A DNA stretch of 64,000 nucleotides from Ktedonobacteraceae bacterium (GTDB taxonomy: Bacteria; Chloroflexota; Ktedonobacteria; Ktedonobacterales; Ktedonobacteraceae). The stretch covers positions 1-64,000 of the forward strand of contig DASRBN010000005.1 in NCBI GenBank assembly GCA_035653615.1, read 5' to 3'. The stretch's first letter is position 1. Every line of letters begins with the position of its first letter. The notes under the pieces were generated by a model. It worked only from the letters and a program-made list of their open reading frames with translations. It searched no databases and had not been told where the DNA came from. The position numbers and the translations under genes were made by a program. Of the stretch, positions 1-64,000 are shown piece by piece.

Positions 1-86
1 TTCTCGACATGATGGAGTTGGAGAGCTACCGAGCCAGAACGGCACAGCTTCGGCTGCAAGGAGAAGGAGGTGAACTGGCGGAGTAA
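1..86 (+). CDS. 3' end of an unidentified gene
   Basis: An open frame enters from the left edge and stops at TAA 84-86. The visible 27 residues are charged and helical in character (rich in Glu, Arg, Leu and Gln) and match no family I can name. It runs toward the convergent primase gene. It is too short to assign a function, and it could be an open frame by chance. Confidence 0.3.
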   Translation, partial: LDMMELESYRARTAQLRLQGEGGELAE

Positions 87-112
87 GCACCAGCGGCAGC
101 AGTAATACGCGC

Positions 113-2422
113 TCACCCGAATTTCTTATTGACATTTAACACTGCGGAAACGTGCCACTGATTACACTGATTACGATTGATTACAGTGATGCCACTGATT
201 ACGGCAGGTTCTTGCTGATGACAACCCTCTAACGAGAGGGCCTCTTGCTTGCACAGCCTGCTAGACTTCATTCCTTGCCGCTCAATACCTGCATCATCAA
301 AGGCAGGCTTCCTGGGAAATGATGTGGCAGCAGTGTCATTGCCGTAATCAGCGTAATCAGTGTAATCAGGTTGTCGTTTTACCAGATTACCGACACCATT
401 CGAAGTATCATTGCCGTAATCAGCGTAATCACTGTAATCAGTTTCATCACTCCGACGTGCGCTCTCATGGTCATCACTCACACCCATGCCAGTAGATGCA
501 AAATCCATCGTTTGGCGAGACTCAAGGTCTTCCTTGCGAACATCGTTCCCTTGCAATGGCTCTCTCTGCCCTTGATGATTCCTCTTTCCTGAAAGGATGA
601 GGTAGTGGCCATGCAGTTGCGTGACCTCACCGGTTTGCTCCATCTTGCGCAGGATTGAGCGCGTGGTGTGATAGTTCTTTTCCAGCGTTTCGGCGATCTT
701 GCGCGGGCTCATCCCCTCTGGCTGATCGCGGAGCAGCTCGATGATCTCCTGACGGGCCTGAGTGCGGCCAACTTCCTCGGCAACGCCGAGGACCGACCAC
801 AAAGCGGTGGTCACATCGAAGCGCAATGCCAACTCCTGCTCGCGCTCGACATCGCGCCCGGTCACAAAAAGGGTTGCATCCTGTTGTCCGCGCTCGCGCT
901 TCAAGATGAGCGTGCCGTCGACAGCCCCGGTCATCCCCGTCGAGCCGGTGATCTCGTCCAGCACATCGCTTGCCCCGGTCTTACGTAGATGATGAACCGC
1001 CAGGATCGAGACATGGTAGGTCTCGGCCAGCTGCTTGAGTGGGGTCAGCGCGTCGTAATCGCCCTCGTACTGCGTGCAGCGCCGCGTATCGGTGCGCGGT
1101 GCCACCCTGGCCCAGGTGTCGACCACGACCAGCCACGTGTTGAGATGAGTCTTGAGATATTCTTCCAGGCAGGAGAGCCCACCTTCGGCCAGACGCGGCC
1201 ACTCCAACGCAAAGCCCAGGCCGTTTGGGACTGTCGTCATGGAGGTCAACAACTGTCGAGCGCGTGTTTGGAGGCGACGTGCGTTCTCTTCAAGCGCCAG
1301 GTAGAGTACCTCGCCCTGGGCTACGGGTTGTTGGCCGAGGGCAACTCCACCTGAGGCAATGGAGAGTGCCAGCGAGAGCGCGAGCCAGCTTTTGCCAAGT
1401 TTAGGTTTGCCTGCCAGCAACGTCAACCCTTCCGGCAAGATCTCCGGGACCGCCCAGCGTACTGGTTGGAGTTCCCAGGCGAGCAACTCCTTCAGGCTGA
1501 AGATCTTCGGCTGTGACCCGGTAGGAGACGCAACTGGCTGAGGGCGATCAAGTACAAGCGGTTCGGCGTGATCGAGGGCGTGTTGAAAAGCGGCACGAAA
1601 TCCCTGGCGGTCCTGGGTATAGAGATCACTCGAGTCTTTGGCCCTGGAGAGTCGCACCACGAAGACATTGCCTGACCAGCGCCACTCTGTGAGCCGTTTC
1701 GTCAGGTGCGAGACGAAGGTGCTACCCCCCTGATCTGGTTCATGCATGAGGTAGAGTCGGTCGATGCCCGAGAGCATGGCCGCCTCCAGAACGCCGGTCA
1801 TTTCCGCGCCGGGAATGCCCAGTGCTGGAATGCCCTGGTACCAGAGCGTCCAGCAGTCTGATTCGCCCTCGACGAGTACCAGGTAGCCTGCTTTCCTGGC
1901 ATCCTCCAACCGCTCCAGACCGTAGGGAACGATGTTGCCCTCGCCAACACTCCAGCGCGACCCCTCTTTGGCCACCAATGCCGTGCGAATGCGGTAACGT
2001 GGGGCCGCCCGGCCATCAGCCAGATGATAGGGGATCTGCACTCCGCCAGAGGCATGATCCATCACTCCCAGATGGAAGAGGTATTTCCAGGGCAACTGCT
2101 TCGCTAATGCAAGATCGAGCAGCGTGAGAGCCTGGCGATGCCCATTATTGGACGAACCCTGTTCAAGGGTCGTAGCCCCATCAGGAAAAAGATCCGTGAT
2201 GGTGAGTCCTATGGCCTCCACAATGCGTTCGAGGGAACAGCCGGCAAAACACTTGAGCAAGACCTGTCCCTGCTCTCCCAGGCCGATGCTCAGGCTCGGT
2301 TCGCTATCGGCATGTGCAGGGCAGCAGGCTCTCCAGCCGCGCAACGAAGTGCGCACGCCCTTGAGCTGGGCCAGGACGTGGTCCAGAGTAGGAGAGGCTG
2401 GTTGTTCAGCATACAGGGACAT
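113..2422 (-). CDS. CHC2/Toprim primase fused to RecA-like helicase (mobile-element replication protein)
   Basis: Likely primase-helicase of a plasmid or integrative element, about 769 aa. The N-terminus has a CHC2-like zinc region (CCPAH near residues 33-37, then KCFAGC near 57-62). A Toprim-like segment with EGES lies near residue 185. A RepA/AAA_25-type ATPase follows, with Walker A GKPKLGKS near 338-345 and a hydrophobic Walker B strand ending in Asp near 435. A winged-helix-like segment comes next, and the tail carries two copies of DYADYGNDT. An upstream ATG at 2440 is in frame, but AAGGAGA sits about 8 nt before the ATG at 2422, so that start is preferred. The neighbouring DnaA-box-like sites and iteron-like repeats support a replication role. 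The order zinc finger, Toprim, RecA-like ATPase is known from phage and plasmid primase-helicases. Assignment to one element type is inference. Confidence 0.8.
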   Translation of the reverse strand: MSLYAEQPASPTLDHVLAQLKGVRTSLRGWRACCPAHADSEPSLSIGLGEQGQVLLKCFAGCSLERIVEAIGLTITDLFPDGATTLEQGSSNNGHRQALTLLDLALAKQLPWKYLFHLGVMDHASGGVQIPYHLADGRAAPRYRIRTALVAKEGSRWSVGEGNIVPYGLERLEDARKAGYLVLVEGESDCWTLWYQGIPALGIPGAEMTGVLEAAMLSGIDRLYLMHEPDQGGSTFVSHLTKRLTEWRWSGNVFVVRLSRAKDSSDLYTQDRQGFRAAFQHALDHAEPLVLDRPQPVASPTGSQPKIFSLKELLAWELQPVRWAVPEILPEGLTLLAGKPKLGKSWLALSLALSIASGGVALGQQPVAQGEVLYLALEENARRLQTRARQLLTSMTTVPNGLGFALEWPRLAEGGLSCLEEYLKTHLNTWLVVVDTWARVAPRTDTRRCTQYEGDYDALTPLKQLAETYHVSILAVHHLRKTGASDVLDEITGSTGMTGAVDGTLILKRERGQQDATLFVTGRDVEREQELALRFDVTTALWSVLGVAEEVGRTQARQEIIELLRDQPEGMSPRKIAETLEKNYHTTRSILRKMEQTGEVTQLHGHYLILSGKRNHQGQREPLQGNDVRKEDLESRQTMDFASTGMGVSDDHESARRSDETDYSDYADYGNDTSNGVGNLVKRQPDYTDYADYGNDTAATSFPRKPAFDDAGIERQGMKSSRLCKQEALSLEGCHQQEPAVISGITVINRNQCNQWHVSAVLNVNKKFG
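155..206. repeat. Iteron-like repeat cluster A (GATTAC units)
   Basis: A cluster of CTGATTAC/G units (CTGATTACACTGATTACG and a further CACTGATTACGGCA). It is the inverted counterpart of the clusters at 333-369 and 406-441. It lies inside the last codons of the primase gene. Confidence 0.6.
333..369. repeat. Iteron-like repeat cluster B (GTAATCAG units)
   Basis: Three GTAATCAG-type units in tandem after the sequence GTCATTGCC. Cluster C repeats the same arrangement with few changes. The cluster encodes one DYADYGNDT segment of the primase on the minus strand. Confidence 0.65.
406..441. repeat. Iteron-like repeat cluster C (GTAATCAG/C units)
   Basis: A near copy of the 333-369 cluster: ATTGCCGTAATCAGCGTAAT then CACTGTAATCAG. 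The duplication is visible in the protein as the second DYADYGNDT segment. It may be only an internal coding duplication, or it may be a Rep-binding iteron. Confidence 0.6.
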
Positions 2423-2489
2423 CGCAGGTTCTCCTTCCATTTGAGAATGAAGGCAGTAGATATACAGGCCAGCACCACTGTTGATGGCC

Positions 2490-2509
2490 TGTGGAGAAGC
2501 TGTGGATAA
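2490..2509. other. Two DnaA-box-like 9-mers upstream of the primase
   Basis: TGTGGAGAA at 2490-2498 and TGTGGATAA at 2501-2509. The second is the exact reverse complement of the consensus DnaA box TTATCCACA and the first has one mismatch. They sit about 70-90 bp upstream of the primase start. One perfect 9-mer is expected by chance roughly once per 130 kb of double-stranded sequence, so the pairing and context carry the weight. Confidence 0.4.
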
Positions 2510-2580
2510 CTCGGCTGCGCTGCCGGGTTAAAGCGGGCCAGTGCTCTCAGATGTTCACGCGATATGCTGGCCCGCTGCCC

Positions 2581-2946
2581 TCACGCGCCCTCGGCCTGCT
2601 CACCTGTACGAGTCAGCAGCATATAGCCAAAGCCGGTGAGGCAGAGGATATCCAGGCCAAGCGGCCATAACCGGGCACGCAGGCGGCTGATACGCTGGGA
2701 GAGGCGATGGCGCGGACCCAATGCCAGCGTCCGATGGGCGTCCCGGTAGGCCAGACGGGCGAAGGAGACGGGTTCGCCGGCCGATCGCAGCAGCAGGAGC
2801 AGCACATCGTACTCCGAGGGCGTGCAGTCGATGACGACGCTATCGATAATGAGCAGGTGCTGCTGGTCGTTGTACCAGACCTGATGCTCCTGCAACTGGG
2901 GATGTTCTAATTGCCGGAGCTGGGCGGAAACCGTGGTCATCGTCAT
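2581..2946 (-). CDS. Orphan OmpR/PhoB-type winged-helix DNA-binding protein
   Basis: A 121-aa protein consisting of little more than one Trans_reg_C-like winged helix. The segment beginning TPSEYDVLLLLL matches the start of such domains. The recognition-helix region (ISRLRARLWPLGL) and the wing (LTGFGYMLL) follow in order. No receiver domain is present, so it cannot be a phosphorylated response regulator by itself. The start overlaps the end of the upstream unknown gene by 4 bp (ATGA at 2943-2946), so the two are probably co-translated. It may regulate the accessory region, or work with the overlapping protein as a split regulator. The fold call is fairly secure; the target is unknown. Confidence 0.7.
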   Translation of the reverse strand: MTMTTVSAQLRQLEHPQLQEHQVWYNDQQHLLIIDSVVIDCTPSEYDVLLLLLRSAGEPVSFARLAYRDAHRTLALGPRHRLSQRISRLRARLWPLGLDILCLTGFGYMLLTRTGEQAEGA

Positions 2947-3830
2947 CGCCTTCCACCTCCCTGGTCTATCCCGACGAGTACATGAGCAGCAGATGCGGTC
3001 AACACCACCCGGGAACTGGCATCTGCGTCACCGGGTGGCTCGTTGTCTTCCCCGGTTTCCTGCAGATCGATGAGGCGCACCTCCGGATAGGTACGGGCAG
3101 AGTAGCTCCGCAGCAGTGAGCGCAGGCAGCTAAGAGGGAGTATCAGACTCTCCCACAACGAGAGCGAAATCGCCACCTCGCGCCTCTGAGTCTCCCAACA
3201 CCTGGGCCAGGGAAGAACCACCAGCGCCGCGAGCCTGGTTGCTCGCATAGGGCGCAGAAAGGGTGAGACCATGCCAGGCAGCATGCCGAATTCCTCGACC
3301 GTCTGGAAGCTCGCTGGATTGATGGTGGTATGCCTGCTCCTCCGGCTCGACAGCCCAAGCGCCCTGGTGATCGCGTGCAGGTCCTGACGCGAGAGCTGCC
3401 AGGTGCCTACACCGGTGCAGAGTACGAGCAACTCGTCTACAGCCAGTGTCACCGTCTTTTGCACCAGTACCCCAGGAGGTAAAAGCGCCTGGGTCTCCAT
3501 GGCGCTGTAGGATGGAGAATGCCGCACCAACCGGGTGTGCAACGGACGCGCCTCCCACGGGCTGATCTCTGCCTCCTCCGTTCTATTGGTAAGGTATTCC
3601 TCGACACAGGTCGCGAGTAACTGGATGCTGGTCCCCGGCAAAGTCGTCGGGCCGAGCAGGTATCTGCGCCGGGAGAAGAGCGACACAATCCCAGGAGTTA
3701 GCGCTGCCGCTCCATGCATGTGCCAGTGGAGCAAGACCCCTTCCAGAGGAGGTAGATCATACAGGACTTCCTCCAACAGGGAAAGCGGAGGAAGCGAACT
3801 CGTCAAAGAAATCGATGCGTGAGAACGCAT
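2943..3830 (-). CDS. Unknown protein, translationally coupled to the winged-helix protein
   Basis: I do not recognise this family. The open frame extends back to 3992, but the first 54 codons look non-coding. The ATG at 3830 has GAAGGGG about 10 nt upstream, giving a 295-aa product starting MRSHASIS. The protein is soluble-looking, rich in Leu, Arg and Ser, without transmembrane segments or obvious catalytic motifs. A Glu/Gly/Asp-rich stretch (TGEDNEPPGDAD) lies near the C-terminus. Its stop overlaps the start of the PhoB-like protein by 4 bp, so the pair probably forms a functional unit. It lies between the primase and an insertion sequence, which fits accessory DNA. A partner for the orphan DNA-binding domain is an inference from position only. 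Confidence 0.55.
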   Translation of the reverse strand: MRSHASISLTSSLPPLSLLEEVLYDLPPLEGVLLHWHMHGAAALTPGIVSLFSRRRYLLGPTTLPGTSIQLLATCVEEYLTNRTEEAEISPWEARPLHTRLVRHSPSYSAMETQALLPPGVLVQKTVTLAVDELLVLCTGVGTWQLSRQDLHAITRALGLSSRRSRHTTINPASFQTVEEFGMLPGMVSPFLRPMRATRLAALVVLPWPRCWETQRREVAISLSLWESLILPLSCLRSLLRSYSARTYPEVRLIDLQETGEDNEPPGDADASSRVVLTASAAHVLVGIDQGGGRR

Positions 3831-4118
3831 ATGAGATGCACCCCTTCTATTTAGTTGTAACAATGACGTTGTGCCATCATCTTTTGCCATCCCTCTCGGA
3901 TAGCTACAGAGAGGCGGCCAGCAGAACGGCTCGCCCCGATGCAGCCGGGCAAAAGGCACAACCAGGACGCTGCCTGCGCCTTCATCCGGCACAGATCCCG
4001 TCCTTTGAAATAGATTAGAACAAAATTACCAGATTTTTCCTCAAAAGTGTGTGACCTTGATACCGACTTTTTGGAAGAGAATGTCTCTGATTTTGGGAAT
4101 GAATGACTCCCGAAAAGG

Positions 4119-4142
4119 GGCTCACCCGCACTTTGCGTGAAA
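4119..4142 (+). repeat. Left terminal inverted repeat of the ISL3-type element
   Basis: A 24-bp repeat matching 5804-5827 exactly in inverted orientation. A TATAAT hexamer follows at 4150-4155, so a transposase promoter may have its -35 region inside this repeat. Confidence 0.9.
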
Positions 4143-4176
4143 GAAGTGATATAATGTAAGAGAATTCCAAACCCCA

Positions 4177-5824
4177 GTGAGTAAAGGCCCCATGTCTATT
4201 CCCATGATTTTTCTGCCCGATTCGTTACTTGAAATTGACCAACTGATCGTCACGGAGGAAGGCATCACGCTGGTTGCCAACTGCACGACGAAAAACGGAA
4301 GCTGTCCCACTTGCCAGACCAGTTCTTCACGCGTCCACAGCCACTATCAACGGACGTTGAAGGATCTGCCTGCCAGCGGCCTGGCCGTGCAGTGGAAGCT
4401 GAACGTGCGACGCTTTTTCTGCGAGAACTCCTCCTGTTCGCGCAAGACCTTTGCTGAAGCGCTTCCCGAGGTTGCCGCGCGCTCGGCCCGCAAGACGGTG
4501 CGCTTGACCGAACTCCTCCGGCAACTTGGCTTCGCCCTGGGAGGCGAAGCAGGCGCTCACATTGCCACGGTACTCAACATCGCCTGTAGCGCCGATACCT
4601 TCCTACGACTGGTGCGGAAGACCTCTCTGGCGAGTCATCCCACCCCACGCATCTAGGCGTGGATGACTGGGCTTTCCGTCGCAATGTCTCCTATGGGACG
4701 ATCCTGGTTGACCTGCAAGACCACCAGGTCGTCGATCTGCTGCCTGATCGCTCCGCGACGAGCCTGGAAAGCTGGCTCAAGTCCCATCCGGGCGTGCAGC
4801 TCATCAGCCGAGACCGCTCGGGGGACTATGCCACGGGAGCGAGCAAAGGAGCGCCGGAGGCCGTTCAGGTGGCGGACCGGTTCCATGTGCAGAAGAACCT
4901 CTCCGAGGCGGTGGAGCGCATCTTCCACCGCCATCGGCGCCTCTTACAACAGATCGTGGTCGCCCGCCCGGCTTCCTCTCCTGCTCCGGTCTCGGTCCCC
5001 ATTCCACGTCCAGAGCGGGAAGCAAGTCGACAACAGACACGCGACAGGAGAATGCAGCAGTACGAGGCGGTGCGAGCGCTCTATCTGCAGGGTAGCAGTC
5101 TATCGGAAATTGCCCGGCGTTTCCACATGGGACGGATGACAGTCCAGAAATTTGCCTATGCCGACGCCTATCCCGAAACGGCTGCCTATCGCGTCAAGGC
5201 CGGGATGCTCCATCCCTACGAAGCGTATATCCGTGAGCGATGGCAGCAGGGATGCCGTAACGGTGCCAGGCTCTACCGCGAGGTGGTAGCCATGGGCTAT
5301 GTCGGCAAACGCCAACAAGTGGCTCGCCTGGTTGCCCATCTGCGCAAGCAACTCAAAGCGGGGATCACGGATTTCTCGGCGCAAGCGCAAGGCTTAACGC
5401 CTCGTGCCGCCGTGAGCCTGCTCATGCGGCGGTCAGAAACCTTGACCAAGGAGCACCAGCAGGCGCTGGTGCAGATGCGTCAAGCACACCAGGGATCGCC
5501 CAGGTGATGGACATCGTGACCCGCTTTCTGACCCTGCTGCGGACCCTGCAAGGCGACCAGTTAGAGGCTTGGATGGAAACAGCACAGCTCAGTAACATTC
5601 GTGAACTACAGAACTTTGTGGGGAAATTACGCAAAGACCAGCAGGCCGTGCAAGCCGGGTTGACGCTCAGTTGGAACAATGGCGTCGTCGAAGGGCATGT
5701 CAATCGACTCAAATGCCTCAAACGGACGATGTACGGCCGCGCCAAATTTGATTTGTTGCGTCAGCGCGTTCTCTATCGGCCACCTTCCTCACCAACTCAG
5801 CCTTTTCACGCAAAGTGCGGGTGA
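4177..5824 (+). pseudogene. ISL3-family transposase with two -1 frameshifts
   Basis: Three consecutive frames (4177-4656, 4659-5507, 5504-5824) together encode one ISL3 transposase. The N-terminus has a zinc-finger pattern (CPTC then CENSSC). The DDE domain starts at LGVDDWAFR and includes VADRFHVQKNL. The C-terminus has WNNGVVEGHVNRLKCLKR, typical of ISL3 enzymes. The first break is at about 4653: ATCTAGGC reads as a stop, while ATCCTAGGC would restore I-L-G-V-D-D. The second is at about 5489: CACCAGGG, where CACCCAGGG would restore P-G-I-A-Q-V-M-D. Each is repaired by one extra C. No slippery heptamer is evident at either site, so programmed frameshifting is unlikely. Base-calling errors in C runs remain possible. 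The last codons run into the right inverted repeat. Confidence 0.85.
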
Positions 5825-5827
5825 GCC
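5804..5827 (-). repeat. Right terminal inverted repeat of the ISL3-type element
   Basis: Exact inverted match to 4119-4142. It overlaps the final codons of the transposase (HAKCG). The 220 bp between it and the next gene show no feature I can name. Confidence 0.9.
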
Positions 5828-6049
5828 GATTTTCTAGGGCCATTATATAATGCATTGCTGCTGATTCGGCAAATTGCAGGTTTAGGGCGGATTACTTAGA
5901 AAGTAACTACTACTCTGTTAGTTTCGCCGACGACGAAAAGCCTTAACATCATACACTAGCAGTGCCTGGGCCTCTTACTTGGGGAAGTGGACTAGGAAAT
6001 GTAGTAGCTCCAGTTTACATGCGGGAAAGATTGAAAATCTCGTTTTCCT

Positions 6050-6784
6050 TCAACCTTTCCTGCATCTAACAATCAAAACAGCGGGCACGTTCTGGTTTCC
6101 AGGGACACGCCTGGCCATTTCTCCACCCGCTTTAGGCTCAATAAACCTCTCCAGGATAAAACCTGCTTCCATCAGGTTGTTTAGATACCTACTTAATGTT
6201 CGATGGTATGCTCCAACTTTCCCCCGTACCCCATGCGGATTGTCTGAACGCCAGTATCCCTCGGTCAAATAATCGCTTATGGTATAACGAACAGTTCCAT
6301 CTGGCCCGATTTCCCTGCTTGCGCCAGGTCCCTGAAAGCAGGGATGAGTGATAGAGAAAATAAACCATCCACGCGGGCGCAAAATACGCGCTACGGCCAG
6401 GAAAGTGCCACGGATGTTTTCAATATCCATCAGTGACATATTGCAAACCACGCCATCAAATGTCGCATCGGCAAGCGTTGCCAGTAACTGTGCATCATCA
6501 AGAACGTAATCAATACCCAGAGGTTGAGCGTCCTCATAACGCCGCGCAATTTCCAACAATTTTGCCGAGAGATCAACTCCCGTCACTCTCGCCCCTTTTT
6601 GAGCCAGATAACGGCAGAGCATCCCCTGGCCGCACGCGAGATCACAAATCGTTTGACCACCTGGATCACCCATTAACTCAAGTAGCGGTGGTAGAACAAG
6701 ATCATGAATCAGCGTATTCCGAGTGATGCTGCTGTCATACCATTCAGCAATATCGTCATAATGGGCTTTCTGCATAGCCTTCAC
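6050..6784 (-). CDS. Class I SAM-dependent methyltransferase
   Basis: A 244-aa soluble enzyme with a Methyltransf_11/25-type Rossmann fold. The SAM-binding motif I is ICDLACGQG near residues 46-54. Motif II acidic residues lie in VTGVDLSAKLL near 68-78. A later strand with VVCNMSLMDI fits motif IV. The C-terminal half has FSITHPCFQG and a long loop rich in Tyr and Arg, as in small-molecule methyltransferases of the UbiE/BioC-like superfamily. The substrate cannot be told from sequence. The annotated start is a GTG; an ATG three codons later (6775) is an alternative, and neither has a strong ribosome site. It stands alone beside the insertion sequence, followed on the same strand after a 32-bp gap by nothing but its upstream neighbour at 6817. 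Confidence 0.8.
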   Translation of the reverse strand: MKAMQKAHYDDIAEWYDSSITRNTLIHDLVLPPLLELMGDPGGQTICDLACGQGMLCRYLAQKGARVTGVDLSAKLLEIARRYEDAQPLGIDYVLDDAQLLATLADATFDGVVCNMSLMDIENIRGTFLAVARILRPRGWFIFSITHPCFQGPGASREIGPDGTVRYTISDYLTEGYWRSDNPHGVRGKVGAYHRTLSRYLNNLMEAGFILERFIEPKAGGEMARRVPGNQNVPAVLIVRCRKG

Positions 6785-6816
6785 AATTTCATTCTGAATA
6801 CCTTAAAATTCATAAT

Positions 6817-7215
6817 TTATGCCTGCGCGAACACATCATCATCCTCTTCCAGCAACGGATGAATCCAGTATTTAACTTGAAACTCTTTCAGCATCTCAAT
6901 AGCCCGTTCAGTTACCTCTTCAAGCGGAATGCTTAGCACCCTGGCCGGCGGCCTGTATTCATGCAAGCCGGGCAAAGCCGCTTTCAGTTCATCCAGGTGA
7001 TCCAGGTTTTCCTGGTAAAGATGAATCTCAAGTTCCTGCTCCGCATTCTGTACCTCACTGATGGACTGCCGGGCCGTACTGAGCAATATATTGTTATGCT
7101 TGGATAGCCATTGCAACAAATTTAAGGCCTCAAGCGGATTGAGAACCGCGACATTGCCATTCTGATCGCGAATTAATACGTTCTTGCCATCTAAAGTAAA
7201 ATTCGTCGTTGTCAT
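6817..7215 (-). CDS. Small unknown protein, probably alpha-helical
   Basis: A 132-aa product starting MTTTNFTLDG; GGAGAGG precedes this ATG by about 7 nt, so the in-frame upstream start at 7233 is not preferred. The first 35 residues look like short beta strands (LDGKNVLIRDQNGNVAVL). The rest is a long amphipathic helical stretch rich in Glu, Leu and Gln, ending in an acidic tail (LLEEDDDVFAQA). There are no transmembrane segments and no catalytic motifs that I recognise. It lies upstream of the methyltransferase on the same strand with a 32-bp gap, so the two are probably co-transcribed. No function is proposed. Confidence 0.6.
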   Translation of the reverse strand: MTTTNFTLDGKNVLIRDQNGNVAVLNPLEALNLLQWLSKHNNILLSTARQSISEVQNAEQELEIHLYQENLDHLDELKAALPGLHEYRPPARVLSIPLEEVTERAIEMLKEFQVKYWIHPLLEEDDDVFAQA

Positions 7216-7395
7216 TGCTTCGCCTCTCCTCAAGTCTAACGCTTCCTTGCCGGGAGCGGCCCCCGTCTACTAGTAAGTGTAACATATTTGTTGGAGAGTA
7301 TCACCGTAATGACGATAGAAAAACCTCACATCACCTCTATATCATCCGCCTGCATTCCTATCGAGTAGCAATTGCCTGGACACTCCAAAAAATCC

Positions 7396-7424
7396 TTGAC
7401 AACTCAACTGCGCATATGTTATAC
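7396..7424 (+). promoter_or_regulatory. Promoter of the lysine operon
   Basis: TTGACA at 7396-7401, a 17-bp spacer, then TTATAC at 7419-7424. It points into the tandem T-box leader and is the only good sigma-70-type promoter seen ahead of lysW. Confidence 0.65.
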
Positions 7425-7449
7425 ATTCACTAACGCACTGAAAACTTCA

Positions 7450-7738
7450 TAAAACAAAGGCCTCGAAGGGACGAGTAACAGTAGCTGTTGCGTCCAGAGA
7501 ATGGGCGGTTGGTGGAAAGCCCATATGTCAACATACTGTGAATAAAGACCCTGAGCCGCGAGAAGAAATCGCCGCGCGCGAGAGTAGAACTTCGCCGGAT
7601 GCCCCCGTAATCGGGCGTGAGTATGAAACATACTCCACGAGGTTGGTGCCGCGAGGCATCAACGAATGAAGGTGGTACCACGAGAGCCGTATTTGATCGC
7701 TCTTCGTCCTTAATGAAAGGATGAAGGGCGTTTTTATT
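7450..7738 (+). promoter_or_regulatory. T-box riboswitch 1, Lys (AAA) specifier
   Basis: Senses uncharged tRNA-Lys and allows read-through when lysine is scarce. Conserved parts in order: GGGACGAGTA (7468-7477), an AGAGA apical element near 7496, GGTTGGTGGAAAGCC, then GAAT followed by AAA at 7544-7546 in the specifier position. The T-box sequence AAGGTGGTACCACGAG is at 7669-7684. Its UGGU can pair with an ACCA tRNA end. It is followed by the terminator at 7697-7738. The AAA call uses the rule that the specifier follows the GAA of the stem I loop E, as in glyQS leaders. Confidence 0.88.
7697..7738 (+). terminator. Regulated terminator of T-box 1
   Basis: The stem CGCTCTTCGTCCTT / AAGGATGAAGGGCG, allowing G-U pairs, is followed by TTTTTATTT. 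It is the alternative to the antiterminator formed by the T-box sequence just upstream. Confidence 0.85.
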
Positions 7739-7779
7739 TGTCCCTTTATCCAGGTCGCAACAAAAGAAATCAAAAACCA

Positions 7780-8086
7780 AAACGACAAAGCTTTGAAGGG
7801 ACGAGTAGCGGTCCCCGGTTGCATCCAGAGAGCGGGCGCGTGCTGGAAAGCCCGTATGCCAACCAACCGCGAATAAAACCCGGAGCGCAAGAAGAAATCG
7901 CCCCGTGCGAAAGTAGACCTTGCCGGATGCCCCCGTTAACAGGCACGGAGTATAGGGTATAAAAGCTGCCCTTACTTCACAAGGTTGATGTCGTGAGGCA
8001 TCAACGAATGAAGGTGGTACCACGAGAGCCACGCGCAATGCAATGCTCTACGTCCTTCCCCAAGCGGGGGACGTAGAGCATTTTTA
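7780..8086 (+). promoter_or_regulatory. T-box riboswitch 2, Lys (AAA) specifier
   Basis: A second complete T-box in the same leader. It has GGGACGAGTA at 7798-7807, CCAGAGAGCGGG, GCTGGAAAGCCC, then GAAT and AAA at 7875-7877. The T-box GAAGGTGGTACCACGAG is near 8010-8026. A strong terminator follows at 8042-8086. Similarity to T-box 1 is high at conserved elements and lower between them, so the duplication is probably not recent. Two units with the same specifier in series should give tighter control of the lysW operon. Confidence 0.88.
8042..8086 (+). terminator. Regulated terminator of T-box 2
   Basis: AATGCTCTACGTCC and GGACGTAGAGCATT form a 14-bp stem followed by TTTTATT. It lies 43 bp before lysW, so read-through decides expression of the whole operon. 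Confidence 0.9.
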
Positions 8087-8129
8087 TTGATCGTCGTTAT
8101 GCAATCGAATGTACAGGAGGAAAACACAC

Positions 8130-8291
8130 ATGGCAAACTGTCCTGAATGCGAAGCCGAGATTCCCGTCCAGGGTCTCATCGTTGGCGAAATCATCTACTG
8201 CCCGGATTGTAACGCCGAACTGGAGGTGTTGCACCTCGAACCACCGTCCGTGGCACTGGCGCCTGAAGTCGAAGAGGATTGGGGGGAATAG
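8130..8291 (+). CDS. lysW: LysW amino-group carrier protein
   Basis: A small acidic carrier, 53 aa, that protects the amino group of alpha-aminoadipate during lysine synthesis. LysX joins the substrate to its C-terminal glutamate. The sequence shows two CxxC pairs (CPEC near 4-7 and CPDC near 25-28) for zinc and the conserved C-terminal EDWGE. The ATG at 8130 is chosen over the one at 8109 because AGGAGG sits at 8115-8120 and because this start gives the usual LysW length. It is the first gene after the tandem T-boxes, with lysX starting 4 nt after its stop. The family assignment is very secure. Because aminoadipate or glutamate can both be carried in some organisms, a role in arginine synthesis as well is possible. 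Confidence 0.95.
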
Positions 8292-8295
8292 CACT

Positions 8296-9159
8296 ATGCG
8301 CCTCGCTATTCTCACATCGCGCATCCGCGTTGAAGAAAAGTTGCTGATCGATGCCCTGACACGCCGGTCAATTGCTTTCGATATCATCGACGATGGCGAA
8401 TTATTGTTCGATCTATCGCATCCTGATGAGCGATGGCAGCAGTATGATGCAGTCCTTTGTCGCACCGTCAGTCAATCGCGCGGCCTGGCAATTCTCAACG
8501 TTCTCGAAAGCTGGGGCATACGAGTATACAACTCGGCAGCCGTCACCGCGACCTGCAACGATAAGCTGCTCACCACGCTCGCCCTGCTGCGTGCCAGCAT
8601 TCCAACACCGCGCACTCTGCTGGCTTTTGATGCTGACCAGACAATTCGCGGCATCGAAATGCTCGGCTACCCGGTCGTACTCAAGCCCACAACCGGTTCA
8701 TGGGGTCGTCTGCTGGCCCGCGTCAATGATCGCGACGCGGCAGAGGCAGTCCTCGAACACCAGGAAACGCTAGGTTCTTACCAGCACCACATTCACTACA
8801 TCCAGGAGCATATCGCGAAGCCCCGGCGCGATATTCGCGCCTTCGTCGTTGGAGATCGCACCATCTGCGCCATCTACCGTACCAGCGAACATTGGGTAAC
8901 GAACACGGCTCGTGGCGCGGTAGCGAGCAATTGTCCCGTCACACCCGAACTCGATAGCCTTTGCGTGCAAGCAGCCCAGGCGGTCGGTGGTGGCATCCTG
9001 GCCATCGATGTACTTGAAGACCCTGAGCGCGGCCTGCTGGTCAACGAAATCAACGCCACCATGGAGTTTCGTAACAGCATCGCGCCAACCGGCGTGGACA
9101 TTCCCAACGCCATGCTTGACTACGTGCTGAGCGGCATACAGGAAGAGGTTCTACGATGA
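8296..9159 (+). CDS. lysX: LysX, LysW-alpha-aminoadipate ligase
   Basis: ATP-grasp ligase of 287 aa that joins alpha-aminoadipate to the C-terminal glutamate of LysW. Visible features: an N-terminal preATP-grasp domain, the nucleotide-binding segment [13 protein letters not shown] near 127-139, Arg/Asp-rich [11 protein letters not shown] near 177-187, and the metal- and substrate-binding motif [11 protein letters not shown] near 250-260. In the literature the LysX/ArgX branch is separated by residues near this motif; the NATMEFRN form fits aminoadipate-specific enzymes, but I cannot test it here. The open frame extends upstream into lysW; the ATG at 8296 starts where the family starts. It overlaps lysY by 4 bp, a sign of coupled translation. 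Confidence 0.93.
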
Positions 9160-10397
9160 GTCGATTGCGTGTTGCGATTGCCGGCGGCTCCGGCTATACC
9201 GCTGGAGAACTCGCCCGGCTGCTGCTCTTTCACCCGCAGGTCGAATTGACGCAGGTGGCATCAAGCAGTCATGCCGGACAATACCTGCATAGCGTCCATC
9301 CAAATCTGCGCAAAATCAGTACCTTGCGCTTCTGTCATACCGATGACCTGTCATCATGCGACCTCTTGTTTCTCTGCCTGCCCCATGGCATCTCATCGCG
9401 AGAAATAGACCGCTACCGCCGGCTCGCGCCTCGCATAATCGACCTTTCGGCCGATTTCCGCCTGCGCTCCGCCGCCCTCTACGAACAATGGTACGGCGAA
9501 CCGCATCCAGCGCCACACCTGCTGGCCGGAGCCGTCTACGGCCTGTCCGAACTGCATCGTGAGGAACTACCATCCGCGACACTCGTGAGCGGCACCGGCT
9601 GCATGGCAACGGCGGCTATCCTGGGACTCTATCCCCTCTACCGCTCAGGCCTTGTGGATACCACAATGCCGCTGGTCGTAGAGGCCAAAGTAGGCTCATC
9701 GGCCGCGGGCGCAACACCAGGCGCCAGCAGTCACCACCCCGACAGGAGCGGCGCCGTTCGCTCATTCCAACCCACCGGCCACCGTCACACCGCCGAACTC
9801 ATCCAGGAACTGGGGCGAGTTGATGGCGCGTTAAACCGGGGCCCACGCGAGTCCTATCCGGTCCGCGCGCTCTCACCATGTCATTCTGAGCGGAGCGAAG
9901 AATCTGCGCCAGGTTCCGCTGAGATTCTTCGCTCCGCTCAGAATGACATGGGCAGGGCCGCTTGGTTTGCCGATTCTTGTTATTCAAGTCCATTATCGGC
10001 CCTTGAGCACGAATCGCCTCAACACATCGCCTTCTCCGCCACCGCAATCGAACTCGTGCGCGGAATACTCATCACCGCCCATGTGTTCGTCAACGAAACG
10101 ATTGACGAACGCACACTATGGCGGCTCTACCGTGAAGCCTACCAGCGCGAACCGTTCATCCGCCTGGTCAAAGAACGTACCGGCGTCTACCGCTATCCAG
10201 AACCGAAGATATTGGCCGGCAGCAATTACTGCGATATCGGCTTCGAACTCGATCCGCATCAACCGCGTGTGGTCGTCATGGCCGCCCTCGATAACCTGGT
10301 GAAAGGCGCCGCCGGCAACGCAGTACAGGCGCTCAACTGCATGTATGGTTGGGACGAATCGTTGGGTCTGACCTTTCCCGGTCTGCACCCGGTGTAG
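9156..10397 (+). CDS. lysY: LysY, LysW-aminoadipyl-phosphate reductase, with repeat-derived insertion
   Basis: NADPH-dependent reductase (ArgC/LysY family) converting LysW-aminoadipyl phosphate to the semialdehyde. The N-terminus has [14 protein letters not shown] (10-23), the catalytic cysteine is Cys149 in [10 protein letters not shown], and the C-terminal part has [12 protein letters not shown]. The product is 413 aa, whereas family members are near 345. The excess lies between about residues 221 and 288, in a loop that normally joins [11 protein letters not shown] to the next strand. A perfect palindrome at 9877-9950 encodes residues 241-265 of it, including CHSERSEES and ILRSAQNDM. The frame stays open through the insertion, so the protein may still work with an enlarged loop. 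The gene overlaps lysX and precedes lysZ by 18 bp. Confidence 0.92.
9877..9950. repeat. Palindromic repeat family C inside lysY
   Basis: Two perfect 29-bp arms (9877-9905 and 9922-9950) around a 16-nt loop. The arms begin CATGTCATTCTGAGCGGAGC. Because of the symmetry both strands encode CHSERSEES and [10 protein letters not shown] related, more diverged copy lies at 38574-38640. Confidence 0.95.
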
Positions 10398-10415
10398 CAA
10401 GAGAGGAACGTTACT

Positions 10416-11246
10416 ATGACGCTTGTTGTGAAAATTGGCGGGGGAGCGGGTGTTATCACCACGAATATTGTGCGCGAGATAGCCCAATGCGTTACGGATG
10501 GTCAGCAGATAGTCGTGGTGCATGGCGCCTCAGACCTCACCAACGAACTCTCCGAACGCCTGGGGCATCCTGCTCGCGTGATTACCTCGCCGGGTGGCCT
10601 GGTCAGCCGCTATACCGATGCCGAAACGCTGCGCATCTTCGCTATGGCTACTGTGGGCGAGATCAATACCGCCCTGGTCGCGAGTTTGCAGCAGCAAGGA
10701 GTCAGCGCGCTAGGATTGTCAGGCGTCGATGGCCGATTGCTGCTGGCACGGCGTAAATCGATCGTGCGCTCCCTGATGCCGGATGGTCGCGTACAAATCC
10801 TGCGCGACGACTACACCGGGCAAATCGAACGTGTAAATGAGGCGCTGCTGCGGCAGCTCCTCGCTGCCGGTTACACTCCCGTCATCGCTCCCCTGGCATT
10901 GAGTCACGAGGGAGAACGCCTGAATGTTGACGGAGATCGAGCGGCAGCTGCCATTGCTGCTGCACTGCACGCCGAGACCCTGGTTATCCTGACCAACGTT
11001 CCCGGCCTGCTTTCCAATCCAGAGGATAGCACGACGCTCATCAGAACAATTCCTGCCGGGTGCCTGCCCGACTACATGCACTATGCCAGGGGACGCATGC
11101 GCAAGAAACTGCTGGGCGCGCAGGAAGCATTGCAAGGCGGCGTACCGCGCATCTGTATCGGTAGCGCCTCGCTACTCGACGTGCTGCATGGCTCAGGCAC
11201 GATAATCGAGGCATCGTCCATCTCAAGAGAAAGGCTAACCGTATGA
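10416..11246 (+). CDS. lysZ: LysZ, LysW-aminoadipate kinase
   Basis: Amino acid kinase family enzyme, 276 aa, that phosphorylates the side-chain carboxylate of LysW-bound aminoadipate. The start MTLVVKIGGGAG gives the KxGGG phosphate-binding motif at residues 6-10. VVVHGASDLTNELSERLG near 33-50 is the substrate loop of the NAGK/LysZ group. VDGDRAAAAIAAAL near 171-184 and LTNVPGLLSNPED near 193-205 are the nucleotide-binding segments. Length is typical. It follows lysY after 18 bp with GAGAGGAACG upstream and overlaps the fused lysJ-lysK gene by 4 bp. Together lysX, lysZ and lysY convert carrier-bound aminoadipate to the semialdehyde. Confidence 0.93.
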   Translation: MTLVVKIGGGAGVITTNIVREIAQCVTDGQQIVVVHGASDLTNELSERLGHPARVITSPGGLVSRYTDAETLRIFAMATVGEINTALVASLQQQGVSALGLSGVDGRLLLARRKSIVRSLMPDGRVQILRDDYTGQIERVNEALLRQLLAAGYTPVIAPLALSHEGERLNVDGDRAAAAIAAALHAETLVILTNVPGLLSNPEDSTTLIRTIPAGCLPDYMHYARGRMRKKLLGAQEALQGGVPRICIGSASLLDVLHGSGTIIEASSISRERLTV

Positions 11247-13648
11247 TTTCGACCATCGAACTCGAAAATACCTACACAACAGGCGTCTACAGCAAGCGTC
11301 CCATCGCCATCGTGCGTGGCAGCGGAGCAGTAGTATGGGATGAAGAGGGCCGGGAATATATCGACTGCGCGGCAGGGCATGGCGTCGCTAATATTGGACA
11401 TGGACGACCTGAAATTGCCGCCGCCCTCGCAGCCCAGGCCCATCGCCTCATCACCTGCCCCGAAATCGTCTACAATGACATGCGCGCTCGGCTGCTCGAA
11501 CGCCTTGCCAACCTGGCGCCGCGGGGACTCGATCATATCTTCCTCTGTAACAGCGGAACCGAGGCCATCGAGGGCGCGTTCAAATTCGCTCGTCTTGCTA
11601 CCGGTCGCCCCGGCATTATTGCCACATTGCGCGGCTTCCATGGTCGCACAATGGGATCGCTTTCGGCCACATGGGAACCGCATTACCGCGAACCGTTCGC
11701 GCCCCTCGTTCCAGACATTACCCATATCCGCTACAATGACCTGGCAGCCGCCGAAGCCACCATCAATGAGCAGACCGCGGCGGTCATCATCGAACTCGTG
11801 CAGGGCGAAGGTGGCGTGCATGTCGCGAACGGCGAGTATGTACGCAGTCTCGCATCGCTCTGTCATGAACGCGGCGCCCTGCTCATCATCGACGAGGTGC
11901 AAACCGGCTTTGGTCGCACCGGTCGTCTTTTCGCCTGCGACCACTATGATTTGCGGCCCGATATCCTCTGTCTCGCGAAATCCCTGGCCGGTGGCATCCC
12001 CATGGGCGCCATCTGCCTCGGCCCTCGCGTAATGGAGAGCGGGCGCATCACTCGCGGCGTCCACGGCAGCACCTTCGGCGGCAACCCCCTGGCCTGCGCA
12101 GCCGCGCTTGCTACCCTCGACATCATCGAACAGGAAGCCCTGCCCGAACGCGCAACCATCCTCGGCGAACACGCGCTGGAAAGGCTTCGAGCCATACCCA
12201 ACCCACTTATCCGCGAAGTGCGTGGCAGAGGCCTCTTGATCGGCATCGAACTCACACGCCGCGCGCAGCCATATCTCGAAAAGCTCACCGAACGAGGCGT
12301 CATCGCCCTGCTCGCTGGCCCAAACGTCATTCGCTTGCTGCCACCCCTTGTGATAACCCTGGAGCAACTGGATCGCGTGCTGGACGTGGTAGAGGAAGTG
12401 GTAACAACGCAGCCGGTAGGGGCGAGTGCTGTGATGGATGCGGAGCGGGGGAGCTTGCTCCGCTCTGGGGAGTTAGGGGATCGCTCGCTCGATTCCCACC
12501 ATATTGTACTCGAGACAGAGGAAGCCGGGTTAGATGCCTCGCTTACCAACCCCGCAATCTCTCTCCTGCACAACATGCTCACCATCCCCAGCTATTCGGG
12601 CCAGGAGAGCGCGCTTGCTCGCTATCTTGTCGAACAGGCGCAGCAGATGGGCCTGCATGCCACCGTCGATGAAACCGGCAATTTCATCGCCAGCACGCAC
12701 CCTCTTGACTGCGATACGCACCAGCAGCCCATCATCCTGCTCGGTCACATGGATACCGTGCGCGGCTACATTCCCGTCAGACTACAGGATGGCGTTCTGT
12801 ATGGACGAGGGGCCGTAGATGCCAAGGGTCCTTTAGCGGCCTTCATCTGTGCAGCCGCCCGCATTGCGAACGACATACCTGGCGATTCCATCCATCATCC
12901 AATCATCGTAATTGGAGCCGTTGAAGAGGAATCCGCGACCTCAAGGGGCGCGCGTGCAGTCCTCGAACGCTACCAGCCCATCGCCTGCATCATCGGCGAA
13001 CCCAGCGGCAGCCAGGCCGTCACGATTGGCTACAAGGGCAGGTTGCTGGTCGAATATAGCCTGTCGCGTCCGGTCCATCACAGCGCGAGCCAGCAGTCGA
13101 ACAGTAGCGAGACGGCCATCACCTTCTGGAACCGCGTTCATAACCATGCTATTGAATGGAATGAGCAGCATTCCTCACATTCCGCGTTCGCCGCCCTCAT
13201 GCCCTCACTCAGGAGCATCAATAGCAGCCAGGACGGCTTAGAGGAACACACACGACTGCTGATCGGCTACCGGTTGCCGCCCGATTACGATATCGCCGGC
13301 TTGCGTGAAATGTTAGAGCAATGGGCACGTGAAGACGATGCCAGCATCAACTTCCATGGCGAAGAAGCTGCCTTTCAATCCACGCGCGCGACGCCCCTTG
13401 CGCGTGCCTTCATCTCCGCCATTCGCGCTGCCGGAGGTCAAGCCATCTTCAAACATAAAACCGGCACATCGGACATGAACGTTGTCGGCCCCATCTGGGG
13501 GCAAAACATCGTCGCCTATGGCTCCGGCGACTCGCGCCTGGACCATACGCCGCAGGAACATATCCAGATTTCCGAGTATCTGCAAGCCATTGACATCGTG
13601 CAAAGAGTGCTGGGGGAACTTGCGCTCAGGAAGGAAACATTGTTATGA
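11243..13648 (+). CDS. lysJK: Fused LysJ aminotransferase and LysK hydrolase
   Basis: One 801-aa open frame carries two enzymes that are normally separate. Residues 1 to about 392 are a class III PLP aminotransferase (LysJ/ArgD): FLCNSGTEAIEGAFK near 100-114, LLIIDEVQTGFGRTG near 213-227, PLP lysine 246 in CLAKSLAGG, and STFGGNPLACA near 276-286. Residues about 435-801 are an M20-type peptidase (LysK): GHMDTV near 501-506, GRGAVDAKGP near 521-530, the Glu pair in GAVEEES near 558-564, IIGEPSG, and a C-terminal GTSDMNV. LysJ makes LysW-bound lysine and LysK releases it. The linker (about 393-434) contains a GC-rich hairpin of a family also found at 26480-26510. No stop or second ribosome site is evident at the junction. 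It overlaps both neighbours by 4 bp. Confidence 0.92.
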   Translation: MISTIELENTYTTGVYSKRPIAIVRGSGAVVWDEEGREYIDCAAGHGVANIGHGRPEIAAALAAQAHRLITCPEIVYNDMRARLLERLANLAPRGLDHIFLCNSGTEAIEGAFKFARLATGRPGIIATLRGFHGRTMGSLSATWEPHYREPFAPLVPDITHIRYNDLAAAEATINEQTAAVIIELVQGEGGVHVANGEYVRSLASLCHERGALLIIDEVQTGFGRTGRLFACDHYDLRPDILCLAKSLAGGIPMGAICLGPRVMESGRITRGVHGSTFGGNPLACAAALATLDIIEQEALPERATILGEHALERLRAIPNPLIREVRGRGLLIGIELTRRAQPYLEKLTERGVIALLAGPNVIRLLPPLVITLEQLDRVLDVVEEVVTTQPVGASAVMDAERGSLLRSGELGDRSLDSHHIVLETEEAGLDASLTNPAISLLHNMLTIPSYSGQESALARYLVEQAQQMGLHATVDETGNFIASTHPLDCDTHQQPIILLGHMDTVRGYIPVRLQDGVLYGRGAVDAKGPLAAFICAAARIANDIPGDSIHHPIIVIGAVEEESATSRGARAVLERYQPIACIIGEPSGSQAVTIGYKGRLLVEYSLSRPVHHSASQQSNSSETAITFWNRVHNHAIEWNEQHSSHSAFAALMPSLRSINSSQDGLEEHTRLLIGYRLPPDYDIAGLREMLEQWAREDDASINFHGEEAAFQSTRATPLARAFISAIRAAGGQAIFKHKTGTSDMNVVGPIWGQNIVAYGSGDSRLDHTPQEHIQISEYLQAIDIVQRVLGELALRKETLL
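12439..12470. repeat. Palindromic repeat family D in the lysJ-lysK linker
   Basis: GATGCGGAGC then GGGGGAGCTTGCTCCGCTC, an imperfect hairpin. It encodes the linker near RGSLLRSGE. The core GGGGGAGCTTGCTCC also occurs at 26488-26502. Confidence 0.7.
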
Positions 13649-14793
13649 GATCGCTCGCCATTCTTGACTCGACATTGCGTGAGGGAGAACAGTTTGCCGG
13701 CGCCTTCTTTACTCTGGAGCAGCGGCTCAACATCGCGCGTATGCTCGATGCCGTCGGTGTGTCATTCATAGAGGTTCCGTCGCCCATCAGCTCGCCTGGC
13801 ATGCGGCAGGCCATACAATCGATTTGCAAGCCTGGCCTGCGGGCGCATATCGTAGCGCACGTGCGCTGTGTTGAGGCCGATGTCGAGGCCGCGCTGGAAA
13901 CACCCGTTTACGGTCTGAACCTCTTCTACGGCACATCGGCGGAGTTACGCACGTTCAGCCATGGCCGCCGCGTCGACCAGATCATCGCCGATGCCGTGCC
14001 ACTGATCCGGCGCATCCGCGCCGCCGGTCGCTACGTGCGCTTCTCCTCCGAAGATGCCTTTCGTAGCGACCTCGTCGATCTACTGACCGTTTTTGATGCC
14101 GTCGTCGATGCCGGCGTGCAGCGTATCGGCCTGCCCGATACCGTCGGCATTGCTTGCCCGCGCCAGGTGGAGCAGCTCGTGCGCCTCTGCGCGGAACGCT
14201 ACCCACACGTCGGTATCGAATTTCACGGCCACAACGACACCGGCTGCGCCCTCGCCAATACCGTCGCGGCCCTCGAAGGAGGCGCGGACTGCCTCGATGT
14301 CACCGTACTGGGCATCGGCGAGCGCAACGGCATCGCCCCGCTCAGCGGCCTGATTGCGCAACTCTACATTCACTATCCCGAGCTGCTGGCAAACTATGAT
14401 CTTACGCAACTGGCCCCGCTTGACCACTATGTCTCGGAGTGCCTCCAGCTTCCCATTCCTTTTAATATACCCATCACCGCCCCGGGCGCATTTACGCACA
14501 AGGCGGGTGTGCATACCCGCGCCGTACTGAGGAATCCACGCGCTTATGAGGTGCTTGATCCGGGCGATTTTGGCCTGATGCGCCAGGTCGTTGTCGGTTC
14601 TCCCATCACCGGTCGCCATGCCGTCGGCCATCGCGCCGCGACATTAGGTTTGCAGCTCAGCAATGACGAAATCTGCCATCTCACCCACGCCCTCAAAGAG
14701 CGGACCGAGCAGGGCAGCTTAAATTCAGATGAAGTCGATGCATTTATTCATGCATGGTATCAAGAGAAAGGAAGTGTCGCATGGGAACGTTAA
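13645..14793 (+). CDS. lys20: Homocitrate synthase
   Basis: First enzyme of the aminoadipate pathway: condenses acetyl-CoA with 2-oxoglutarate to homocitrate. The 382-aa product is a DRE-TIM metallolyase. LDSTLREGEQFAG at residues 7-19 carries the catalytic Arg-Glu and metal Asp. FSSEDAFRSD, GLPDTVGIA and the metal-binding pair in FHGHNDTGCALAN follow in order. The C-terminal FTHKAGVHT is typical of the homocitrate/isopropylmalate synthase group. It is short, without the leucine-feedback domain of LeuA, as in Thermus-type homocitrate synthases. Family members include NifV-type enzymes, but the operon context makes lysine synthesis clear. It overlaps the fused lysJ-lysK by 4 bp and lysT by 13 bp. 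Confidence 0.93.
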   Translation: MRSLAILDSTLREGEQFAGAFFTLEQRLNIARMLDAVGVSFIEVPSPISSPGMRQAIQSICKPGLRAHIVAHVRCVEADVEAALETPVYGLNLFYGTSAELRTFSHGRRVDQIIADAVPLIRRIRAAGRYVRFSSEDAFRSDLVDLLTVFDAVVDAGVQRIGLPDTVGIACPRQVEQLVRLCAERYPHVGIEFHGHNDTGCALANTVAALEGGADCLDVTVLGIGERNGIAPLSGLIAQLYIHYPELLANYDLTQLAPLDHYVSECLQLPIPFNIPITAPGAFTHKAGVHTRAVLRNPRAYEVLDPGDFGLMRQVVVGSPITGRHAVGHRAATLGLQLSNDEICHLTHALKERTEQGSLNSDEVDAFIHAWYQEKGSVAWER

Positions 14794-16031
14794 CCGAAGA
14801 AATCTTCAGTCGCAAAGCCGGTCGTACCGTAGAGCAGGGCGAGACGGTCGTCGTGGATGTTGACCACGTCATGAGCCACGATACCACGACGCCCCTGGCA
14901 ATCCAGGCGTTTCGTAAATTATCGCAGCAAAATGGCGGGCGCGTCTTCGATGCGCGTCGCTCGCACATCGTATTTGATCATATCATTCCGGCTGCGACCA
15001 TCCAGGCTGCCACCCTGCATCGCGATGTCCGCACCTTCGCGCGCGAGCAGGATATCGCCATCTTACAGGAAGGCATCTGCCACCAGGTCATGCCCGAACG
15101 CGGCTACGTCGTTCCCGGCGATATCATCGTCGGAGCCGACAGCCACACCTGCACCTACGGCGCGCTCGGCGCTTTTGCCACCGGCATGGGTTCTACCGAT
15201 ATCGGTGTCGCCTATGCCACCGGGCGCGCCTGGTTTCGCATCCCAACCACCATCAACGTGCGTCTCTCAGGAGCCCTGCCGCATGGCGTCTACACCAAGG
15301 ATGTCACATTTGAAATCGTGCGTAGGATAGGCGTCGACGGGGCTAACTATCGCGCCATCGAATACACGGGCGACTTCATTGAGAACTGTTCGGTAAGCGA
15401 GCGCCTGACCCTCTGCAACATGGCGATTGAGATGGGCGGCAAGGCTGGCCTCGTCGCCGCCGATGAAACCACCCGTGAATGGCTGCGTGGCCGCACCGAA
15501 CGCGATTATCCCATGCTCAGGCCGCGCAACCCGCGCTACGAAAGCATCGTCGAAATCGATGTCTCAACCTTGCAGCCGATGATCGCCTGCCCGCCGGATG
15601 TCAACAATGTCGTTCCCGTTGAATCGGTCGAACACGTCAAAATCGACCAGGTCTTTCTCGGCACCTGCACCAATGGTCGCCTTGACGACCTCGCCATCGC
15701 CGCGCGTATCTTACAGGGCAGGACTATCCATCCAGAAACCCGCATGGTCGTCATTCCCGCTTCGCGCGAGGTCTACCTGGAAGCAATGCGCCTCGGCTAC
15801 CTGGAAACATTCGCGCAGGCCGGCGCCTCCATTGGCACCCCAGGTTGCGGCCCCTGCATCGGCCGGCACTTCGGCGTACTGGCCCCCGGCGAGCGCGCAT
15901 TAACCACCATGAACCGCAACTTCACCGGTCGCATGGGCGACCCCACCGCCGAAATTTACCTCGGCAGTCCGGCCTCCGTCGCCGCCACCGCCCTGACCGG
16001 CCACATTACCGATCCCAGGAACTTCGTATAG
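14781..16031 (+). CDS. lysT: Homoaconitase large subunit (LysT)
   Basis: Large subunit of the iron-sulfur hydrolyase that converts homocitrate to homoisocitrate through homoaconitate, together with LysU. The 416-aa product belongs to the LeuC/LysT branch. Fe-S ligands are Cys296 in FLGTCTNGR and Cys356 and Cys359 in GCGPCIG. VGADSHTCTYGALGAFATGMGSTD near 117-140 (24 residues, given here by its ends only in the family sense) is the substrate and cluster region. The open frame begins at 14754, but the ATG at 14781 (MGTLTEEIF), with AAAGGAAG upstream, gives the normal family N-terminus. It shares 13 bp with homocitrate synthase. A 122-bp gap with a dispersed repeat separates it from lysU. Confidence 0.92.
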   Translation: MGTLTEEIFSRKAGRTVEQGETVVVDVDHVMSHDTTTPLAIQAFRKLSQQNGGRVFDARRSHIVFDHIIPAATIQAATLHRDVRTFAREQDIAILQEGICHQVMPERGYVVPGDIIVGADSHTCTYGALGAFATGMGSTDIGVAYATGRAWFRIPTTINVRLSGALPHGVYTKDVTFEIVRRIGVDGANYRAIEYTGDFIENCSVSERLTLCNMAIEMGGKAGLVAADETTREWLRGRTERDYPMLRPRNPRYESIVEIDVSTLQPMIACPPDVNNVVPVESVEHVKIDQVFLGTCTNGRLDDLAIAARILQGRTIHPETRMVVIPASREVYLEAMRLGYLETFAQAGASIGTPGCGPCIGRHFGVLAPGERALTTMNRNFTGRMGDPTAEIYLGSPASVAATALTGHITDPRNFV

Positions 16032-16064
16032 CCATATATGACATGTTGATTATATCTTTTTGTA

Positions 16065-16121
16065 CCCGTAGGGACAGGGCCTGGTGCCTGTGCTGCTATC
16101 CGAGGAGGACAGGCACGGGCT
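16065..16121. repeat. Dispersed repeat family A between lysT and lysU
   Basis: GTAGGGACAGGGCCTGGTGC followed by an inverted ACAGGCACGGGC. The same GTAGGGACAG start occurs at 17751 and 20511. It interrupts the otherwise tightly packed lysine operon. Confidence 0.7.
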
Positions 16122-16153
16122 TTATCTCAATCAAACGAAAGGAACCAACCATC

Positions 16154-16642
16154 ATGGGACGTATCTGGAAGCTTGGCGACAACGTCAACACTGATGTCAT
16201 CATTCCTGGACGCTACAACGTCACAACCGACCGCGCGCAGCTGGCGCGTTATTGTCTCTGCGAAGTATTGCCCGAATTTGCCCAACAGGTGCGGGCAGGC
16301 GATATAGTCATGGCAGGCCACAACTTCGGTTGCGGCTCATCACGCGAACACGCTCCGGCAGCTATACAGGCCTGCGGCGTGCAGGTCGTCATAGCCCGTA
16401 GTTTCGCCCGTATCTTTTATCGCAACGCCGTCAATATCGGCTTGCCCGTCCTGATCTGTGAAGAGGCCGTGCTAAATAGCGCCGATGAGCAGGAAATGGA
16501 GGTCGATCTCGCGCGCGGCATCATTTCCAACCGAACCACCGGGCAGATCTTCCAGGCCGAGCCATTAGATCCCTTCGTCGCCCGCATCGTCGCGGCCGGT
16601 GGCATCATCGAATACATCCGCCAGGAAGGAACCCTGCGATGA
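16154..16642 (+). CDS. lysU: Homoaconitase small subunit (LysU)
   Basis: Small subunit of homoaconitase, 162 aa, LeuD/LysU swivel domain. MGRIWKLGDNVNTDVIIPGRY matches the usual N-terminus (21 residues here counted as two parts, MGRIWKLGDN and VNTDVIIPGRY). AGHNFGCGSSREHAP near 54-68 is the signature loop that contacts substrate. Length and order of motifs are normal. The open frame extends upstream to 15845 through the dispersed repeat, but the ATG at 16154, with GAAAGGAACC upstream, is the family start. Its stop overlaps the homoisocitrate dehydrogenase start by 4 bp. Pairing with the neighbouring lysT is strongly supported by context. Confidence 0.93.
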   Translation: MGRIWKLGDNVNTDVIIPGRYNVTTDRAQLARYCLCEVLPEFAQQVRAGDIVMAGHNFGCGSSREHAPAAIQACGVQVVIARSFARIFYRNAVNIGLPVLICEEAVLNSADEQEMEVDLARGIISNRTTGQIFQAEPLDPFVARIVAAGGIIEYIRQEGTLR

Positions 16643-17742
16643 TCCCGAAGCTCTTCGCCAGGAAGGAGCCGCTCGCATTACCTCCAACCGTCTGCGTCGT
16701 CGCCGGAGATGATGCCGCGCCCGAAGTCATGCATCCTGCTGTGGAGACCCTTCGTCTGCTCGCTCCCGGCATATGCTTCACCGGGGCGCTCAGTGGTCGT
16801 GAGGCCCTGGAGCGATTCGGCGATGCATTTCCAAAAGAGACGCGGGAGGCAATAGATAGTGCCGACTGCACGCTCTTCGGCGCAAGCGGTGGCCCCAGCA
16901 GGCCCGTTCTCTGGTATCTACGCTGGGGTAAAGAAACCTATGTCAATATTCGCCCCGTGCGCTGGTATCCTGGTTACAACAGCCCGATGGGCCATCCCGA
17001 ACGCATCGATTACGTCATCGTGCGCGATAACCTGGAAGGTATGTATCCGCCTCGCGAGGGCAATCTTGCGGAGCTTGCGGCCTTACCCAGCAGCACTACA
17101 TGGTGGCAGGCTCCCCCGCTAGAAAAACGGGGGAGCTACGCCGTCCGCATCTACACAGAAGAACAGATGCATCGCATGGCCGTCGCCGCCTGCGAGTTAG
17201 CCCTGTACCGTCAGGTCAATGGCTATCCTGGCCGCGTAACCCTGGGCGCCAAATACTCGATATTGCCGCGCACCGATGGCCGCCTGCGCGAAATCGTGCG
17301 CGAAACCGTGCATTCATATCCCGGCCTGAGCTACCAGGAATTCCTCATCGACGACCTGGCCCGGCGTATGATTGCCGAACCCGAAACGCTCGACGTAGTC
17401 GTCCTCTCCAACGAGCATGGCGACATTCTTGCCGACGCCGCCAGTGGCAGTATCGGAGGCCTTGGACTCTCACCCAGCGCCTGCTGCGGCGAATACTACG
17501 CCTACTTCGAGCCTGTACACGGCTCCGCGCCCGATATCGCCGGCAAAGGCATCATTAATCCCACCGCCATGTTATTATCCGGCGCTATGCTGCTCGACTA
17601 TCTCGGCTATAGCGAAGAGGCCCGCCGGCTGGAGCGGGCAATACAGCAGGTCTATCATGAAGGGGAGGTCTTGACGCGCGATCAGCGAGGGAATGCAGGA
17701 ACGATGGAGTTTGTGGAGGCGGTGCGTAAGCATTTGGATTGA
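16639..17742 (+). CDS. hicdh: Homoisocitrate dehydrogenase, divergent
   Basis: NAD-dependent beta-decarboxylating dehydrogenase making 2-oxoadipate from homoisocitrate, 367 aa. Recognisable parts: YVNIRPVRWYPG near 101-112, YVIVRDNLEGMYPPREG near 125-141, a later LSNEHGDILADAASG near 255-269 with the metal Asp residues, and EPVHGSAPDIAGKGIINP near 293-310. Oddities: the usual GDGIGPE is VAGDDAAPE, the usual TTNLFGD is LSNEHGD, and the segment before YAVRIYTEE is longer than usual. A 9-bp perfect hairpin at 17110-17136 lies in that segment. The enzyme class is secure; homoisocitrate as substrate rests on the operon. It is the last gene of the cluster, whose 2-oxoadipate would need an aminotransferase (LysN) that is not in this window. 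Confidence 0.85.
   Translation: MIPKLFARKEPLALPPTVCVVAGDDAAPEVMHPAVETLRLLAPGICFTGALSGREALERFGDAFPKETREAIDSADCTLFGASGGPSRPVLWYLRWGKETYVNIRPVRWYPGYNSPMGHPERIDYVIVRDNLEGMYPPREGNLAELAALPSSTTWWQAPPLEKRGSYAVRIYTEEQMHRMAVAACELALYRQVNGYPGRVTLGAKYSILPRTDGRLREIVRETVHSYPGLSYQEFLIDDLARRMIAEPETLDVVVLSNEHGDILADAASGSIGGLGLSPSACCGEYYAYFEPVHGSAPDIAGKGIINPTAMLLSGAMLLDYLGYSEEARRLERAIQQVYHEGEVLTRDQRGNAGTMEFVEAVRKHLD
17110..17136. repeat. Hairpin inside the homoisocitrate dehydrogenase gene
   Basis: GCTCCCCCG at 17110-17118 and CGGGGGAGC at 17128-17136 around CTAGAAAAA. GTTAGAAAAACGGG near 26589 resembles the loop and right arm. Confidence 0.6.
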
Positions 17743-17750
17743 TGGGATAC

Positions 17751-17878
17751 TGTAGGGACAGCGCCTTCTCCGCTCGACTTGCTTGAGTGTGATAGCACGC
17801 CGCCCTGCCTGGGGCAGGCAACCGCGAACAAGCGGCGTTGGCGAGGCGGGTAGGTGCCAGGTGCCTGTCCTCATTGGG
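17751..17878. repeat. Compound repeat (family A) after the lysine operon
   Basis: GTAGGGACAGCGCC at the left, several short GC-rich inverted repeats in the middle, and GTGCCAGGTGCCTGTCC at the right. It fills most of the gap to the VOC gene. No clear uridine-rich terminator follows it. Confidence 0.55.
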
Positions 17879-18027
17879 ATCACTTATTCTCCGTCTCGAC
17901 TGTTGAAGTTCATCATAAAATTGCCTTTAGCTTTCCATAAAGGATGGTCGATTCTGTCCTCTTTCCCGGTTATACTTAAACCAGAAACGTCGTTAAGTAT
18001 CAACTACAGAGAAAGAGGAAAACAATC

Positions 18028-18408
18028 ATGACCAACATGCAGATGAAACTCGAACTGGTTATTGTCCCCGTTTCCGATGTTGACCGCGCCAAGGCTTTTT
18101 ATACCGAAAAGATCGGCTTTAACGCTGACTATGACTTTCAAGTCCGCGAGGGCCTACGTTTTGTCCAGTTAACTCCTCCCGGTTCCGCCTGCTCGATTGC
18201 CATTGGGGATGGGATTACAGATATGCAGCCCGGGTCGCAAAAAGGTCTGCAAATGGTGGTGGAGGACGTGAGAGCCATCCGCGAGGAACTGCTCAAACGA
18301 GGCACTGAGGTGAGCGAGGTCGATGTGCAGGATTGGGGGCATTTCGTCTACTTTAACGATCCCGATGGCAATCGCTGGTCCTTGCAGCAACTCCCCAGGC
18401 GTGGCTAA
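18028..18408 (+). CDS. VOC (glyoxalase/bleomycin resistance-like) family protein
   Basis: A 126-aa protein with the paired beta-alpha-beta-beta-beta units of the vicinal oxygen chelate fold. The opening LELVIVPVSDVDRAKAFYTEK (residues 8-28) is typical. The end has FVYFNDPDGNRWSLQQL, the usual metal-site strand. AGAGAAAGAGGAAAAC lies upstream of the ATG. Such proteins include dioxygenases, lyases and antibiotic-binding proteins. Close relatives described as glyoxalase-like bind diverse small molecules, so a substrate cannot be assigned. It is separated from the lysine operon by a repeat and stands opposite the flavin monooxygenase gene, so it is probably transcribed alone. Confidence 0.8.
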   Translation: MTNMQMKLELVIVPVSDVDRAKAFYTEKIGFNADYDFQVREGLRFVQLTPPGSACSIAIGDGITDMQPGSQKGLQMVVEDVRAIREELLKRGTEVSEVDVQDWGHFVYFNDPDGNRWSLQQLPRRG

Positions 18409-18497
18409 CCAGCATTTAGAAGTTCATGGGCCAGATTCAGAAGTGGAAGAGAGCAAGCGATCTGTTCTCTTCCACTTCCGCGAGCTTGTTGAGCCAG

Positions 18498-19358
18498 CTA
18501 CTCAACCCGCAATGGCCCACGCCTCACACCCTCCCGCATCTCATCCAACTCCCCGGCAGGCACATACTCCACCCACCAGGTAGCTCCCGCCTCGGCCAGC
18601 GACTTGATCAAGGCGCGGTCCTGTTCCCAATCATCGCCACGGCTCCGCCCACCCAACATAACCTCATATGATTTTGCCCGCTGCTGTTCGCTTCTATGAC
18701 TTTCGATGAATGACTTGAGTTCGCGCACTTCATCAGGCGTCCAATCGCTGAAATCGCCTGACCCGTGTTGCTTATAGAGACAACACCCATCATAACGCGC
18801 CGCCCGCAGCGATGGCCCTTTCAGCGGCCAGCCCCCGCCTACAATGATTGGAATACGTGGCTTTTGCACTGGCGCGGGCAAAAAAGTCATCTCATTCACT
18901 TGAAAGTATTGCCCCGAATAACTGAAAGGTTCTCCACTCCACAATCCCACAATGATAGCCAGCGCCTCGTCCAGCATCTTCGCCCGTTCCTTCGCCTCTC
19001 TCACCTCATGGACGCGACTGAAACCGGCCTCACCAGCATCACCCGAACCCACACCCAGCATAAAGCGCCCGTTCGACAATTCATCCAGCGCGACCGCCTC
19101 GCGAGCTACCTTCCATGGCCTTCGCCTGCTCAGCGGTGTCACCGACGTGCCTAAGCGCACTCGTTTCGTGCCAACAGTCATCGCCGCCAGCGCAATCCAT
19201 GGATCGCACGTTGGCACCGCCCCATCGCTCTGATGCACAATGTAATCCTCGACAAAGACGCCATCCCATCCCGCTTCTTCCGCCAGGCACCCTAACTCGG
19301 CCAGCACTCGTGCATCCCCGCATACTCCGCCATTCGGGAGAGCAAGACCATACTGCAT
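18498..19358 (-). CDS. LLM-class flavin-dependent oxidoreductase
   Basis: Luciferase-like monooxygenase of 286 aa, binding reduced F420 or FMN. The N-terminus MQYGLALPNGG, then EEAGWDGVFVEDY, RVRLGTSVTPLSRRRPWKVA and the flavin-binding ELSNGRFMLGVGSGD are in family order. A large insertion-free C-terminus ends with TWWVEYVPAG, as in the substrate-lid region. An upstream start at 19391 is possible, but AAGGAGG lies 5 nt before the ATG at 19358. The substrate is unknown. It converges with the VOC gene and is followed upstream by a composite palindromic repeat, so a single-gene transcript is likely. Confidence 0.82.
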   Translation of the reverse strand: MQYGLALPNGGVCGDARVLAELGCLAEEAGWDGVFVEDYIVHQSDGAVPTCDPWIALAAMTVGTKRVRLGTSVTPLSRRRPWKVAREAVALDELSNGRFMLGVGSGDAGEAGFSRVHEVREAKERAKMLDEALAIIVGLWSGEPFSYSGQYFQVNEMTFLPAPVQKPRIPIIVGGGWPLKGPSLRAARYDGCCLYKQHGSGDFSDWTPDEVRELKSFIESHRSEQQRAKSYEVMLGGRSRGDDWEQDRALIKSLAEAGATWWVEYVPAGELDEMREGVRRGPLRVE

Positions 19359-19511
19359 AGCAACCTCCTTGCAGAATAACCTGTAATACATTTGCTATAA
19401 ACAGTATAGTCTGGCATCATGACATCTTCTGTCATATTTGCCTGACCCACGTGCGGGGAGAAACTTCTCCAAACATGAGTCATCCCAGCTTTTGACGAAT
19501 GGGCTTGGAGA

Positions 19512-19601
19512 GGGCGACCACCAGGATGCGCCCTTACTATGACCGCGAAGCTTTCTTGTAAGGGATCGTCTCATAGTAAGGGCGACCACCAGGGTGCGCC
19601 C
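19512..19601. repeat. Composite inverted repeat element (family E)
   Basis: Two near-identical 22-bp units GGGCGACCACCAGGATGCGCCC (19512-19533) and its one-mismatch copy (19580-19601) frame 14-bp perfect inverted arms (CGCCCTTACTATGA 19529-19542; TCATAGTAAGGGCG 19571-19584). The symmetry suggests a MITE-like element. No gene lies in 19359-19637. Confidence 0.8.
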
Positions 19602-19637
19602 TCTGCCCTGGCCTCTGCCGCGAATTCGGGACTGAAA

Positions 19638-20360
19638 CTAGGCGATAGTCTGCCCCGGCGTCATTTCGATCACCTCGACGCTTTCCAGGCCCAGTTTGCC
19701 CAACTCGTCCTTCAATTGTGCTGGCGTGCCGATCAGAATGGGGAAGGTGCCGTAGTGCATGGGAATGACATGCTTCACGCCCAGCAAACGTACCGCCAGC
19801 GCTGCCCCTTTCGGCCCCATCGTATAGAAATCGCCGATGGGCAGCATGGCAATATCAGGCGCGTACAGCTCGCGAATCAATTGCATATCTCCAAAAGCGC
19901 AGGTATCGCCCGCATGGTACAACTTGAGACCGTTCTCCAACTCGATCACATAGCCGACCGGCTCGCCTCCATACACCGTCTCCTCTCCCTGGCCGCTGAT
20001 ACCCGAAGAGTGGAATGCCGGAGTCATGGAAACGGTAATCCCCTGCACGTTCACGCTGCCCCCGATATTGAAGCCCACCACATTTTCGACGCCCTGCGAG
20101 CTGATCCAGCCCGCGGTCTCCACCATAGCCAGCACCTGGGCATGAAACTTCTGCGCGATCGGTACGACATCATTGATGTGATCAGAATGCCCATGCGTGA
20201 CCAGGATCATATCCACTTTATCGAGCTGCCTGGCTTCAGCCGGGCTCTTCGGATTCCCCTCAATCCAGGGGTCAATCAAAATCACCTTGTTCTGCGGTGT
20301 TGTCACCTTGAATGTGGCATGTCCTAACCACGTGATCTGTGTTCCATTAAGTTGTGCCAT
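19638..20360 (-). CDS. UPF0173-type metallo-beta-lactamase fold hydrolase
   Basis: A 240-aa metal-dependent hydrolase. ITWLGHATFKV at 9-19 and LIDPWIEGNP near 28-37 are the UPF0173 N-terminus. The metal-binding motif THGHSDH (55-61) supplies two His and an Asp-His pair. LYHAGDTCAFGD carries the bridging Asp, and VIPMHYGTFP near the C-terminus supplies the last His. All residues needed for a two-metal site are present. Family members lack a well-known physiological substrate. AGGAGGAAGT lies about 6 nt upstream of the ATG. The 393-bp gap upstream contains a palindromic repeat, so its promoter is probably between 20361 and 20500. Confidence 0.85.
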   Translation of the reverse strand: MAQLNGTQITWLGHATFKVTTPQNKVILIDPWIEGNPKSPAEARQLDKVDMILVTHGHSDHINDVVPIAQKFHAQVLAMVETAGWISSQGVENVVGFNIGGSVNVQGITVSMTPAFHSSGISGQGEETVYGGEPVGYVIELENGLKLYHAGDTCAFGDMQLIRELYAPDIAMLPIGDFYTMGPKGAALAVRLLGVKHVIPMHYGTFPILIGTPAQLKDELGKLGLESVEVIEMTPGQTIA

Positions 20361-20507
20361 ACTACTTCCTCCTTTGGTATAGTAATCTCGTCCCTGCCCG
20401 CACTGGCAAAGACATGCTGCGAAATATCAATGACGCTCTGCCCCATCACCAGCGCCAGCGTGAAAATCGAATCGACCGGCGACTTGCCAGACTCAGGAAA
20501 AGCCCTG

Positions 20508-20578
20508 TAGGGACAGCGGCTTGTCCCTGTTCGCCTCGGGGCAAAGGGACAGGCACCAGGCCCTGTCCCTACAGGGCA
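20508..20578. repeat. Dispersed palindromic repeat family A (long copy)
   Basis: CCCTGTAGGGACAG at the left and CTGTCCCTACAGGG at the right form 14-bp perfect arms, with a second inverted GTCCCTG/AGGGAC pair inside. It is the best-preserved family A copy here. The rest of the 20361-20753 gap shows no gene. Confidence 0.85.
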
Positions 20579-20753
20579 TTCCAAACGAATTGGTTCAAGT
20601 CCATGATTGGGGTCATATTTTGCGTCAATAAATAAAGTAAATCACATATTGCCGGTGGTTGTCACGTATACCTCTACGGATGTGCAAGATTTCCTGGTCT
20701 TCCAGGAAGCTCGCTCAATCATCGGGCAGGAAGGAATTGTGCAGCGTTCCTGT

Positions 20754-21611
20754 TCATAGTGCTTCCATTCCGCGGTCCGCGGCGACCTGACCGTCTTGCA
20801 ACGGCGCATCCAGGAATTCAGTGAGCATTGGCAACAGGTAGCTCCGCGTCATGATTCCATGATAGGGAGGTGCCCAGCCCACATGCGTCGTGGCCGGAAG
20901 GATCGCGAGCGAGGATCGCGGCAGGCCGGCCAGATCGCCGTCTCCCTGACTACCGCCTAGCAGAGCAAAGAGTTCCAGCACGTGTGCCAGGCGCACGCCA
21001 TCCGCATCCCCCACCAGGATCAGGGTGGGAGCTTTGATCCCTGCCACACCTGCTGTCCAATCATAGTCGGATGTCACCAGCTGCCTCACCTTCGCAACGA
21101 AGCCTGGCCAGCCCTCAGGCCTCGGCGAGGTTCGCAGATAAGCATCGTGGATGGGCGTTCCGGCAAACCCTTCAGGGCTTATCGCGCTCATAGCCACCAG
21201 GTCTTCAGGGTACCAGCCATCCCTTTTGAAAGCGGTCGAAGCAACCACCAGTTTCCGTACCACCTCTGGATGCCGGATGGCTGTTTGCAGCGCGACCCCA
21301 CCTCCCAGGGAATAGCCGAAAATATCCGCCTTGTCCAGGCCGAGATGCCTGATCAGGGCCGCGATGTCGTCTGCCAGCCACTCGTAGCTCAATGGACGGC
21401 CGATATCGGCGGTATGCCCGTGTCCTTGCAGTTCCACGGCGATGACGCGCCGCGTTGCGGCAAGCTGCGGCACCAGTTCCCCCATCGCCTCAATAGTCCC
21501 GAAGGAGCCGGGAATCATCACCAGTGGCTCCCCGCTTCCATGAAGCTCGTAGTAGAGTTCCAGACCGTTGACCGGCGCGTAATTGCCTCTCTGGTCCTTG
21601 TTAGTAGTCAT
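20754..21611 (-). CDS. Alpha/beta hydrolase
   Basis: A soluble alpha/beta hydrolase of 285 aa. The oxyanion-hole strand region is PLVMIPGSFGT, the nucleophile elbow is GYSLGGG about residue 105, the acidic residue is probably the Asp in LVGDADGVR, and the His lies in ATTHVGW. The pattern resembles haloperoxidase/haloalkane dehalogenase-like and PcaD-like enzymes; the substrate is unknown. Two starts are possible; AAGGA abuts the ATG at 21620 and is correctly spaced for that at 21611, so the latter is preferred. It is divergent from the small membrane protein at 21777; the 165-bp gap should contain both promoters. Confidence 0.82.
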   Translation of the reverse strand: MTTNKDQRGNYAPVNGLELYYELHGSGEPLVMIPGSFGTIEAMGELVPQLAATRRVIAVELQGHGHTADIGRPLSYEWLADDIAALIRHLGLDKADIFGYSLGGGVALQTAIRHPEVVRKLVVASTAFKRDGWYPEDLVAMSAISPEGFAGTPIHDAYLRTSPRPEGWPGFVAKVRQLVTSDYDWTAGVAGIKAPTLILVGDADGVRLAHVLELFALLGGSQGDGDLAGLPRSSLAILPATTHVGWAPPYHGIMTRSYLLPMLTEFLDAPLQDGQVAADRGMEAL

Positions 21612-21776
21612 GCGAATCATTCCTTTTCAATGATTTGTACTGTCAGTATGTATGTCGGCACATTATGGATAATCACCGGTAATCACCGACTTGTCCTCTC
21701 CAATAAAATAGCATACTATAGTAGAAAACCTTTTCACAGGAACTAATATGTCTATACATTGGGAGAGAAGAAAACC

Positions 21777-22145
21777 ATGGACATTCCTGTAGAGCAAATC
21801 AATCAGCTATTCGAACCCTATGACCCACAGCATTTATTGCTCCTCTGGACTGTCATGACCGTTTTCCTATTGATGGTCGCTATCATCGTAAGCGCCAGCG
21901 GCATCTATCCTACGCGCAGGAACTTCTGGCAGGTTGAACTGCTTGTCCTGGCCGGTGCTTATCTACTGAGCGCGGCCGGCTTTCTCTTATTTCACGTCAA
22001 TGCTATATTTACCATCATGGCCGCCGTGTGTATCGCCTTTGTAATGCTCGGAGACGTGGGTCATAAAGAAAAGAATCCCTCTGCGGATGAGTATAGTGCT
22101 ATGCTCTCTTCAAATAACCCCCTTCATTCAGACCCCGAACCCTGA
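21777..22145 (+). CDS. Small three-helix membrane protein
   Basis: A 122-aa protein with three hydrophobic segments: about residues 20-40 (LLLLWTVMTVFLLMVAIIVS), 55-73 (VELLVLAGAYLLSAAGFLLF) and 76-92. The N-terminus is acidic and the C-terminal 30 residues are hydrophilic with Glu, Lys and Asp. The TTG at 21759 is in frame, but GGAGAGAAG is correctly placed for the ATG at 21777. I recognise no family. It ends 4 bp from the convergent glycosidase gene and has a divergent neighbour, so it is expressed alone. Its role is unknown; the topology suggests an inner-membrane helper rather than a transporter. Confidence 0.65.
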   Translation: MDIPVEQINQLFEPYDPQHLLLLWTVMTVFLLMVAIIVSASGIYPTRRNFWQVELLVLAGAYLLSAAGFLLFHVNAIFTIMAAVCIAFVMLGDVGHKEKNPSADEYSAMLSSNNPLHSDPEP

Positions 22146-22149
22146 TAGA

Positions 22150-24504
22150 TCACTCAATCGTCACTTTCGTATCCACAATCTCGCGCTGCCGGTACTCAGC
22201 GACCGGCCCATCAAGCGTTACAGTCTTCTCATCTCGTATATCAATGGAAGAGCCTCCAATGCTGAAAGTGAAATCTCCAGGCTCAGTCACAAACCGCATG
22301 CACGCATCATAGAAGGCGAGCCGCGATGGATGTACGCTAAATATTACTTGCCGCGTCTGTCCAGGTGCGAGAGCAACGCGCGCGAAACCGAGCAACATGC
22401 GCTGGGGACGCGCAACGGAAGCAACCACATCTCGATAATATAATTGTACTACCTCCTCACCCGCGCGCTCACCGCTGTTACCTACTTGAATCGAGACCTC
22501 GATCGGTTCAGTCGTCGTCTTCGCCTGTATGCGAAGATTGCTATAGACAAAGCTGGTATAGCTCAAACCATGCCCGAAGGCAAATAGCGGGGTTACCGGA
22601 GAATCGGTATAATCGCCGAAGAACATCACGTGATCGCCTCCGGCGCGTGTAGCGGCATAGTTTGGAATCTGCCCCACCGAGCGAGGAATGCTCACCGGCA
22701 AGCGACCGCTGGGATTCACTCTCCCGGTCAATACATCGGCCAGCCCGTTGCCACCCTCTTCTCCGGGGGGAAATAGCTGTAGCAGCGCGTTGGCTCTGCC
22801 GGCAATCTCTGTAAGCGTATGGACGCGCCCGCTGAGTACCACCACTACAACAGGTGTCCCCGTACTCGCAATCGCCTCGACCAGTTCCTCCTGCACACCG
22901 GTAAGATCGAGGCGAGTTGCGTCGTTCCCCTCGCCAACCGTCGCTGAACGCAGCAGACCGCTTCGTCCGGCGACCACAACGATTGCCAGTTCCGAATCGC
23001 GCGCCACTTTCACCGCTTCAACCAAGCCGCTGAGGTCGTCGCCCAGCACCTCACAACCCTTAGCGTAGCGCACCTCTACATCCTCCCCTAATGCTGCCCG
23101 CAGGCCGGCCAGCGGCGTAACATGTGGCGCGAAATATGGACCCGGCGCATAACTCCCGCGCGCTTTTGGAACGACCAGCCCCGTAGCCTCGAGATTTTCT
23201 GGCGCCTGGTAAATCATCTCAAGGTGCGAAGGATAGTGGTAATCGCCTTGCAGAAGCCGTTCGTCGTCCGCGCCCGGTCCGATAACCGCGATGCGCTTCA
23301 CAGTAGGAGCAATTGGCAGCACTCCATCATTGCTCAGCAAAATGATCGACTCGGCAGCACCTTGACGGGCCAATGCGCGCTGTTCGGAAGTTTGAAAAAC
23401 CGCGCCGGCAGCCTGCTCGTCAACATAGGGATTCTCGAAGAGTCCAAGCAGGAATTTGAGGCGCAGTACACGCCGCACCGCTGTATCAACAGCCCCAAGC
23501 GATACTCGTCCCGCCTCGATCTCAGCCCGCAATGGCGCCCCATAGCAGTCCATCGTTGGCAGTTCCATATCAAGCCCGGCCTGCAGAGCCATGCGAGCCG
23601 CCTCTCCAGGCGTTGCCGCCACATGATGGTGATCCATCAGCATCCTGACAGCCCCATAGTCCGCGACGACGACGCCATCAAAGCCCAGTTCCTCACGTAG
23701 CAAGTCATTCAGGATCGCAGGGCTTCCCGCGCAGGGAAGGCCGTCGACGGAAGTATAGGAGTTCATGACTGTAGCAAGTCCGGCATTGCGAATCACAGCG
23801 GCGAAAGGTTCGGCGTAGGTCTCCCGCAGCTCGCGTGGGCCTAGCTGGACAGGACCCCAGTTGCGCCCGCCTTCCGATAGAGCATAGCCAAGGAAGTGTT
23901 TCCCCGTAGCCGCGACTCCATTGGCAAGATCATTGCCCTGAAGCCCCTGAACGTAGGCTGTCCCTATTATCCCGGAAAGTACCGGGTCTTCGCCATAGGA
24001 TTCCTCTACTCGTCCCCAGCGCGGGTCGCGTGCCACGTCCAGCACCGGAGCAAGCGCGTGCCGGGCGCCAACCGCCATCATCTGAGCACGGATGACCTCC
24101 GCCATTTGCTTCACAAGGGCGGGGTTCCACGTCGCGGCCAGCCCTATCCCCTGCGGAAATGTCGTCGCATCGCGATGGCAGAATCCGCCCGCGGACTCCT
24201 CATGAACGATGACAGGAATGCCAAGCCGCGTTTGTTCGACGGCAACACGTTGAATAGCGTTCATGAATGCCGCGCTTTCTCGCGGGCGCAGTCCCGTCGA
24301 GGCTCCAATGCGCGTAACTTGCCCAATGCCATGCGGCATCTTCTCGATGATCGTATCGGGATCAAGAACGCCCGTACTGACGAAAGCAGTACTCCACAGG
24401 CAGCCGAGTTGGGCCAGCTTCTCGTCGAGCGTCATCAGCGCCAGTAAGCTCTCGACTCGCTCCTCGACGGAAGCGCTCGCGTCGCGATAGGACAATGTAG
24501 TCAA
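22150..24504 (-). CDS. GH3 beta-glycosidase
   Basis: Family 3 glycoside hydrolase, 784 aa, cleaving beta-linked gluco- or xylo-oligosaccharides. The N-terminal TIM-barrel domain has HEESAGGF near 101-108, PVLDVARDPRWGRVEESYGED near 153-173 (21 residues, given by its ends), KHFLGY near 202-207, and the nucleophile Asp282 in VVADYGAV. The second domain has GPGADDERLLQGDY and EGNDATRLDLTG, which holds the likely acid/base Glu. A fibronectin-III-like domain closes the protein (FGHGLSYTSF to the end). No signal peptide is seen, so it should act in the cytoplasm on sugars imported by the adjacent ABC transporter. It is the last gene of a five-gene minus-strand group led by a LacI regulator. Confidence 0.9.
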   Translation of the reverse strand: MTTLSYRDASASVEERVESLLALMTLDEKLAQLGCLWSTAFVSTGVLDPDTIIEKMPHGIGQVTRIGASTGLRPRESAAFMNAIQRVAVEQTRLGIPVIVHEESAGGFCHRDATTFPQGIGLAATWNPALVKQMAEVIRAQMMAVGARHALAPVLDVARDPRWGRVEESYGEDPVLSGIIGTAYVQGLQGNDLANGVAATGKHFLGYALSEGGRNWGPVQLGPRELRETYAEPFAAVIRNAGLATVMNSYTSVDGLPCAGSPAILNDLLREELGFDGVVVADYGAVRMLMDHHHVAATPGEAARMALQAGLDMELPTMDCYGAPLRAEIEAGRVSLGAVDTAVRRVLRLKFLLGLFENPYVDEQAAGAVFQTSEQRALARQGAAESIILLSNDGVLPIAPTVKRIAVIGPGADDERLLQGDYHYPSHLEMIYQAPENLEATGLVVPKARGSYAPGPYFAPHVTPLAGLRAALGEDVEVRYAKGCEVLGDDLSGLVEAVKVARDSELAIVVVAGRSGLLRSATVGEGNDATRLDLTGVQEELVEAIASTGTPVVVVVLSGRVHTLTEIAGRANALLQLFPPGEEGGNGLADVLTGRVNPSGRLPVSIPRSVGQIPNYAATRAGGDHVMFFGDYTDSPVTPLFAFGHGLSYTSFVYSNLRIQAKTTTEPIEVSIQVGNSGERAGEEVVQLYYRDVVASVARPQRMLLGFARVALAPGQTRQVIFSVHPSRLAFYDACMRFVTEPGDFTFSIGGSSIDIRDEKTVTLDGPVAEYRQREIVDTKVTIE

Positions 24505-24518
24505 ATTTGAACTCCTCG

Positions 24519-25397
24519 TTATTTACTAAAGCCAGCAATCAGGCCGCTGAGTAACTGACGCCTCCCGAAAATGTACAGCAGGATGATGGGGACGGCGGAA
24601 AGGAAAACTGCCGCCAGGATTGCCGGTACATCGGTGGTAAACTGCCCCTGGAAGTTCCAGAGCGCCAGTGGCAGCACTCGCACATCCGGGCTTTGCGTCA
24701 ACACGAGCGGGAACAGGAAACCGTTCCAGATCTGGATGGTCTCATAAATGATGACTGTGATCAATGCCGGTCGGCTCAGGGGAAGGACCAGCCCGCGTAA
24801 AATTCTAAAATCACTGGCCCCATCCAGAATCATCGACTCGTACAGCTCTTTCGGAATATCCCGGATGTACGTCACCAGCACAAGCACTGAGAGAGGAATA
24901 CCGAAAGCCACCGAAGGGAGTATCAGCGCAAACAGCGTATCGTACAGGTGCATGTCACTAATCAGCGCGTAGATTGGTATAATCGTCGCTTGCAAGGGAA
25001 TCGCCAGCCCTAATAAAAACAGGCGAAACAATACTTGCGTGAAGCGATTGCGAATCCGCGAAATGGCATAAGCCGCGAAAAGGGAGACGGCGACAATCAG
25101 CACAACACTGATAACCGTGACGAAAACGGAATTGGCGAAGTAAAGGCCAAAATCATTCTCCAGCGCATTCTGGTAATTCGCCAGCGTCGGATGCGCGGGC
25201 GGCAGCCAGGGGATATCGGTGAAAAAATCCGTTTGTGGCCGCAGGCTCGTCATAAACATATAAAGAATAGGAAAGAAGGCTATCACCAGCCAGGCGATGC
25301 CAAGCAGAGCAGGGATCATTCCCCATAATCGGCTCCAGCGCAAGGCTCGCTCCTCAGTCCGGTGAACAGCTTCGATAGAAGTTGTGTCTACCTGCAT
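24519..25397 (-). CDS. Sugar ABC transporter permease (MalG-like)
   Basis: One of two inner-membrane subunits of a carbohydrate importer, 292 aa, six hydrophobic segments. The cytoplasmic coupling loop has the EAA-like motif YESMILDGASDFRILRGLVLP (21 residues, positions about 198-218). The N-terminal 30 residues are cytoplasmic and charged. Family members of this class are MalG/CUT1 type. It lies 14 bp from the GH3 gene and 39 bp from the partner permease. No ATPase gene is in the cluster, as is common for CUT1 importers that share an MsmX-like ATPase. The sugar is probably an oligosaccharide cleaved by the GH3 enzyme; that is inferred from context. Confidence 0.9.
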   Translation of the reverse strand: MQVDTTSIEAVHRTEERALRWSRLWGMIPALLGIAWLVIAFFPILYMFMTSLRPQTDFFTDIPWLPPAHPTLANYQNALENDFGLYFANSVFVTVISVVLIVAVSLFAAYAISRIRNRFTQVLFRLFLLGLAIPLQATIIPIYALISDMHLYDTLFALILPSVAFGIPLSVLVLVTYIRDIPKELYESMILDGASDFRILRGLVLPLSRPALITVIIYETIQIWNGFLFPLVLTQSPDVRVLPLALWNFQGQFTTDVPAILAAVFLSAVPIILLYIFGRRQLLSGLIAGFSK

Positions 25398-25436
25398 AGA
25401 ATTCTCTCACCTTCTCATTATCTTGTCATCGTTGTT

Positions 25437-26378
25437 CTATAATCCCTCGCGCTGGCTTGACATCCTGGCAAAACCGGTGAAGCGCAAGAGGATGAGTGAG
25501 AGCAGAATGCCGATCACCGCCAGTAGCACCGCCAGTACGCTCCCATAGCCCACCGCTTCGTTCTGAAAAGCAGTAATATACATCTGGAGCGGCAATGTGC
25601 GTGTGGCGTAGCCCGGCCCTCCACCGGTTGTCACCCAGATGAGATCAAAGTACGTGAGCGACCCCGTAAGGATCAGCGTCGTAGAAGTAACAATTGTGTA
25701 TTTGAGCTGGGGCAGCGTAATCGAGAAGAATTGCTGCATACGATTAGCCCCATCGATATTCGCCGCCTCGTACAGCTCTCTGGGAATTTGACGCGTGCCG
25801 CCCATATAGAGCAGCGCGTGAAAGGGAATGAACTGCCAGGCAATCAGGGCAACGATGACATAAAATGCCAGGCTCGGGTCACCCAACCATCCTCTCGTCA
25901 AGCCCGACAGTCCAATAGCATTGAGCAGTGTATTGAGCAGGCCAAAGTTTGGATCAAGGATTGATAGCCATGTCAAACCGACAGCAACCGTTGAGAAGAG
26001 CAGCGGTATGAAATAGAAGAAACCCAGTACCGAGCGATAACGCTGCGTGCCCGCCATAAAAACGCCCAGCAGCAGGCTTACCGGCGTTTGAATAACCCAG
26101 CTCAGCGCCATTAATTCAAGCGTGAGGAAAAGCGCGTGACCGGTAACAGAATCGGAAAATAGCGCGATCCAGTTTTGGATACCGACCCACACCTCCGGCG
26201 AAAGGCCATTCCATTGCGTAAAGCTGAGGTAGAGCGCAATGAACATCGGAAAAAGGGCAAAAAGCGCGTAAAACGCCAGCGCCGGCATCGTCCACAGTAC
26301 TGCTATCCACTGTCCTCGTCGCATTTTCCTTGCAACCTTTATCGATGCATCCACGATGGCCTCCAATCTGGCGCCCAC
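25437..26378 (-). CDS. Sugar ABC transporter permease (MalF-like)
   Basis: Partner permease, 313 aa, with six hydrophobic segments; the first is WIAVLWTMPALAFYALFALF near residues 23-42. The coupling-loop motif is LYEAANIDGANRMQQFFSIT near 210-229, with the conserved Glu-Ala-Ala and Gly. A short Arg/Lys-rich cytoplasmic N-terminus precedes the first helix, fitting the CUT1 MalF/UgpA type. It is transcribed between the solute-binding protein and the MalG-like permease. The 262-bp gap upstream holds a long GC-rich palindromic repeat that may act as a transcript-stability element between binding protein and permeases. Confidence 0.9.
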   Translation of the reverse strand: MGARLEAIVDASIKVARKMRRGQWIAVLWTMPALAFYALFALFPMFIALYLSFTQWNGLSPEVWVGIQNWIALFSDSVTGHALFLTLELMALSWVIQTPVSLLLGVFMAGTQRYRSVLGFFYFIPLLFSTVAVGLTWLSILDPNFGLLNTLLNAIGLSGLTRGWLGDPSLAFYVIVALIAWQFIPFHALLYMGGTRQIPRELYEAANIDGANRMQQFFSITLPQLKYTIVTSTTLILTGSLTYFDLIWVTTGGGPGYATRTLPLQMYITAFQNEAVGYGSVLAVLLAVIGILLSLILLRFTGFARMSSQREGL

Positions 26379-26460
26379 GCTCGCAAACGTCTATCCCGCC
26401 GGTTCCCTCGTGTCAAAGGTACCGTCCCGTTAATGATTTTTAACAGGCTCCTCGGTGCAG

Positions 26461-26535
26461 TAGAGGCGGGAGTGGTGCTGCGGCGGCGAGGGGGAGCTTG
26501 CTCCCCCCGCATCCACCACAACCCCGCCCCTATTG
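26461..26535. repeat. Long GC-rich palindromic repeat (family D)
   Basis: GGCGGGAGTGGTGCTGCGG and CCGCATCCACCACAACCCCGCC form imperfect outer arms around GGGGGAGCTTGCTCCCCCC. It separates the solute-binding protein gene from the permeases. The core is shared with the lysJ-lysK linker. CTCCGGTTAG near 26580 resembles part of the hairpin at 43896-43943. Confidence 0.75.
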
Positions 26536-26640
26536 GTATCCGTAATCTCCATAGGTAAGAGACCTTGTGCCTGCTCTCTCCTCTCCGGTTAGAAAAACGG
26601 GAAAGTCAGAGCCCCTCAGCCCGAAACCTGTACCCTCTGC

Positions 26641-27972
26641 TCAAGCCGTAGTAATCGTCTGGTTCATATTGGCTGAGAATTGCTGCGGCGTAATCTGTTT
26701 CAGGAACAACTGATCAAGATTCGTGAGCAGCGCCTGTGCAGCCTGCGGCGACAACGCCTGGTCCCAGGATAACTGGTAATGAGGAGCGTTCTGCACAATA
26801 TTGTAATTGAATTGCAGCCACTCGCTATTTGGCGCGTTCGCCAGCTGCGTTTGTATCCCCTGCACCGGCGGCACATCACCCAGGCCAATCAATTTCTGGA
26901 TGTCATCATTGCCCAGAACAGCATCCTTGAGATAGGCGACGCAGCTCTGTGGAGACTTGGAAGCGGACGCAATGGAATAGTAATTGCAGGGATTTCCCGC
27001 CAGGTCCTTTGGATCGCCCGAGCCACCTTCAACAGCCGGGAAGAGGAACCAGCCAAGCTTGCCACTTTGCACAAATTGCGGGCTATTCGTCTCAAAAACA
27101 GGGAAGTTCCAGTTTCCCTGTAACATCATCGCCGCTTTCCCTGTGTATACCAGCGCCGCATCCTGGTTCGTATCCGCGACTACCGAGGCAAAAGACGAAC
27201 CAAACGCCCCCATACTTACTAACTGCTGAATAGCAGCGTTGGCTTTCATAAAGGCATCTTGCGACCACGCGTTCGGTTGATTGGCGAAAACAGCATCAAA
27301 TGCTCCTGGCCCGCCAAATCTATCGACAAGATACTCTTCATACATCAGGTACGGCCATTTGCTTCCGCCTGCCAGCGCAATCGGAATAACATTGTGCTGC
27401 TTCAACGTGCTGATAATATTCAGCAGGTCGTTCCAGGTTTGCGGGACCGTCAGGTGGTACTGATCGAAGATCGCCTTGTTATAGAAGAACATCACCGGCT
27501 GCATACCACTATTCGGCACCCCATAAATCTTGCCATTGAACGTAACGGACGACATCACCGCCGGCAGATAGCGATTCTGCCAGGATGGGTCCGCGTTCAA
27601 ATCGGCGGTCATGTCGTACACATCGTTCGCGTCTATATAGCTTTTGAGAACGCCACCGCCCCAGCCAAAGAAGATATCGGGCGGATTATGTGCTCCCATT
27701 GCCACCTGCAATTTTTGCTTGTAGGGATCGTTCTGGAAGAAGTCGACGACCGCGTGGATGTTCTTATGCGAAGCGTTAAACGTATTCGTGATATCCTTCA
27801 CGACTTGCTGCTCGCTGCCAGTGCGGATATCCCAGATAGTGATAGTCGCACTACCACTTCCCCCTCCCGTTGTCTGACTACTGCCAACTCCAAAGCAACC
27901 CGCCAGCGTTGTCGAGAGCGCCGCCGCGCCCGTTAGCTGGAGAAAGGTGCGGCGAGATATCTTTTCTTGCAT
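26641..27972 (-). CDS. Sugar ABC transporter solute-binding lipoprotein
   Basis: Extracellular sugar-binding protein, 443 aa, of the SBP_bac_1 type (MalE/UgpB-like). The N-terminus KISRRTFLQLTGAAAL resembles a Tat signal (SRRTFLQ) and LAGC (Cys26) is a lipobox, so a membrane-anchored lipoprotein outside the cell is expected. The mature part starts with a Ser/Gly-rich linker, then TITIWDIRTGSEQQ. The typical GWGGGV, ADLNADP and KAAMMLQGNWNFPVF segments follow. The frame runs upstream to 28215, but GGGAGG precedes the ATG at 27972 and the extension has no signal sequence. It is the first structural gene after lacI and sets the specificity of the importer. Confidence 0.9.
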   Translation of the reverse strand: MQEKISRRTFLQLTGAAALSTTLAGCFGVGSSQTTGGGSGSATITIWDIRTGSEQQVVKDITNTFNASHKNIHAVVDFFQNDPYKQKLQVAMGAHNPPDIFFGWGGGVLKSYIDANDVYDMTADLNADPSWQNRYLPAVMSSVTFNGKIYGVPNSGMQPVMFFYNKAIFDQYHLTVPQTWNDLLNIISTLKQHNVIPIALAGGSKWPYLMYEEYLVDRFGGPGAFDAVFANQPNAWSQDAFMKANAAIQQLVSMGAFGSSFASVVADTNQDAALVYTGKAAMMLQGNWNFPVFETNSPQFVQSGKLGWFLFPAVEGGSGDPKDLAGNPCNYYSIASASKSPQSCVAYLKDAVLGNDDIQKLIGLGDVPPVQGIQTQLANAPNSEWLQFNYNIVQNAPHYQLSWDQALSPQAAQALLTNLDQLFLKQITPQQFSANMNQTITTA

Positions 27973-28196
27973 CTTTTTGCCTCCCTGGCATCTTTGTCGC
28001 CCAGACTTTTTGTCAAGCCCGGGATAATCTAACATGATGATCTCGGATAAAGAGTCGCTCCATGTATTCCTGGGAGTTCCCGTCTTGCGAACAGCCTCCT
28101 TAGATGTTCCCAGATGCAGTACAGTAAGTAATGCTCTTTTGCCCCTCCTTTCTTTCTTGCAGCAGCAACTCCGATGGCTGCTTAATGGATTAGAGA

Positions 28197-29219
28197 CTAA
28201 TGCAAGCGCGCGCACGATTCGCGAACGACCAGTGTCGTCGTCAGCTCGACGCGCTTACTATCCAGCGGCTCCTCGGCGATCTGGCGTAATAGCATCGTTG
28301 TGGCTATCCTGCCCATCTCGACCAACGGTTGTCGTACTGTCGTCAGCGCCGGCGTCACGATTGAAGCGATGGGCACATCATCGAAGCCGATAACGCTCAT
28401 TGACTCAGGAACACTGAGGCCGCGAGCGCGTAACGCGCTATAGACGCCCATCGCCTGTGTATCGCTTCCGGCAAATATCGCCGTGGGTGGCTCCGGCAAG
28501 TCCAACAACGCGCAGGTCTGCTCGTATCCTGTCTGCTGTATAAATGCACCTGGGCGTATTAATTCTGGATCAATAGCTACCCCGGCATCTTCCAGGGCCG
28601 CTCGATAACCCGCAATGCGATCCCGGCTGCACCGCAATGCTGAATCACCACTGATAATCGCGATGCGCCGGTGCCCAAGCGAAAGCAGGTACTCCGTTGC
28701 CATACGACCACCAAGCCAGTTCGTCGCCCCGACCGATGGAACATCTGCCCCCAGTTCTCCACGGTGGTCCACCACCACAAACGGGATTTTGTTGCGCAGC
28801 AACATATCCAGGCGATTCGATTGGCCATGAGCCAGCACCAGAATTGCCCCATCCGTCGCGCCATCAATTACTTTGGCGAGCCATCGCTGCTCAAATTGCA
28901 CAGAATCATGCGTGAGCGAAAGCGCCAGCCGTAGCTCTGTGCGCTCCAGCACCTCTTCAACGCCGCGCACGATTTCTACCGAATAAAGCGTCGCCAGGTC
29001 GGGCACCAGCATATCGATAATGCCACTGCTCTCTTTCAAGGCATTTCTCACCCGGCTGCGTATAAAACCACTCTCTTTGATCACCTGCTCCACACGCTCC
29101 CGCGTCCCTGGCGCCACATCTGGCCGGTTATTCAAGACACGCGAGACAGTGGGAACAGAAACCCCCGCTTTTGCCGCAATCTCTGCGATAGTTCTGCGTT
29201 TAGATGCTTCCTGTTTCAT
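28197..29219 (-). CDS. LacI-family transcriptional regulator
   Basis: Sugar-responsive repressor of 340 aa. The N-terminal helix-turn-helix is TIAEIAAKAGVSVPTVSRVL (residues 10-29), followed by the hinge-helix region. The rest is a periplasmic-binding-protein-like domain (Peripla_BP_3), with DLATLYSVEIVRGVEEVL, VVDHRGELGADVPSVGATN, HRRIAIISGD and VIGFDDVPIASIVTPALTTV in family order. It heads the importer-GH3 group on the same strand and probably controls it. A promoter with a palindrome in its spacer lies upstream at 29283-29311, suggesting autoregulation. The effector is probably an oligosaccharide or its product. Confidence 0.9.
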   Translation of the reverse strand: MKQEASKRRTIAEIAAKAGVSVPTVSRVLNNRPDVAPGTRERVEQVIKESGFIRSRVRNALKESSGIIDMLVPDLATLYSVEIVRGVEEVLERTELRLALSLTHDSVQFEQRWLAKVIDGATDGAILVLAHGQSNRLDMLLRNKIPFVVVDHRGELGADVPSVGATNWLGGRMATEYLLSLGHRRIAIISGDSALRCSRDRIAGYRAALEDAGVAIDPELIRPGAFIQQTGYEQTCALLDLPEPPTAIFAGSDTQAMGVYSALRARGLSVPESMSVIGFDDVPIASIVTPALTTVRQPLVEMGRIATTMLLRQIAEEPLDSKRVELTTTLVVRESCARLH

Positions 29220-29282
29220 TTTCTGAAAATATTCGGCTCCTTATGATAAAAATTTTCTGAAAAACTTTCGGAATATGTATCT

Positions 29283-29311
29283 AGTATTCCCGAAAATTTT
29301 CCATTTGTCAA
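29283..29311 (-). promoter_or_regulatory. lacI promoter with operator-like palindrome in its spacer
   Basis: On the minus strand: TTGACA (29306-29311), a 17-bp spacer, AATACT (29283-29288). The spacer contains GGAAAATTTTCGGG (29289-29302), a near palindrome. A second AAAATTTTC lies at 29249-29257 between promoter and gene. Repressor bound there would block RNA polymerase. Confidence 0.6.
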
Positions 29312-29454
29312 TAGGTCGCTTCCTTTCCTGGTGATTCCCCAGAAGTGAAGTTGTGCAGCGGCCCCAGCTTCCGTCATCCAGCCTGCTTCTTGACAATCTC
29401 CTGATAAATTGGCACAATTGCCCAAACCACACAGAACGCGAGGAAAGTTCATAC

Positions 29455-30324
29455 ATGACGAATCAGTTCAACGCGCCAACCGAAACGCTTTCAGCTACTC
29501 AGCGCACCATCAGCGCCGCGTTCCAGGGCGAACGTGGAGCGTTCGGCGATGAGGCCGTGCGAGCATATTTTGGCAAAGAGGCTCAACCCGTTCCTTGTCG
29601 CAGTTTCGCAGATGTGTTCCGTGCCGTTGCCACGCGCCAGGTTGAAGCCGGGCTGGTGCCTGTAGAAAATTCCCAGGCCGGCAGTATCAACGAAGTGTAC
29701 GACCTGTTGCGCCAGTATGACCTTTTCGTCACCGGGGAAATCAGCCATCCCGTCAATCACTGCTTGCTGTGCTTACCGGGTCAACAGTTGAGCGATATTC
29801 GCCGTGTCATCTCGCATCCGCAGGCGCTGGCACAGTGCGATGCTTTTTTGCGCACACTCGACGTGGAAATTGTCGCGACCTATGATACCGCCGGCAGCGC
29901 CAAAATGGTGCGACAGGAGAATCTGGTGGGGGTAGCGGCCATCGCCGGAGCTGGCGCGGCGCAATTGTATGAATTGGAGATTCTGGCCCGCGATATCCAG
30001 ACCATTAAAGATAACTATACCCGTTTTATTGCCCTGGGGCGAGAACCGGCGCGTCGTCGTGAGGGTGAGGCGAAAACCATGCTGGTGATGGCTACTGCCC
30101 ATCAACCCGGCTCTCTCTATACATGCCTCGGCGTCCTGGCCGAAAAACAGATCAACCTGCTCAAATTGGAATCCCGACCCTCGCGTCATCGCATCTGGGA
30201 ATACGTCTTCTATCTTGACTTTGAAGGCCATCGCGACGACCCACACGTGTCGGCAGCGCTGGCCGATCTAGCCGCATATACTACATTTTGCAAAGTATTG
30301 GGATCGTTTCCCAAAAATACATAA
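29455..30324 (+). CDS. pheA: Prephenate dehydratase
   Basis: Converts prephenate to phenylpyruvate, the last specific step before phenylalanine; 289 aa. The catalytic domain starts AAFQGERGAFGDEAV near residues 20-34. VPVENSQAGSINEVYDLL near 70-87 carries the conserved Glu-Asn-Ser. The TRF motif is present as DNYTRFIAL near 191-199. An ACT regulatory domain follows, with LYTCLGVLAEKQINLLKLESRPSR (positions about 225-248) containing the ESRP motif for phenylalanine feedback. The open frame begins at 29353, but GAGGAAAG precedes the ATG at 29455. No chorismate mutase domain is fused; the separate aroH gene lies convergently 12 bp away. Confidence 0.93.
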   Translation: MTNQFNAPTETLSATQRTISAAFQGERGAFGDEAVRAYFGKEAQPVPCRSFADVFRAVATRQVEAGLVPVENSQAGSINEVYDLLRQYDLFVTGEISHPVNHCLLCLPGQQLSDIRRVISHPQALAQCDAFLRTLDVEIVATYDTAGSAKMVRQENLVGVAAIAGAGAAQLYELEILARDIQTIKDNYTRFIALGREPARRREGEAKTMLVMATAHQPGSLYTCLGVLAEKQINLLKLESRPSRHRIWEYVFYLDFEGHRDDPHVSAALADLAAYTTFCKVLGSFPKNT

Positions 30325-30335
30325 AGGATAATTTA

Positions 30336-30716
30336 TCATTGATTTTTCATCTTCGCCGCCAGCCCCGGTCGCAGCGAAACCGCCTCGCGTAGATAGACAT
30401 GCTGCATTTCTGACGCGCCGCGCGTCGTATTGACGTGCAGCAGGACGCGAATGCATTTCTTCAGGCTCTGCGGCACCGGAATTTCGCGCATGCATATCAG
30501 TGCGACCTCATCCCACCCCAACGCTCGCGCTGCCTCCGCAGGAAATGCCGCGTCCACGTCCTCTGTCACCGTAAAAATGGCACTGGCAATATCTTCCACC
30601 TGCAAGTCGTTCTGTCGCACCATCAATTGTAAAAGCTCCATCGTCGCCTGTAAAATTTCTTCGCGCTCATTCCGTTCGACCGTCGTAGCCCCCCGGATAC
30701 CCCTGCAATACATCAT
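30336..30716 (-). CDS. aroH: Monofunctional chorismate mutase, AroH class
   Basis: Chorismate to prephenate rearrangement; 126 aa, the usual size of the trimeric AroH-type enzyme. [21 protein letters not shown] near the N-terminus (RGIRGATT 5-12) holds the first active-site Arg. [21 protein letters not shown] near 40-60 and [28 protein letters not shown] (positions about 67-94) contain the Arg and Cys residues of the active site. A third conserved segment [12 protein letters not shown] follows near 106-117. It is the last gene of the tyrA-DAHP synthase-aroH group, 133 bp after the DAHP synthase stop. The distance allows a separate start site, but no clear promoter is seen there. Confidence 0.9.
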
Positions 30717-30849
30717 ATCTCCTTAGAAATAGTTTGAGAAAGAGCTAGAGGCAAAAGCGAAATGCCTTCGCTCGCGCCCATTCATTCGCGGCTCCTCCCA
30801 GGAAACCAATAAATCGTGCCACTCCATTGGGGCCACGATTGCTTGAGTC

Positions 30850-31911
30850 CTAAGCAACCAGCATCTTCCCCTCCAATAGCTGGTTGATGATGCGCGTTTC
30901 ATGCACAATCGCTTGCAACTGCTCCGGAGTAATCGATTGCCGTCCATCGCACAATGCGCTGTTCGGATCGCGATGCACCTCCAGGATCAGCCCATCCGCG
31001 CCCGCGGCGATCCCCGCGCGTGACATCGTCGGCACCAGTTCGCGCCGCCCCGTGCCATGGCTGGGATCAACAATCACCGGCAGATGTGTCAGTGTCCGTA
31101 AGAGCGGAATGCAGGCCAGGTCGAGCAGGTTGCGGGTATGCGTATCAAAGCTGCGGATACCGCGCTCGCACAGGATCACATGCGGATTGCCCGCCGCCAC
31201 AATGTATTCCGCCGCCAGCAGCCATTCATCAATCGTGGCCGCGAATCCCCGTTTGAGCAGCACCGGACGCCTTCGCCTATCGCGACCCGTGGCGAACAAC
31301 AGCGGGAAGTTTTGCATATTGCGACTGCCAATCTGCAAAATGTCGGCATACTCAGCAACCGCCTCGACCATCTCCGGCTCCATCACTTCCGTAATCACCG
31401 GCAGCCCCGTCAGTTCGCGCGCCTCCGCCAGCAGTTGCAGCCCTTCGATACCCAGTCCCTGGAACTGGTAGGGAGACGTGCGTGGCTTGAACGCTCCTCC
31501 GCGTAAAATCTGCGCCCCCGCCTCCTTGACTGCCTGTGCCGTCTCCAGTAACTGCTCTCTACTCTCAACCGCGCATGGTCCCGCAATCACCATCGCTGCC
31601 GCACCGCCGCCAATGCTGACCGGTTGGCTCCTGCTCGCATCGCCCACCTGGACAACGCTCTTCCCTGCTTTAAAGGCCGAACTCACCAGTTGATATGGGG
31701 TGCGTACCTGCACGATCCCCTCCACCGCGCTCTGATTCTCAATGGCCATGCATGCCTGCGCATCCAGTTGACCATCATCCAGCACAATCAGCTCGCGTTC
31801 GTCGATAATCGTCGAGTGAGTTGGTCTCCCATTGCCGGTGATCTGGCAAAGAAGCGCCGCCAACTGGCTACGTTCCTCGCTGCTCACCCGCTCCCGAAGC
31901 GTAATAATCAT
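30850..31911 (-). CDS. aroF: 3-deoxy-7-phosphoheptulonate (DAHP) synthase, type I-beta
   Basis: First enzyme of the shikimate pathway, 353 aa. The N-terminal 75 residues form a ferredoxin-like regulatory domain, as in the Thermotoga/Bacillus-type enzymes. The barrel has [19 protein letters not shown] near 99-117, [19 protein letters not shown] near 129-147, [28 protein letters not shown] (positions about 173-200), [20 protein letters not shown], and [17 protein letters not shown] near 275-291. All metal and phosphate ligands appear present. The frame extends to 32025 inside tyrA, but AAAGGA lies before the ATG at 31911, 31 bp after the tyrA stop. It is probably under the aromatic leader-peptide attenuator upstream of tyrA. 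Confidence 0.93.
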
Positions 31912-31942
31912 AGTGTTTTCCTTTCTAAAAGTCCAATAATAG

Positions 31943-32800
31943 CTAAAAAGCGCTCCCCGATCCTCCATCCCGTATCTCTTTCGACTGCGCAAAATAGCCC
32001 TCAAGCGTATCATCACCGGTCGCAATAAGCGACCGTAGGCTCGCCAATTCCATCACCAGCGCGTCAATCCTGTCTATGATTGCCTCCCGGTTTGTTAAGC
32101 AGATGTCCCGGTACATCACCGGGCTTCCTGCCGCTAGCCGCGACATATCCCGGTAGCCGCTAGCCGCCAGTTGAGACATTCGCGCCCATTCCTCATCCTG
32201 GCCCAACATCCGCACCAATGCCGCTGAAACCACAAATGGCAGATGACTGACGCCTGCCACCAGGCGATCATGTTCCTGTGCATCCAGTACCAATGGCTGT
32301 GCTGCCAGCCCCCTTACTAGCTCGCTCATCTGTATCACAGCAGCGGTAGGCGTATCATATGCAGGCGTCAAACAATACGTACAACCCTCGAATAGTCCTG
32401 CATCAGCCGCTTCAATCCCCGAACACTCGCGCCCGGCCATCGGATGACCGCCCACGAATACCGCGTGCGCGGGCAACAATCTCCTTGCCCATTCGATGAC
32501 CTGTGCCTTCGTACTGGCTGTATCGGTCACTAATGTACCTGGCTTGAGAGCCGGCGCGATACGCTCGAACAGGGCCGGCATCGCCCCGATCGGTGTCGCC
32601 AGTATCACCACATCGGCCTGCCTGACAGCCTCCTCAGCCGTGGCAGCGCAATGCGTGATCGCGCCACGCTCCATTGCGCCACGAATAGCATCAGGATAAG
32701 CATCATACCCCGCGATTTGCCCCACCAGATTCGCCTGCCGTATGGCAAGTGCCAGCGAACCGCCGATCAGACCCAATCCCAATATCGCTATTCTCTTCAT
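31943..32800 (-). CDS. tyrA: Prephenate dehydrogenase
   Basis: NAD(P)-dependent oxidative decarboxylation of prephenate (or arogenate) in tyrosine synthesis; 285 aa. The nucleotide-binding [20 protein letters not shown] (1-20) is the Rossmann motif. [29 protein letters not shown], and [14 protein letters not shown] carry the family residues, including the catalytic His. [15 protein letters not shown] contains the second conserved His. No ACT domain follows, so feedback control would have to come through other parts or only through transcription. GTTTGAAAGGTGTTGCC precedes the ATG; a start 5 codons upstream is possible. First gene after the leader peptide and terminator. Confidence 0.92.
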
Positions 32801-32834
32801 GGCAACACCTTTCAAACAAAAACTGTGAGCAAAT

Positions 32835-32861
32835 AAAAAAGCAGAGGCTAAAATCCTCTGC
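32835..32861 (-). terminator. Attenuator terminator upstream of tyrA
   Basis: On the minus strand, AAGCAGAGG and CCTCTGCTT form a 9-bp stem around ATTTTAG, followed by a T run. It lies between the leader peptide and tyrA. Upstream segments can pair with it or with each other: CAGAGGC with GCCTCTG, GGCCTG with CAGGCC, and CCCTCCGGC in the leader ORF with GCCGGAGGG. Confidence 0.85.
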
Positions 32862-32923
32862 TTCCCTCCGGCCTGTCTTCAGGCCTCTGGAGTCGTTTTT
32901 TGCGCAACCCAAAAGGCCCTTCG

Positions 32924-32995
32924 TCAAGCCGGAGGGCTAAAATAAAACCAATATGCGTATGTGTGTTTCAGTTGGGTTCGCAAGTCAGTATTCAT
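32924..32995 (-). CDS. Leader peptide of the aromatic operon (Tyr/Trp/Phe-rich)
   Basis: A 23-residue ORF: MNTDLRTQLKHT, then Y-A-Y-W-F-Y-F, then SPPA and TGA. Six of seven consecutive codons specify aromatic amino acids. It lies between a strong promoter and a terminator ahead of tyrA. The final codons (AGC CCT CCG GCT) overlap a segment complementary to GCCGGAGGG further down. This is the classical layout of a translation-coupled attenuator: slow translation at scarce Tyr/Phe/Trp codons should change RNA pairing and prevent termination. The predicted transcription start is only about 2 nt before the ATG, so the leader may be read as a leaderless message. Confidence 0.85.
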   Translation of the reverse strand: MNTDLRTQLKHTYAYWFYFSPPA

Positions 32996-33003
32996 GATGG
33001 CAA

Positions 33004-33033
33004 ATTGTACCTGTAACTGATGCTTTTTGTCAA
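33004..33033 (-). promoter_or_regulatory. Promoter of the tyrA operon leader
   Basis: On the minus strand: TTGACA (33028-33033), 18-bp spacer, TACAAT (33004-33009). The ATG of the leader peptide starts 9 nt after the -10 hexamer. Confidence 0.8.
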
Positions 33034-33054
33034 GTGTTTTTTTCGCAGACTACC

Positions 33055-33083
33055 TTGACATCCCCACCCCATTCCTCTAAACT
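33055..33083 (+). promoter_or_regulatory. Promoter of aroB-aroC
   Basis: TTGACA (33055-33060), 17-bp spacer, TAAACT (33078-33083). It is back-to-back with the tyrA leader promoter; the two -35 hexamers are 21 bp apart. Confidence 0.7.
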
Positions 33084-33140
33084 CACCACAAGATCACAAA
33101 ACTGATCCCGAAATTCTTGCGAAGTGAGTAGGAAACAAAC

Positions 33141-34253
33141 GTGGAAGTTAACGCCGCTGGGGCGCTTACTCTTAAATCCGGCACAACCTCTTCTCAAGCA
33201 ATCATTGCATGGGGTGGCCTCCAACGGCTGCCGGAGATACTGCATGCCTCTGGACTGCCCCACAGGCTATTCATTGTCACCGATGCGAACGTCGGAGAAC
33301 TCTATGCAGGGCTAACCCTGGATACACTACAACAAGCCAGCTTTGCTCCCAACCTGCTGACCATTCCGGCAGGAGAATCGAGCAAATCACTGCTTTACTG
33401 GCAGCAAATTCTGGACTGGCTTGTAGAAAATAAAGCGGAACGCCAGGAGCCACTCCTGGCCCTGGGAGGGGGAGTCGTCGGCGATCTTACCGGTTTTGCC
33501 GCGGCAAGCTATCACCGTGGCATCCCTCTCATCCAGATTCCCACCACCCTGCTCGCGCAGGTCGACTCCGCCATAGGCGGCAAAACCGGCGTTAACCATC
33601 CAAAAGGCAAGAATCTCATCGGCGCCATCTACCAGCCCAGGCTCATCATCGTAGACCCCGCCTGTCTCCTGACCCTTCCCGACCGCGTCTACCGCGAAGG
33701 ATGGGCCGAAATCGTGAAGTACGGCATGATTCTCGATGCCGAATTATTTGAACTCCTCGAAACCCATGCCGCTTCTCTTTACGCGCGCAAAGGTGACCCC
33801 GCGCTGCTGACCAGAATCATCAGCCGCTGCATCCAATTGAAAATGGACGTGGTCTCGTCAGATGAACGGGAAACCGGATTGCGCACGATTTTAAATTATG
33901 GTCATACCTTTGGCCACGCGCTTGAAGCACTTACAGACTACGGTGCCTGGCTGCATGGCGAGGCCGTTTCCATCGGCATGGAGGTCGCCGCTCATATTGC
34001 CGTCTCAAAAGGGCTGCTCTCACCCGGAGATGCATTACGCCAGCGACGGCTATTGCAAGCGCTCGGTTTGCCCACCCATTGTTCTGGCCTGGACATCGAA
34101 GCTCTTCTTATAGCTATGCAGCGAGACAAGAAGGTCCAATCCGGGCGCGTGCGCTGGGTTCTGCCTACACATATAGGGCATGCCGCTATCTATCATGATA
34201 TTCCATTAGATACGGTTCGGAATGCCATAAACACTGTGCAGGCGGTACAATAA
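33141..34253 (+). CDS. aroB: 3-dehydroquinate synthase
   Basis: Second shikimate-pathway enzyme, converting DAHP to 3-dehydroquinate; NAD- and metal-dependent; 370 aa. The start is GTG at 33141, with AGGAAA 6-7 nt upstream. LFIVTDANVGELYAG near 49-63 begins the nucleotide domain. ALGGGVVGDLTGFAAASYHRG (positions about 106-126) and PTTLLAQVDSAIGGKTGVNHPKGKN (about 133-157) are signature segments. The metal ligands are Glu in REGWAEIVKYGMI, His in NYGHTFGHALEAL and His in WLHGEAVSIGM. All are present. It is followed by aroC after 61 bp on the same strand and faces the tyrA leader. Confidence 0.94.
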   Translation: MEVNAAGALTLKSGTTSSQAIIAWGGLQRLPEILHASGLPHRLFIVTDANVGELYAGLTLDTLQQASFAPNLLTIPAGESSKSLLYWQQILDWLVENKAERQEPLLALGGGVVGDLTGFAAASYHRGIPLIQIPTTLLAQVDSAIGGKTGVNHPKGKNLIGAIYQPRLIIVDPACLLTLPDRVYREGWAEIVKYGMILDAELFELLETHAASLYARKGDPALLTRIISRCIQLKMDVVSSDERETGLRTILNYGHTFGHALEALTDYGAWLHGEAVSIGMEVAAHIAVSKGLLSPGDALRQRRLLQALGLPTHCSGLDIEALLIAMQRDKKVQSGRVRWVLPTHIGHAAIYHDIPLDTVRNAINTVQAVQ

Positions 34254-34314
34254 AGAAAAGCATGGCTATGCTATTTCTACTGCTGATGCCATTCCAAAAA
34301 AGAGGTCATTACTC

Positions 34315-35529
34315 ATGTTTAGATTTCTCACCTCCGGCGAATCTCATGGACCGGGACTTACTGCCATCGTCGAAGGTATCCCCGCCGGTTTGCCGCTTTC
34401 GACCGAAGATATCGATCCACACCTCGAACGCAGGCAAGGAGGATATGGCCGCGGTGGAAGGATGAAAATCGAGAAAGATAAGGTCATCTTTCGCTCAGGA
34501 GTGCGCCACGGCCTCACACTCGGCTCACCCATCACCCTTGAGATCGAGAATCGCGACTGGCAGAACTGGCAGGTCAAAATGAGCGCCACCCCCGTGGATG
34601 AACCGGTTGAAGCCGTAACGCTCGTTCGCCCCGGACACGCCGATTTCGCCGGAACCATAAAATATGGACATCAAGATATCCGTAATGTCATCGAGCGTTC
34701 CAGCGCCCGCGAGACGGCGGCAAGAGTCGCCGTCGGCGCCGTTTGCCAGACCTTTTTAAGACAATTCGGCGTCGAAATCCATAGCCATGTCCTCTCTATT
34801 GGTTCCGTTGGTGATAGTGATGCTTCCAGAAGCGCTATCAGTAACTCTTTCTCACCTGAATATTGGCAGCAGGTCGAGCAATCCCCCGTGCGTTGCGGCG
34901 ATAGCGAATTGACAGACAAGATGATTCGTCATATTCAAATGTGCAAATCACTAGGGGAGACCTGTGGCGGCGTATTTGAAGTGGTAGCCACAGGTGTACC
35001 AATTGGCCTCGGCAGTTACAGCCAGTGGGATCATCGCCTCAGCACGAGGCTGGCTGCCGCTCTGATGAGTATCCCATCCGTCAAGGGCGTTGAAATAGGC
35101 GCAGGCTTTGCATCTGCCGCTCTACCTGGCTCCCAGGTGCATGACGTGGTTCAATGGAGCGACCAGCAGGGCTGGCAGCACCTTTCAAATAACGCTGGCG
35201 GCATCGAAGGCGGCATCAGCAATGGAGCGCCAATCGTCCTACGAGCGGCGGTCAAGCCCATTTCAACGCTCGCCCATCCCCTGCCCACGATTGATATACG
35301 TTCACGTGAGAATGTAGAGAAAGGACGTTACGAACGCAGTGATGTCTGCATCGTCCCTGCCGCCGGAGTCGTCGGCGAGGCAATGCTGGCCATCGCACTG
35401 ACTGAGGCATGGCGAGAAAAATTTGGGGGCGATAGTATGGCCGAGTCACTGGCAAATTATAACGCCTATATAGCTACGACCGGCGCTCACCCTCAACCTG
35501 AAACTGGCGAGAAGACAAAACAGGAGTGA
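34315..35529 (+). CDS. aroC: Chorismate synthase
   Basis: FMN-dependent final enzyme of the shikimate pathway, making chorismate, the substrate of the mutase encoded nearby; 404 aa. The N-terminus MFRFLTSGESHGPGLTAIVEG (first residues MFRFLTSGESHGPG) is diagnostic. RRQGGYGRGGRMKIEKDKV near 39-57, FAGTIKYGHQDIRNVIERSSARETA (about 111-135), and the C-terminal SDVCIVPAAGVVGEAMLAI are in family order. A short Lys/Glu tail follows. AAAGAGG lies upstream of the ATG. The neighbouring cyclase/ATPase gene starts 3 bp after the stop and may be co-transcribed. Confidence 0.94.
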   Translation: MFRFLTSGESHGPGLTAIVEGIPAGLPLSTEDIDPHLERRQGGYGRGGRMKIEKDKVIFRSGVRHGLTLGSPITLEIENRDWQNWQVKMSATPVDEPVEAVTLVRPGHADFAGTIKYGHQDIRNVIERSSARETAARVAVGAVCQTFLRQFGVEIHSHVLSIGSVGDSDASRSAISNSFSPEYWQQVEQSPVRCGDSELTDKMIRHIQMCKSLGETCGGVFEVVATGVPIGLGSYSQWDHRLSTRLAAALMSIPSVKGVEIGAGFASAALPGSQVHDVVQWSDQQGWQHLSNNAGGIEGGISNGAPIVLRAAVKPISTLAHPLPTIDIRSRENVEKGRYERSDVCIVPAAGVVGEAMLAIALTEAWREKFGGDSMAESLANYNAYIATTGAHPQPETGEKTKQE

Positions 35530-35532
35530 CAC

Positions 35533-38421
35533 ATGCGCCAGTTGCCAACCGGTATTTTAACACTCTTTTTCACCGACATCGAAGGCTCAACGCGCTTATT
35601 GCAGCAACTCGGTGACAGGTACGCCGGAGTGCTCCGCGATTGCCGCCGCCTGCTGCGAACATCATTCCAGCTTGGAAACGGCTACGAAGTCGATACCCAG
35701 GGCGATGCCTTCTTCGTCGTCTTTGAACGTGCCATTGATGCCGTGACATCGGCCATTACCGCCCAGCGCGCCCTCTTCACTACCGCCTGGCCGAACGAGG
35801 CGCAGGTGCGCGTTCGTATTGGCATCCACACCGGCGAACCGCAACTGGCCGAAGAAGGATATATCGGCCTGGATGTCCACTGCGCCGCTCGTATCATGAG
35901 CGCCGCTCATGGAGGACAGGTGCTGCTTTCCCGGTCAACACGCGACCAGGTTATGCCTGATTTGCCACCCGGTGTGCGCCTGGATGAACTCGGGCAATAC
36001 CATCTCAAAGACATCGCCGGCCCGCAAGAACTCTTCCAGGTCGTCGTTCCTGACTTGCCCTCCGATTTCCCACCTCCTTCAGCCTTGAGCATACTCTATC
36101 CTATCCAGAATTTGCCGGCCCCGGCTACATCTTTCGTCGGTAGAGAACACGAGGTCGCGACCCTCTGCGAGCGCTTGCGCCATCCAGAGGTCCGTCTGAT
36201 CACACTGTTGGGTACGGCAGGCGTCGGAAAAACTCGCCTGGCCATTCAGGTCGCCACGCAACTCGCGGACCTGTTCCCAAACGGCGTCTGCTTTGTGCCT
36301 CTCGAACAGGCAAGCGATGCTGCTGGCGTCGTGCCTGCTATTGCCCAGGCGCTTAACATCTCACCGGAAAAGGGCCTTTCACTCCTTGAGCAGCTAAAAA
36401 TCAGCCTCCAAAAACAATCATTGTTACTGATCCTGGATAACTTTGAACACGTGATACCTGCCCGTCGTGTTGTCGCTGACCTGCTAACCGCCTGCCCCAG
36501 GCTAAAGATACTCGTCACCAGCCGCATCATGCTCCACTTGCAAGCGGAACACCTGTTTGAAGTGCGCCCCCTGGGTCTGCCCAGCCCGGCGCAATTACCC
36601 GATCTCAGCATTCTGCGGCACAATGCCTCGATCTCACTCTTTGTGCAGCGCTCCCAGGCCGTTCAACCCGACTTCCGCCTGGCACAGGAGAACGCTGCCG
36701 CTATCGTCGAAATTTGCCGGCACCTGGATGGTATTCCGCTTGCCATCGAACTCGCCGCGGCCCGTTCGCGCTATTTCACCCCCCAGGCTTTGCTCTCAAA
36801 TCTGGAAAAAGGCCTCGCCTTCCTGCAGGCGCATTCTCAGGACTTACCGGAGCGCCAGCAAACCCTGCGCGGAGCCATTACCTGGAGCTACAATCTTTTA
36901 CAAAGTTCGCAACAGCGTGTATTCCGCCGCCTCAGTGTTTGTGCTTCAGGCATAACTTTAGAAGCTGCCGCGCAGATTTGTACCGCAAGCGGCCCAATAG
37001 ATGAGGATATCTTGGAGACGCTAGAGGCCCTCGTGGATCAGAGTATGCTGCGCATGCAGGTTCTCGAGCGCAATGAAATACGATTCTGGCTCTTGCAGAT
37101 ATTGCGCGAATATGGTTTAGAACTCCTTGCCCAAAACGGAGAATTGGAGACCACACAGGATGCCTTCGCCCTATATTATCTCTCCTGGACAGAACGTATA
37201 GCTCCACTGCTGCTTGGAGCAGAACAAACAGACTGGTTGGATCGTCTCGACCGTGATTATGAGAATGTACGAACCGCCCTCGAATGGCTATTGGAGCATT
37301 CCGGGCAAGAAAACGTACGGGCGGAACAGGCCTTGCGACTCTGTATAGCACTCATGTTTTTCTGGGAAGTGCGCGGGCACATCGGCGAAGGGCTGGCATT
37401 TCTCGAGCGCAGTCTTGCTCATAGCCAGCATGTCGCGCCATCCATACGCGCGCAGGCCCTGCACGATGCCGGCTTCCTGGCATTAATGCTCGATGAGAAT
37501 GCGCGCGCCGAGGCATTCCTGCGCCAGGGCCAGCTCGTATTCCGCGAGACCGGCGATAAAGCTGGCATGGCCAATATCTTGCGACTGCAAGGAACGCTTG
37601 CCCTCGTCAAAAATAATTATAAGGTCGCCCGCCGCCTGCTCGAAGAAGCCCTGGCAATCTTTCGAGAACGCGGCGATGTACACCGCACCATCGCTACTCG
37701 CGATTCATTAGCCCAGATCGCTATCGCCCAGGGCGACTACGCCAGAGCGCGTTCGCTCCTGGAAGAGAATCTCGCTTCCTATAGGGCGCTGGGTGAGCAA
37801 TATAACGCTGCCTATCAGCTCTATCTACTGGCACGCGTAAATTTTCTTTCCCGCGGAGAGCTTTCAAGAGTCCGCTCCATGGCGCAAGAGAGCCTTTCCC
37901 TCTTTGAAGAAGTCAGGAATGAGCGGCTTGCGGCATATGCCCGCAATCTGCTAGGGCAGATTCTGCTCCTGGAAGGAGAGGATACCACAGCAAGCACAAT
38001 GTTCGAGGAAAGCCTGGCGGCTCTCAAGACTATGGGTGATCGTTCCGGTATCGCAGAAGTCCTCCTGAATCTTGCTCGCCTGGCGGCTTATCAAGGCGAT
38101 ACCCAAACCGCCTTCGCCCGCTGCACAGAGAGTTGGAACCTGCTTCAGATCATCGATTCGAAAGAACTGAGCGCCGCCTGCCTGGAAACATATGGAGAAA
38201 TTGCGGTGCGGGATAGGCCACAACTGGCAGCGCGCCTATGGGGAACCGCCGCCACACTACGCGCAGCGATTCTGGCACCCATGCCTCCAATCTATCGCGC
38301 AACCTACTTAGCAGCAGTCACCGCGGTCCGCAATCGCCTCGGCCAGGAAGCTTTCCAACACGCCTGGTCCGAAGGCCACCACACGCCTCTCACACATGTG
38401 CAACTTGCCGGAGCGACCTGA
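35533..38421 (+). CDS. Class III nucleotide cyclase-domain / NB-ARC ATPase / TPR signalling protein
   Basis: A 962-aa multidomain protein. Residues 1 to about 180 are a class III adenylate/guanylate cyclase domain: metal Asp15 in FFTDIEGST and Asp58 in QGDAFFVVF, then VRVRIGIHTGEPQL and GLDVHCAARIMSAAHGGQ. Residues about 200-520 are an NB-ARC/AAA_16-like ATPase with Walker A GTAGVGKTR near 227-235, LLLILDNFEHV near 296-306, and LPLAIELAAARSRY-type motifs. From about 600 on, degenerate TPR repeats predominate. Similar proteins are abundant in Ktedonobacteria and Actinobacteria as regulators. Whether the cyclase domain is active is unknown; both metal Asp are present. It starts 3 bp after aroC, probably an accident of packing, though co-transcription is likely. 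Confidence 0.85.
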   Translation: MRQLPTGILTLFFTDIEGSTRLLQQLGDRYAGVLRDCRRLLRTSFQLGNGYEVDTQGDAFFVVFERAIDAVTSAITAQRALFTTAWPNEAQVRVRIGIHTGEPQLAEEGYIGLDVHCAARIMSAAHGGQVLLSRSTRDQVMPDLPPGVRLDELGQYHLKDIAGPQELFQVVVPDLPSDFPPPSALSILYPIQNLPAPATSFVGREHEVATLCERLRHPEVRLITLLGTAGVGKTRLAIQVATQLADLFPNGVCFVPLEQASDAAGVVPAIAQALNISPEKGLSLLEQLKISLQKQSLLLILDNFEHVIPARRVVADLLTACPRLKILVTSRIMLHLQAEHLFEVRPLGLPSPAQLPDLSILRHNASISLFVQRSQAVQPDFRLAQENAAAIVEICRHLDGIPLAIELAAARSRYFTPQALLSNLEKGLAFLQAHSQDLPERQQTLRGAITWSYNLLQSSQQRVFRRLSVCASGITLEAAAQICTASGPIDEDILETLEALVDQSMLRMQVLERNEIRFWLLQILREYGLELLAQNGELETTQDAFALYYLSWTERIAPLLLGAEQTDWLDRLDRDYENVRTALEWLLEHSGQENVRAEQALRLCIALMFFWEVRGHIGEGLAFLERSLAHSQHVAPSIRAQALHDAGFLALMLDENARAEAFLRQGQLVFRETGDKAGMANILRLQGTLALVKNNYKVARRLLEEALAIFRERGDVHRTIATRDSLAQIAIAQGDYARARSLLEENLASYRALGEQYNAAYQLYLLARVNFLSRGELSRVRSMAQESLSLFEEVRNERLAAYARNLLGQILLLEGEDTTASTMFEESLAALKTMGDRSGIAEVLLNLARLAAYQGDTQTAFARCTESWNLLQIIDSKELSAACLETYGEIAVRDRPQLAARLWGTAATLRAAILAPMPPIYRATYLAAVTAVRNRLGQEAFQHAWSEGHHTPLTHVQLAGAT

Positions 38422-38480
38422 TACGGTTTGCGCTTGCCCGCATCCTACGCCTCTCGCACCCGTGCAGCTTGCCGAGGCAC

Positions 38481-38535
38481 CGTAGGGGCCGATTTATTGC
38501 GCCCACCGCCGATGTATCGGCCCCCGCTCCCTGTT
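38481..38535. repeat. Dispersed repeat family B, copy 1
   Basis: GTAGGGGCCGATTTATTGCG and ATCGGCCCCC with the GGGGCCGAT/ATCGGCCCC arms 9 bp long. A second copy is at 40047-40096. The gap 38422-38721 is filled by this, a family C copy and a fragment near 38685, with no gene. Confidence 0.8.
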
Positions 38536-38573
38536 GAAATTTGACGACCCAATCGGTAAGGACCCCCAGGCCA

Positions 38574-38640
38574 TGTCATTCTTCGCTGCGCTCAGAATGA
38601 CACCGTGGCGAAACAGATTCTTCGCGGAGTTTCCCTTCGA
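38574..38640. repeat. Diverged repeat family C copy
   Basis: GTCATTCTTCGCTGCGCTCA followed by GAATGAC, then AGATTCTTCGC and a GAAGCGAAAGG tail. It shares GTCATTCT/AGAATGAC and AGATTCTTCGC with the lysY palindrome. Confidence 0.7.
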
Positions 38641-38721
38641 GCGAAGCGAAAGGCTTAGCATGATACGAGATGGTCGTCAACATTCTATAGGGCCAGCAGC
38701 TCGTCCCTGTCCTGCCTGCCC

Positions 38722-40032
38722 TCACCTGGAAACCAGGTTGATCGCCGCGCTATCCGCGGAGCTACTTGTCTCCGAAAGTTCCCCGCTCCCCAACACCGCG
38801 TCCACAATCGTAGTCCCCTCAAGAGAGGCCCTGGAATAGAGCGAACCTCTTAAATCAGCACCGCTAAGATCGGCCTCTCGCAAGTCCGCGTCAGTCAGAT
38901 TGGCCAGGTAGAGGTCTGCACCGTGCAGGTTTGCTCCCTTAAGATTTGCTTTTCTAAGGTAGCTCCCGCTCAAACACGCACCGCTCAGGTCTGCTTCTCT
39001 CAAATTCGCCTCTTGTAAATTGGCCTCTCTCAGGTTGCAGTCTTTAAGAATGGCCGCATGTAGATCAGCTTTCATAAGTAAAGCTCCGCTCAAATTCGCC
39101 TTACTTAGATCACATCCGCTCAGGTTTGCTGAATCAAGTATAGTGTCACGCAGCACTGTTTCACCCAAATTTAGCCCGCTGAGATCAATCCCACTGAGAT
39201 TCATACCGCTCAGGTTAGCTCCACTAAGTTGAGCGCCTCGTAGTTGAAACTCGTGCAGGGCAACTCCCCGCAGATCGGCTCCCCGCAGATCCACACCGCT
39301 CAAATCCATTCCACTGAGAATCACACCATCAAGATAGCAGCCACGCAAGTCCGCGCCATGTATGAAAGCTCCGCGCAGCGTGGCTCCTTGCAGTATCGCC
39401 TGCTGGAGATTCGCCCCGCTAAGATTAGCCTGGATGAAACTTCCCCCACGCAGCGAAGCCCCTCTCAGATCAGCCTGCGAAAGATTGGCCCCATTGAGTA
39501 TAGCCACATTGAAATCAGCCTGCGAAAGATTGGCGCCCCTGAGGTTTCCCTCGTAAAGGTTCGCCCCGAAGAGTTTCAAGCCCCTGAGATCGGCCTGCTC
39601 CAGATTACATTGAGAGAAATCCGCTCGATAAAGAATAGCACCGATAAGGATTGCTCCACTCAGGTCAACCTCTCTTAAGTCTGCCCAACTCAGATTAGCG
39701 AATCGCAAGTCTGCCTGGCTGGCGCTTGCTCGAAAGAAAATAGCCTGGAGCAAATTAGCGCCATTCAGATTCGCTTTATACAGGTGGGCCTCGCTCAAAT
39801 TGACCTGGTAGAGATTAGCTGCGCTCAAATCGGCATTGCTCAAGTCTGATGCATGCAGATCTGCGCCTACCAGGTTCGCGCGCGAAAGATTGAAACCATT
39901 CAGCTTGCCCCGCGAAAGATTGGCCCCGCTCAAATTAACCGCAAGCCCTGGATTCTTTTCTCTCCACGCATTCCAGGCCTGAAAACCCTCTTTGAGTAGA
40001 CGAAGTTGATATCGATCTGCCAGGAAAATCAC
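38722..40032 (-). CDS. Pentapeptide repeat protein
   Basis: Almost the whole chain consists of A(D/N)LSxA-type pentapeptide repeats (for example NLSGANLSRGKLNGFNLS). These fold into a right-handed quadrilateral beta-helix. The open frame reaches 40107, but the first 25 codons lie in a family B repeat. A perfect ribosome site AGGAGGTGA ends at the V-I-F-L-A-D codons, so the true start is uncertain. The GTG at 40032 is listed by position; non-ATG starts a few codons later are possible. Length is about 436 aa from there. A DUF-like N-terminal segment (YQLRLLKEGFQAWNAWREKNP) precedes the repeats. Family roles range from gyrase protection to scaffolding; none can be assigned. Confidence 0.8.
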   Translation of the reverse strand: MIFLADRYQLRLLKEGFQAWNAWREKNPGLAVNLSGANLSRGKLNGFNLSRANLVGADLHASDLSNADLSAANLYQVNLSEAHLYKANLNGANLLQAIFFRASASQADLRFANLSWADLREVDLSGAILIGAILYRADFSQCNLEQADLRGLKLFGANLYEGNLRGANLSQADFNVAILNGANLSQADLRGASLRGGSFIQANLSGANLQQAILQGATLRGAFIHGADLRGCYLDGVILSGMDLSGVDLRGADLRGVALHEFQLRGAQLSGANLSGMNLSGIDLSGLNLGETVLRDTILDSANLSGCDLSKANLSGALLMKADLHAAILKDCNLREANLQEANLREADLSGACLSGSYLRKANLKGANLHGADLYLANLTDADLREADLSGADLRGSLYSRASLEGTTIVDAVLGSGELSETSSSADSAAINLVSR

Positions 40033-40046
40033 CTCCTCACGGCCCG

Positions 40047-40096
40047 CACCGTAGGGGCCGATTGATCGCGCCCAGCGCCGATTCATCGGCCCTTGT
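40047..40096. repeat. Dispersed repeat family B, copy 2
   Basis: GTAGGGGCCGATTGATCGCG and GCCGATTCATCGGCCC. It overlaps the upstream part of the pentapeptide-repeat open frame. Confidence 0.8.
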
Positions 40097-40260
40097 GGGA
40101 TCATCATGTGAATTGATTAAACCGCACTGACTCTTCACAAAATATTCGTTTTGTCGTTCCCCAATAAATGAACGCCACTTGACAAGAAGCACTGCGCATT
40201 GTAGAAAGAAACAATGCTTGAGTAAGGCTCAGGTTAGTAAATTCTGCTTAGCGAAAGGAC

Positions 40261-41991
40261 GTGAATGTGACCCGCCTGCGTGTTGGTCCGCTGGTACGTG
40301 CTACCGGCCCGGATCATGTTGCAATCTGGACAGAATGGACCCAGCCTACCGGCATTGTTTTGCGAGCAACCCCCGATGCTCATTCCCCCTACCAACACCA
40401 GGAAATACCCTTTGTTCGTTCGCATACCATCACTGTTGGCGGGCGACATTACGCAATCTCTCGATTAACCGGTCTACAGGCCGCTACATGGTACACGTAT
40501 GAGATTACCTCCACGATACAGGATATGCAACAAATCTCACCACCTGAGCCAGAATCCGCTACTTCAATACTTCAATGTTTTCGCACGTTTGACCCTCCCG
40601 AAGCTGGTAGCGCTCTGCGGCTTGCCTATGGTTCCTGTCGCAAGCTATCGTCGTCTGAACCCGATGCTCTAAGCGCTTTCGGGTCCTGGTTGTCGCGTTC
40701 CTTCCACGAACGAGAAACTCTATGGCCCCACCTCTTACTACTCATCGGCGATCAGATTTATGCCGATGACTACACAGGCAGGCGCAAACGCACGCGACCT
40801 CTTCCCTCAAATGCCGGCCAGGAGAAATCAGGACGGGCGGGAGCCCAATCGTTCGCTGAATTTGCGGACCTCTATGAAACAACATGGACATGTGATGCCG
40901 GCATACGGCAGGTACTCGCCGCATTGCCCATCTACATGATCTTCGACGATCACGAAATTACCAATGGCTGGAATATCTGGCCCGGATGGCGATCACTTGC
41001 CCTGCAACACGGCCTCGAACAAATGCTTGTCGACGGGCTGGTTGCTTATTGGGTCTACCAGGGATGGGGTAATGTTTGCATGCAAAGTCCTGAGAGCTAT
41101 CCCTTGCTCGCCATTATGCACAAAGCAACACAGAGCGGTCAGGATGCGCTTGAAGACCTGAGAGCATACATGCGCCGCGCACTTTATCAAGATATTCATC
41201 TCCACTGGCATTATGCCATTCAAACAAATCCCCCCATCTTTGTCGCCGATGTGCGTGCAGATCGACCGGCATCACTCAGTGCGGCAGACGATCATAGCGA
41301 ACCCGCGCATATTATGAGCCAGGAACAAATGAAAGAACTTCACGCCTGGATGCAGCAGCACGATTCTACTCCTGTCCTGCTGGTCTCTTCGGTACCTGTA
41401 TTATTAACGCCATTCATCGGCTTCGCGGAATACCTGATGGGCGTTCGTCCGCTTCATAACGCTCATTCTGCCACTATACGCGGCCTGGGACGCTATCTTG
41501 CCCGCATACAACAAAAGATTTCCTTACGCATGAGCTTTGACCACTGGCCGGTCTTTGCCGCCACATGGCGCGAATTCGTCAAACTGCTGCAAACCCGCCA
41601 GCATGATATCATCGTTCTATCCGGTGATGTCCACTTCTCCTACTCAATGGCAGCCTATCGCGGATTTTCCCGCTTCCGCAAACGTGCAACGTTCTACCAG
41701 TTAGTTGCCAGCCCGTTCAGCAACACCTTAGAAAGCCGCGATAAACGGCTGGTAGCCGGTCAGGCCTGGATAAAGCGCTTCATCTATGGCGGATTGCACG
41801 TGCGTATGCTGCCTCTCTATCATCCCAAAACAACAAAACACCTATCTCACGACCTGCTCTTCCAAAATACCGTCGCGCTTGTGACATTCCAGGTATCCCC
41901 CTCAGAGCGCGGGTTGGGCTTCCAACAGGTCTATCTTGGCATCAAAGACGGAATACTACAGGCAGTTGCCACGAATGGAGTTGAAACATGA
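40261..41991 (+). CDS. PhoD-like alkaline phosphatase/phosphodiesterase family protein
   Basis: A 576-aa protein with an N-terminal fibronectin-like domain (about 1-110; HTITVGGRHYAISRLTGLQ) and a PhoD-like metallophosphatase domain. LRLAYGSCRKL near 120-130, LLIGDQIYADDY near 160-171, IYMIFDDHEITNGWN near 222-236 and VLSGDVHFSYSMA near 456-468 are the metal-binding segments. The start is GTG at 40261, with AAAGGAC 1-6 nt upstream; a second GTG follows two codons later. No Tat or Sec signal is seen, which is unusual for PhoD enzymes. It overlaps the DDAH-like gene by 4 bp, so the pair is translationally coupled. The substrate is unknown. Confidence 0.85.
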   Translation: MNVTRLRVGPLVRATGPDHVAIWTEWTQPTGIVLRATPDAHSPYQHQEIPFVRSHTITVGGRHYAISRLTGLQAATWYTYEITSTIQDMQQISPPEPESATSILQCFRTFDPPEAGSALRLAYGSCRKLSSSEPDALSAFGSWLSRSFHERETLWPHLLLLIGDQIYADDYTGRRKRTRPLPSNAGQEKSGRAGAQSFAEFADLYETTWTCDAGIRQVLAALPIYMIFDDHEITNGWNIWPGWRSLALQHGLEQMLVDGLVAYWVYQGWGNVCMQSPESYPLLAIMHKATQSGQDALEDLRAYMRRALYQDIHLHWHYAIQTNPPIFVADVRADRPASLSAADDHSEPAHIMSQEQMKELHAWMQQHDSTPVLLVSSVPVLLTPFIGFAEYLMGVRPLHNAHSATIRGLGRYLARIQQKISLRMSFDHWPVFAATWREFVKLLQTRQHDIIVLSGDVHFSYSMAAYRGFSRFRKRATFYQLVASPFSNTLESRDKRLVAGQAWIKRFIYGGLHVRMLPLYHPKTTKHLSHDLLFQNTVALVTFQVSPSERGLGFQQVYLGIKDGILQAVATNGVET

Positions 41992-42857
41992 AACAATACG
42001 GTAGCCAGAGTATGATTGCGCCCTTACGAAAAGTGCTTGTAAAGCGTCCAGAGGAATCCTTCGCCGTGGATGACCCCGCCGCCTGGCACTATACGGCGCG
42101 TCCAGACCTATCTGCAGCCAGGCAGGAGCACGATAACCTTGTTGCTTTGCTGCGACAGGCCGGCGCCGAGGTCATATACCATGATGAACCCCAGCCCGGT
42201 CGCGCCGACGCCATCTTCGTCTTTGATCCCGCTCTGGTGACCGATCAAGGCGCCATCATCCTCTCCATGGGCAAGCCCCAGCGTCGTGGAGAAGAGGCCG
42301 CGATGGCACACTGCTTTGAACAACTCGGTATTCCGGTACTCTATACCCTGCACGGTGAGGCGCGCGCCGAAGGTGGAGACCTGCTCTGGCTCGACCATGA
42401 TACATTGGCGGTCGGCCTGGGATTCCGCACAAACGCCGCGGGTCTTGACCAGCTGCGAGAAGCCTTGCACGCGATAGGCGTGCGCGTGCTTCCCGTCGAA
42501 CTCCCTTACTACACCGGGCCAGAAGCCTGCCTGCACTTGCTCTCGCTCATCAGTATCGTCGATCACAACGTGGCCGTCGTTTATCCCCCGCTGCTCGCCG
42601 TCCCATTCTGGCAAGAACTCAAGCGGCGAGGCTTCAAACTCATAGAAGTGCCCGAGGCTGAATTCGCTACCATGGCTCCCAACGTACTCGCGCTCGCCCC
42701 TGGTCGCTGCCTGATGCTGGAAGGGAATCCCATCACTCGCCAGCGCCTTCAAGACGCCGGCTGCGACGTAATAACCTACCGTGGCAACGAGATTTCCCTG
42801 AAAGCCGAAGGCGGAGCAACTTGCCTTACCCGCCCAATCCTGCGGGAATATGACTGA
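41988..42857 (+). CDS. Dimethylarginine dimethylaminohydrolase-like (amidinotransferase superfamily)
   Basis: A 289-aa member of the guanidine-modifying superfamily. The DDAH-type sequence marks are present: EGGD at 128-131, His183 in EACLHLLS, and the catalytic Cys at about 279 in GGATCLTRP. Residues needed for guanidino binding (Asp in FVFDPALV, about 78-85) are present. Arginine deiminases are longer, and DDAH or related hydrolases have this length. The ATG overlaps the PhoD-like gene by 4 bp. The combination of a phosphohydrolase-like and a guanidine hydrolase-like enzyme is not one I know as a named pathway. Activity on methylarginine is inference from family. Confidence 0.85.
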   Translation: MKQYGSQSMIAPLRKVLVKRPEESFAVDDPAAWHYTARPDLSAARQEHDNLVALLRQAGAEVIYHDEPQPGRADAIFVFDPALVTDQGAIILSMGKPQRRGEEAAMAHCFEQLGIPVLYTLHGEARAEGGDLLWLDHDTLAVGLGFRTNAAGLDQLREALHAIGVRVLPVELPYYTGPEACLHLLSLISIVDHNVAVVYPPLLAVPFWQELKRRGFKLIEVPEAEFATMAPNVLALAPGRCLMLEGNPITRQRLQDAGCDVITYRGNEISLKAEGGATCLTRPILREYD

Positions 42858-42939
42858 TTCCTTTTGGGGTGATAGTCACAAGACGCTTGCGAGCAAGCTC
42901 GTCAGGGGTCCAGAGGCGCTTGTCTTCCCTGGAGAATGG

Positions 42940-45558
42940 TCAGGAAGAAAGCTTAAATGAGCTGGCAAAAGCAACCGCTTCCTCCTCGCTCATGTCCTTG
43001 CCGGCATTATGAGCCGCATCCCAATGCTCTGCATCCACCCGATCCTGGATAGAGAGCATCACCTGTTGAATAAAGTTGTTATTCTTTATCCAGGGCGTAA
43101 AACCCGTTTTGCTTTGACGACCCTCCGCCGCACCCCATAACCGCGCGGCTTGCAGGCTGGCCGATTCTGGGTCTGGCAGCCCACGCAATCCAACCGCGAA
43201 ACCTAACCACCCAAGTGCCGTAGTAATAAACTGTTTGTGCTCCAGTTCATGGCTGATCTGGATACTCTTAATCAGTTTGTCAATCGACTCATCGTATTTA
43301 CACTCCAGCAGCACCAGCCCACCCTGGTCCTTCAGCAGGTCAGCAATCGCACTCCTGTCACCCTCCTGCTCGAATAATTCGAGGGCTTGAGTATGCAGTA
43401 ACCGCATTTGCTCAAAGTCACCCAGGAAAGCTGCCACCGTTCCTAAATAAAAGAGGAATTGGCCGCGCCACCATCTATCTCCTGTCGGAGAGAGCAGCTG
43501 CAACCCTTGTGTGAATACCTCGTGCCCCATCTCGTATTCGGCCATAGCCAGAGTCGGCCATCCGCGGTGAAGCAAGGCTGCCGCCAGGCCCCGCGAATCA
43601 TCCAGTTGCTGCCACAGAGCAATGCTTTCCTCCGCCAGTTCTGCTGCCCGGGGCTGATCGTTTTGCAAACTCGTCAAGCGCGACATCTCGCTCAGTGCTT
43701 TAGCACGCGCGGCAAGCACGTTTGGATCGAGCATACCCCGTTCAGCAGTTTCCAGCGCATCTTGCAACTCTCTGCGGCTTTCATCCAGGTAGCCCCTCCA
43801 TTCCCAGAAAGGTCGTAATGCTGCTGCCAGGCGCAGGCATAGCTCAACGGCGTACATCTCCATTTCAAAAGAAACTCCCGGCACTCTTCTTTCCCCTCCG
43901 GTAATCTCTTTCCCTGCGCTCCCTGTGCGGGCTCTAACCGGAGAAAAGATCTGTATCTTTTTTCCCTCCCTCGCCTTTTGCAGCGACCATTCCAGTGCCG
44001 CCTGGAAGTTATCGCGCTCGACCGCCAACCGTTTCAGCCATTCAAACTGTTGCCGGCCTCGCAAGCCAATCTCGCCGGCCTCCGCTAACCCCAGATAATA
44101 GCAAGCGTGCCAATCGCGCAGCCGCTCAATCTCCCCCTGTTCTATGAGCTGCTCAACAGCATATTCTCTCAATGTTTCCAGCATAGTAAAGCGCGCCTGC
44201 TCAATTGACTGTTGCACCAGCAGGCAGTTGTTTACCAATTGTTCGATCATCACCAATGCGGAATCTGAGGTCAGGGCATATCCATGTCCTGCCGGTATAT
44301 CTCGCATCAAAGCCTCAGCCGCCTCCAACGACCAGCCGCCATTAAATACTCCAAACCGGCAAAACCACATCTTCTCGCTCGGCGAAAGTAAATTGTAACT
44401 CCAGATGATAGTGTTGCGCATCGTTTGATGCCTGTCGGGCAAGTCCCTGGCCCCGCCTACGAGCACAGGAAGCATTTTCTCCCCCAGCTTTTCCAGCAGC
44501 TTTGTTGGCCCCAACACCTTCATATGTGCGGCAGCTAGCTCCAGCGCCAATGGCAGACCATCAAGCCTCGCGCAAATTTGCGCGATAGCAGCGGCATTTT
44601 GCGCGCTCAAAGTAAAACTCGGCTCCCTCGCCTTTGCCCTTGCCACGAACATCTGGATCGCCCCATACTTCTCCAGCAACGTCGCTTCCATAGTTGTCCC
44701 AGCGGCAGGGAGATTCAGGGGCGGCACGTTGAAGATATGCTCCCCACTCAACTGCAAGATAACCCGGCTGGTAATCACTATCTTCAGCCCTGGAGCAGTT
44801 GCCAACAACTTACTGACGATAGTGGCTCCTTCAGCCAGCTGCTCGAAATTGTCCAGCACCAGCAGCAACCGTCTGCTATGCAAATAGTTCGTCAGGCTCC
44901 CTAAAGGAGAAGAATCCGGTGTAAGCCGGATGTTCAAAGCCTGCAGGATGCTCATCGGTACCTGGGCCGGATTGTGTACAGCCGCCAGTTCCACAAACCA
45001 GACACCATCATCGAATGTATCGATCAGTGCGTTCGCCACGGAAAGTGCCAGCCGCGTTTTCCCACTTCCACCCGGCCCAATCATTGTCACCAGCCGCACA
45101 CTGTCCTGTAGCACGAGCTGCCGGAGTTCTTCCACTGCCTGGTCGCGACCGATGAGCGGCGTGACCTGCGTCGCCAAATTATGGCGAGCAGAGCGCATAA
45201 AAGTACTCGAGTTGTTGGAAAGGGCAGGCCTGGCAGTTTCAGTCGTCAGTTCGCTTAAAGGGTGGCTGCGCCATTCACTCTCACTAAAGATGTTTGGCTC
45301 GGCCCCCACAAGGTGAAGTAATTCGAGCGCCTCTTCACGCGTGGCGATTGCCTGCCATTTTGCTAGTATGAGGATAACCTTTTTTACTTCCTGCTTCGTC
45401 AAATAGGCTTTGGTCGTACCATGTAATTTGCGGTTCAATACTTTATGGTTCAGTCCAAGTTCTTGGGCCAGGTTTTTTTGCGAAAAGCCGCCCTGCCGGA
45501 GATATCCTTGTACTCTTCCGGCGAAAGTCACGCTACCCGGTTCTATTACGCTACTCAT
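42940..45558 (-). CDS. HTH / NB-ARC ATPase / TPR regulator-like protein
   Basis: A STAND-type signalling ATPase of 872 aa. Residues about 12-60 hold a helix-turn-helix-like segment (GFSQKNLAQELGLNHKVLNR). Walker A is MIGPGGSGKTR (159-169), a Walker B-like LLLVLDNFEQL follows near 232-242, and ITSRVILQLSGEH, PLALELAAAHM and the TPR-like region to about 850 complete it. The frame extends to 45630, but AGGAG is correctly placed for the ATG at 45558. About residues 530-560 the chain reads KKIQIFSPVRARTGSAGKE and then a Gly/Arg-rich stretch. This matches an inverted repeat at DNA level (43896-43943) and looks inserted. Its targets are unknown. Long isolated regulator genes like this are common in Ktedonobacteria. 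Confidence 0.85.
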   Translation of the reverse strand: MSSVIEPGSVTFAGRVQGYLRQGGFSQKNLAQELGLNHKVLNRKLHGTTKAYLTKQEVKKVILILAKWQAIATREEALELLHLVGAEPNIFSESEWRSHPLSELTTETARPALSNNSSTFMRSARHNLATQVTPLIGRDQAVEELRQLVLQDSVRLVTMIGPGGSGKTRLALSVANALIDTFDDGVWFVELAAVHNPAQVPMSILQALNIRLTPDSSPLGSLTNYLHSRRLLLVLDNFEQLAEGATIVSKLLATAPGLKIVITSRVILQLSGEHIFNVPPLNLPAAGTTMEATLLEKYGAIQMFVARAKAREPSFTLSAQNAAAIAQICARLDGLPLALELAAAHMKVLGPTKLLEKLGEKMLPVLVGGARDLPDRHQTMRNTIIWSYNLLSPSEKMWFCRFGVFNGGWSLEAAEALMRDIPAGHGYALTSDSALVMIEQLVNNCLLVQQSIEQARFTMLETLREYAVEQLIEQGEIERLRDWHACYYLGLAEAGEIGLRGRQQFEWLKRLAVERDNFQAALEWSLQKAREGKKIQIFSPVRARTGSAGKEITGGERRVPGVSFEMEMYAVELCLRLAAALRPFWEWRGYLDESRRELQDALETAERGMLDPNVLAARAKALSEMSRLTSLQNDQPRAAELAEESIALWQQLDDSRGLAAALLHRGWPTLAMAEYEMGHEVFTQGLQLLSPTGDRWWRGQFLFYLGTVAAFLGDFEQMRLLHTQALELFEQEGDRSAIADLLKDQGGLVLLECKYDESIDKLIKSIQISHELEHKQFITTALGWLGFAVGLRGLPDPESASLQAARLWGAAEGRQSKTGFTPWIKNNNFIQQVMLSIQDRVDAEHWDAAHNAGKDMSEEEAVAFASSFKLSS
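43896..43943. repeat. Small hairpin repeat inside the large ATPase gene
   Basis: CTCCGGT (43896-43902) and ACCGGAG (43937-43943) bound a GC-rich segment. CTCCGGTTAG near 26580 resembles it. It encodes a segment unlike the surrounding TPR repeats. Confidence 0.45.
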
Positions 45559-45872
45559 ATTTTGCTCCTGCCAGTTTACTTTATGCCCTTTAATACCTGA
45601 GTAGACAATGAGTAGACGATGCGTTACCAAATCCCTCGTATTTCTGCCGGAGTACAGTATACTTGGAACGACGAGGTAAAATCAAGAGAAGGTTGGGAAA
45701 AGGATATGGTGAGCAATAACTATCACTATACGCCGTTTCTCAATTCCTGAACTCAAGTCCTTGACGTGAGATGGACTGCTCTTAGCAAAACTACCTCCAG
45801 ATTATGCGGGACCGGGGGGGCCCGCATACTTTCTTTTTTGGCTCACTTTCATACACTGAAACAGCCCTCTTT

Positions 45873-46865
45873 TCAAACCTCGACTTCGATCCCCTTGCCC
45901 AGCTCTTGTGCCTTTCTATAAACATAGAGTGCTGTAGCGACATCCTGCACAGCCACCCCCACGGATTTAAAGAACGTAATCTCATCCTCTGAGCTTCGTC
46001 CTACCTGCTTCCCCGTCACTAAATCACCCAGTTCAATCCAGCTCTCCGGCCCAGGAATCAGACCGGCGGCAAGCGGTTGCAGTAGATCGCCTGCCTCGCT
46101 GAGTGCAGCTTCTCGCAGGTCAACCACGATGCGCGCCTGTGCCAGCATCTCGCCATCCACCTCGCGCATCTCAGGCGTAAACGCGCCTATCGCGTTGATG
46201 TGCGTTCCCTTTCCCACTTCTTGCCGCTGGAAAAGTGGCTCAGTAGAGGCCGTCGCGCATGCTACCAGGGTCGCGCCCTCCAGCGCTTCACGCGAAGAGC
46301 CTGCTCGCACTACAGGCGGGCAGGCCGGGCCGAGCAGCGATTGTAGCCTGCTTTGTAGGTGCAAGAAATGTTCGTCGCTGCGATTAACAACGCGCACCTC
46401 GCGCAAAGGACGCACCGCGGAAATTGCCATCACCTGCGTGGTCGCCTGTGTGCCCGCGCCAAAAAGCGCCAGAATGTTAGCATCCCGCCGTGCCAGCAAA
46501 TCGGTTGCCAGCCCGGAGACTGCCCCGGTGCGCATGGCAGTCAGCCAGTTACCCTCCATAATCGCCAGCGTCTGGCCGGTTGCCGCATCCAGCAGCAAGA
46601 CTGTAGCACAGAGGCGTGGCAAATTCCGAAGCGGATTGCGCGGCATAACCGTAATTATCTTTAGACCGAAAGCCTGCTCTCGCACAGTTTGTAATAAAGA
46701 GGGCATCAGCAACGCCAGACCTTCTTCCGCAAGGTCGATTGCCTGGCGTTGTGGAGCCTGAGCGGAACCTGTACTCAATGCGCGAAATGCGACTCGCATC
46801 GCATCGATGACTTCCGTCATATCCAGGCATTGTTCCATATCAGCGCGCGAAAGTATCAGAGCCAT
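45873..46865 (-). CDS. Ornithine cyclodeaminase / mu-crystallin family protein
   Basis: An NAD(P)-binding protein of 330 aa. Dimerisation/substrate region: LALLMPSLLQTVREQAFGLKIITVMPRN (positions about 50-77), with Lys69 the usual substrate-contacting residue. EGNWLTAMRTGAVSGLATDLL near 104-124 and ALFGAGTQATTQVMAI near 133-148 form the family core and Rossmann motif. ACATASTEPLF and HINAIGAFTPEMREVD follow. Family members include ornithine cyclodeaminase, alanine dehydrogenase and ketimine reductase; these cannot be separated from sequence here. GGGAGC lies 6 nt before the ATG. It is divergent from the nucleotide-sugar gene with a 190-bp gap. Confidence 0.85.
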   Translation of the reverse strand: MALILSRADMEQCLDMTEVIDAMRVAFRALSTGSAQAPQRQAIDLAEEGLALLMPSLLQTVREQAFGLKIITVMPRNPLRNLPRLCATVLLLDAATGQTLAIMEGNWLTAMRTGAVSGLATDLLARRDANILALFGAGTQATTQVMAISAVRPLREVRVVNRSDEHFLHLQSRLQSLLGPACPPVVRAGSSREALEGATLVACATASTEPLFQRQEVGKGTHINAIGAFTPEMREVDGEMLAQARIVVDLREAALSEAGDLLQPLAAGLIPGPESWIELGDLVTGKQVGRSSEDEITFFKSVGVAVQDVATALYVYRKAQELGKGIEVEV

Positions 46866-47055
46866 AAGAATGCTCCCTGTTTCCTAAAGCCGTTACCATC
46901 ATAGGCGCGAATCGTTTGGCAATACAAACAATATGATAAATAAAACCGTCTCGCAAGAGTAACAACAAAAGATTCCTATCTTCCCTAATCCTGTTCAGTA
47001 TGATATCCTGCATGCGACTAGAGAAGGCATTCTAACGAATCTGGAGGTTCAATTC

Positions 47056-48006
47056 TTGAAAGTTGTAGTTACAGGAGGAGCAGGCTTTATTGGCTCCCAT
47101 CTTTGCACTCGTCTCTTACAAGAAGGACATAGCGTCCTTTGTGTTGATAATCTCATCACCGGTTCAAAATCCAATATCCAGCCCTTGCTCGAAAACCCGC
47201 AATTTCGTTTTCTGTTGCAAGATGTGACCCAACCCTTTGCCTTTGAAGCCGATGCTATTTTTCACCTCGCCAGTCCGGCCAGCCCGGTTGGCTACCTGGA
47301 AAATCCCATTGCCACCATCCTCGTCAACAGTCAGGGTACATACCAGATGCTGGAACAGGCCCGCAAGCAAAACGCCATGTTCCTGTTCTCCTCAACCTCT
47401 GAAGCATATGGAGACCCGCTTGTACATCCCCAGACAGAAGATTACTGGGGCAATGTCAATCCGGTTGGGCCGCGTGCCTGCTATGACGAGAGCAAGCGCC
47501 TCGGCGAGACGTTGACCATGGAATATGTCAGGCAATATCATGTCGATGCTCGCATCGTCCGTATCTTTAATACCTATGGCCCTAATAGTCAGGCCAATGA
47601 TGGCCGTATGATACCGAATTTCATCACCCAGGCATTGCAAGACAAACCGCTCACTATTTATGGCGACGGTACCAAAACCCGCAGCATCTGCTATGTAAGC
47701 GATCTGGTCGAGGGCCTTCTACTGGCCATGTTCAAGCCTCACACCACAGGCGAACTATTTAACCTTGGCAATACAGAAGAGCATACTGTCTATGAATATG
47801 CCCAGACGATTATCCGCCTGTGCGAAGCCTCGTCGGAAATTATCTACGAACCTGCGCGCGTGGATGACCCTGAGCGCCGCCGCCCCGATATCTCAAAAGC
47901 CGAACGCGTGCTCGGCTGGCATTTCAAAGTCGGCATGGAAGAGGGCTTGCGTCGTACCATCGAATGGTTCAGCAGCCAGCGAACCTTTTTAACAACGGTC
48001 TTGTAG
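47056..48006 (+). CDS. NAD-dependent epimerase/dehydratase, UDP-glucuronate decarboxylase-like
   Basis: An extended SDR enzyme of 316 aa that probably makes UDP-xylose from UDP-glucuronate. The start is TTG at 47056, with CTGGAGG 8 nt upstream. GGAGFIGSHLCTRLL near 7-21 binds NAD. HLASPASPVGYLENP near 70-84 is characteristic of the UXS group. The Tyr-Lys catalytic pair is in YDESKRLGE near 147-155, and GDGTKTRSICYVSDLVEG near 199-216 is the nucleotide-sugar part. It precedes an O-antigen ligase-like gene and a YbhN-like gene on the same strand, so it probably supplies a sugar for cell-surface glycan. Closely related dehydratases are possible. Confidence 0.85.
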   Translation: MKVVVTGGAGFIGSHLCTRLLQEGHSVLCVDNLITGSKSNIQPLLENPQFRFLLQDVTQPFAFEADAIFHLASPASPVGYLENPIATILVNSQGTYQMLEQARKQNAMFLFSSTSEAYGDPLVHPQTEDYWGNVNPVGPRACYDESKRLGETLTMEYVRQYHVDARIVRIFNTYGPNSQANDGRMIPNFITQALQDKPLTIYGDGTKTRSICYVSDLVEGLLLAMFKPHTTGELFNLGNTEEHTVYEYAQTIIRLCEASSEIIYEPARVDDPERRRPDISKAERVLGWHFKVGMEEGLRRTIEWFSSQRTFLTTVL

Positions 48007-48144
48007 TTTCAATCCCTGCACGTGAGGAGTCTCGCTGCTGCCGCGTCCCTATGGGTGGTCCGTGGGGATAGTGCCTGCCCGCCTGGGGGCCATTATATGC
48101 GAAAAGGTAAGAGCAAGTGCAAAATGAAATAGAAAATAAGATCC

Positions 48145-49788
48145 ATGAATATTCCCGGTACCGGTGGCATCGATAGAGCCACTCGTCCTTTAGCATCTAC
48201 CAGAACCGGCATAACATTCGACGGGTTCCGGCAGTATATCACAACATCAAATCTGATCGGTTTGATAGGGGCCCTTCTTGCAATCTTTCTCTTGCTCGCT
48301 CCGCCTGCTCCCTGGAATATCCGTTTACCGCTCTATCTTGTCGTCCTGGGCTGGACTATCCTGCGCCCGCGAACAGCGCTCTACCTTCTACCGCTAGCCA
48401 TACCCTGGGGCTCGCTCGACTACATCACCCTGGCCGGACTGCGCGTCGATAGCGCGGACATTCTCGTTGCATTCCTGGCTGCCGGCTGGCTCCTGAGTTA
48501 TGCACTCCCCTCATATATGGCAGGGCCGCGGGATCGCACGCTTTCACATATTCCGGCGTATCTTGTGCTGGCAACCCTGGCCCTGCTCAGCGTAATGTTT
48601 CTTTCTGTCACTGTCGCATTAAATAAAAGTGACAGTCTGAAAGAGATCAGCAAATGGCTGGAATTTCTCCTACTCCTGGTGATAGGAGCGCAATATATTC
48701 GCACCCGCCGCCAGCTCTGGACGATGATCATTTTCATCTGCCTTGCAGCCATCTCGCAGGCCTTTTATGGCTATATTCAGTACCTGTACAATATCGGGCC
48801 AGAAGCGTTTGTGCGCGATGCCAGCCTGCGTGTCTACGGCACATTCGATCAGCCCAACCCTTTCGCGGGCTATATTAACATGCCCTTGAGCATCGTCCTG
48901 GCCGTGGCATTACTGGGTCGTGGTCGGCTGACTCGCATCCTCGCCGGAACCGCCACCATCCTGCTGGGCATCGTCGTCTACCTGACGCAATCGCGTGGCG
49001 GAGAAATGGCGCTTGCCACCGCCCTCGTCTTTATCATACTGGTCGGTATGCCTCAGATACGCACCCTCATGCGAGTTGGAATTCTTGCTATCTTTGCCTT
49101 TGTAGAAGCATTACTGGCCGGCTTCATTCCTCTCACCATCTTCAATCCAATCTTGCACATCCTCGGACTCGTGCAAATATCTTTGACGCAGCCAACTGCT
49201 CAGGATTATTCCACAGCGGAACGACTGGCGCATTGGATCGCAGGCCTGCACATGTACTTTGCTCATCCCATCCTCGGCGTCGGCATTGGCAACTATCCGG
49301 ATGCCTATCCACAGTACTTTATTACTATCTTCACCAATTCTCTGGGCCATGCTCATAACTATTACATCAATATCGCTGCTGAAACCGGTTCAATAGGATT
49401 GATCGTCTATATCCTTTTCTTGCTCGCGATCTTCATCGCTGCGGGAGGGGTAGTTCGTAATATATCTAGAAAGTACGCCCTGGCAAAAGCTCATGCGCCC
49501 GAGGCCCGGCCCGCAATTGAGGCCCCGCTGGGAACCCGTAATAAGCTGGTCTTACTCTTGCATCCCGTCAGAATGATGCAACATTACCGGCGGCAAAATC
49601 GTTTTAAAATTGTCAGCCAGCTCGCGAACGATAGAGCCTTAGCTATTGGCCTCTTCGCCGCTCTTCTGACGGTTTGCGTACATAACATCGTTGATGATCT
49701 CTATGTTCATAGTTTAACAAGTTTAATTGCGTTACTACTCATCGCACTTATCCGTCTAGAGAGAGTAACGTCCGCCCCAATGGATTAA
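48145..49788 (+). CDS. O-antigen ligase (Wzy/WaaL-like) family membrane protein
   Basis: A 547-aa integral membrane protein with about ten hydrophobic segments. The family core (Wzy_C) is seen in TFDQPNPFAGYINMPLSIVLAVALLG (positions about 233-258) and in the loop with LAHWIAGLHMYFAHPILGVGIGNYPDAYPQY (about 359-389), with the usual GVGxGN motif and the following HAHNYYINIAAETG. These are the signatures of enzymes that polymerise or attach lipid-linked glycans on the outer face. A charged cytoplasmic loop of about 60 residues lies near 435-490. It is 138 bp from the nucleotide-sugar gene and 19 bp from the YbhN-like gene. Substrate is unknown. Confidence 0.82.
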   Translation: MNIPGTGGIDRATRPLASTRTGITFDGFRQYITTSNLIGLIGALLAIFLLLAPPAPWNIRLPLYLVVLGWTILRPRTALYLLPLAIPWGSLDYITLAGLRVDSADILVAFLAAGWLLSYALPSYMAGPRDRTLSHIPAYLVLATLALLSVMFLSVTVALNKSDSLKEISKWLEFLLLLVIGAQYIRTRRQLWTMIIFICLAAISQAFYGYIQYLYNIGPEAFVRDASLRVYGTFDQPNPFAGYINMPLSIVLAVALLGRGRLTRILAGTATILLGIVVYLTQSRGGEMALATALVFIILVGMPQIRTLMRVGILAIFAFVEALLAGFIPLTIFNPILHILGLVQISLTQPTAQDYSTAERLAHWIAGLHMYFAHPILGVGIGNYPDAYPQYFITIFTNSLGHAHNYYINIAAETGSIGLIVYILFLLAIFIAAGGVVRNISRKYALAKAHAPEARPAIEAPLGTRNKLVLLLHPVRMMQHYRRQNRFKIVSQLANDRALAIGLFAALLTVCVHNIVDDLYVHSLTSLIALLLIALIRLERVTSAPMD

Positions 49789-49807
49789 GCGGCAATGGAG
49801 GTTTTTT

Positions 49808-50986
49808 TTGATTACGTCTGATAAGAGTAGTGCATCTGAACAAAATCAGCCCGAAGATATAGAGGAAAAAAAGTCCGAACTTCTCCAGTCACAAGAGGCA
49901 GGCGGCGATCCGGAAATCACACGCGATCAGTTATCGCTGGGGAAGCGACTGTTGAACTGGCGTACAATCATCCCACTGGTTATCGTCATCGCTTCTCTCG
50001 TGTATGTTGTACATAAGGAAAACATTGATCCCCAGCAAACCTGGGATACAGTACGCTCGGCCAACCTTCTCTTCTACTTAGTAGCCTTTTTTGTCTACTA
50101 CCTCTCGTTTCCCATCAGAACCGTGCGCTGGAGAATGCTGCTGGTAAATGCCGGCTTTACGCGTGCAAATGGCATTAAATTACCCGGCTTCTTCAAGCTT
50201 TTAGAGATCATTTATCTATCCTTCTTTGCCAATGTAGTTGTCCCTGCAAGGTTGGGTGAATTATATCGTGCCTATCTCTTACGGCAAGAGGCCGGAGTAT
50301 CGGCAACACGCACATTTGGCACCGTATTGGCGGAACGCCTGCTTGATTTTATCGTCCTGCTGCTCCTCTTCATCCCGGCGGCCATCATCAGCCTGCACGA
50401 AAACATACCCACACAACTGCGCTTTGGATTGTATGCCACGCTGGCGCTGGTAATGGTCGGCATTGTAAGTTTGATCGCGCTGCGCCTGTTTCGTTCCCAT
50501 ATCGGAAGAATCGTGCCGGAGCGCTTCCATGGGCACTACAACCACTTCCAGGAGGGGACGCTCGGCTCATTTAAACGCGTACCCGCCCTGACAGGATTGA
50601 CCATCACTGTATGGTCGTTCGAAGCGCTGCGTTTCTTCTTTGTCGCGCTGTCACTGCACCTGTTTAATGGCAATATTGGGCAGATCTTTGTCGCCTCGCT
50701 CTTCATCGCCCTTGGTGAGTCATTGCTCACCATCGTGCCTTTCACTGCCGGCGGCGTCGGACTGGTCGAAGGCGGCATGCTTGCCATGATCGCCCTCTTC
50801 CATCCCAACACCTTGAGCCTTGCCGCCGCGGCCATACTGCTTGATCGCTCAATTAGCCTCTTCAGCATCCTGATCTTTGGCTTCATCCTCTTCATGGTCG
50901 CCTTTGGTAGGCAAACAGCCAGGCAAAAGAAGCGGATCAACCAGAGCATAACTGTGCAAAAAGAACCAGCAGTTGCTCAAAAATAG
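49808..50986 (+). CDS. YbhN/UPF0104-type (LPG synthase TM-like) membrane protein
   Basis: A 392-aa protein with a 60-residue acidic, hydrophilic N-terminus and about eight hydrophobic segments, the layout of the lysylphosphatidylglycerol synthase TM-region family. RLGELYRAYLLRQEAGVS and the late GGVGLVEGGMLAMI are family marks. The start is TTG at 49808 with GGAGG about 7 nt before it. In other bacteria these proteins are linked to glycolipid or lipid flipping and to glycan assembly. Its position directly after an O-antigen ligase-like gene supports a surface-glycan role, which is inference. The convergent WYL regulator ends 3 bp away. Confidence 0.82.
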   Translation: MITSDKSSASEQNQPEDIEEKKSELLQSQEAGGDPEITRDQLSLGKRLLNWRTIIPLVIVIASLVYVVHKENIDPQQTWDTVRSANLLFYLVAFFVYYLSFPIRTVRWRMLLVNAGFTRANGIKLPGFFKLLEIIYLSFFANVVVPARLGELYRAYLLRQEAGVSATRTFGTVLAERLLDFIVLLLLFIPAAIISLHENIPTQLRFGLYATLALVMVGIVSLIALRLFRSHIGRIVPERFHGHYNHFQEGTLGSFKRVPALTGLTITVWSFEALRFFFVALSLHLFNGNIGQIFVASLFIALGESLLTIVPFTAGGVGLVEGGMLAMIALFHPNTLSLAAAAILLDRSISLFSILIFGFILFMVAFGRQTARQKKRINQSITVQKEPAVAQK

Positions 50987-50988
50987 CG

Positions 50989-51978
50989 TCAATCATACAA
51001 AGCCGCTATTGCCTGCGCAGTAGCGGCTATTTTTTCGCGCACCTGCCTGGGACTAAGCACCCTGGCATCCGATCCCAATGAAAGCGCATATGAAACCGCC
51101 TCTTCCAGCGATTCCATATTCACATGCACCACCACACTTCCATCTGGCTCTTCATCCAATACGCTGTAGTCACCACGCAAAGCGGAACGCGCAGGGGCTT
51201 GAACGCGCAGCTTTAAAACAACCGGCTGCATCTGCTCTTCAATATGCCTGCGGGCCTCCTGCCAGTAAATTCGCAGGTCGAAATCCGCCCGTCGCTCCAT
51301 CTTCTCCTCGCACACTTTCAAGTCTTCGATGAAACTCACGCGGTACGTATGAAAATCCTGGCAGCCATGACAAAAGCCCACAAAATACCAGATGCCCGTG
51401 CGCGCGTGTCGGCGCGACAACCCCTTGTAAACCAGCCCATAAGGATCGACTCGCATCCATTCCAATGATGAAGGTTGGCACGGCTGCGGATAGAGCACCT
51501 GCAGCCGGCAAGAACCAAGTATCGCCAGGCGTATCTCCTCGAGATAGACGGCAGAAGATGTCGAACTCTCATACCAGGCGGACGTATCAAACAGAATCCG
51601 TTCCCTGGCCGCCTTTACATCGACACGATACTCTTCAGGCAGCGCCGCCTCCAATTTTAAAAGCGCGCGTTGCAATCCGTCATCATCAGCAAAGAGGCTG
51701 TAATTTCCGGCCATATCTGCGCTCAGTACCAGTGAAACCGCCTCTTCACGCGTGAAAATTGCCGACTCGAAATGGTAGTCGTCGGGCAGATAGTAGCCGC
51801 CGCCCGGCCCATAGTCCATCGACACCGGCACATGCGCTAGCGATAGCGTATCTACATCGCGATAAATGGTGCGGGTTGAGACCCCCAGAATTTCGGCGAG
51901 GCGCCTGGCAGTCATTTTGCCCCGCGCATGGAGTAGCAAGGTAATAGCCATCAACCGTTCAGACTTTTGCATATGCAC
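50989..51978 (-). CDS. WYL-domain transcriptional regulator
   Basis: A 329-aa regulator with an N-terminal winged-helix HTH (MTARRLAEILGVSTRTIYRDVD near 22-43) and a WYL-type domain (about 140-220; GLSRRHARTGIWYFVGFCHG). A C-terminal WCX-like part follows. WYL proteins bind ligands, often nucleotides or nucleic acids, and control promoters nearby. It is divergent from the ABC exporter pair at 52136, with 157 bp between, so it most likely controls that exporter. The start could be GTG 51978 or ATG 51972; AAGG is better spaced for the first. A palindrome search in 51979-52135 shows no convincing operator. Confidence 0.85.
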   Translation of the reverse strand: MHMQKSERLMAITLLLHARGKMTARRLAEILGVSTRTIYRDVDTLSLAHVPVSMDYGPGGGYYLPDDYHFESAIFTREEAVSLVLSADMAGNYSLFADDDGLQRALLKLEAALPEEYRVDVKAARERILFDTSAWYESSTSSAVYLEEIRLAILGSCRLQVLYPQPCQPSSLEWMRVDPYGLVYKGLSRRHARTGIWYFVGFCHGCQDFHTYRVSFIEDLKVCEEKMERRADFDLRIYWQEARRHIEEQMQPVVLKLRVQAPARSALRGDYSVLDEEPDGSVVVHVNMESLEEAVSYALSLGSDARVLSPRQVREKIAATAQAIAALYD

Positions 51979-52135
51979 ATTAGCCTTGTAATTACAAAAA
52001 TGACCCTACACGCAATTTCTTAGCGAGGCCAGGAAAACCCAGAAAAGACTGACAACCAGTTGTCACTCATTATACTATATACTGCCATCACCTACAGATA
52101 TTCTTAGCCATAGAATCTCCCGAAAGGAAAACGGT

Positions 52136-54049
52136 GTGACTCCTTCAACTAAGGACAATCCTACTACATCTATGTCTACTAATTCTTGGAAAGCCAACTT
52201 GCGCATTTATATGCGTATCATCGCCCTGCTGCGACCCCACTGGCTCTACTCAACAGGTTCTGTTGTCTGCCTGGGCCTTGCAACCGGCTTTGGATTGATC
52301 GTCCCCTGGTTACTCGCGTGGATCATCGATAGAGGCTTCGCGGATGGACAAATCGGCCCCTTGCTGCTGGCCGCTGGCGCCATACTGGGAACCAGCGCCT
52401 TGCGTGGCCTCTTCGCCTATGGCCAGGGCTACCTCTCGCAGGCCGTATCAAGTCTCGTAGGCTATGACCTGCGTGACCAGTTGTATGACCACCTGCAAAG
52501 GCTCAGTTTCTCGTTCCATGACGAGTCAGAAACAGGACAGTTGATGTCGCGCCTCACCGTTGATATCGAGGCCGTGCGTAACTTTATCCCGCTCGGTTTG
52601 CTGCGCGGTCTGCTGGCAATAGTGACCTTCGGCGCCGTCAGCATCATCCTGTTCCGGCTTGACTGGCGCCTGGCCCTGGTCACAATGCTCTGCGTACCAG
52701 TCCTGGCGTTTCTCTCCTTCCAGGTTGCCCGCCGCCTGCGACCAATCTGGCTGGATGTGCAAAACGAAACCGGCGCGTTAGGTACTGTCATGCAGGAAAG
52801 CCTCAGCGGTGTGCGAGTCGTCAAAGCCTTCGCGCGTGAAAATTTCGAAATAGCGAAATATGAAAAGAAAAATCTTGAACTACGCGAACTTAATTTGAGC
52901 GCTATGCGGCTCTCGGCCTGGAATCAGCCATTAATGGTGCTCGCACTCAATGTCATCACTGTATTGATTGTCTGGATCGGCGGCGTTGCTACCATCGGCC
53001 ATCAACTCAGCCTCGGCACGCTGGTAGCCGTCACACAATACATTTTTCTGTTGAACACGCCTGTACGCACCTTCGGCTTCATGGTCACCTGGTTCATGCG
53101 CGGCCTCTCCGGCGGCACGCGCATCTTCAGCGTCATGGATACTGAACCCGCCATTGTTGATGCTCCAGGCGCGCTGGAACTACAAGATATACAGGGTCAC
53201 GTACAATTTGAGCATGTCTCTTTCGCCTATGGCAACGGTCGAGAAGTGCTGCACGATATCAATATTGATGCGCAGCCCGGTCAGATCATCGCTATTCTGG
53301 GTGCCACAGGCTCTGGGAAAAGTACGATTCTGCACCTGCTGCCCCGCTTTTATGACGTAACCGCCGGCCGTATCCTGGTCGATGGACACGATGTGCGCGA
53401 GGTAACGCAGGCCTCCCTGCGCCGCAATATCGGCCTGGTCTTGCAGGACGTCTTCCTTTTCAACGCCACCCTGCGCGACAACATCGCCTTTGGCCGTTTC
53501 GATGCCACGGACGAGGAGATCATCGCGGCGGCAAAGATTGCCCGCATCCACGATTTCGCCGCCAGCCTGCCCGATGGCTACGACACCTGGGTCGGCGAGC
53601 GCGGCGTCACGCTTTCAGGCGGCCAGAAGCAGCGCGTCGCCATCGCCCGTACCATTCTCCTGAACCCTCGTATCCTCGTCCTCGACGATTCGACCTCCAG
53701 CGTCGATATGGAGACCGAGTATCTGATCCAGCAGGCCCTGGATGCCGTCATGCGCGGGCGCACCTCGTTTGTCGTCGCCTCTCGCGTGCGCACCATCAAG
53801 CATGCCGACCAGATCATCGTGCTCGAAGCAGGCAGAATCATTGAACGCGGCACCCACGAGACCCTGTTAGCGCAAGGTGGAGCTTATGCCAGATTATACG
53901 ACTTGCAGCTGCGCGAGCAGGAAGAGTTTGAAGCACGCTTGTTAGCCTCCTCAGAGGATGAGGAACAGCGCGAGGAGGAAGATCAGGGTGCATTTGAACC
54001 CGGCGATCTCATACCCCCAACTGAGGAGCGAAGGGAGGTCACGCGATGA
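52136..54049 (+). CDS. ABC exporter half-transporter with degenerate ATPase site
   Basis: A 637-aa fused membrane/ATPase half of a heterodimeric type IV exporter. The first 340 residues carry six hydrophobic segments. The ATPase domain has Walker A GATGSGKST near 389-397, the intact signature LSGGQKQR near 492-499, and Walker B ILVLDDSTSSVD, in which the catalytic Glu is Asp. The switch region reads FVVASRVRTI, so the usual His is Ser. These two changes mark the degenerate site of heterodimers such as BmrC/BmrD and TM287/288. The start is GTG 52136, with GAAAGGAAAAC upstream. Its stop overlaps the partner gene by 4 bp. Drugs or lipids are typical substrates, but none can be assigned. Confidence 0.88.
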   Translation: MTPSTKDNPTTSMSTNSWKANLRIYMRIIALLRPHWLYSTGSVVCLGLATGFGLIVPWLLAWIIDRGFADGQIGPLLLAAGAILGTSALRGLFAYGQGYLSQAVSSLVGYDLRDQLYDHLQRLSFSFHDESETGQLMSRLTVDIEAVRNFIPLGLLRGLLAIVTFGAVSIILFRLDWRLALVTMLCVPVLAFLSFQVARRLRPIWLDVQNETGALGTVMQESLSGVRVVKAFARENFEIAKYEKKNLELRELNLSAMRLSAWNQPLMVLALNVITVLIVWIGGVATIGHQLSLGTLVAVTQYIFLLNTPVRTFGFMVTWFMRGLSGGTRIFSVMDTEPAIVDAPGALELQDIQGHVQFEHVSFAYGNGREVLHDINIDAQPGQIIAILGATGSGKSTILHLLPRFYDVTAGRILVDGHDVREVTQASLRRNIGLVLQDVFLFNATLRDNIAFGRFDATDEEIIAAAKIARIHDFAASLPDGYDTWVGERGVTLSGGQKQRVAIARTILLNPRILVLDDSTSSVDMETEYLIQQALDAVMRGRTSFVVASRVRTIKHADQIIVLEAGRIIERGTHETLLAQGGAYARLYDLQLREQEEFEARLLASSEDEEQREEEDQGAFEPGDLIPPTEERREVTR

Positions 54050-55881
54050 AGCTCAAAACCTACACTTCTTACCGTCAAAGCAAATTCTGGCAGGAGAATA
54101 CGCTCGAAAGGTCAGACGAGAACATCTCAGGCAACTTCGAGTGGAATCTCATCGCGCGCTTCGCCCCATACGTTGCGCGCCACAAACGCGCAACAATCGC
54201 CAGCGTCCTCTTAATGCTGGTGTACACGGCGCTCAACCTGGCAAATCCCTACCTGATCGGCGTGGCTATCGACAAATTCATTGGCCACAACGATTTAAGG
54301 GGCCTGGCCATCATCGGCATTGTTCTGCTGCTGGTCAATGTTGCCATGTGGCAGGCGCAATACTGGCAGGTCTGGTTTATGTCATGGGCCGGGCAGCAGG
54401 TACTCTATCGTCTCAGCTCCGATATGTTCGTGCATCTGCAAAAACTCTCGCTGGGCTTCTATGATCGCACGCAGGTCGGGCGTGTCATGTCGCGCCTGCA
54501 AAGCGACATCGATGTGCTGGAGTCGATGCTGAGTTCGGGATTGCTCTCCATGCTTGGCTCGTTGGTAGCGTTGGTCGGCATCATCGCGGCAATGCTGGCG
54601 ATGAACGCCCTCATGGCATTGCTCGCCTTTACAGTATTGCCCGTCATGATCGGTATCGCCGCCTTCTGGCAGCGTTTTGCCCAACGTTCCTTCCGCCGCA
54701 CGCGCGCTGCCATCTCCATGGTCAACGCTACCTTGCAGGAGAACATCTCCGGTATGCGCGTGATCCAGAGCCTGGTGCGCGAAGACCGCAACCGCGCGGA
54801 ATTCGACGAACTCAACTCCTATAACCGCGATACCAATCTCGAAGCCAGCCGTGTTGCCGCGCTCGTGTTGCCGCTCGTCGAAGTCGTAGCAGCTCTGGCA
54901 ATCGCCCTCACCGTCGTCTACGGTGGCATACAAATAGCGCATGGAGCGCTCACCGTCGGTACGCTCGTCGCTTTCACGCTCTACATCAACCGTTTCTTTG
55001 ATCCCATTCGTGATATCAGCCAGCAGTACACTCAGTTGCAGCGTGCCGGTGTCGCGGCAGAGCGCATTTTCCAGATTCTGGATATGCCCGTCGAAATTGT
55101 AGATAGGCCCGGTGCGCAAGACCTGCCACAGATAAAAGGCGATGTCGAGTTCCGCCACGTCAAATTTGGCTATATTCGTGATTTGCCTGTACTGCATGAT
55201 CTGAACCTGCACATCAAGGCCGGCCAGACCGTCGCTATTGTAGGACCTACGGGCGCTGGCAAAAGCACCATCGCCGGACTCATAGCCCGTTTCTACGACA
55301 TACAATCCGGTGCCATCTTGATCGATGGTCACGACATTCGCGACGTAACGCAGCGTTCCCTCCGCAGCCAGATCGGCGTAGTATTGCAGGAGCCATTCCT
55401 CTTCACCGGCACCATTCGCGACAACATCCGCTATGGTCGCCTCGAAGCCACCGACCAGGAGGTCATGGAAGCCGCTCAAGCCGTCGGCGTACACGATCTT
55501 ATCATCCAGCTTCCAGAAGGATACGATACCATTATTCGCGAGCGCGGGCGCAATCTCAGTGTAGGCCAGCGCCAGCTGATTTCATTCGCGCGCGCCCTAC
55601 TCGCCGACCCGCGCATCCTGATCCTGGATGAAGCCACCGCCAACATCGACACCTTTACCGAGGTGCTGGTGCAGCAGGGCCTGCGCCGTCTCCTCCATGG
55701 CCGCACCGCCCTGGTAATCGCGCACCGCCTCTCGACCATCAAAGGCGCGGACAATATCGTCGTACTCCAAAATGGTCGCATCGTTGAGCAGGGCACGCAC
55801 GCAGAGCTGCTACAACTCGACGGCATGTACGCTTCCTTATACGCCATGGGCTTCCGGCATACAATGAGCGAGACGAAGTGA
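54046..55881 (+). CDS. ABC exporter half-transporter, catalytic partner
   Basis: A 611-aa partner half-transporter. Six hydrophobic segments lie in the first 340 residues. Walker A GPTGAGKST is near 400-408, Walker B ILILDEATANID near 526-537 keeps the catalytic Glu, and VIAHRLSTI near 556-564 keeps the switch His. The signature is LSVGQRQL rather than LSGGQ. In the dimer the LSVGQ signature faces the degenerate Walker A/B of the partner, so one ATP site is doubly degenerate and the other is fully canonical. That is the expected asymmetric arrangement. It overlaps the first half-transporter by 4 bp and both are divergent from the WYL regulator. Confidence 0.9.
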   Translation: MKLKTYTSYRQSKFWQENTLERSDENISGNFEWNLIARFAPYVARHKRATIASVLLMLVYTALNLANPYLIGVAIDKFIGHNDLRGLAIIGIVLLLVNVAMWQAQYWQVWFMSWAGQQVLYRLSSDMFVHLQKLSLGFYDRTQVGRVMSRLQSDIDVLESMLSSGLLSMLGSLVALVGIIAAMLAMNALMALLAFTVLPVMIGIAAFWQRFAQRSFRRTRAAISMVNATLQENISGMRVIQSLVREDRNRAEFDELNSYNRDTNLEASRVAALVLPLVEVVAALAIALTVVYGGIQIAHGALTVGTLVAFTLYINRFFDPIRDISQQYTQLQRAGVAAERIFQILDMPVEIVDRPGAQDLPQIKGDVEFRHVKFGYIRDLPVLHDLNLHIKAGQTVAIVGPTGAGKSTIAGLIARFYDIQSGAILIDGHDIRDVTQRSLRSQIGVVLQEPFLFTGTIRDNIRYGRLEATDQEVMEAAQAVGVHDLIIQLPEGYDTIIRERGRNLSVGQRQLISFARALLADPRILILDEATANIDTFTEVLVQQGLRRLLHGRTALVIAHRLSTIKGADNIVVLQNGRIVEQGTHAELLQLDGMYASLYAMGFRHTMSETK

Positions 55882-56190
55882 GGTAAGTCGATTACTGCCT
55901 GCCTGTTGTCTGTCCTTGCTTGAAACATCTATCTGATCAGTTTAACTGTTTTAATTGGTGAAAGGTACCGTTGTTTCGCCCATAATCAGCAAGTCGGGAC
56001 TCAAGAGGGGTGGCAAGTGGGAACGCGGTCAATGCCAATTTTAAGGCTTGTCTTAAGCAGACCCTGACGAGAGGAAACCTCGCCCTTGACGAAGCACTGG
56101 AGCCGCATCTGTCGAAAGAAGAGGAATTGGGTGATTCAGATGTGCTAACTCTTCTTCATCAGAAGTTTATCATTACTGCTCTATCAATCT

Positions 56191-56236
56191 GTCAATGGTG
56201 TATTTATTTTTGATCAAAAATAAATACACCATTGAC
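56191..56236. repeat. Perfect 46-bp palindrome overlapping a promoter
   Basis: Two 23-bp arms (56191-56213 and 56214-56236) with no mismatch and no loop. It begins GTCAATGGTGTATTT and its right arm ends CACCATTGAC. The final bases are part of the -35 hexamer of the promoter at 56232-56260. It could be an operator for a dimeric regulator or a terminator-like hairpin. Confidence 0.95.
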
Positions 56237-56260
56237 AAATTGTTAACGATGTGTTATATT
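56232..56260 (+). promoter_or_regulatory. Strong promoter downstream of the palindrome
   Basis: TTGACA (56232-56237), a 17-bp spacer, TATATT (56255-56260). It should transcribe the leader 56270-56495 and the 65-aa membrane protein. Confidence 0.75.
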
Positions 56261-56279
56261 TTTATTGCAAAATGTAATG

Positions 56280-56390
56280 AGTGGGGAGTACCCACTACCA
56301 ATGCGATCAAATAGGCTCGTAGAGTCATTGATGACGCCGGGATGCCAGCCACATAGCTTGCCGGTTCGCTTTATACCATTGAGCTTTGTT
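56280..56390 (+). ncRNA. Possible structured leader RNA, family not assigned
   Basis: AGTGGG/CCCACT forms a small hairpin with loop GAGTA, and CAATG near 56300 can pair with CATTG near 56328 or near 56380. The GGGGAGTA part resembles one loop of the yybP-ykoY manganese riboswitch, but the other conserved parts do not align convincingly. It lies between a strong promoter and a small membrane protein gene. Confidence 0.35.
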
Positions 56391-56495
56391 GAAAATTGAT
56401 ACTTGTTAGCATTAAAAATAGCGCAATATATTAACTTGAATATTGCTGTAGTTCTATCTCTGCCTTGGCAAAAAGATAGAAAGAGGGAAATCACT

Positions 56496-56693
56496 ATGCT
56501 AAACCCAATGCAAAACCCAAACTCCTTCGACCAACAGATCTTGATAGAGCGGCATCGGGAACGGTTGATGCTTGATCTTGCGCCAGATAAACGCCGCGGA
56601 AGCTGGAAGATAACCGTACTTGTTATCCTCTTTACAGTGGTGGTAGTGGGTGTACTCTTAATTGCAATCCTGCTTTTAGGAACTTCTCATTAG
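56496..56693 (+). CDS. 65-aa single-pass membrane protein
   Basis: A small protein with a 38-residue charged N-terminus (MLNPMQNPNSFDQQIL, then Arg/Glu-rich) and one hydrophobic segment, VLVILFTVVVVGVLLIAILL, close to the C-terminus. The ATG at 56496 has AGAGGGAAA upstream; the longer frame from 56403 lies in the leader. The predicted orientation is cytoplasmic N-terminus, by the positive residues (KRRGSWK) before the helix. The next gene, an FtsX-type permease, starts 104 bp downstream on the same strand. It may be a small partner of the permease, but that is inferred from position only. No family is recognised. Confidence 0.6.
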   Translation: MLNPMQNPNSFDQQILIERHRERLMLDLAPDKRRGSWKITVLVILFTVVVVGVLLIAILLLGTSH

Positions 56694-56796
56694 TTATGTA
56701 GTCACGATTCCTCTAGCCTACAAGGCTCTCAAGTACTACTACTTTTTTCGTAAAGTCACTTCATCCAGGACCATTGCTCTAAGAAAAGAGTTTGTA

Positions 56797-59700
56797 ATGG
56801 CACGTCCAACTAACCGGTTGCTGCGCCGTGGTGGCTTAACCGCACCACTCCCGATTCTGACATTGGCGCTCTGGCAGTTGCGTCAGACATGGCGCTTACT
56901 CCTCGTCACCGGGGCAGGTATCATCGTCGCAGTCGTGCTTGTCTGTGCGGTGCCACTTTATGCACAAGTTGCTATGAGTGCGGGTCTACGCAACACACTC
57001 GGCTCATCATCAACCGGGCCGTATGTCATTGTACATGGTACTGCCGGAACGCTCTCCCGGCAATCGATCCAGAACGTTGGACAGCAACTCGACCAGGTCA
57101 TACACAAATACCTGGAGCAATATATCGATGCTCCCCAACAATTTTCCGTCCAGAATTCCCTTGTGCATCTCGTGCGGACGACCGGCCTGGGAGGGAAGAT
57201 TCTATTGACTCCCTCACATGACCAGGTAGCGCTGATAGGCTCTTCAATGCCGCAAGCTGCATCTCATGTAAAAATTGTGCAGGGGCATCTTCCTCAGGCG
57301 CTTTCTCAACGCATCGAGGTCGCTGTCACGCCGCAGACCGCTTCCATCCTGCATGCCACACTGGGATCAACTATTTACGTGCAGCTCGGCTTTTACATAT
57401 ATCTACCACAAGCCACAACCGGGCAAAGGATCCTGATCAACCTGCCCTTATACATCGTTGGTCTCTTCACTCTTCCAGAGAGGAATGACCCGTTCTGGCA
57501 TGGTGAAACCTTTCAAGCCGGGCCGCTTTCGCTGCCATCGGGATCAGGGGAGCCTCCAACACGCTATCCGGTACTCGTCTCCAACGATAATTACCTCTCT
57601 GTGCTGGATCGCACGTTGAGTACAAATATACCGGCGAATGCGATCGCATTCCCGGCGATCCTCAATACACCACTCGAATTATTTTGGTATTATCCGCTCG
57701 ACGCCTCACGCTTTGATGTCAATAAGCTAAATGACCTGGCCAATAGCCTCATTATTGCGCTGGATAACCTCTCGAGCAGGTCGGTCGATCCTCCTTTTGT
57801 AGGCAGGACCTCGGCCATTGGCCCTCTCGATGTAATAACAAACTACCGTAACCGCATTGCAGTAGTGCGCATACCCCTGATGAGTCTTGCCTATCTGATT
57901 GGTGCCCTGGTGTTGTTCTTTGTCAGCTTGATGACTGGCCTGCTAGTAGATTGCCAGTCGGAGGCCATTGCGTTGCTACGCAGTCGCGGAGCCAGCCGTA
58001 GCCAAATCTTCGCCTCATTAATGATGCAGTGCATAGCTGTGGGCTTGATTGCACTCATTGTGGGGCCTCTGCTGGCAATTGCTTCCACCCGATTCCTGGC
58101 GTTGGGTACACTGACCTTGCCCGATCAAGGCGCGATCAACCTGGTTACGAATAATGTGGCACAGGTAGCGTGGGGACTGCGCTGGTCGGCCCTGGTGACG
58201 GTAGGAGCTGGTGTACTCGCCATGATCATTTCGATTGGGCAGGCTATTCGCGTGGGTGCGCTGGCTCTGCGCCGCGAGTCTGCTCGCTCGACGTATCGAC
58301 CTCTCTGGCAGCGCATGCGCCTGGATGTCATGGCAGCTATAATCGCGCTGGTTGCCTATGGCTTCTCGTTGTATGTGACAGATGCGGGCGTGCTTGATAC
58401 GCGCGTGAGTGTGCTGGTATTGCCAGCAGTAACTGTAGAGGGGGCGCTCTTCTTGTTATTGGGGGGTGTGCTGCTCATGTCGCGGCTTTTCCCACTCGTC
58501 TTGCACCTTGCTTCATGGTTAGCCTCGCGCTGCCGCGGTGCCACATCCATGCTGGCACTGGCACAGATGGCCCGTACGCCGCGCCAAATGCTGCGCATAA
58601 CTATGCTGCTAGCACTCGCCATCGCTTTCAGCATCTTTACCCTATCGTTCACCGCTTCGCAGGCGCAGCGCATTCCTGACCTGGCGGCCTACGAGGTAGG
58701 GTCTGATTTCAGCGGAGCGTTCCAGTTAGACAGCTTCGCCAGCTTTGATTCCTGGATACAACAGGAGGCTGTGTACCGTCACATTCCAGGAGTCACCTCG
58801 GCTACCATCGGCTATGTCAACTTTATACCAGCCTCGCAGAATACGATAAATGTGGACCTGCGAGCAGTGGATGCTGCTACCTATGCCCAGACTACAATCT
58901 GGATGGCCCACGACTCGCCGCAATCCGTTACATCACTCATGGCGCAACTGATAGCGCATCGAGCTATGGCAAATTCAGGCAACGCAGTTCCGGCCATTAT
59001 TGATGCCGCGATGCAGAACCTGTTGCGCCTATCGATTGGTTCGCATTTCACCATAAACAACGTGAATGACCCGGTCAACATGGTAGTGATTGCCGAGGTT
59101 GACCATATTCCAACAGTAAATGATACCACCGAAGTCGGCGGAACGAGCGATACTGCCTCCTTTGGCGGCGTGCTGGTGGACTACGCGAGCTATGACAGCT
59201 ATTCAAAGAAAGTCAATAGCGTGGGTATCACAGCAACCAACATATGGCTGCGGACACGTAATGACGCTGCATCGCTGGCAAGTGTACGAGCAGCTCTGAG
59301 TAAGGGAATGATGCAATTGGAGAGCATCAACGACCGCCGCGCCATCATCGAAAATCTGAATACCGACCCGCTCTATTTAGCGCTCATAGGTGTGCTGATC
59401 ATAGCAGCAACAACAGCATTACTATTGGCTGTTGTAGGCAATCTGGTGCTTTCATGGCTGAGTGCGCGCAGCCGCCTGGGGAACTTTGCCATCATGCGTG
59501 CCCTGGGCAGTACACCACGCCAGGTAACAGGCGTACTGATTTGGGAGCAAAGCATCGTCTATGCCACAGCCATCGTACCAGGTGTTGCTTTTGGTGTACT
59601 CTTTTCTATAATAGCCTTGCCCGCCTTAGTTTTCACGAGTGTTGTTACCACCAGCGGTAGCGGTCCGCTCAGCGCAGGACAGTTTTACATCATGCAGGAT

Positions 59701-59850
59701 GTGCCACCGGTACAAGTGGTGCTACCCATCTCGCTAATAAGTATAGCCCTGGGAATTCTTCTAGTTATATGTGTAATTGCCCTTGGTATAATGGTGCGCG
59801 TCGTCTCACGTTCATCCGTTGGCCAGGCATTGCGACTGAGCGAGGATTAG
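56797..59850 (+). CDS. FtsX/MacB-type ABC transporter permease, large
   Basis: A 1017-aa membrane protein with two FtsX-like permease modules. The first hydrophobic segment is near residues 34-55, followed by a 300-residue extracytoplasmic domain. Three helices follow near 355-480, with the motif ALLRSRGASRSQIFASLMMQC. Two further helices lie near 505-570, and a second large extracytoplasmic domain extends to about 850. The final helices have ALLLAVVGNLVLSWLSARSR and FAIMRALGSTPRQVTGVL. The last is the conserved cytoplasmic coupling motif. No ATPase gene lies adjacent. In other bacteria such permeases export lipoproteins, peptides or antibiotics, or work as mechanotransmitters. The start ATG has only a weak ribosome site. 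Confidence 0.85.
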   Translation: MARPTNRLLRRGGLTAPLPILTLALWQLRQTWRLLLVTGAGIIVAVVLVCAVPLYAQVAMSAGLRNTLGSSSTGPYVIVHGTAGTLSRQSIQNVGQQLDQVIHKYLEQYIDAPQQFSVQNSLVHLVRTTGLGGKILLTPSHDQVALIGSSMPQAASHVKIVQGHLPQALSQRIEVAVTPQTASILHATLGSTIYVQLGFYIYLPQATTGQRILINLPLYIVGLFTLPERNDPFWHGETFQAGPLSLPSGSGEPPTRYPVLVSNDNYLSVLDRTLSTNIPANAIAFPAILNTPLELFWYYPLDASRFDVNKLNDLANSLIIALDNLSSRSVDPPFVGRTSAIGPLDVITNYRNRIAVVRIPLMSLAYLIGALVLFFVSLMTGLLVDCQSEAIALLRSRGASRSQIFASLMMQCIAVGLIALIVGPLLAIASTRFLALGTLTLPDQGAINLVTNNVAQVAWGLRWSALVTVGAGVLAMIISIGQAIRVGALALRRESARSTYRPLWQRMRLDVMAAIIALVAYGFSLYVTDAGVLDTRVSVLVLPAVTVEGALFLLLGGVLLMSRLFPLVLHLASWLASRCRGATSMLALAQMARTPRQMLRITMLLALAIAFSIFTLSFTASQAQRIPDLAAYEVGSDFSGAFQLDSFASFDSWIQQEAVYRHIPGVTSATIGYVNFIPASQNTINVDLRAVDAATYAQTTIWMAHDSPQSVTSLMAQLIAHRAMANSGNAVPAIIDAAMQNLLRLSIGSHFTINNVNDPVNMVVIAEVDHIPTVNDTTEVGGTSDTASFGGVLVDYASYDSYSKKVNSVGITATNIWLRTRNDAASLASVRAALSKGMMQLESINDRRAIIENLNTDPLYLALIGVLIIAATTALLLAVVGNLVLSWLSARSRLGNFAIMRALGSTPRQVTGVLIWEQSIVYATAIVPGVAFGVLFSIIALPALVFTSVVTTSGSGPLSAGQFYIMQDVPPVQVVLPISLISIALGILLVICVIALGIMVRVVSRSSVGQALRLSED

Positions 59851-59946
59851 GCCTATTGTCATCATCCTGGCCATGTGCGACCCTACCCTCGACGAACAAA
59901 AACCACTCAATCACGAAAAGCGTGGGACGCCATTTCCTAAAATAAA

Positions 59947-60993
59947 TTACGCTCTTGCGCACGCAATCACATCCGCCAGCAATCCCTGTCCCGTCTGCAT
60001 AGCCCCTGCGCCCGGTCCAATAATCGTCACCTCTGAAAGCGTATCGGTCTGGATCGAGATCGCATTCATCACACCATCAACGCGGGCAAGCGGATCGCTC
60101 AAAGGCAAAGCAACCGGCTCAACGCAGGCCTCCAGGGAATTTGCCTTGCCATTCTCATTAGTAAGCAGGCGTAACGAAGCCACCAGCTTAATTCTTTGTC
60201 CCTGTTCCGTGGCATGCCGCACCTGCTCGTGCGTAATCGTGGTAATGCCCTGCCGCGCGACCTCACCGGGCTTGAGCGAGCGCCCGAATACAAGCGCCGC
60301 CAGAATAAGCGTCTTGGCCGCGGCATCATACCCCTCGACATCGGCAGTAGGGTCTGTCTCAGCGTATCCCCGTGCCTGCGCGTCCGCCAGAACCTCGGCG
60401 TAATCCCGGCCCGTTGCCATCGCGCTCAAAATATAGTTCGTCGTGCCATTGAGGATACCCCGAATGGATTGCACCCGTGCGCCTGCCATACCTTCACATA
60501 TCGTACTCAGAACCGGTGTACCCGCCATCACCGACGCTTCCATACGCAGTTGCACGGCATGCTGGCGTGCCAATTCAAGCAGTTCAAGGCCAGCGAGCGC
60601 AGCAGGCCCCTTGTTCGCGGTCACCACATGCATCCCCTGTGATAGCGCGGCCCGTATATGGCTCATGCCCGGTTCCGCGTCCCGCAAATTAGTAGGCGTT
60701 GCCTCCACCAGCACATCCGCATCTATGGCACGCAGTCCCTCTAATGGGTTCGTCCACTGCACGATTCCTGGATAGCTCATCAATGGTTGCTTCGAGGCTG
60801 CAAGTGCCAGCAACGTTTCTAAATCCAGCCCATCTTCCCGATACATAAAGCCGTGACGAGCATTTGCCACACCCACAAGAGTAATATCAAGATCATATTG
60901 CTGCCTCAGCAGATATTGTTTGTCGGAGAGCAAACGGGCAAATCCCTGGCCCACAACGCCAAAACCTATCAAGACGAGTCGCACATGTTTCAT
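59947..60993 (-). CDS. hom: Homoserine dehydrogenase
   Basis: NAD(P)-dependent reduction of aspartate semialdehyde to homoserine, the branch point to methionine and threonine; 348 aa. RLVLIGFGVVGQGFARLLSD near 5-24 binds the cofactor. ATPTNLRDAEPG and VVTANKGPAALA near 122-133 precede the catalytic domain. GILNGTTNYILSAMATG near 182-198 and DPTADVEGYDAAAKTLILA near 217-235 hold the substrate-binding Glu/Asp and the catalytic Lys. There is no C-terminal ACT domain, so it is the short form, as in some thermophiles and archaea. The nearby metX and metY genes use its product. It is convergent with the FtsX permease and about 190 bp divergent from the next gene. Confidence 0.92.
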   Translation of the reverse strand: MKHVRLVLIGFGVVGQGFARLLSDKQYLLRQQYDLDITLVGVANARHGFMYREDGLDLETLLALAASKQPLMSYPGIVQWTNPLEGLRAIDADVLVEATPTNLRDAEPGMSHIRAALSQGMHVVTANKGPAALAGLELLELARQHAVQLRMEASVMAGTPVLSTICEGMAGARVQSIRGILNGTTNYILSAMATGRDYAEVLADAQARGYAETDPTADVEGYDAAAKTLILAALVFGRSLKPGEVARQGITTITHEQVRHATEQGQRIKLVASLRLLTNENGKANSLEACVEPVALPLSDPLARVDGVMNAISIQTDTLSEVTIIGPGAGAMQTGQGLLADVIACARA

Positions 60994-61184
60994 ATAGCGG
61001 AACGCTTCCTTTGGTTAGAAATAGAACAGATCGTTGGTAGCCATTTTAACATGCTCTTGCTATCGGATGCCATCTCGAATCAGGAAAACGAACAGCTCAG
61101 GGCGCTTGCTCTTGTCACCGGCCTTGCTCTGGAGTACAATAGCCAGAAAAGGGTCTCGGCACGCGCCGGGGAAGGAGATCGGCG

Positions 61185-61997
61185 ATGATCCATGCGTTAC
61201 GCTACGAGCCGCAAGGCCAGCGCCAGCGTTTTGAAGCACCAGAGCAGCAGGACAGGCACATCCATCTGCACCTGCATTTGAACTTGACGTTCCGGGCGCG
61301 GCAGGAGCGTGCCAGCCATCCCAACGCGATCCATCTCAGAAGAATCTTCGCCGCTCTGCTCGCGGCGACGGTGATGCCTGTTGGGATTTTCCTCTTCGCA
61401 GTGGCAACAGCAGGAGACGGCCCACCTCTGGCCGCCTGGGAGAATGTGGTGTGGGTGAGTAGTTGCCTCCTTGTTGTTGCCGGCCTCGTCCTGGCCTGGT
61501 GGGCCGTTGGCTCACTTCTCTCTCAGGCCTGGCGAGCAAGTCCGCGTGGGCGTCTGGGTCTGCTTCGCCCGTTGTGGCTGTTGTTGCTCCTCCCTCTTGT
61601 CGCCGCCATGGAACAATTTGGCCCATTTTTTGTGAAGATACTTCTCGCGGCTCCGTTGCTTCTGGTGCTTCTTGCCCAACCTATCATCATTGCTCTCTTG
61701 CTTGGGTGGGTGACCCACGAGGCGCGTGTTCTTGGAGAGAACGACCCCACTCAGCGCAAGCTCGGCTTCGGTCTGGTGGCTGGAGTGGCGCTTGTGCTGC
61801 TCGGTGGACTCGTCTGGAACCTCTTGTTCATGCAGGGTGGAGGCAATACGCAGATGATCTTCCTGCCTGCAATTCCAATGGTTGCCGTCATTGTCGCCAT
61901 TCGCCCGCTCGTGGAGCTTTTGCGCTCACGTGGCAGGATGCAGGCACCTCCCAAGGACGCTTCTCCCTTTGACACTGGGTCGGCTCAGGAGTCGTGA
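61185..61997 (+). CDS. Membrane protein with His-rich N-terminus
   Basis: A 270-aa protein. The first 60 residues are hydrophilic, with a HIHLHLHLNL segment near 25-34 that alternates His and Leu. About five hydrophobic segments follow: near 56-74, 86-106, 128-142, 149-175 and 196-216, then one near 226-240. The C-terminus is hydrophilic (Arg, Ser, Pro). AAGGAGA lies about 7 nt before the ATG. I recognise no family. The His pattern could bind metal, but beta-strand or linker roles are equally possible. It lies in its own transcription unit between homoserine dehydrogenase and the SAM riboswitch region. A 300-bp stretch after it (61998-62300) shows no gene or motif that I can support. Confidence 0.55.
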   Translation: MIHALRYEPQGQRQRFEAPEQQDRHIHLHLHLNLTFRARQERASHPNAIHLRRIFAALLAATVMPVGIFLFAVATAGDGPPLAAWENVVWVSSCLLVVAGLVLAWWAVGSLLSQAWRASPRGRLGLLRPLWLLLLLPLVAAMEQFGPFFVKILLAAPLLLVLLAQPIIIALLLGWVTHEARVLGENDPTQRKLGFGLVAGVALVLLGGLVWNLLFMQGGGNTQMIFLPAIPMVAVIVAIRPLVELLRSRGRMQAPPKDASPFDTGSAQES

Positions 61998-62310
61998 GGG
62001 GATCGGGACGGCTCTCGCTGCAACGCTTGCGCGATCCTATCATCCTGTGCAGGCCTGAAGACGAGAGCTCGTCAGAAGACAGAGGGACCCGGGTGCGGAT
62101 GAGAAGCCCAGAGAACGAAGACAGGGCACTACAGACAACTCCTTCAGAAGTCTTTCTGAGATTGTCTGCCCAAAACATGCACTGCTTTGTTTTTCTCCTG
62201 CTTGTTTTCTTACACAACTTTCGTCATGGTATCGGATGCCAGGGCGACTCCGTGGAACCGCAATCCTTTGTTGGGTACAAACATTATCAACTTTCTCAAC
62301 AATAAGCCCT

Positions 62311-62340
62311 TGACACTTACCCCGCTTCTCCGTTATACTT
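62311..62340 (+). promoter_or_regulatory. Promoter of the metX-metY leader
   Basis: TTGACA (62311-62316), an 18-bp spacer, TATACT (62335-62340). It starts the SAM riboswitch transcript about 45 nt before the aptamer. Confidence 0.75.
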
Positions 62341-62389
62341 ACTAACAATACAGCAAGCACCTTACAATTGAACATACACAGCATTTGTT

Positions 62390-62498
62390 CTCATCAAGAG
62401 AGGTGGAGGGAAACGGCCCGGTGAAGCCCGGCAACCCATCTACAAAGTAGTAGAAAGGGTGCCAATTCCGGCGGAATTGTCCGCAAGATGAGGGGAAA
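62390..62498 (+). promoter_or_regulatory. SAM-I (S-box) riboswitch
   Basis: The closing stem is CTCATC (62391-62396) with GATGAG (62488-62493). The core has AAGAGAGGTGGAGGGAAACG, then GGCCCGGTGAAGCCCGGCAACC (22 nt, 62416-62437) and GGGTGCCAATTCC (62458-62470). These are the conserved SAM-I segments in order. High SAM should favour the terminator just downstream. Confidence 0.95.
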
Positions 62499-62514
62499 AA
62501 GCTATGAAAGCTAC

Positions 62515-62537
62515 CCCTGAACTACAGGGGTTTTTTA
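62515..62537 (+). terminator. SAM-controlled terminator
   Basis: CCCCTG/CAGGGG with loop AACTA, then TTTTTT. It follows the SAM-I aptamer by about 20 nt. Confidence 0.9.
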
Positions 62538-62616
62538 TTGCTTAAACCTTCGCTCTTGGGGTGAAGGTTTTTTTGTCTCAATTTTTAGCAACCAGCAGGT
62601 AAAGAAAGGAGAAGTC

Positions 62617-63777
62617 ATGGTGGCCCAGATTGACCGCAATGGCGTTCCGGTCAAGGTAGAAGCAGCGCCGGCGCAGGTACTGCCCGCATATACCACGCAT
62701 ACCTTCGATTCACTCCCCCTACAGTTGGGTGGTCAACTGGGGCCAATCACATTGGCATATGAAACGTGGGGTACTCTGAGTGCCACGCGAGACAATGCTA
62801 TCTTGATCACGCACGCCCTTACGGGCAGTTCGCACGCTCATGATCCTGAACATCCCGGCGATCCAAAGGCCGCGTGGTGGAATCCATTGATCGGAGAGGG
62901 ACGCCCTTTCGATACGTCGCGCTACTTCGTGATCTGCTCGAATATCCTGGGAGGGTGTTATGGCAGCACCGGCCCTTCTTCGCTCAATCCACACACAGGC
63001 CGCCGCTACAACATGGATTTTCCTGTTGTCACCATTCGTGACATGGTCAACGCCCAAAAGAGGCTGATCGAATACCTTGGTATCAATCAGCTGGCAATGG
63101 TTGCCGGTGGCTCAATTGGCGGCCAGCAAGCGCTGGAATGGGCCATCACCTACCCTGAACTGGTGCAAAGCGCCGCGGTGGTAGCGGCGACGGCCCGGCT
63201 GACCGCGCAGGCCATCGCCTTCAGCGAGGTGCAGCGACAGGCAATCATGACGGACCCTCTCTGGCAGTGTGGCAACTACTTGCCGGGCGCAGGCCCATCT
63301 GCCGGCCTCGCCATCGCCCGTATGCTCGCCATGATTACCTACCAGAGCGAGGAAGCCATGGAGATGCGTTTCGCCCGCAAGCCTGCCACCCGCATGAGCG
63401 TTTCCTCGCCCAGCGGCGCGGCTGACCTGGGTACCCGTTTCGATGTAGAGGACTACCTGTACTACCAGGGAGATGCGCTGGTACGGCGTTTCGATGCCAA
63501 TAGTTACATCTACATCAGCCGTGCCATGGATTTGTATGACGTGAGCGCCGGCTATCCATCGATGGAAGCCGCGCTGCGCCGCCTGCGCAGCAAGCTCCTG
63601 TTTATCGGTATTCGCTCAGATTTTCTCTTCCCGGCAGCACATGTGCGCCGCCTGGCGGAGCAGGTTCGCGCCCTGGATGGTAACGCGAACTATATCGAAC
63701 TTGACTCACCGCACGGCCATGACGCCTTCCTCAAGGAATGGCAACAAATGGCCGCCGCACTTTCCACAATCATCTAG
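62617..63777 (+). CDS. metX: Homoserine O-acetyltransferase (MetX)
   Basis: Acylates homoserine in direct-sulfhydrylation methionine synthesis; 386 aa, alpha/beta hydrolase fold. The nucleophile is Ser166 in MVAGGSIGGQQALEW. The acid and His lie in IGIRSDFLFP and SPHGHDAFLKEW near the C-terminus. LTGSSHAHDPEH and FFVICSNILGGCYGSTGPSS-type segments (about 69-80 and 104-122) are family marks. ArgSuccinyl- versus acetyl-CoA preference cannot be settled from sequence. AAGGAGA lies 5 nt before the ATG. It is controlled by the SAM-I riboswitch and followed by metY after 17 bp. Confidence 0.93.
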   Translation: MVAQIDRNGVPVKVEAAPAQVLPAYTTHTFDSLPLQLGGQLGPITLAYETWGTLSATRDNAILITHALTGSSHAHDPEHPGDPKAAWWNPLIGEGRPFDTSRYFVICSNILGGCYGSTGPSSLNPHTGRRYNMDFPVVTIRDMVNAQKRLIEYLGINQLAMVAGGSIGGQQALEWAITYPELVQSAAVVAATARLTAQAIAFSEVQRQAIMTDPLWQCGNYLPGAGPSAGLAIARMLAMITYQSEEAMEMRFARKPATRMSVSSPSGAADLGTRFDVEDYLYYQGDALVRRFDANSYIYISRAMDLYDVSAGYPSMEAALRRLRSKLLFIGIRSDFLFPAAHVRRLAEQVRALDGNANYIELDSPHGHDAFLKEWQQMAAALSTII

Positions 63778-63794
63778 TCTAAAGGAGAACATAA

Positions 63795-64000
<206 letters not shown>

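Follow-up and report, generated by a model that had tools for sequence, protein, structure and literature searches.

A predicted aromatic leader-peptide attenuator with a nearly leaderless start in a Ktedonobacteraceae bacterium, and its counterparts across Chloroflexota

How might a short, aromatic-rich reading frame control the tyrA operon that it precedes in a Ktedonobacteraceae bacterium, and what is to be made of a translation start that lies almost at the point where its promoter would begin transcription? The window analysed here is the whole stretch of 64,000 nucleotides from contig DASRBN010000005.1 (assembly GCA_035653615.1), in which a sequence-only reading had described a promoter, a nearby ATG, a 23-residue reading frame containing Y-A-Y-W-F-Y-F and a terminator before tyrA. 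All of these are present, on the minus strand (Table 1). The leader-peptide attenuator for aromatic synthesis that had been proposed from them is borne out by comparison, as the hairpin, the terminator and the aromatic codons are kept across the phylum and the downstream genes match. We put at roughly 85% the probability that the tyrA-DAHP synthase-aroH operon is controlled through this leader by ribosome-mediated transcription attenuation. This reading draws on the recurrence of the leader, its large hairpin P1 and the terminator in the phylum, on the aromatic genes downstream and the agreement of the codons with those genes, on covariation in P1, and on modelling of ribosome positions.

The leader and its operon in the window

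Table 1. Features of the leader region and operon, with window coordinates
Feature	Position	Strand	Sequence, basis and remarks
Promoter of the tyrA leader, sigma-70 type	33004-33033	-	TTGACA-18-TACAAT; consensus scan; most leaders from other Chloroflexota families have a counterpart promoter at a comparable distance
-35 box	33033-33028	-	TTGACA; 18-nt spacer to the -10 box
-10 box	33009-33004	-	TACAAT
Leader start codon	32995-32993	-	ATG, 8 nt from the -10 box; intervening sequence TTGCCATC
Leader ORF	32924-32995	-	23 codons, MNTDLRTQLKHTYAYWFYFSPPA; ATG at 32995, TGA ending at 32924; conserved in relatives
Regulatory codons 13-19	32939-32959	-	TAC GCA TAT TGG TTT TAT TTT (Y-A-Y-W-F-Y-F); direct reading; aromatic codons here in almost all relatives
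S1	32972-32983	-	TTGCGAACCCAA; lies in the early codons; can form 12 pairs with S2, with one bulge; direct reading
S2	32900-32912	-	TTGGGTTGCGCAA; within the P1 loop, partner of S1
P1, 5' strand	32925-32936	-	CCCTCCGGCTTG; overlaps the last codons and the leader stop codon
P1, 3' strand	32864-32875	-	CAGGCCGGAGGG; abuts the terminator
P3, local hairpin	32870-32885	-	GGCCTG-aaga-CAGGCC; alternative to P1; predicted in the RNA that a ribosome at the stop codon leaves exposed
Intrinsic terminator	32835-32863	-	AAGCAGAGG-ATTTTAG-CCTCTGCTT and U-tract; follows the leader ORF and precedes tyrA
tyrA, prephenate dehydrogenase	31943-32800	-	First structural gene; ATG at 32800; PF02153 over cut-off
DAHP synthase, type I beta	30850-31911	-	Second gene; NF006421 and TIGR01361 above cut-off
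aroH, monofunctional chorismate mutase	30336-30716	-	Third gene; TIGR01796, E = 4.5e-45, above cut-off
Promoter-like site of aroB and aroC	33055-33083	+	Consensus scan
SAM riboswitch RF00162	62388-62494	+	78.1 bits; sole Rfam match in the window

The promoter of the leader matches the consensus at 11 of 12 positions, and a consensus scan finds two promoter-like sites in the kilobase where 0.5 would be expected. With so short a gap between the -10 box and the ATG, and with transcription starting 6-9 nt past the -10, the 5' untranslated region predicted from the promoter position would be about 0-3 nt long. The leader reading frame is also unusual in its composition, being alone among the 2188 six-frame open stretches of at least 15 codons in the 64-kb window in having six aromatics in seven residues. 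From these codons a joint response of tyrA, DAHP synthase and aroH to Tyr, Trp and Phe would be anticipated. The TyrA product scores best at E = 7.6e-73 against the NCBIfam prephenate dehydrogenase models, which is under those models' own cut-offs, and no terminator-like sites were found between the operon genes (30250-32000).

The leader RNA is strongly structured, with a predicted fold of -69.6 kcal/mol (z = -6.5 against shuffles). Mutually exclusive pairing segments had been claimed for it, and the claim stands in part: S1:S2 and P1 exclude each other, as do P1 and P3, but none of the pairings among S1, S2, P1 and P3 sequesters an arm of the terminator in the window. Taken in the window alone, S1:S2 is not significant by single-sequence shuffling (p about 0.24).

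On the other side of the leader promoter, the same intergenic region serves the divergently oriented aroB and aroC, which have a promoter-like site of their own. Two TTGACA promoters thus stand back to back between 33004 and 33083, that of the tyrA leader on the minus strand and that of aroB on the plus strand, with their -35 boxes about 20 nt apart, and the shikimate genes on either side may share control.

Distribution across Chloroflexota and the nearly leaderless start

Within Ktedonobacterales, no such leader was found in the regions upstream of tyrA orthologues in relatives, because there the leader precedes DAHP synthase. When the leader was used as a DNA query it matched 28 of the 47 genomes of the order, the window's own included, and gave no match in the plasmid collection. 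DAHP synthase is the gene directly behind the leader in the relatives with enough sequence (L051 ends at a contig end), and the placement of tyrA between leader and DAHP synthase is an exception of the window, most relatives having the leader directly before DAHP synthase and tyrA elsewhere than behind it. Alignment of the 28 leaders recovers the aromatic codons, typically FYYWFSPPA followed by the stop, the long helix P1 that takes in the leader stop codon, and the terminator, which is present in all 28 and whose GCAGAGG:CCTCTGC pairs are nearly invariant among the 26 distinct leaders. P1 covaries: the 28 leaders contain 34 double changes, where shuffles give 11.5 and slid controls 2-9. Loss of the aromatic codons with the hairpins kept, the pattern that the sequence-only reading had named as speaking against it, did not occur in the relatives. 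Two leaders of the order (L106 and L107, genus g11) have the codons FYYYFYFSPPA, and no clear promoter was found near their start.

A covariance model built from P1 and the terminator, of which the downstream gene is no part, matches 112 of 400 Chloroflexota genomes, and in the order 45 of the 47 (the two misses being genomes of 83% and 85% completeness). For gene context 60 of the phylum matches were fetched, from genomes that are drafts and with model E-values that are rough, and 59 of the 60 lie directly before aromatic-pathway or Tyr/Phe-tRNA synthetase genes. Since the covariance model ignores the downstream gene, this link is an independent validation. The genes behind these 59 leaders are DAHP synthase of type I beta, AroFGH-type DAHP synthase (L140, L143), aroH-DAHP synthase, tyrA, aroH-tyrA, tyrS (tyrosyl-tRNA synthetase; L100, L111, L134, L137, L142) and pheST (L117, L119). 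The remaining match (L150, E = 2.4e-5), with no aromatic gene downstream, was treated as false. Because the terminator is in the search model, its invariance across the phylum is partly selected for; in the order itself, plain DNA similarity had revealed it first. The aromatic codons follow the gene, being mixed F, Y and W before DAHP synthase and YY or YYY before tyrA and in the tyrS leaders L100 and L111, and leaders may be as short as 11 codons. The two pheST leaders, both of family f46, share the architecture and have the codon cluster His-His-Val-His-Phe, with no Phe run. Four genomes of family f4 (L095, L099, L101, L102) carry a second, diverged element before tyrA or aroH-tyrA, in addition to the DAHP synthase copy; it has Tyr codons, and its terminator stem is of the GCAGAAGC:GCTTCTGC type.

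The nearly leaderless start had been noted for a single locus, and it recurs: of 59 loci, made up of the window itself and leaders from outside its family, 44 have the leader start 5-13 nt past the -10 box, a spacing that shuffled sequence would give in 12%. These distances are sharply peaked at 9-10 nt, with a mode of 9, and support a nearly leaderless start as the common state of the phylum, as judged by promoter prediction. In most DAHP synthase leaders of the window's own family the -10 box and the start are 33-80 nt apart, compared with 8 nt in the window and 7 nt in two tyrS leaders. A leaderless start would thus not be required for the switch, given the longer distances that prevail before DAHP synthase in the neighbouring genera of the family. 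In one genome survey, leaderless genes were detected in just 4 of 12 Chloroflexi genomes, where they made up about 5% of genes (PMC3160421). Two genomes of family f4 (L055 and L062) have an apparent extra, nearly leaderless upstream start together with a second, internal leader start, with a TAG-ATG overlap in L055, which suggests reinitiation.

Working of the switch and alternative explanations

In the proposed mechanism, transcription would start within about 3 nt of the leader AUG, and a ribosome would probably load at the 5' end of the RNA, in the manner of leaderless mRNAs. A shortage of charged Tyr-, Trp- or Phe-tRNA would hold the ribosome at codons 13-19, keeping S1 in the early codons away from S2 and leaving P1 free to form ahead of it; when the amino acids are plentiful, it would reach the stop codon inside the 5' strand of P1, so that P1 would be blocked, P3 and the terminator would form and transcription would end. 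P1 would thus be the conformer of starvation and expression, and S1:S2 would probably serve to terminate RNA that is not translated. The reading frame, its codons, the hairpins, the conservation of these, the link to aromatic genes and the dependence of P1 on ribosome position come from sequence and computation, and the stalling, the transcription start and the way in which P1 would lower termination are inferred.

The geometry of the leaders is consistent with such a switch. Ribosomes were placed with their leading edge 12 nt beyond the A-site codon's first nucleotide. One that stands on the aromatic cluster covers P1 in none of 82 loci and one that has reached the stop codon masks the 5' strand of P1 in all 82, and the modelled probability of P1 is above 0.5 in the stalled state and below 0.5 at the stop in 78 of the 82. 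S1:S2 reaches p <= 0.05 in 36 of 64 loci and is very strong in family f46; it would exclude or knot P1, and in Ktedonobacteraceae the helix takes in the start codon itself. How P1 would act on the terminator is less readily seen. A full modelled switch is obtained for the tyrS leader L100, in which P1 runs into the terminator arm (P1 and terminator at 0.99 and 0.00 when stalled, 0.00 and 1.00 at the stop), and in L111 the modelled P1 excludes the terminator in part; at most loci, the window included, equilibrium folding predicts the terminator in all ribosome states. In 85 of 86 loci P1 either reaches into GCAGAGG or stops 0-7 nt from it, and the helix overlaps the terminator base by at least 1 nt in 44 of the 86 when G-U pairs are counted and in 19 by Watson-Crick pairs. 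In the window P1 abuts the terminator and would compete at most for G-U pairs at its base. A classical antiterminator was searched for in the window and not found. Scanning the RNA upstream and downstream for duplexes with either terminator arm gave no consistent partner above shuffles, and outward extension of P1 into the 5' arm of the terminator was likewise not above shuffles (mean z +0.45). A UUUAGC:GCAGAG register considered as an antiterminator was dropped, with nothing above shuffles in the duplex or P1-extension searches. P1 may act by occupying the terminator base or by its position beside the terminator. A broader proposal, that aromatic attenuators of this kind form one class throughout the phylum, with a leaderless ancestral state, and that P1 in them works from directly beside the terminator without taking an arm, either by occupying the terminator base or by blocking entry to the polymerase exit channel, is tentative and in our judgement rather doubtful. 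Were this placement of P1 to prove the working arrangement, the near-invariance of the terminator stem would be a sign that a factor contacts it.

An alternative is that the peptide and not the codons carries the signal, with the nascent YYWFSPPA, Pro-Pro included, stalling the ribosome when an amino acid is present in free form (TnaC does this with tryptophan) and with the codons giving no report on tRNA charging. The C-terminal SPPA is indeed highly conserved in the DAHP synthase leaders of the order, and Pro-Pro slows ribosomes in general. Across the wider set, however, the tail behind the aromatic cluster varies along with P1 (SPPA, RCPPA, PV, PA, RRTFW, RSALW and longer), as would be expected if selection is on RNA pairing and not on the peptide, the order of the aromatics is free (YYYWW, FYYW, WWW, FFFY), and the leaders of tyrA and tyrS switch to Tyr codons, all of which makes peptide arrest improbable. 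The aromatic reading frame might on the other hand be incidental to a T-box, riboswitch or other ligand-binding leader, as this is a structured leader with a terminator and T-boxes exist in Chloroflexi (PMC3766115). Yet the frame is kept in almost all loci with codons that match the regulated gene, and no cis-regulatory Rfam family was matched at gathering score by the window leader or by 13 leaders of other lineages; T-box RF00230 had no match in the window or the 13 loci, and for the window leader the Rfam Trp, His, Leu and Thr leaders were absent both at gathering and down to E = 1, where nothing credible and only chance matches appeared. A ligand-binding leader is accordingly the most remote of the explanations weighed here.

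It is also possible to suppose that the terminator is constitutive and mainly yields a small RNA or peptide that acts in trans, as rnTrpL and peTrpL of S. meliloti do besides attenuation. A short, terminated, leaderless transcript would be made, and the sequence of the terminator stem is more conserved than a terminator needs, but the position of the element immediately ahead of aromatic or cognate synthetase genes speaks for cis control and leaves a purely trans-acting product very unlikely; a trans role added to cis control is conceivable.

Relation to known attenuators

Leader-peptide attenuators are known mainly from Proteobacteria and Actinobacteria. The leaders described here resemble the Yanofsky-type attenuators of E. 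coli (pheA/pheL, trp, pheST) in their codons for the pathway product, in the terminator before the first gene, in their use for a tRNA synthetase operon, and in a stop codon placed so that the finishing ribosome blocks the upstream pairing. The E. coli leaders have ribosome-binding sites and a 2:3 helix that takes up one arm of the terminator, whereas in most Chloroflexota loci P1 lies beside it. For Chloroflexota we found no report of leader-peptide attenuators in the open-access literature, whose silence is no proof of absence; a 2013 survey of Rfam leaders that covered five Chloroflexi genomes suggested a gammaproteobacterial origin of amino-acid attenuator motifs (PMC3766115).

The closest parallel in the regulated gene is the aroR leader peptide of C. 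glutamicum (Phe-Tyr-Phe) before aroF, where, according to the account in PMC11802643 of Neshat et al. (2014), transcription rises when Phe limits and ribosomes stall. As described there, aroR is likewise an aromatic leader peptide before a DAHP synthase gene; the likeness drawn here is one of description, and the present leaders differ in phylum, in having Trp codons too and in standing also before tyrA, aroH, tyrS and pheST. For the start, the sequence-only reading had taken an attenuator without a ribosome-binding leader to be undescribed, which does not hold. The trpL RNA (rnTrpL) of the alphaproteobacterium S. meliloti begins with the AUG of its leader, so that a leaderless peptide is at work in a ribosome-dependent attenuator, although one that responds to Trp only, controls trpE(G) and is described with an antiterminator structure (PMC7298713). 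The leader peptide of C. glutamicum ilvBNC is reported to form without a ribosome-binding site, to go by the title of Morbach (2000) as cited in PMC4046766 and by PMC11857589, and Cys-rich upstream ORFs are candidates for attenuation in mycobacteria, organisms rich in leaderless messages (PMC4633059); both differ in belonging to Actinobacteria and in concerning branched-chain amino acids and Cys, respectively. Neither element is therefore new alone, as attenuation of a DAHP synthase is known from aroR and a leaderless attenuator ORF from trpL. A conserved Chloroflexota family, mostly near-leaderless, that also precedes tyrS and pheST would show leader-peptide attenuation to be older, or to have arisen more often, and would predict how a poorly studied phylum controls its shikimate pathway. 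Translation start, regulatory codons and hairpin geometry vary independently of one another among these leaders, which provide a natural series for testing what leaderless initiation contributes to attenuation.
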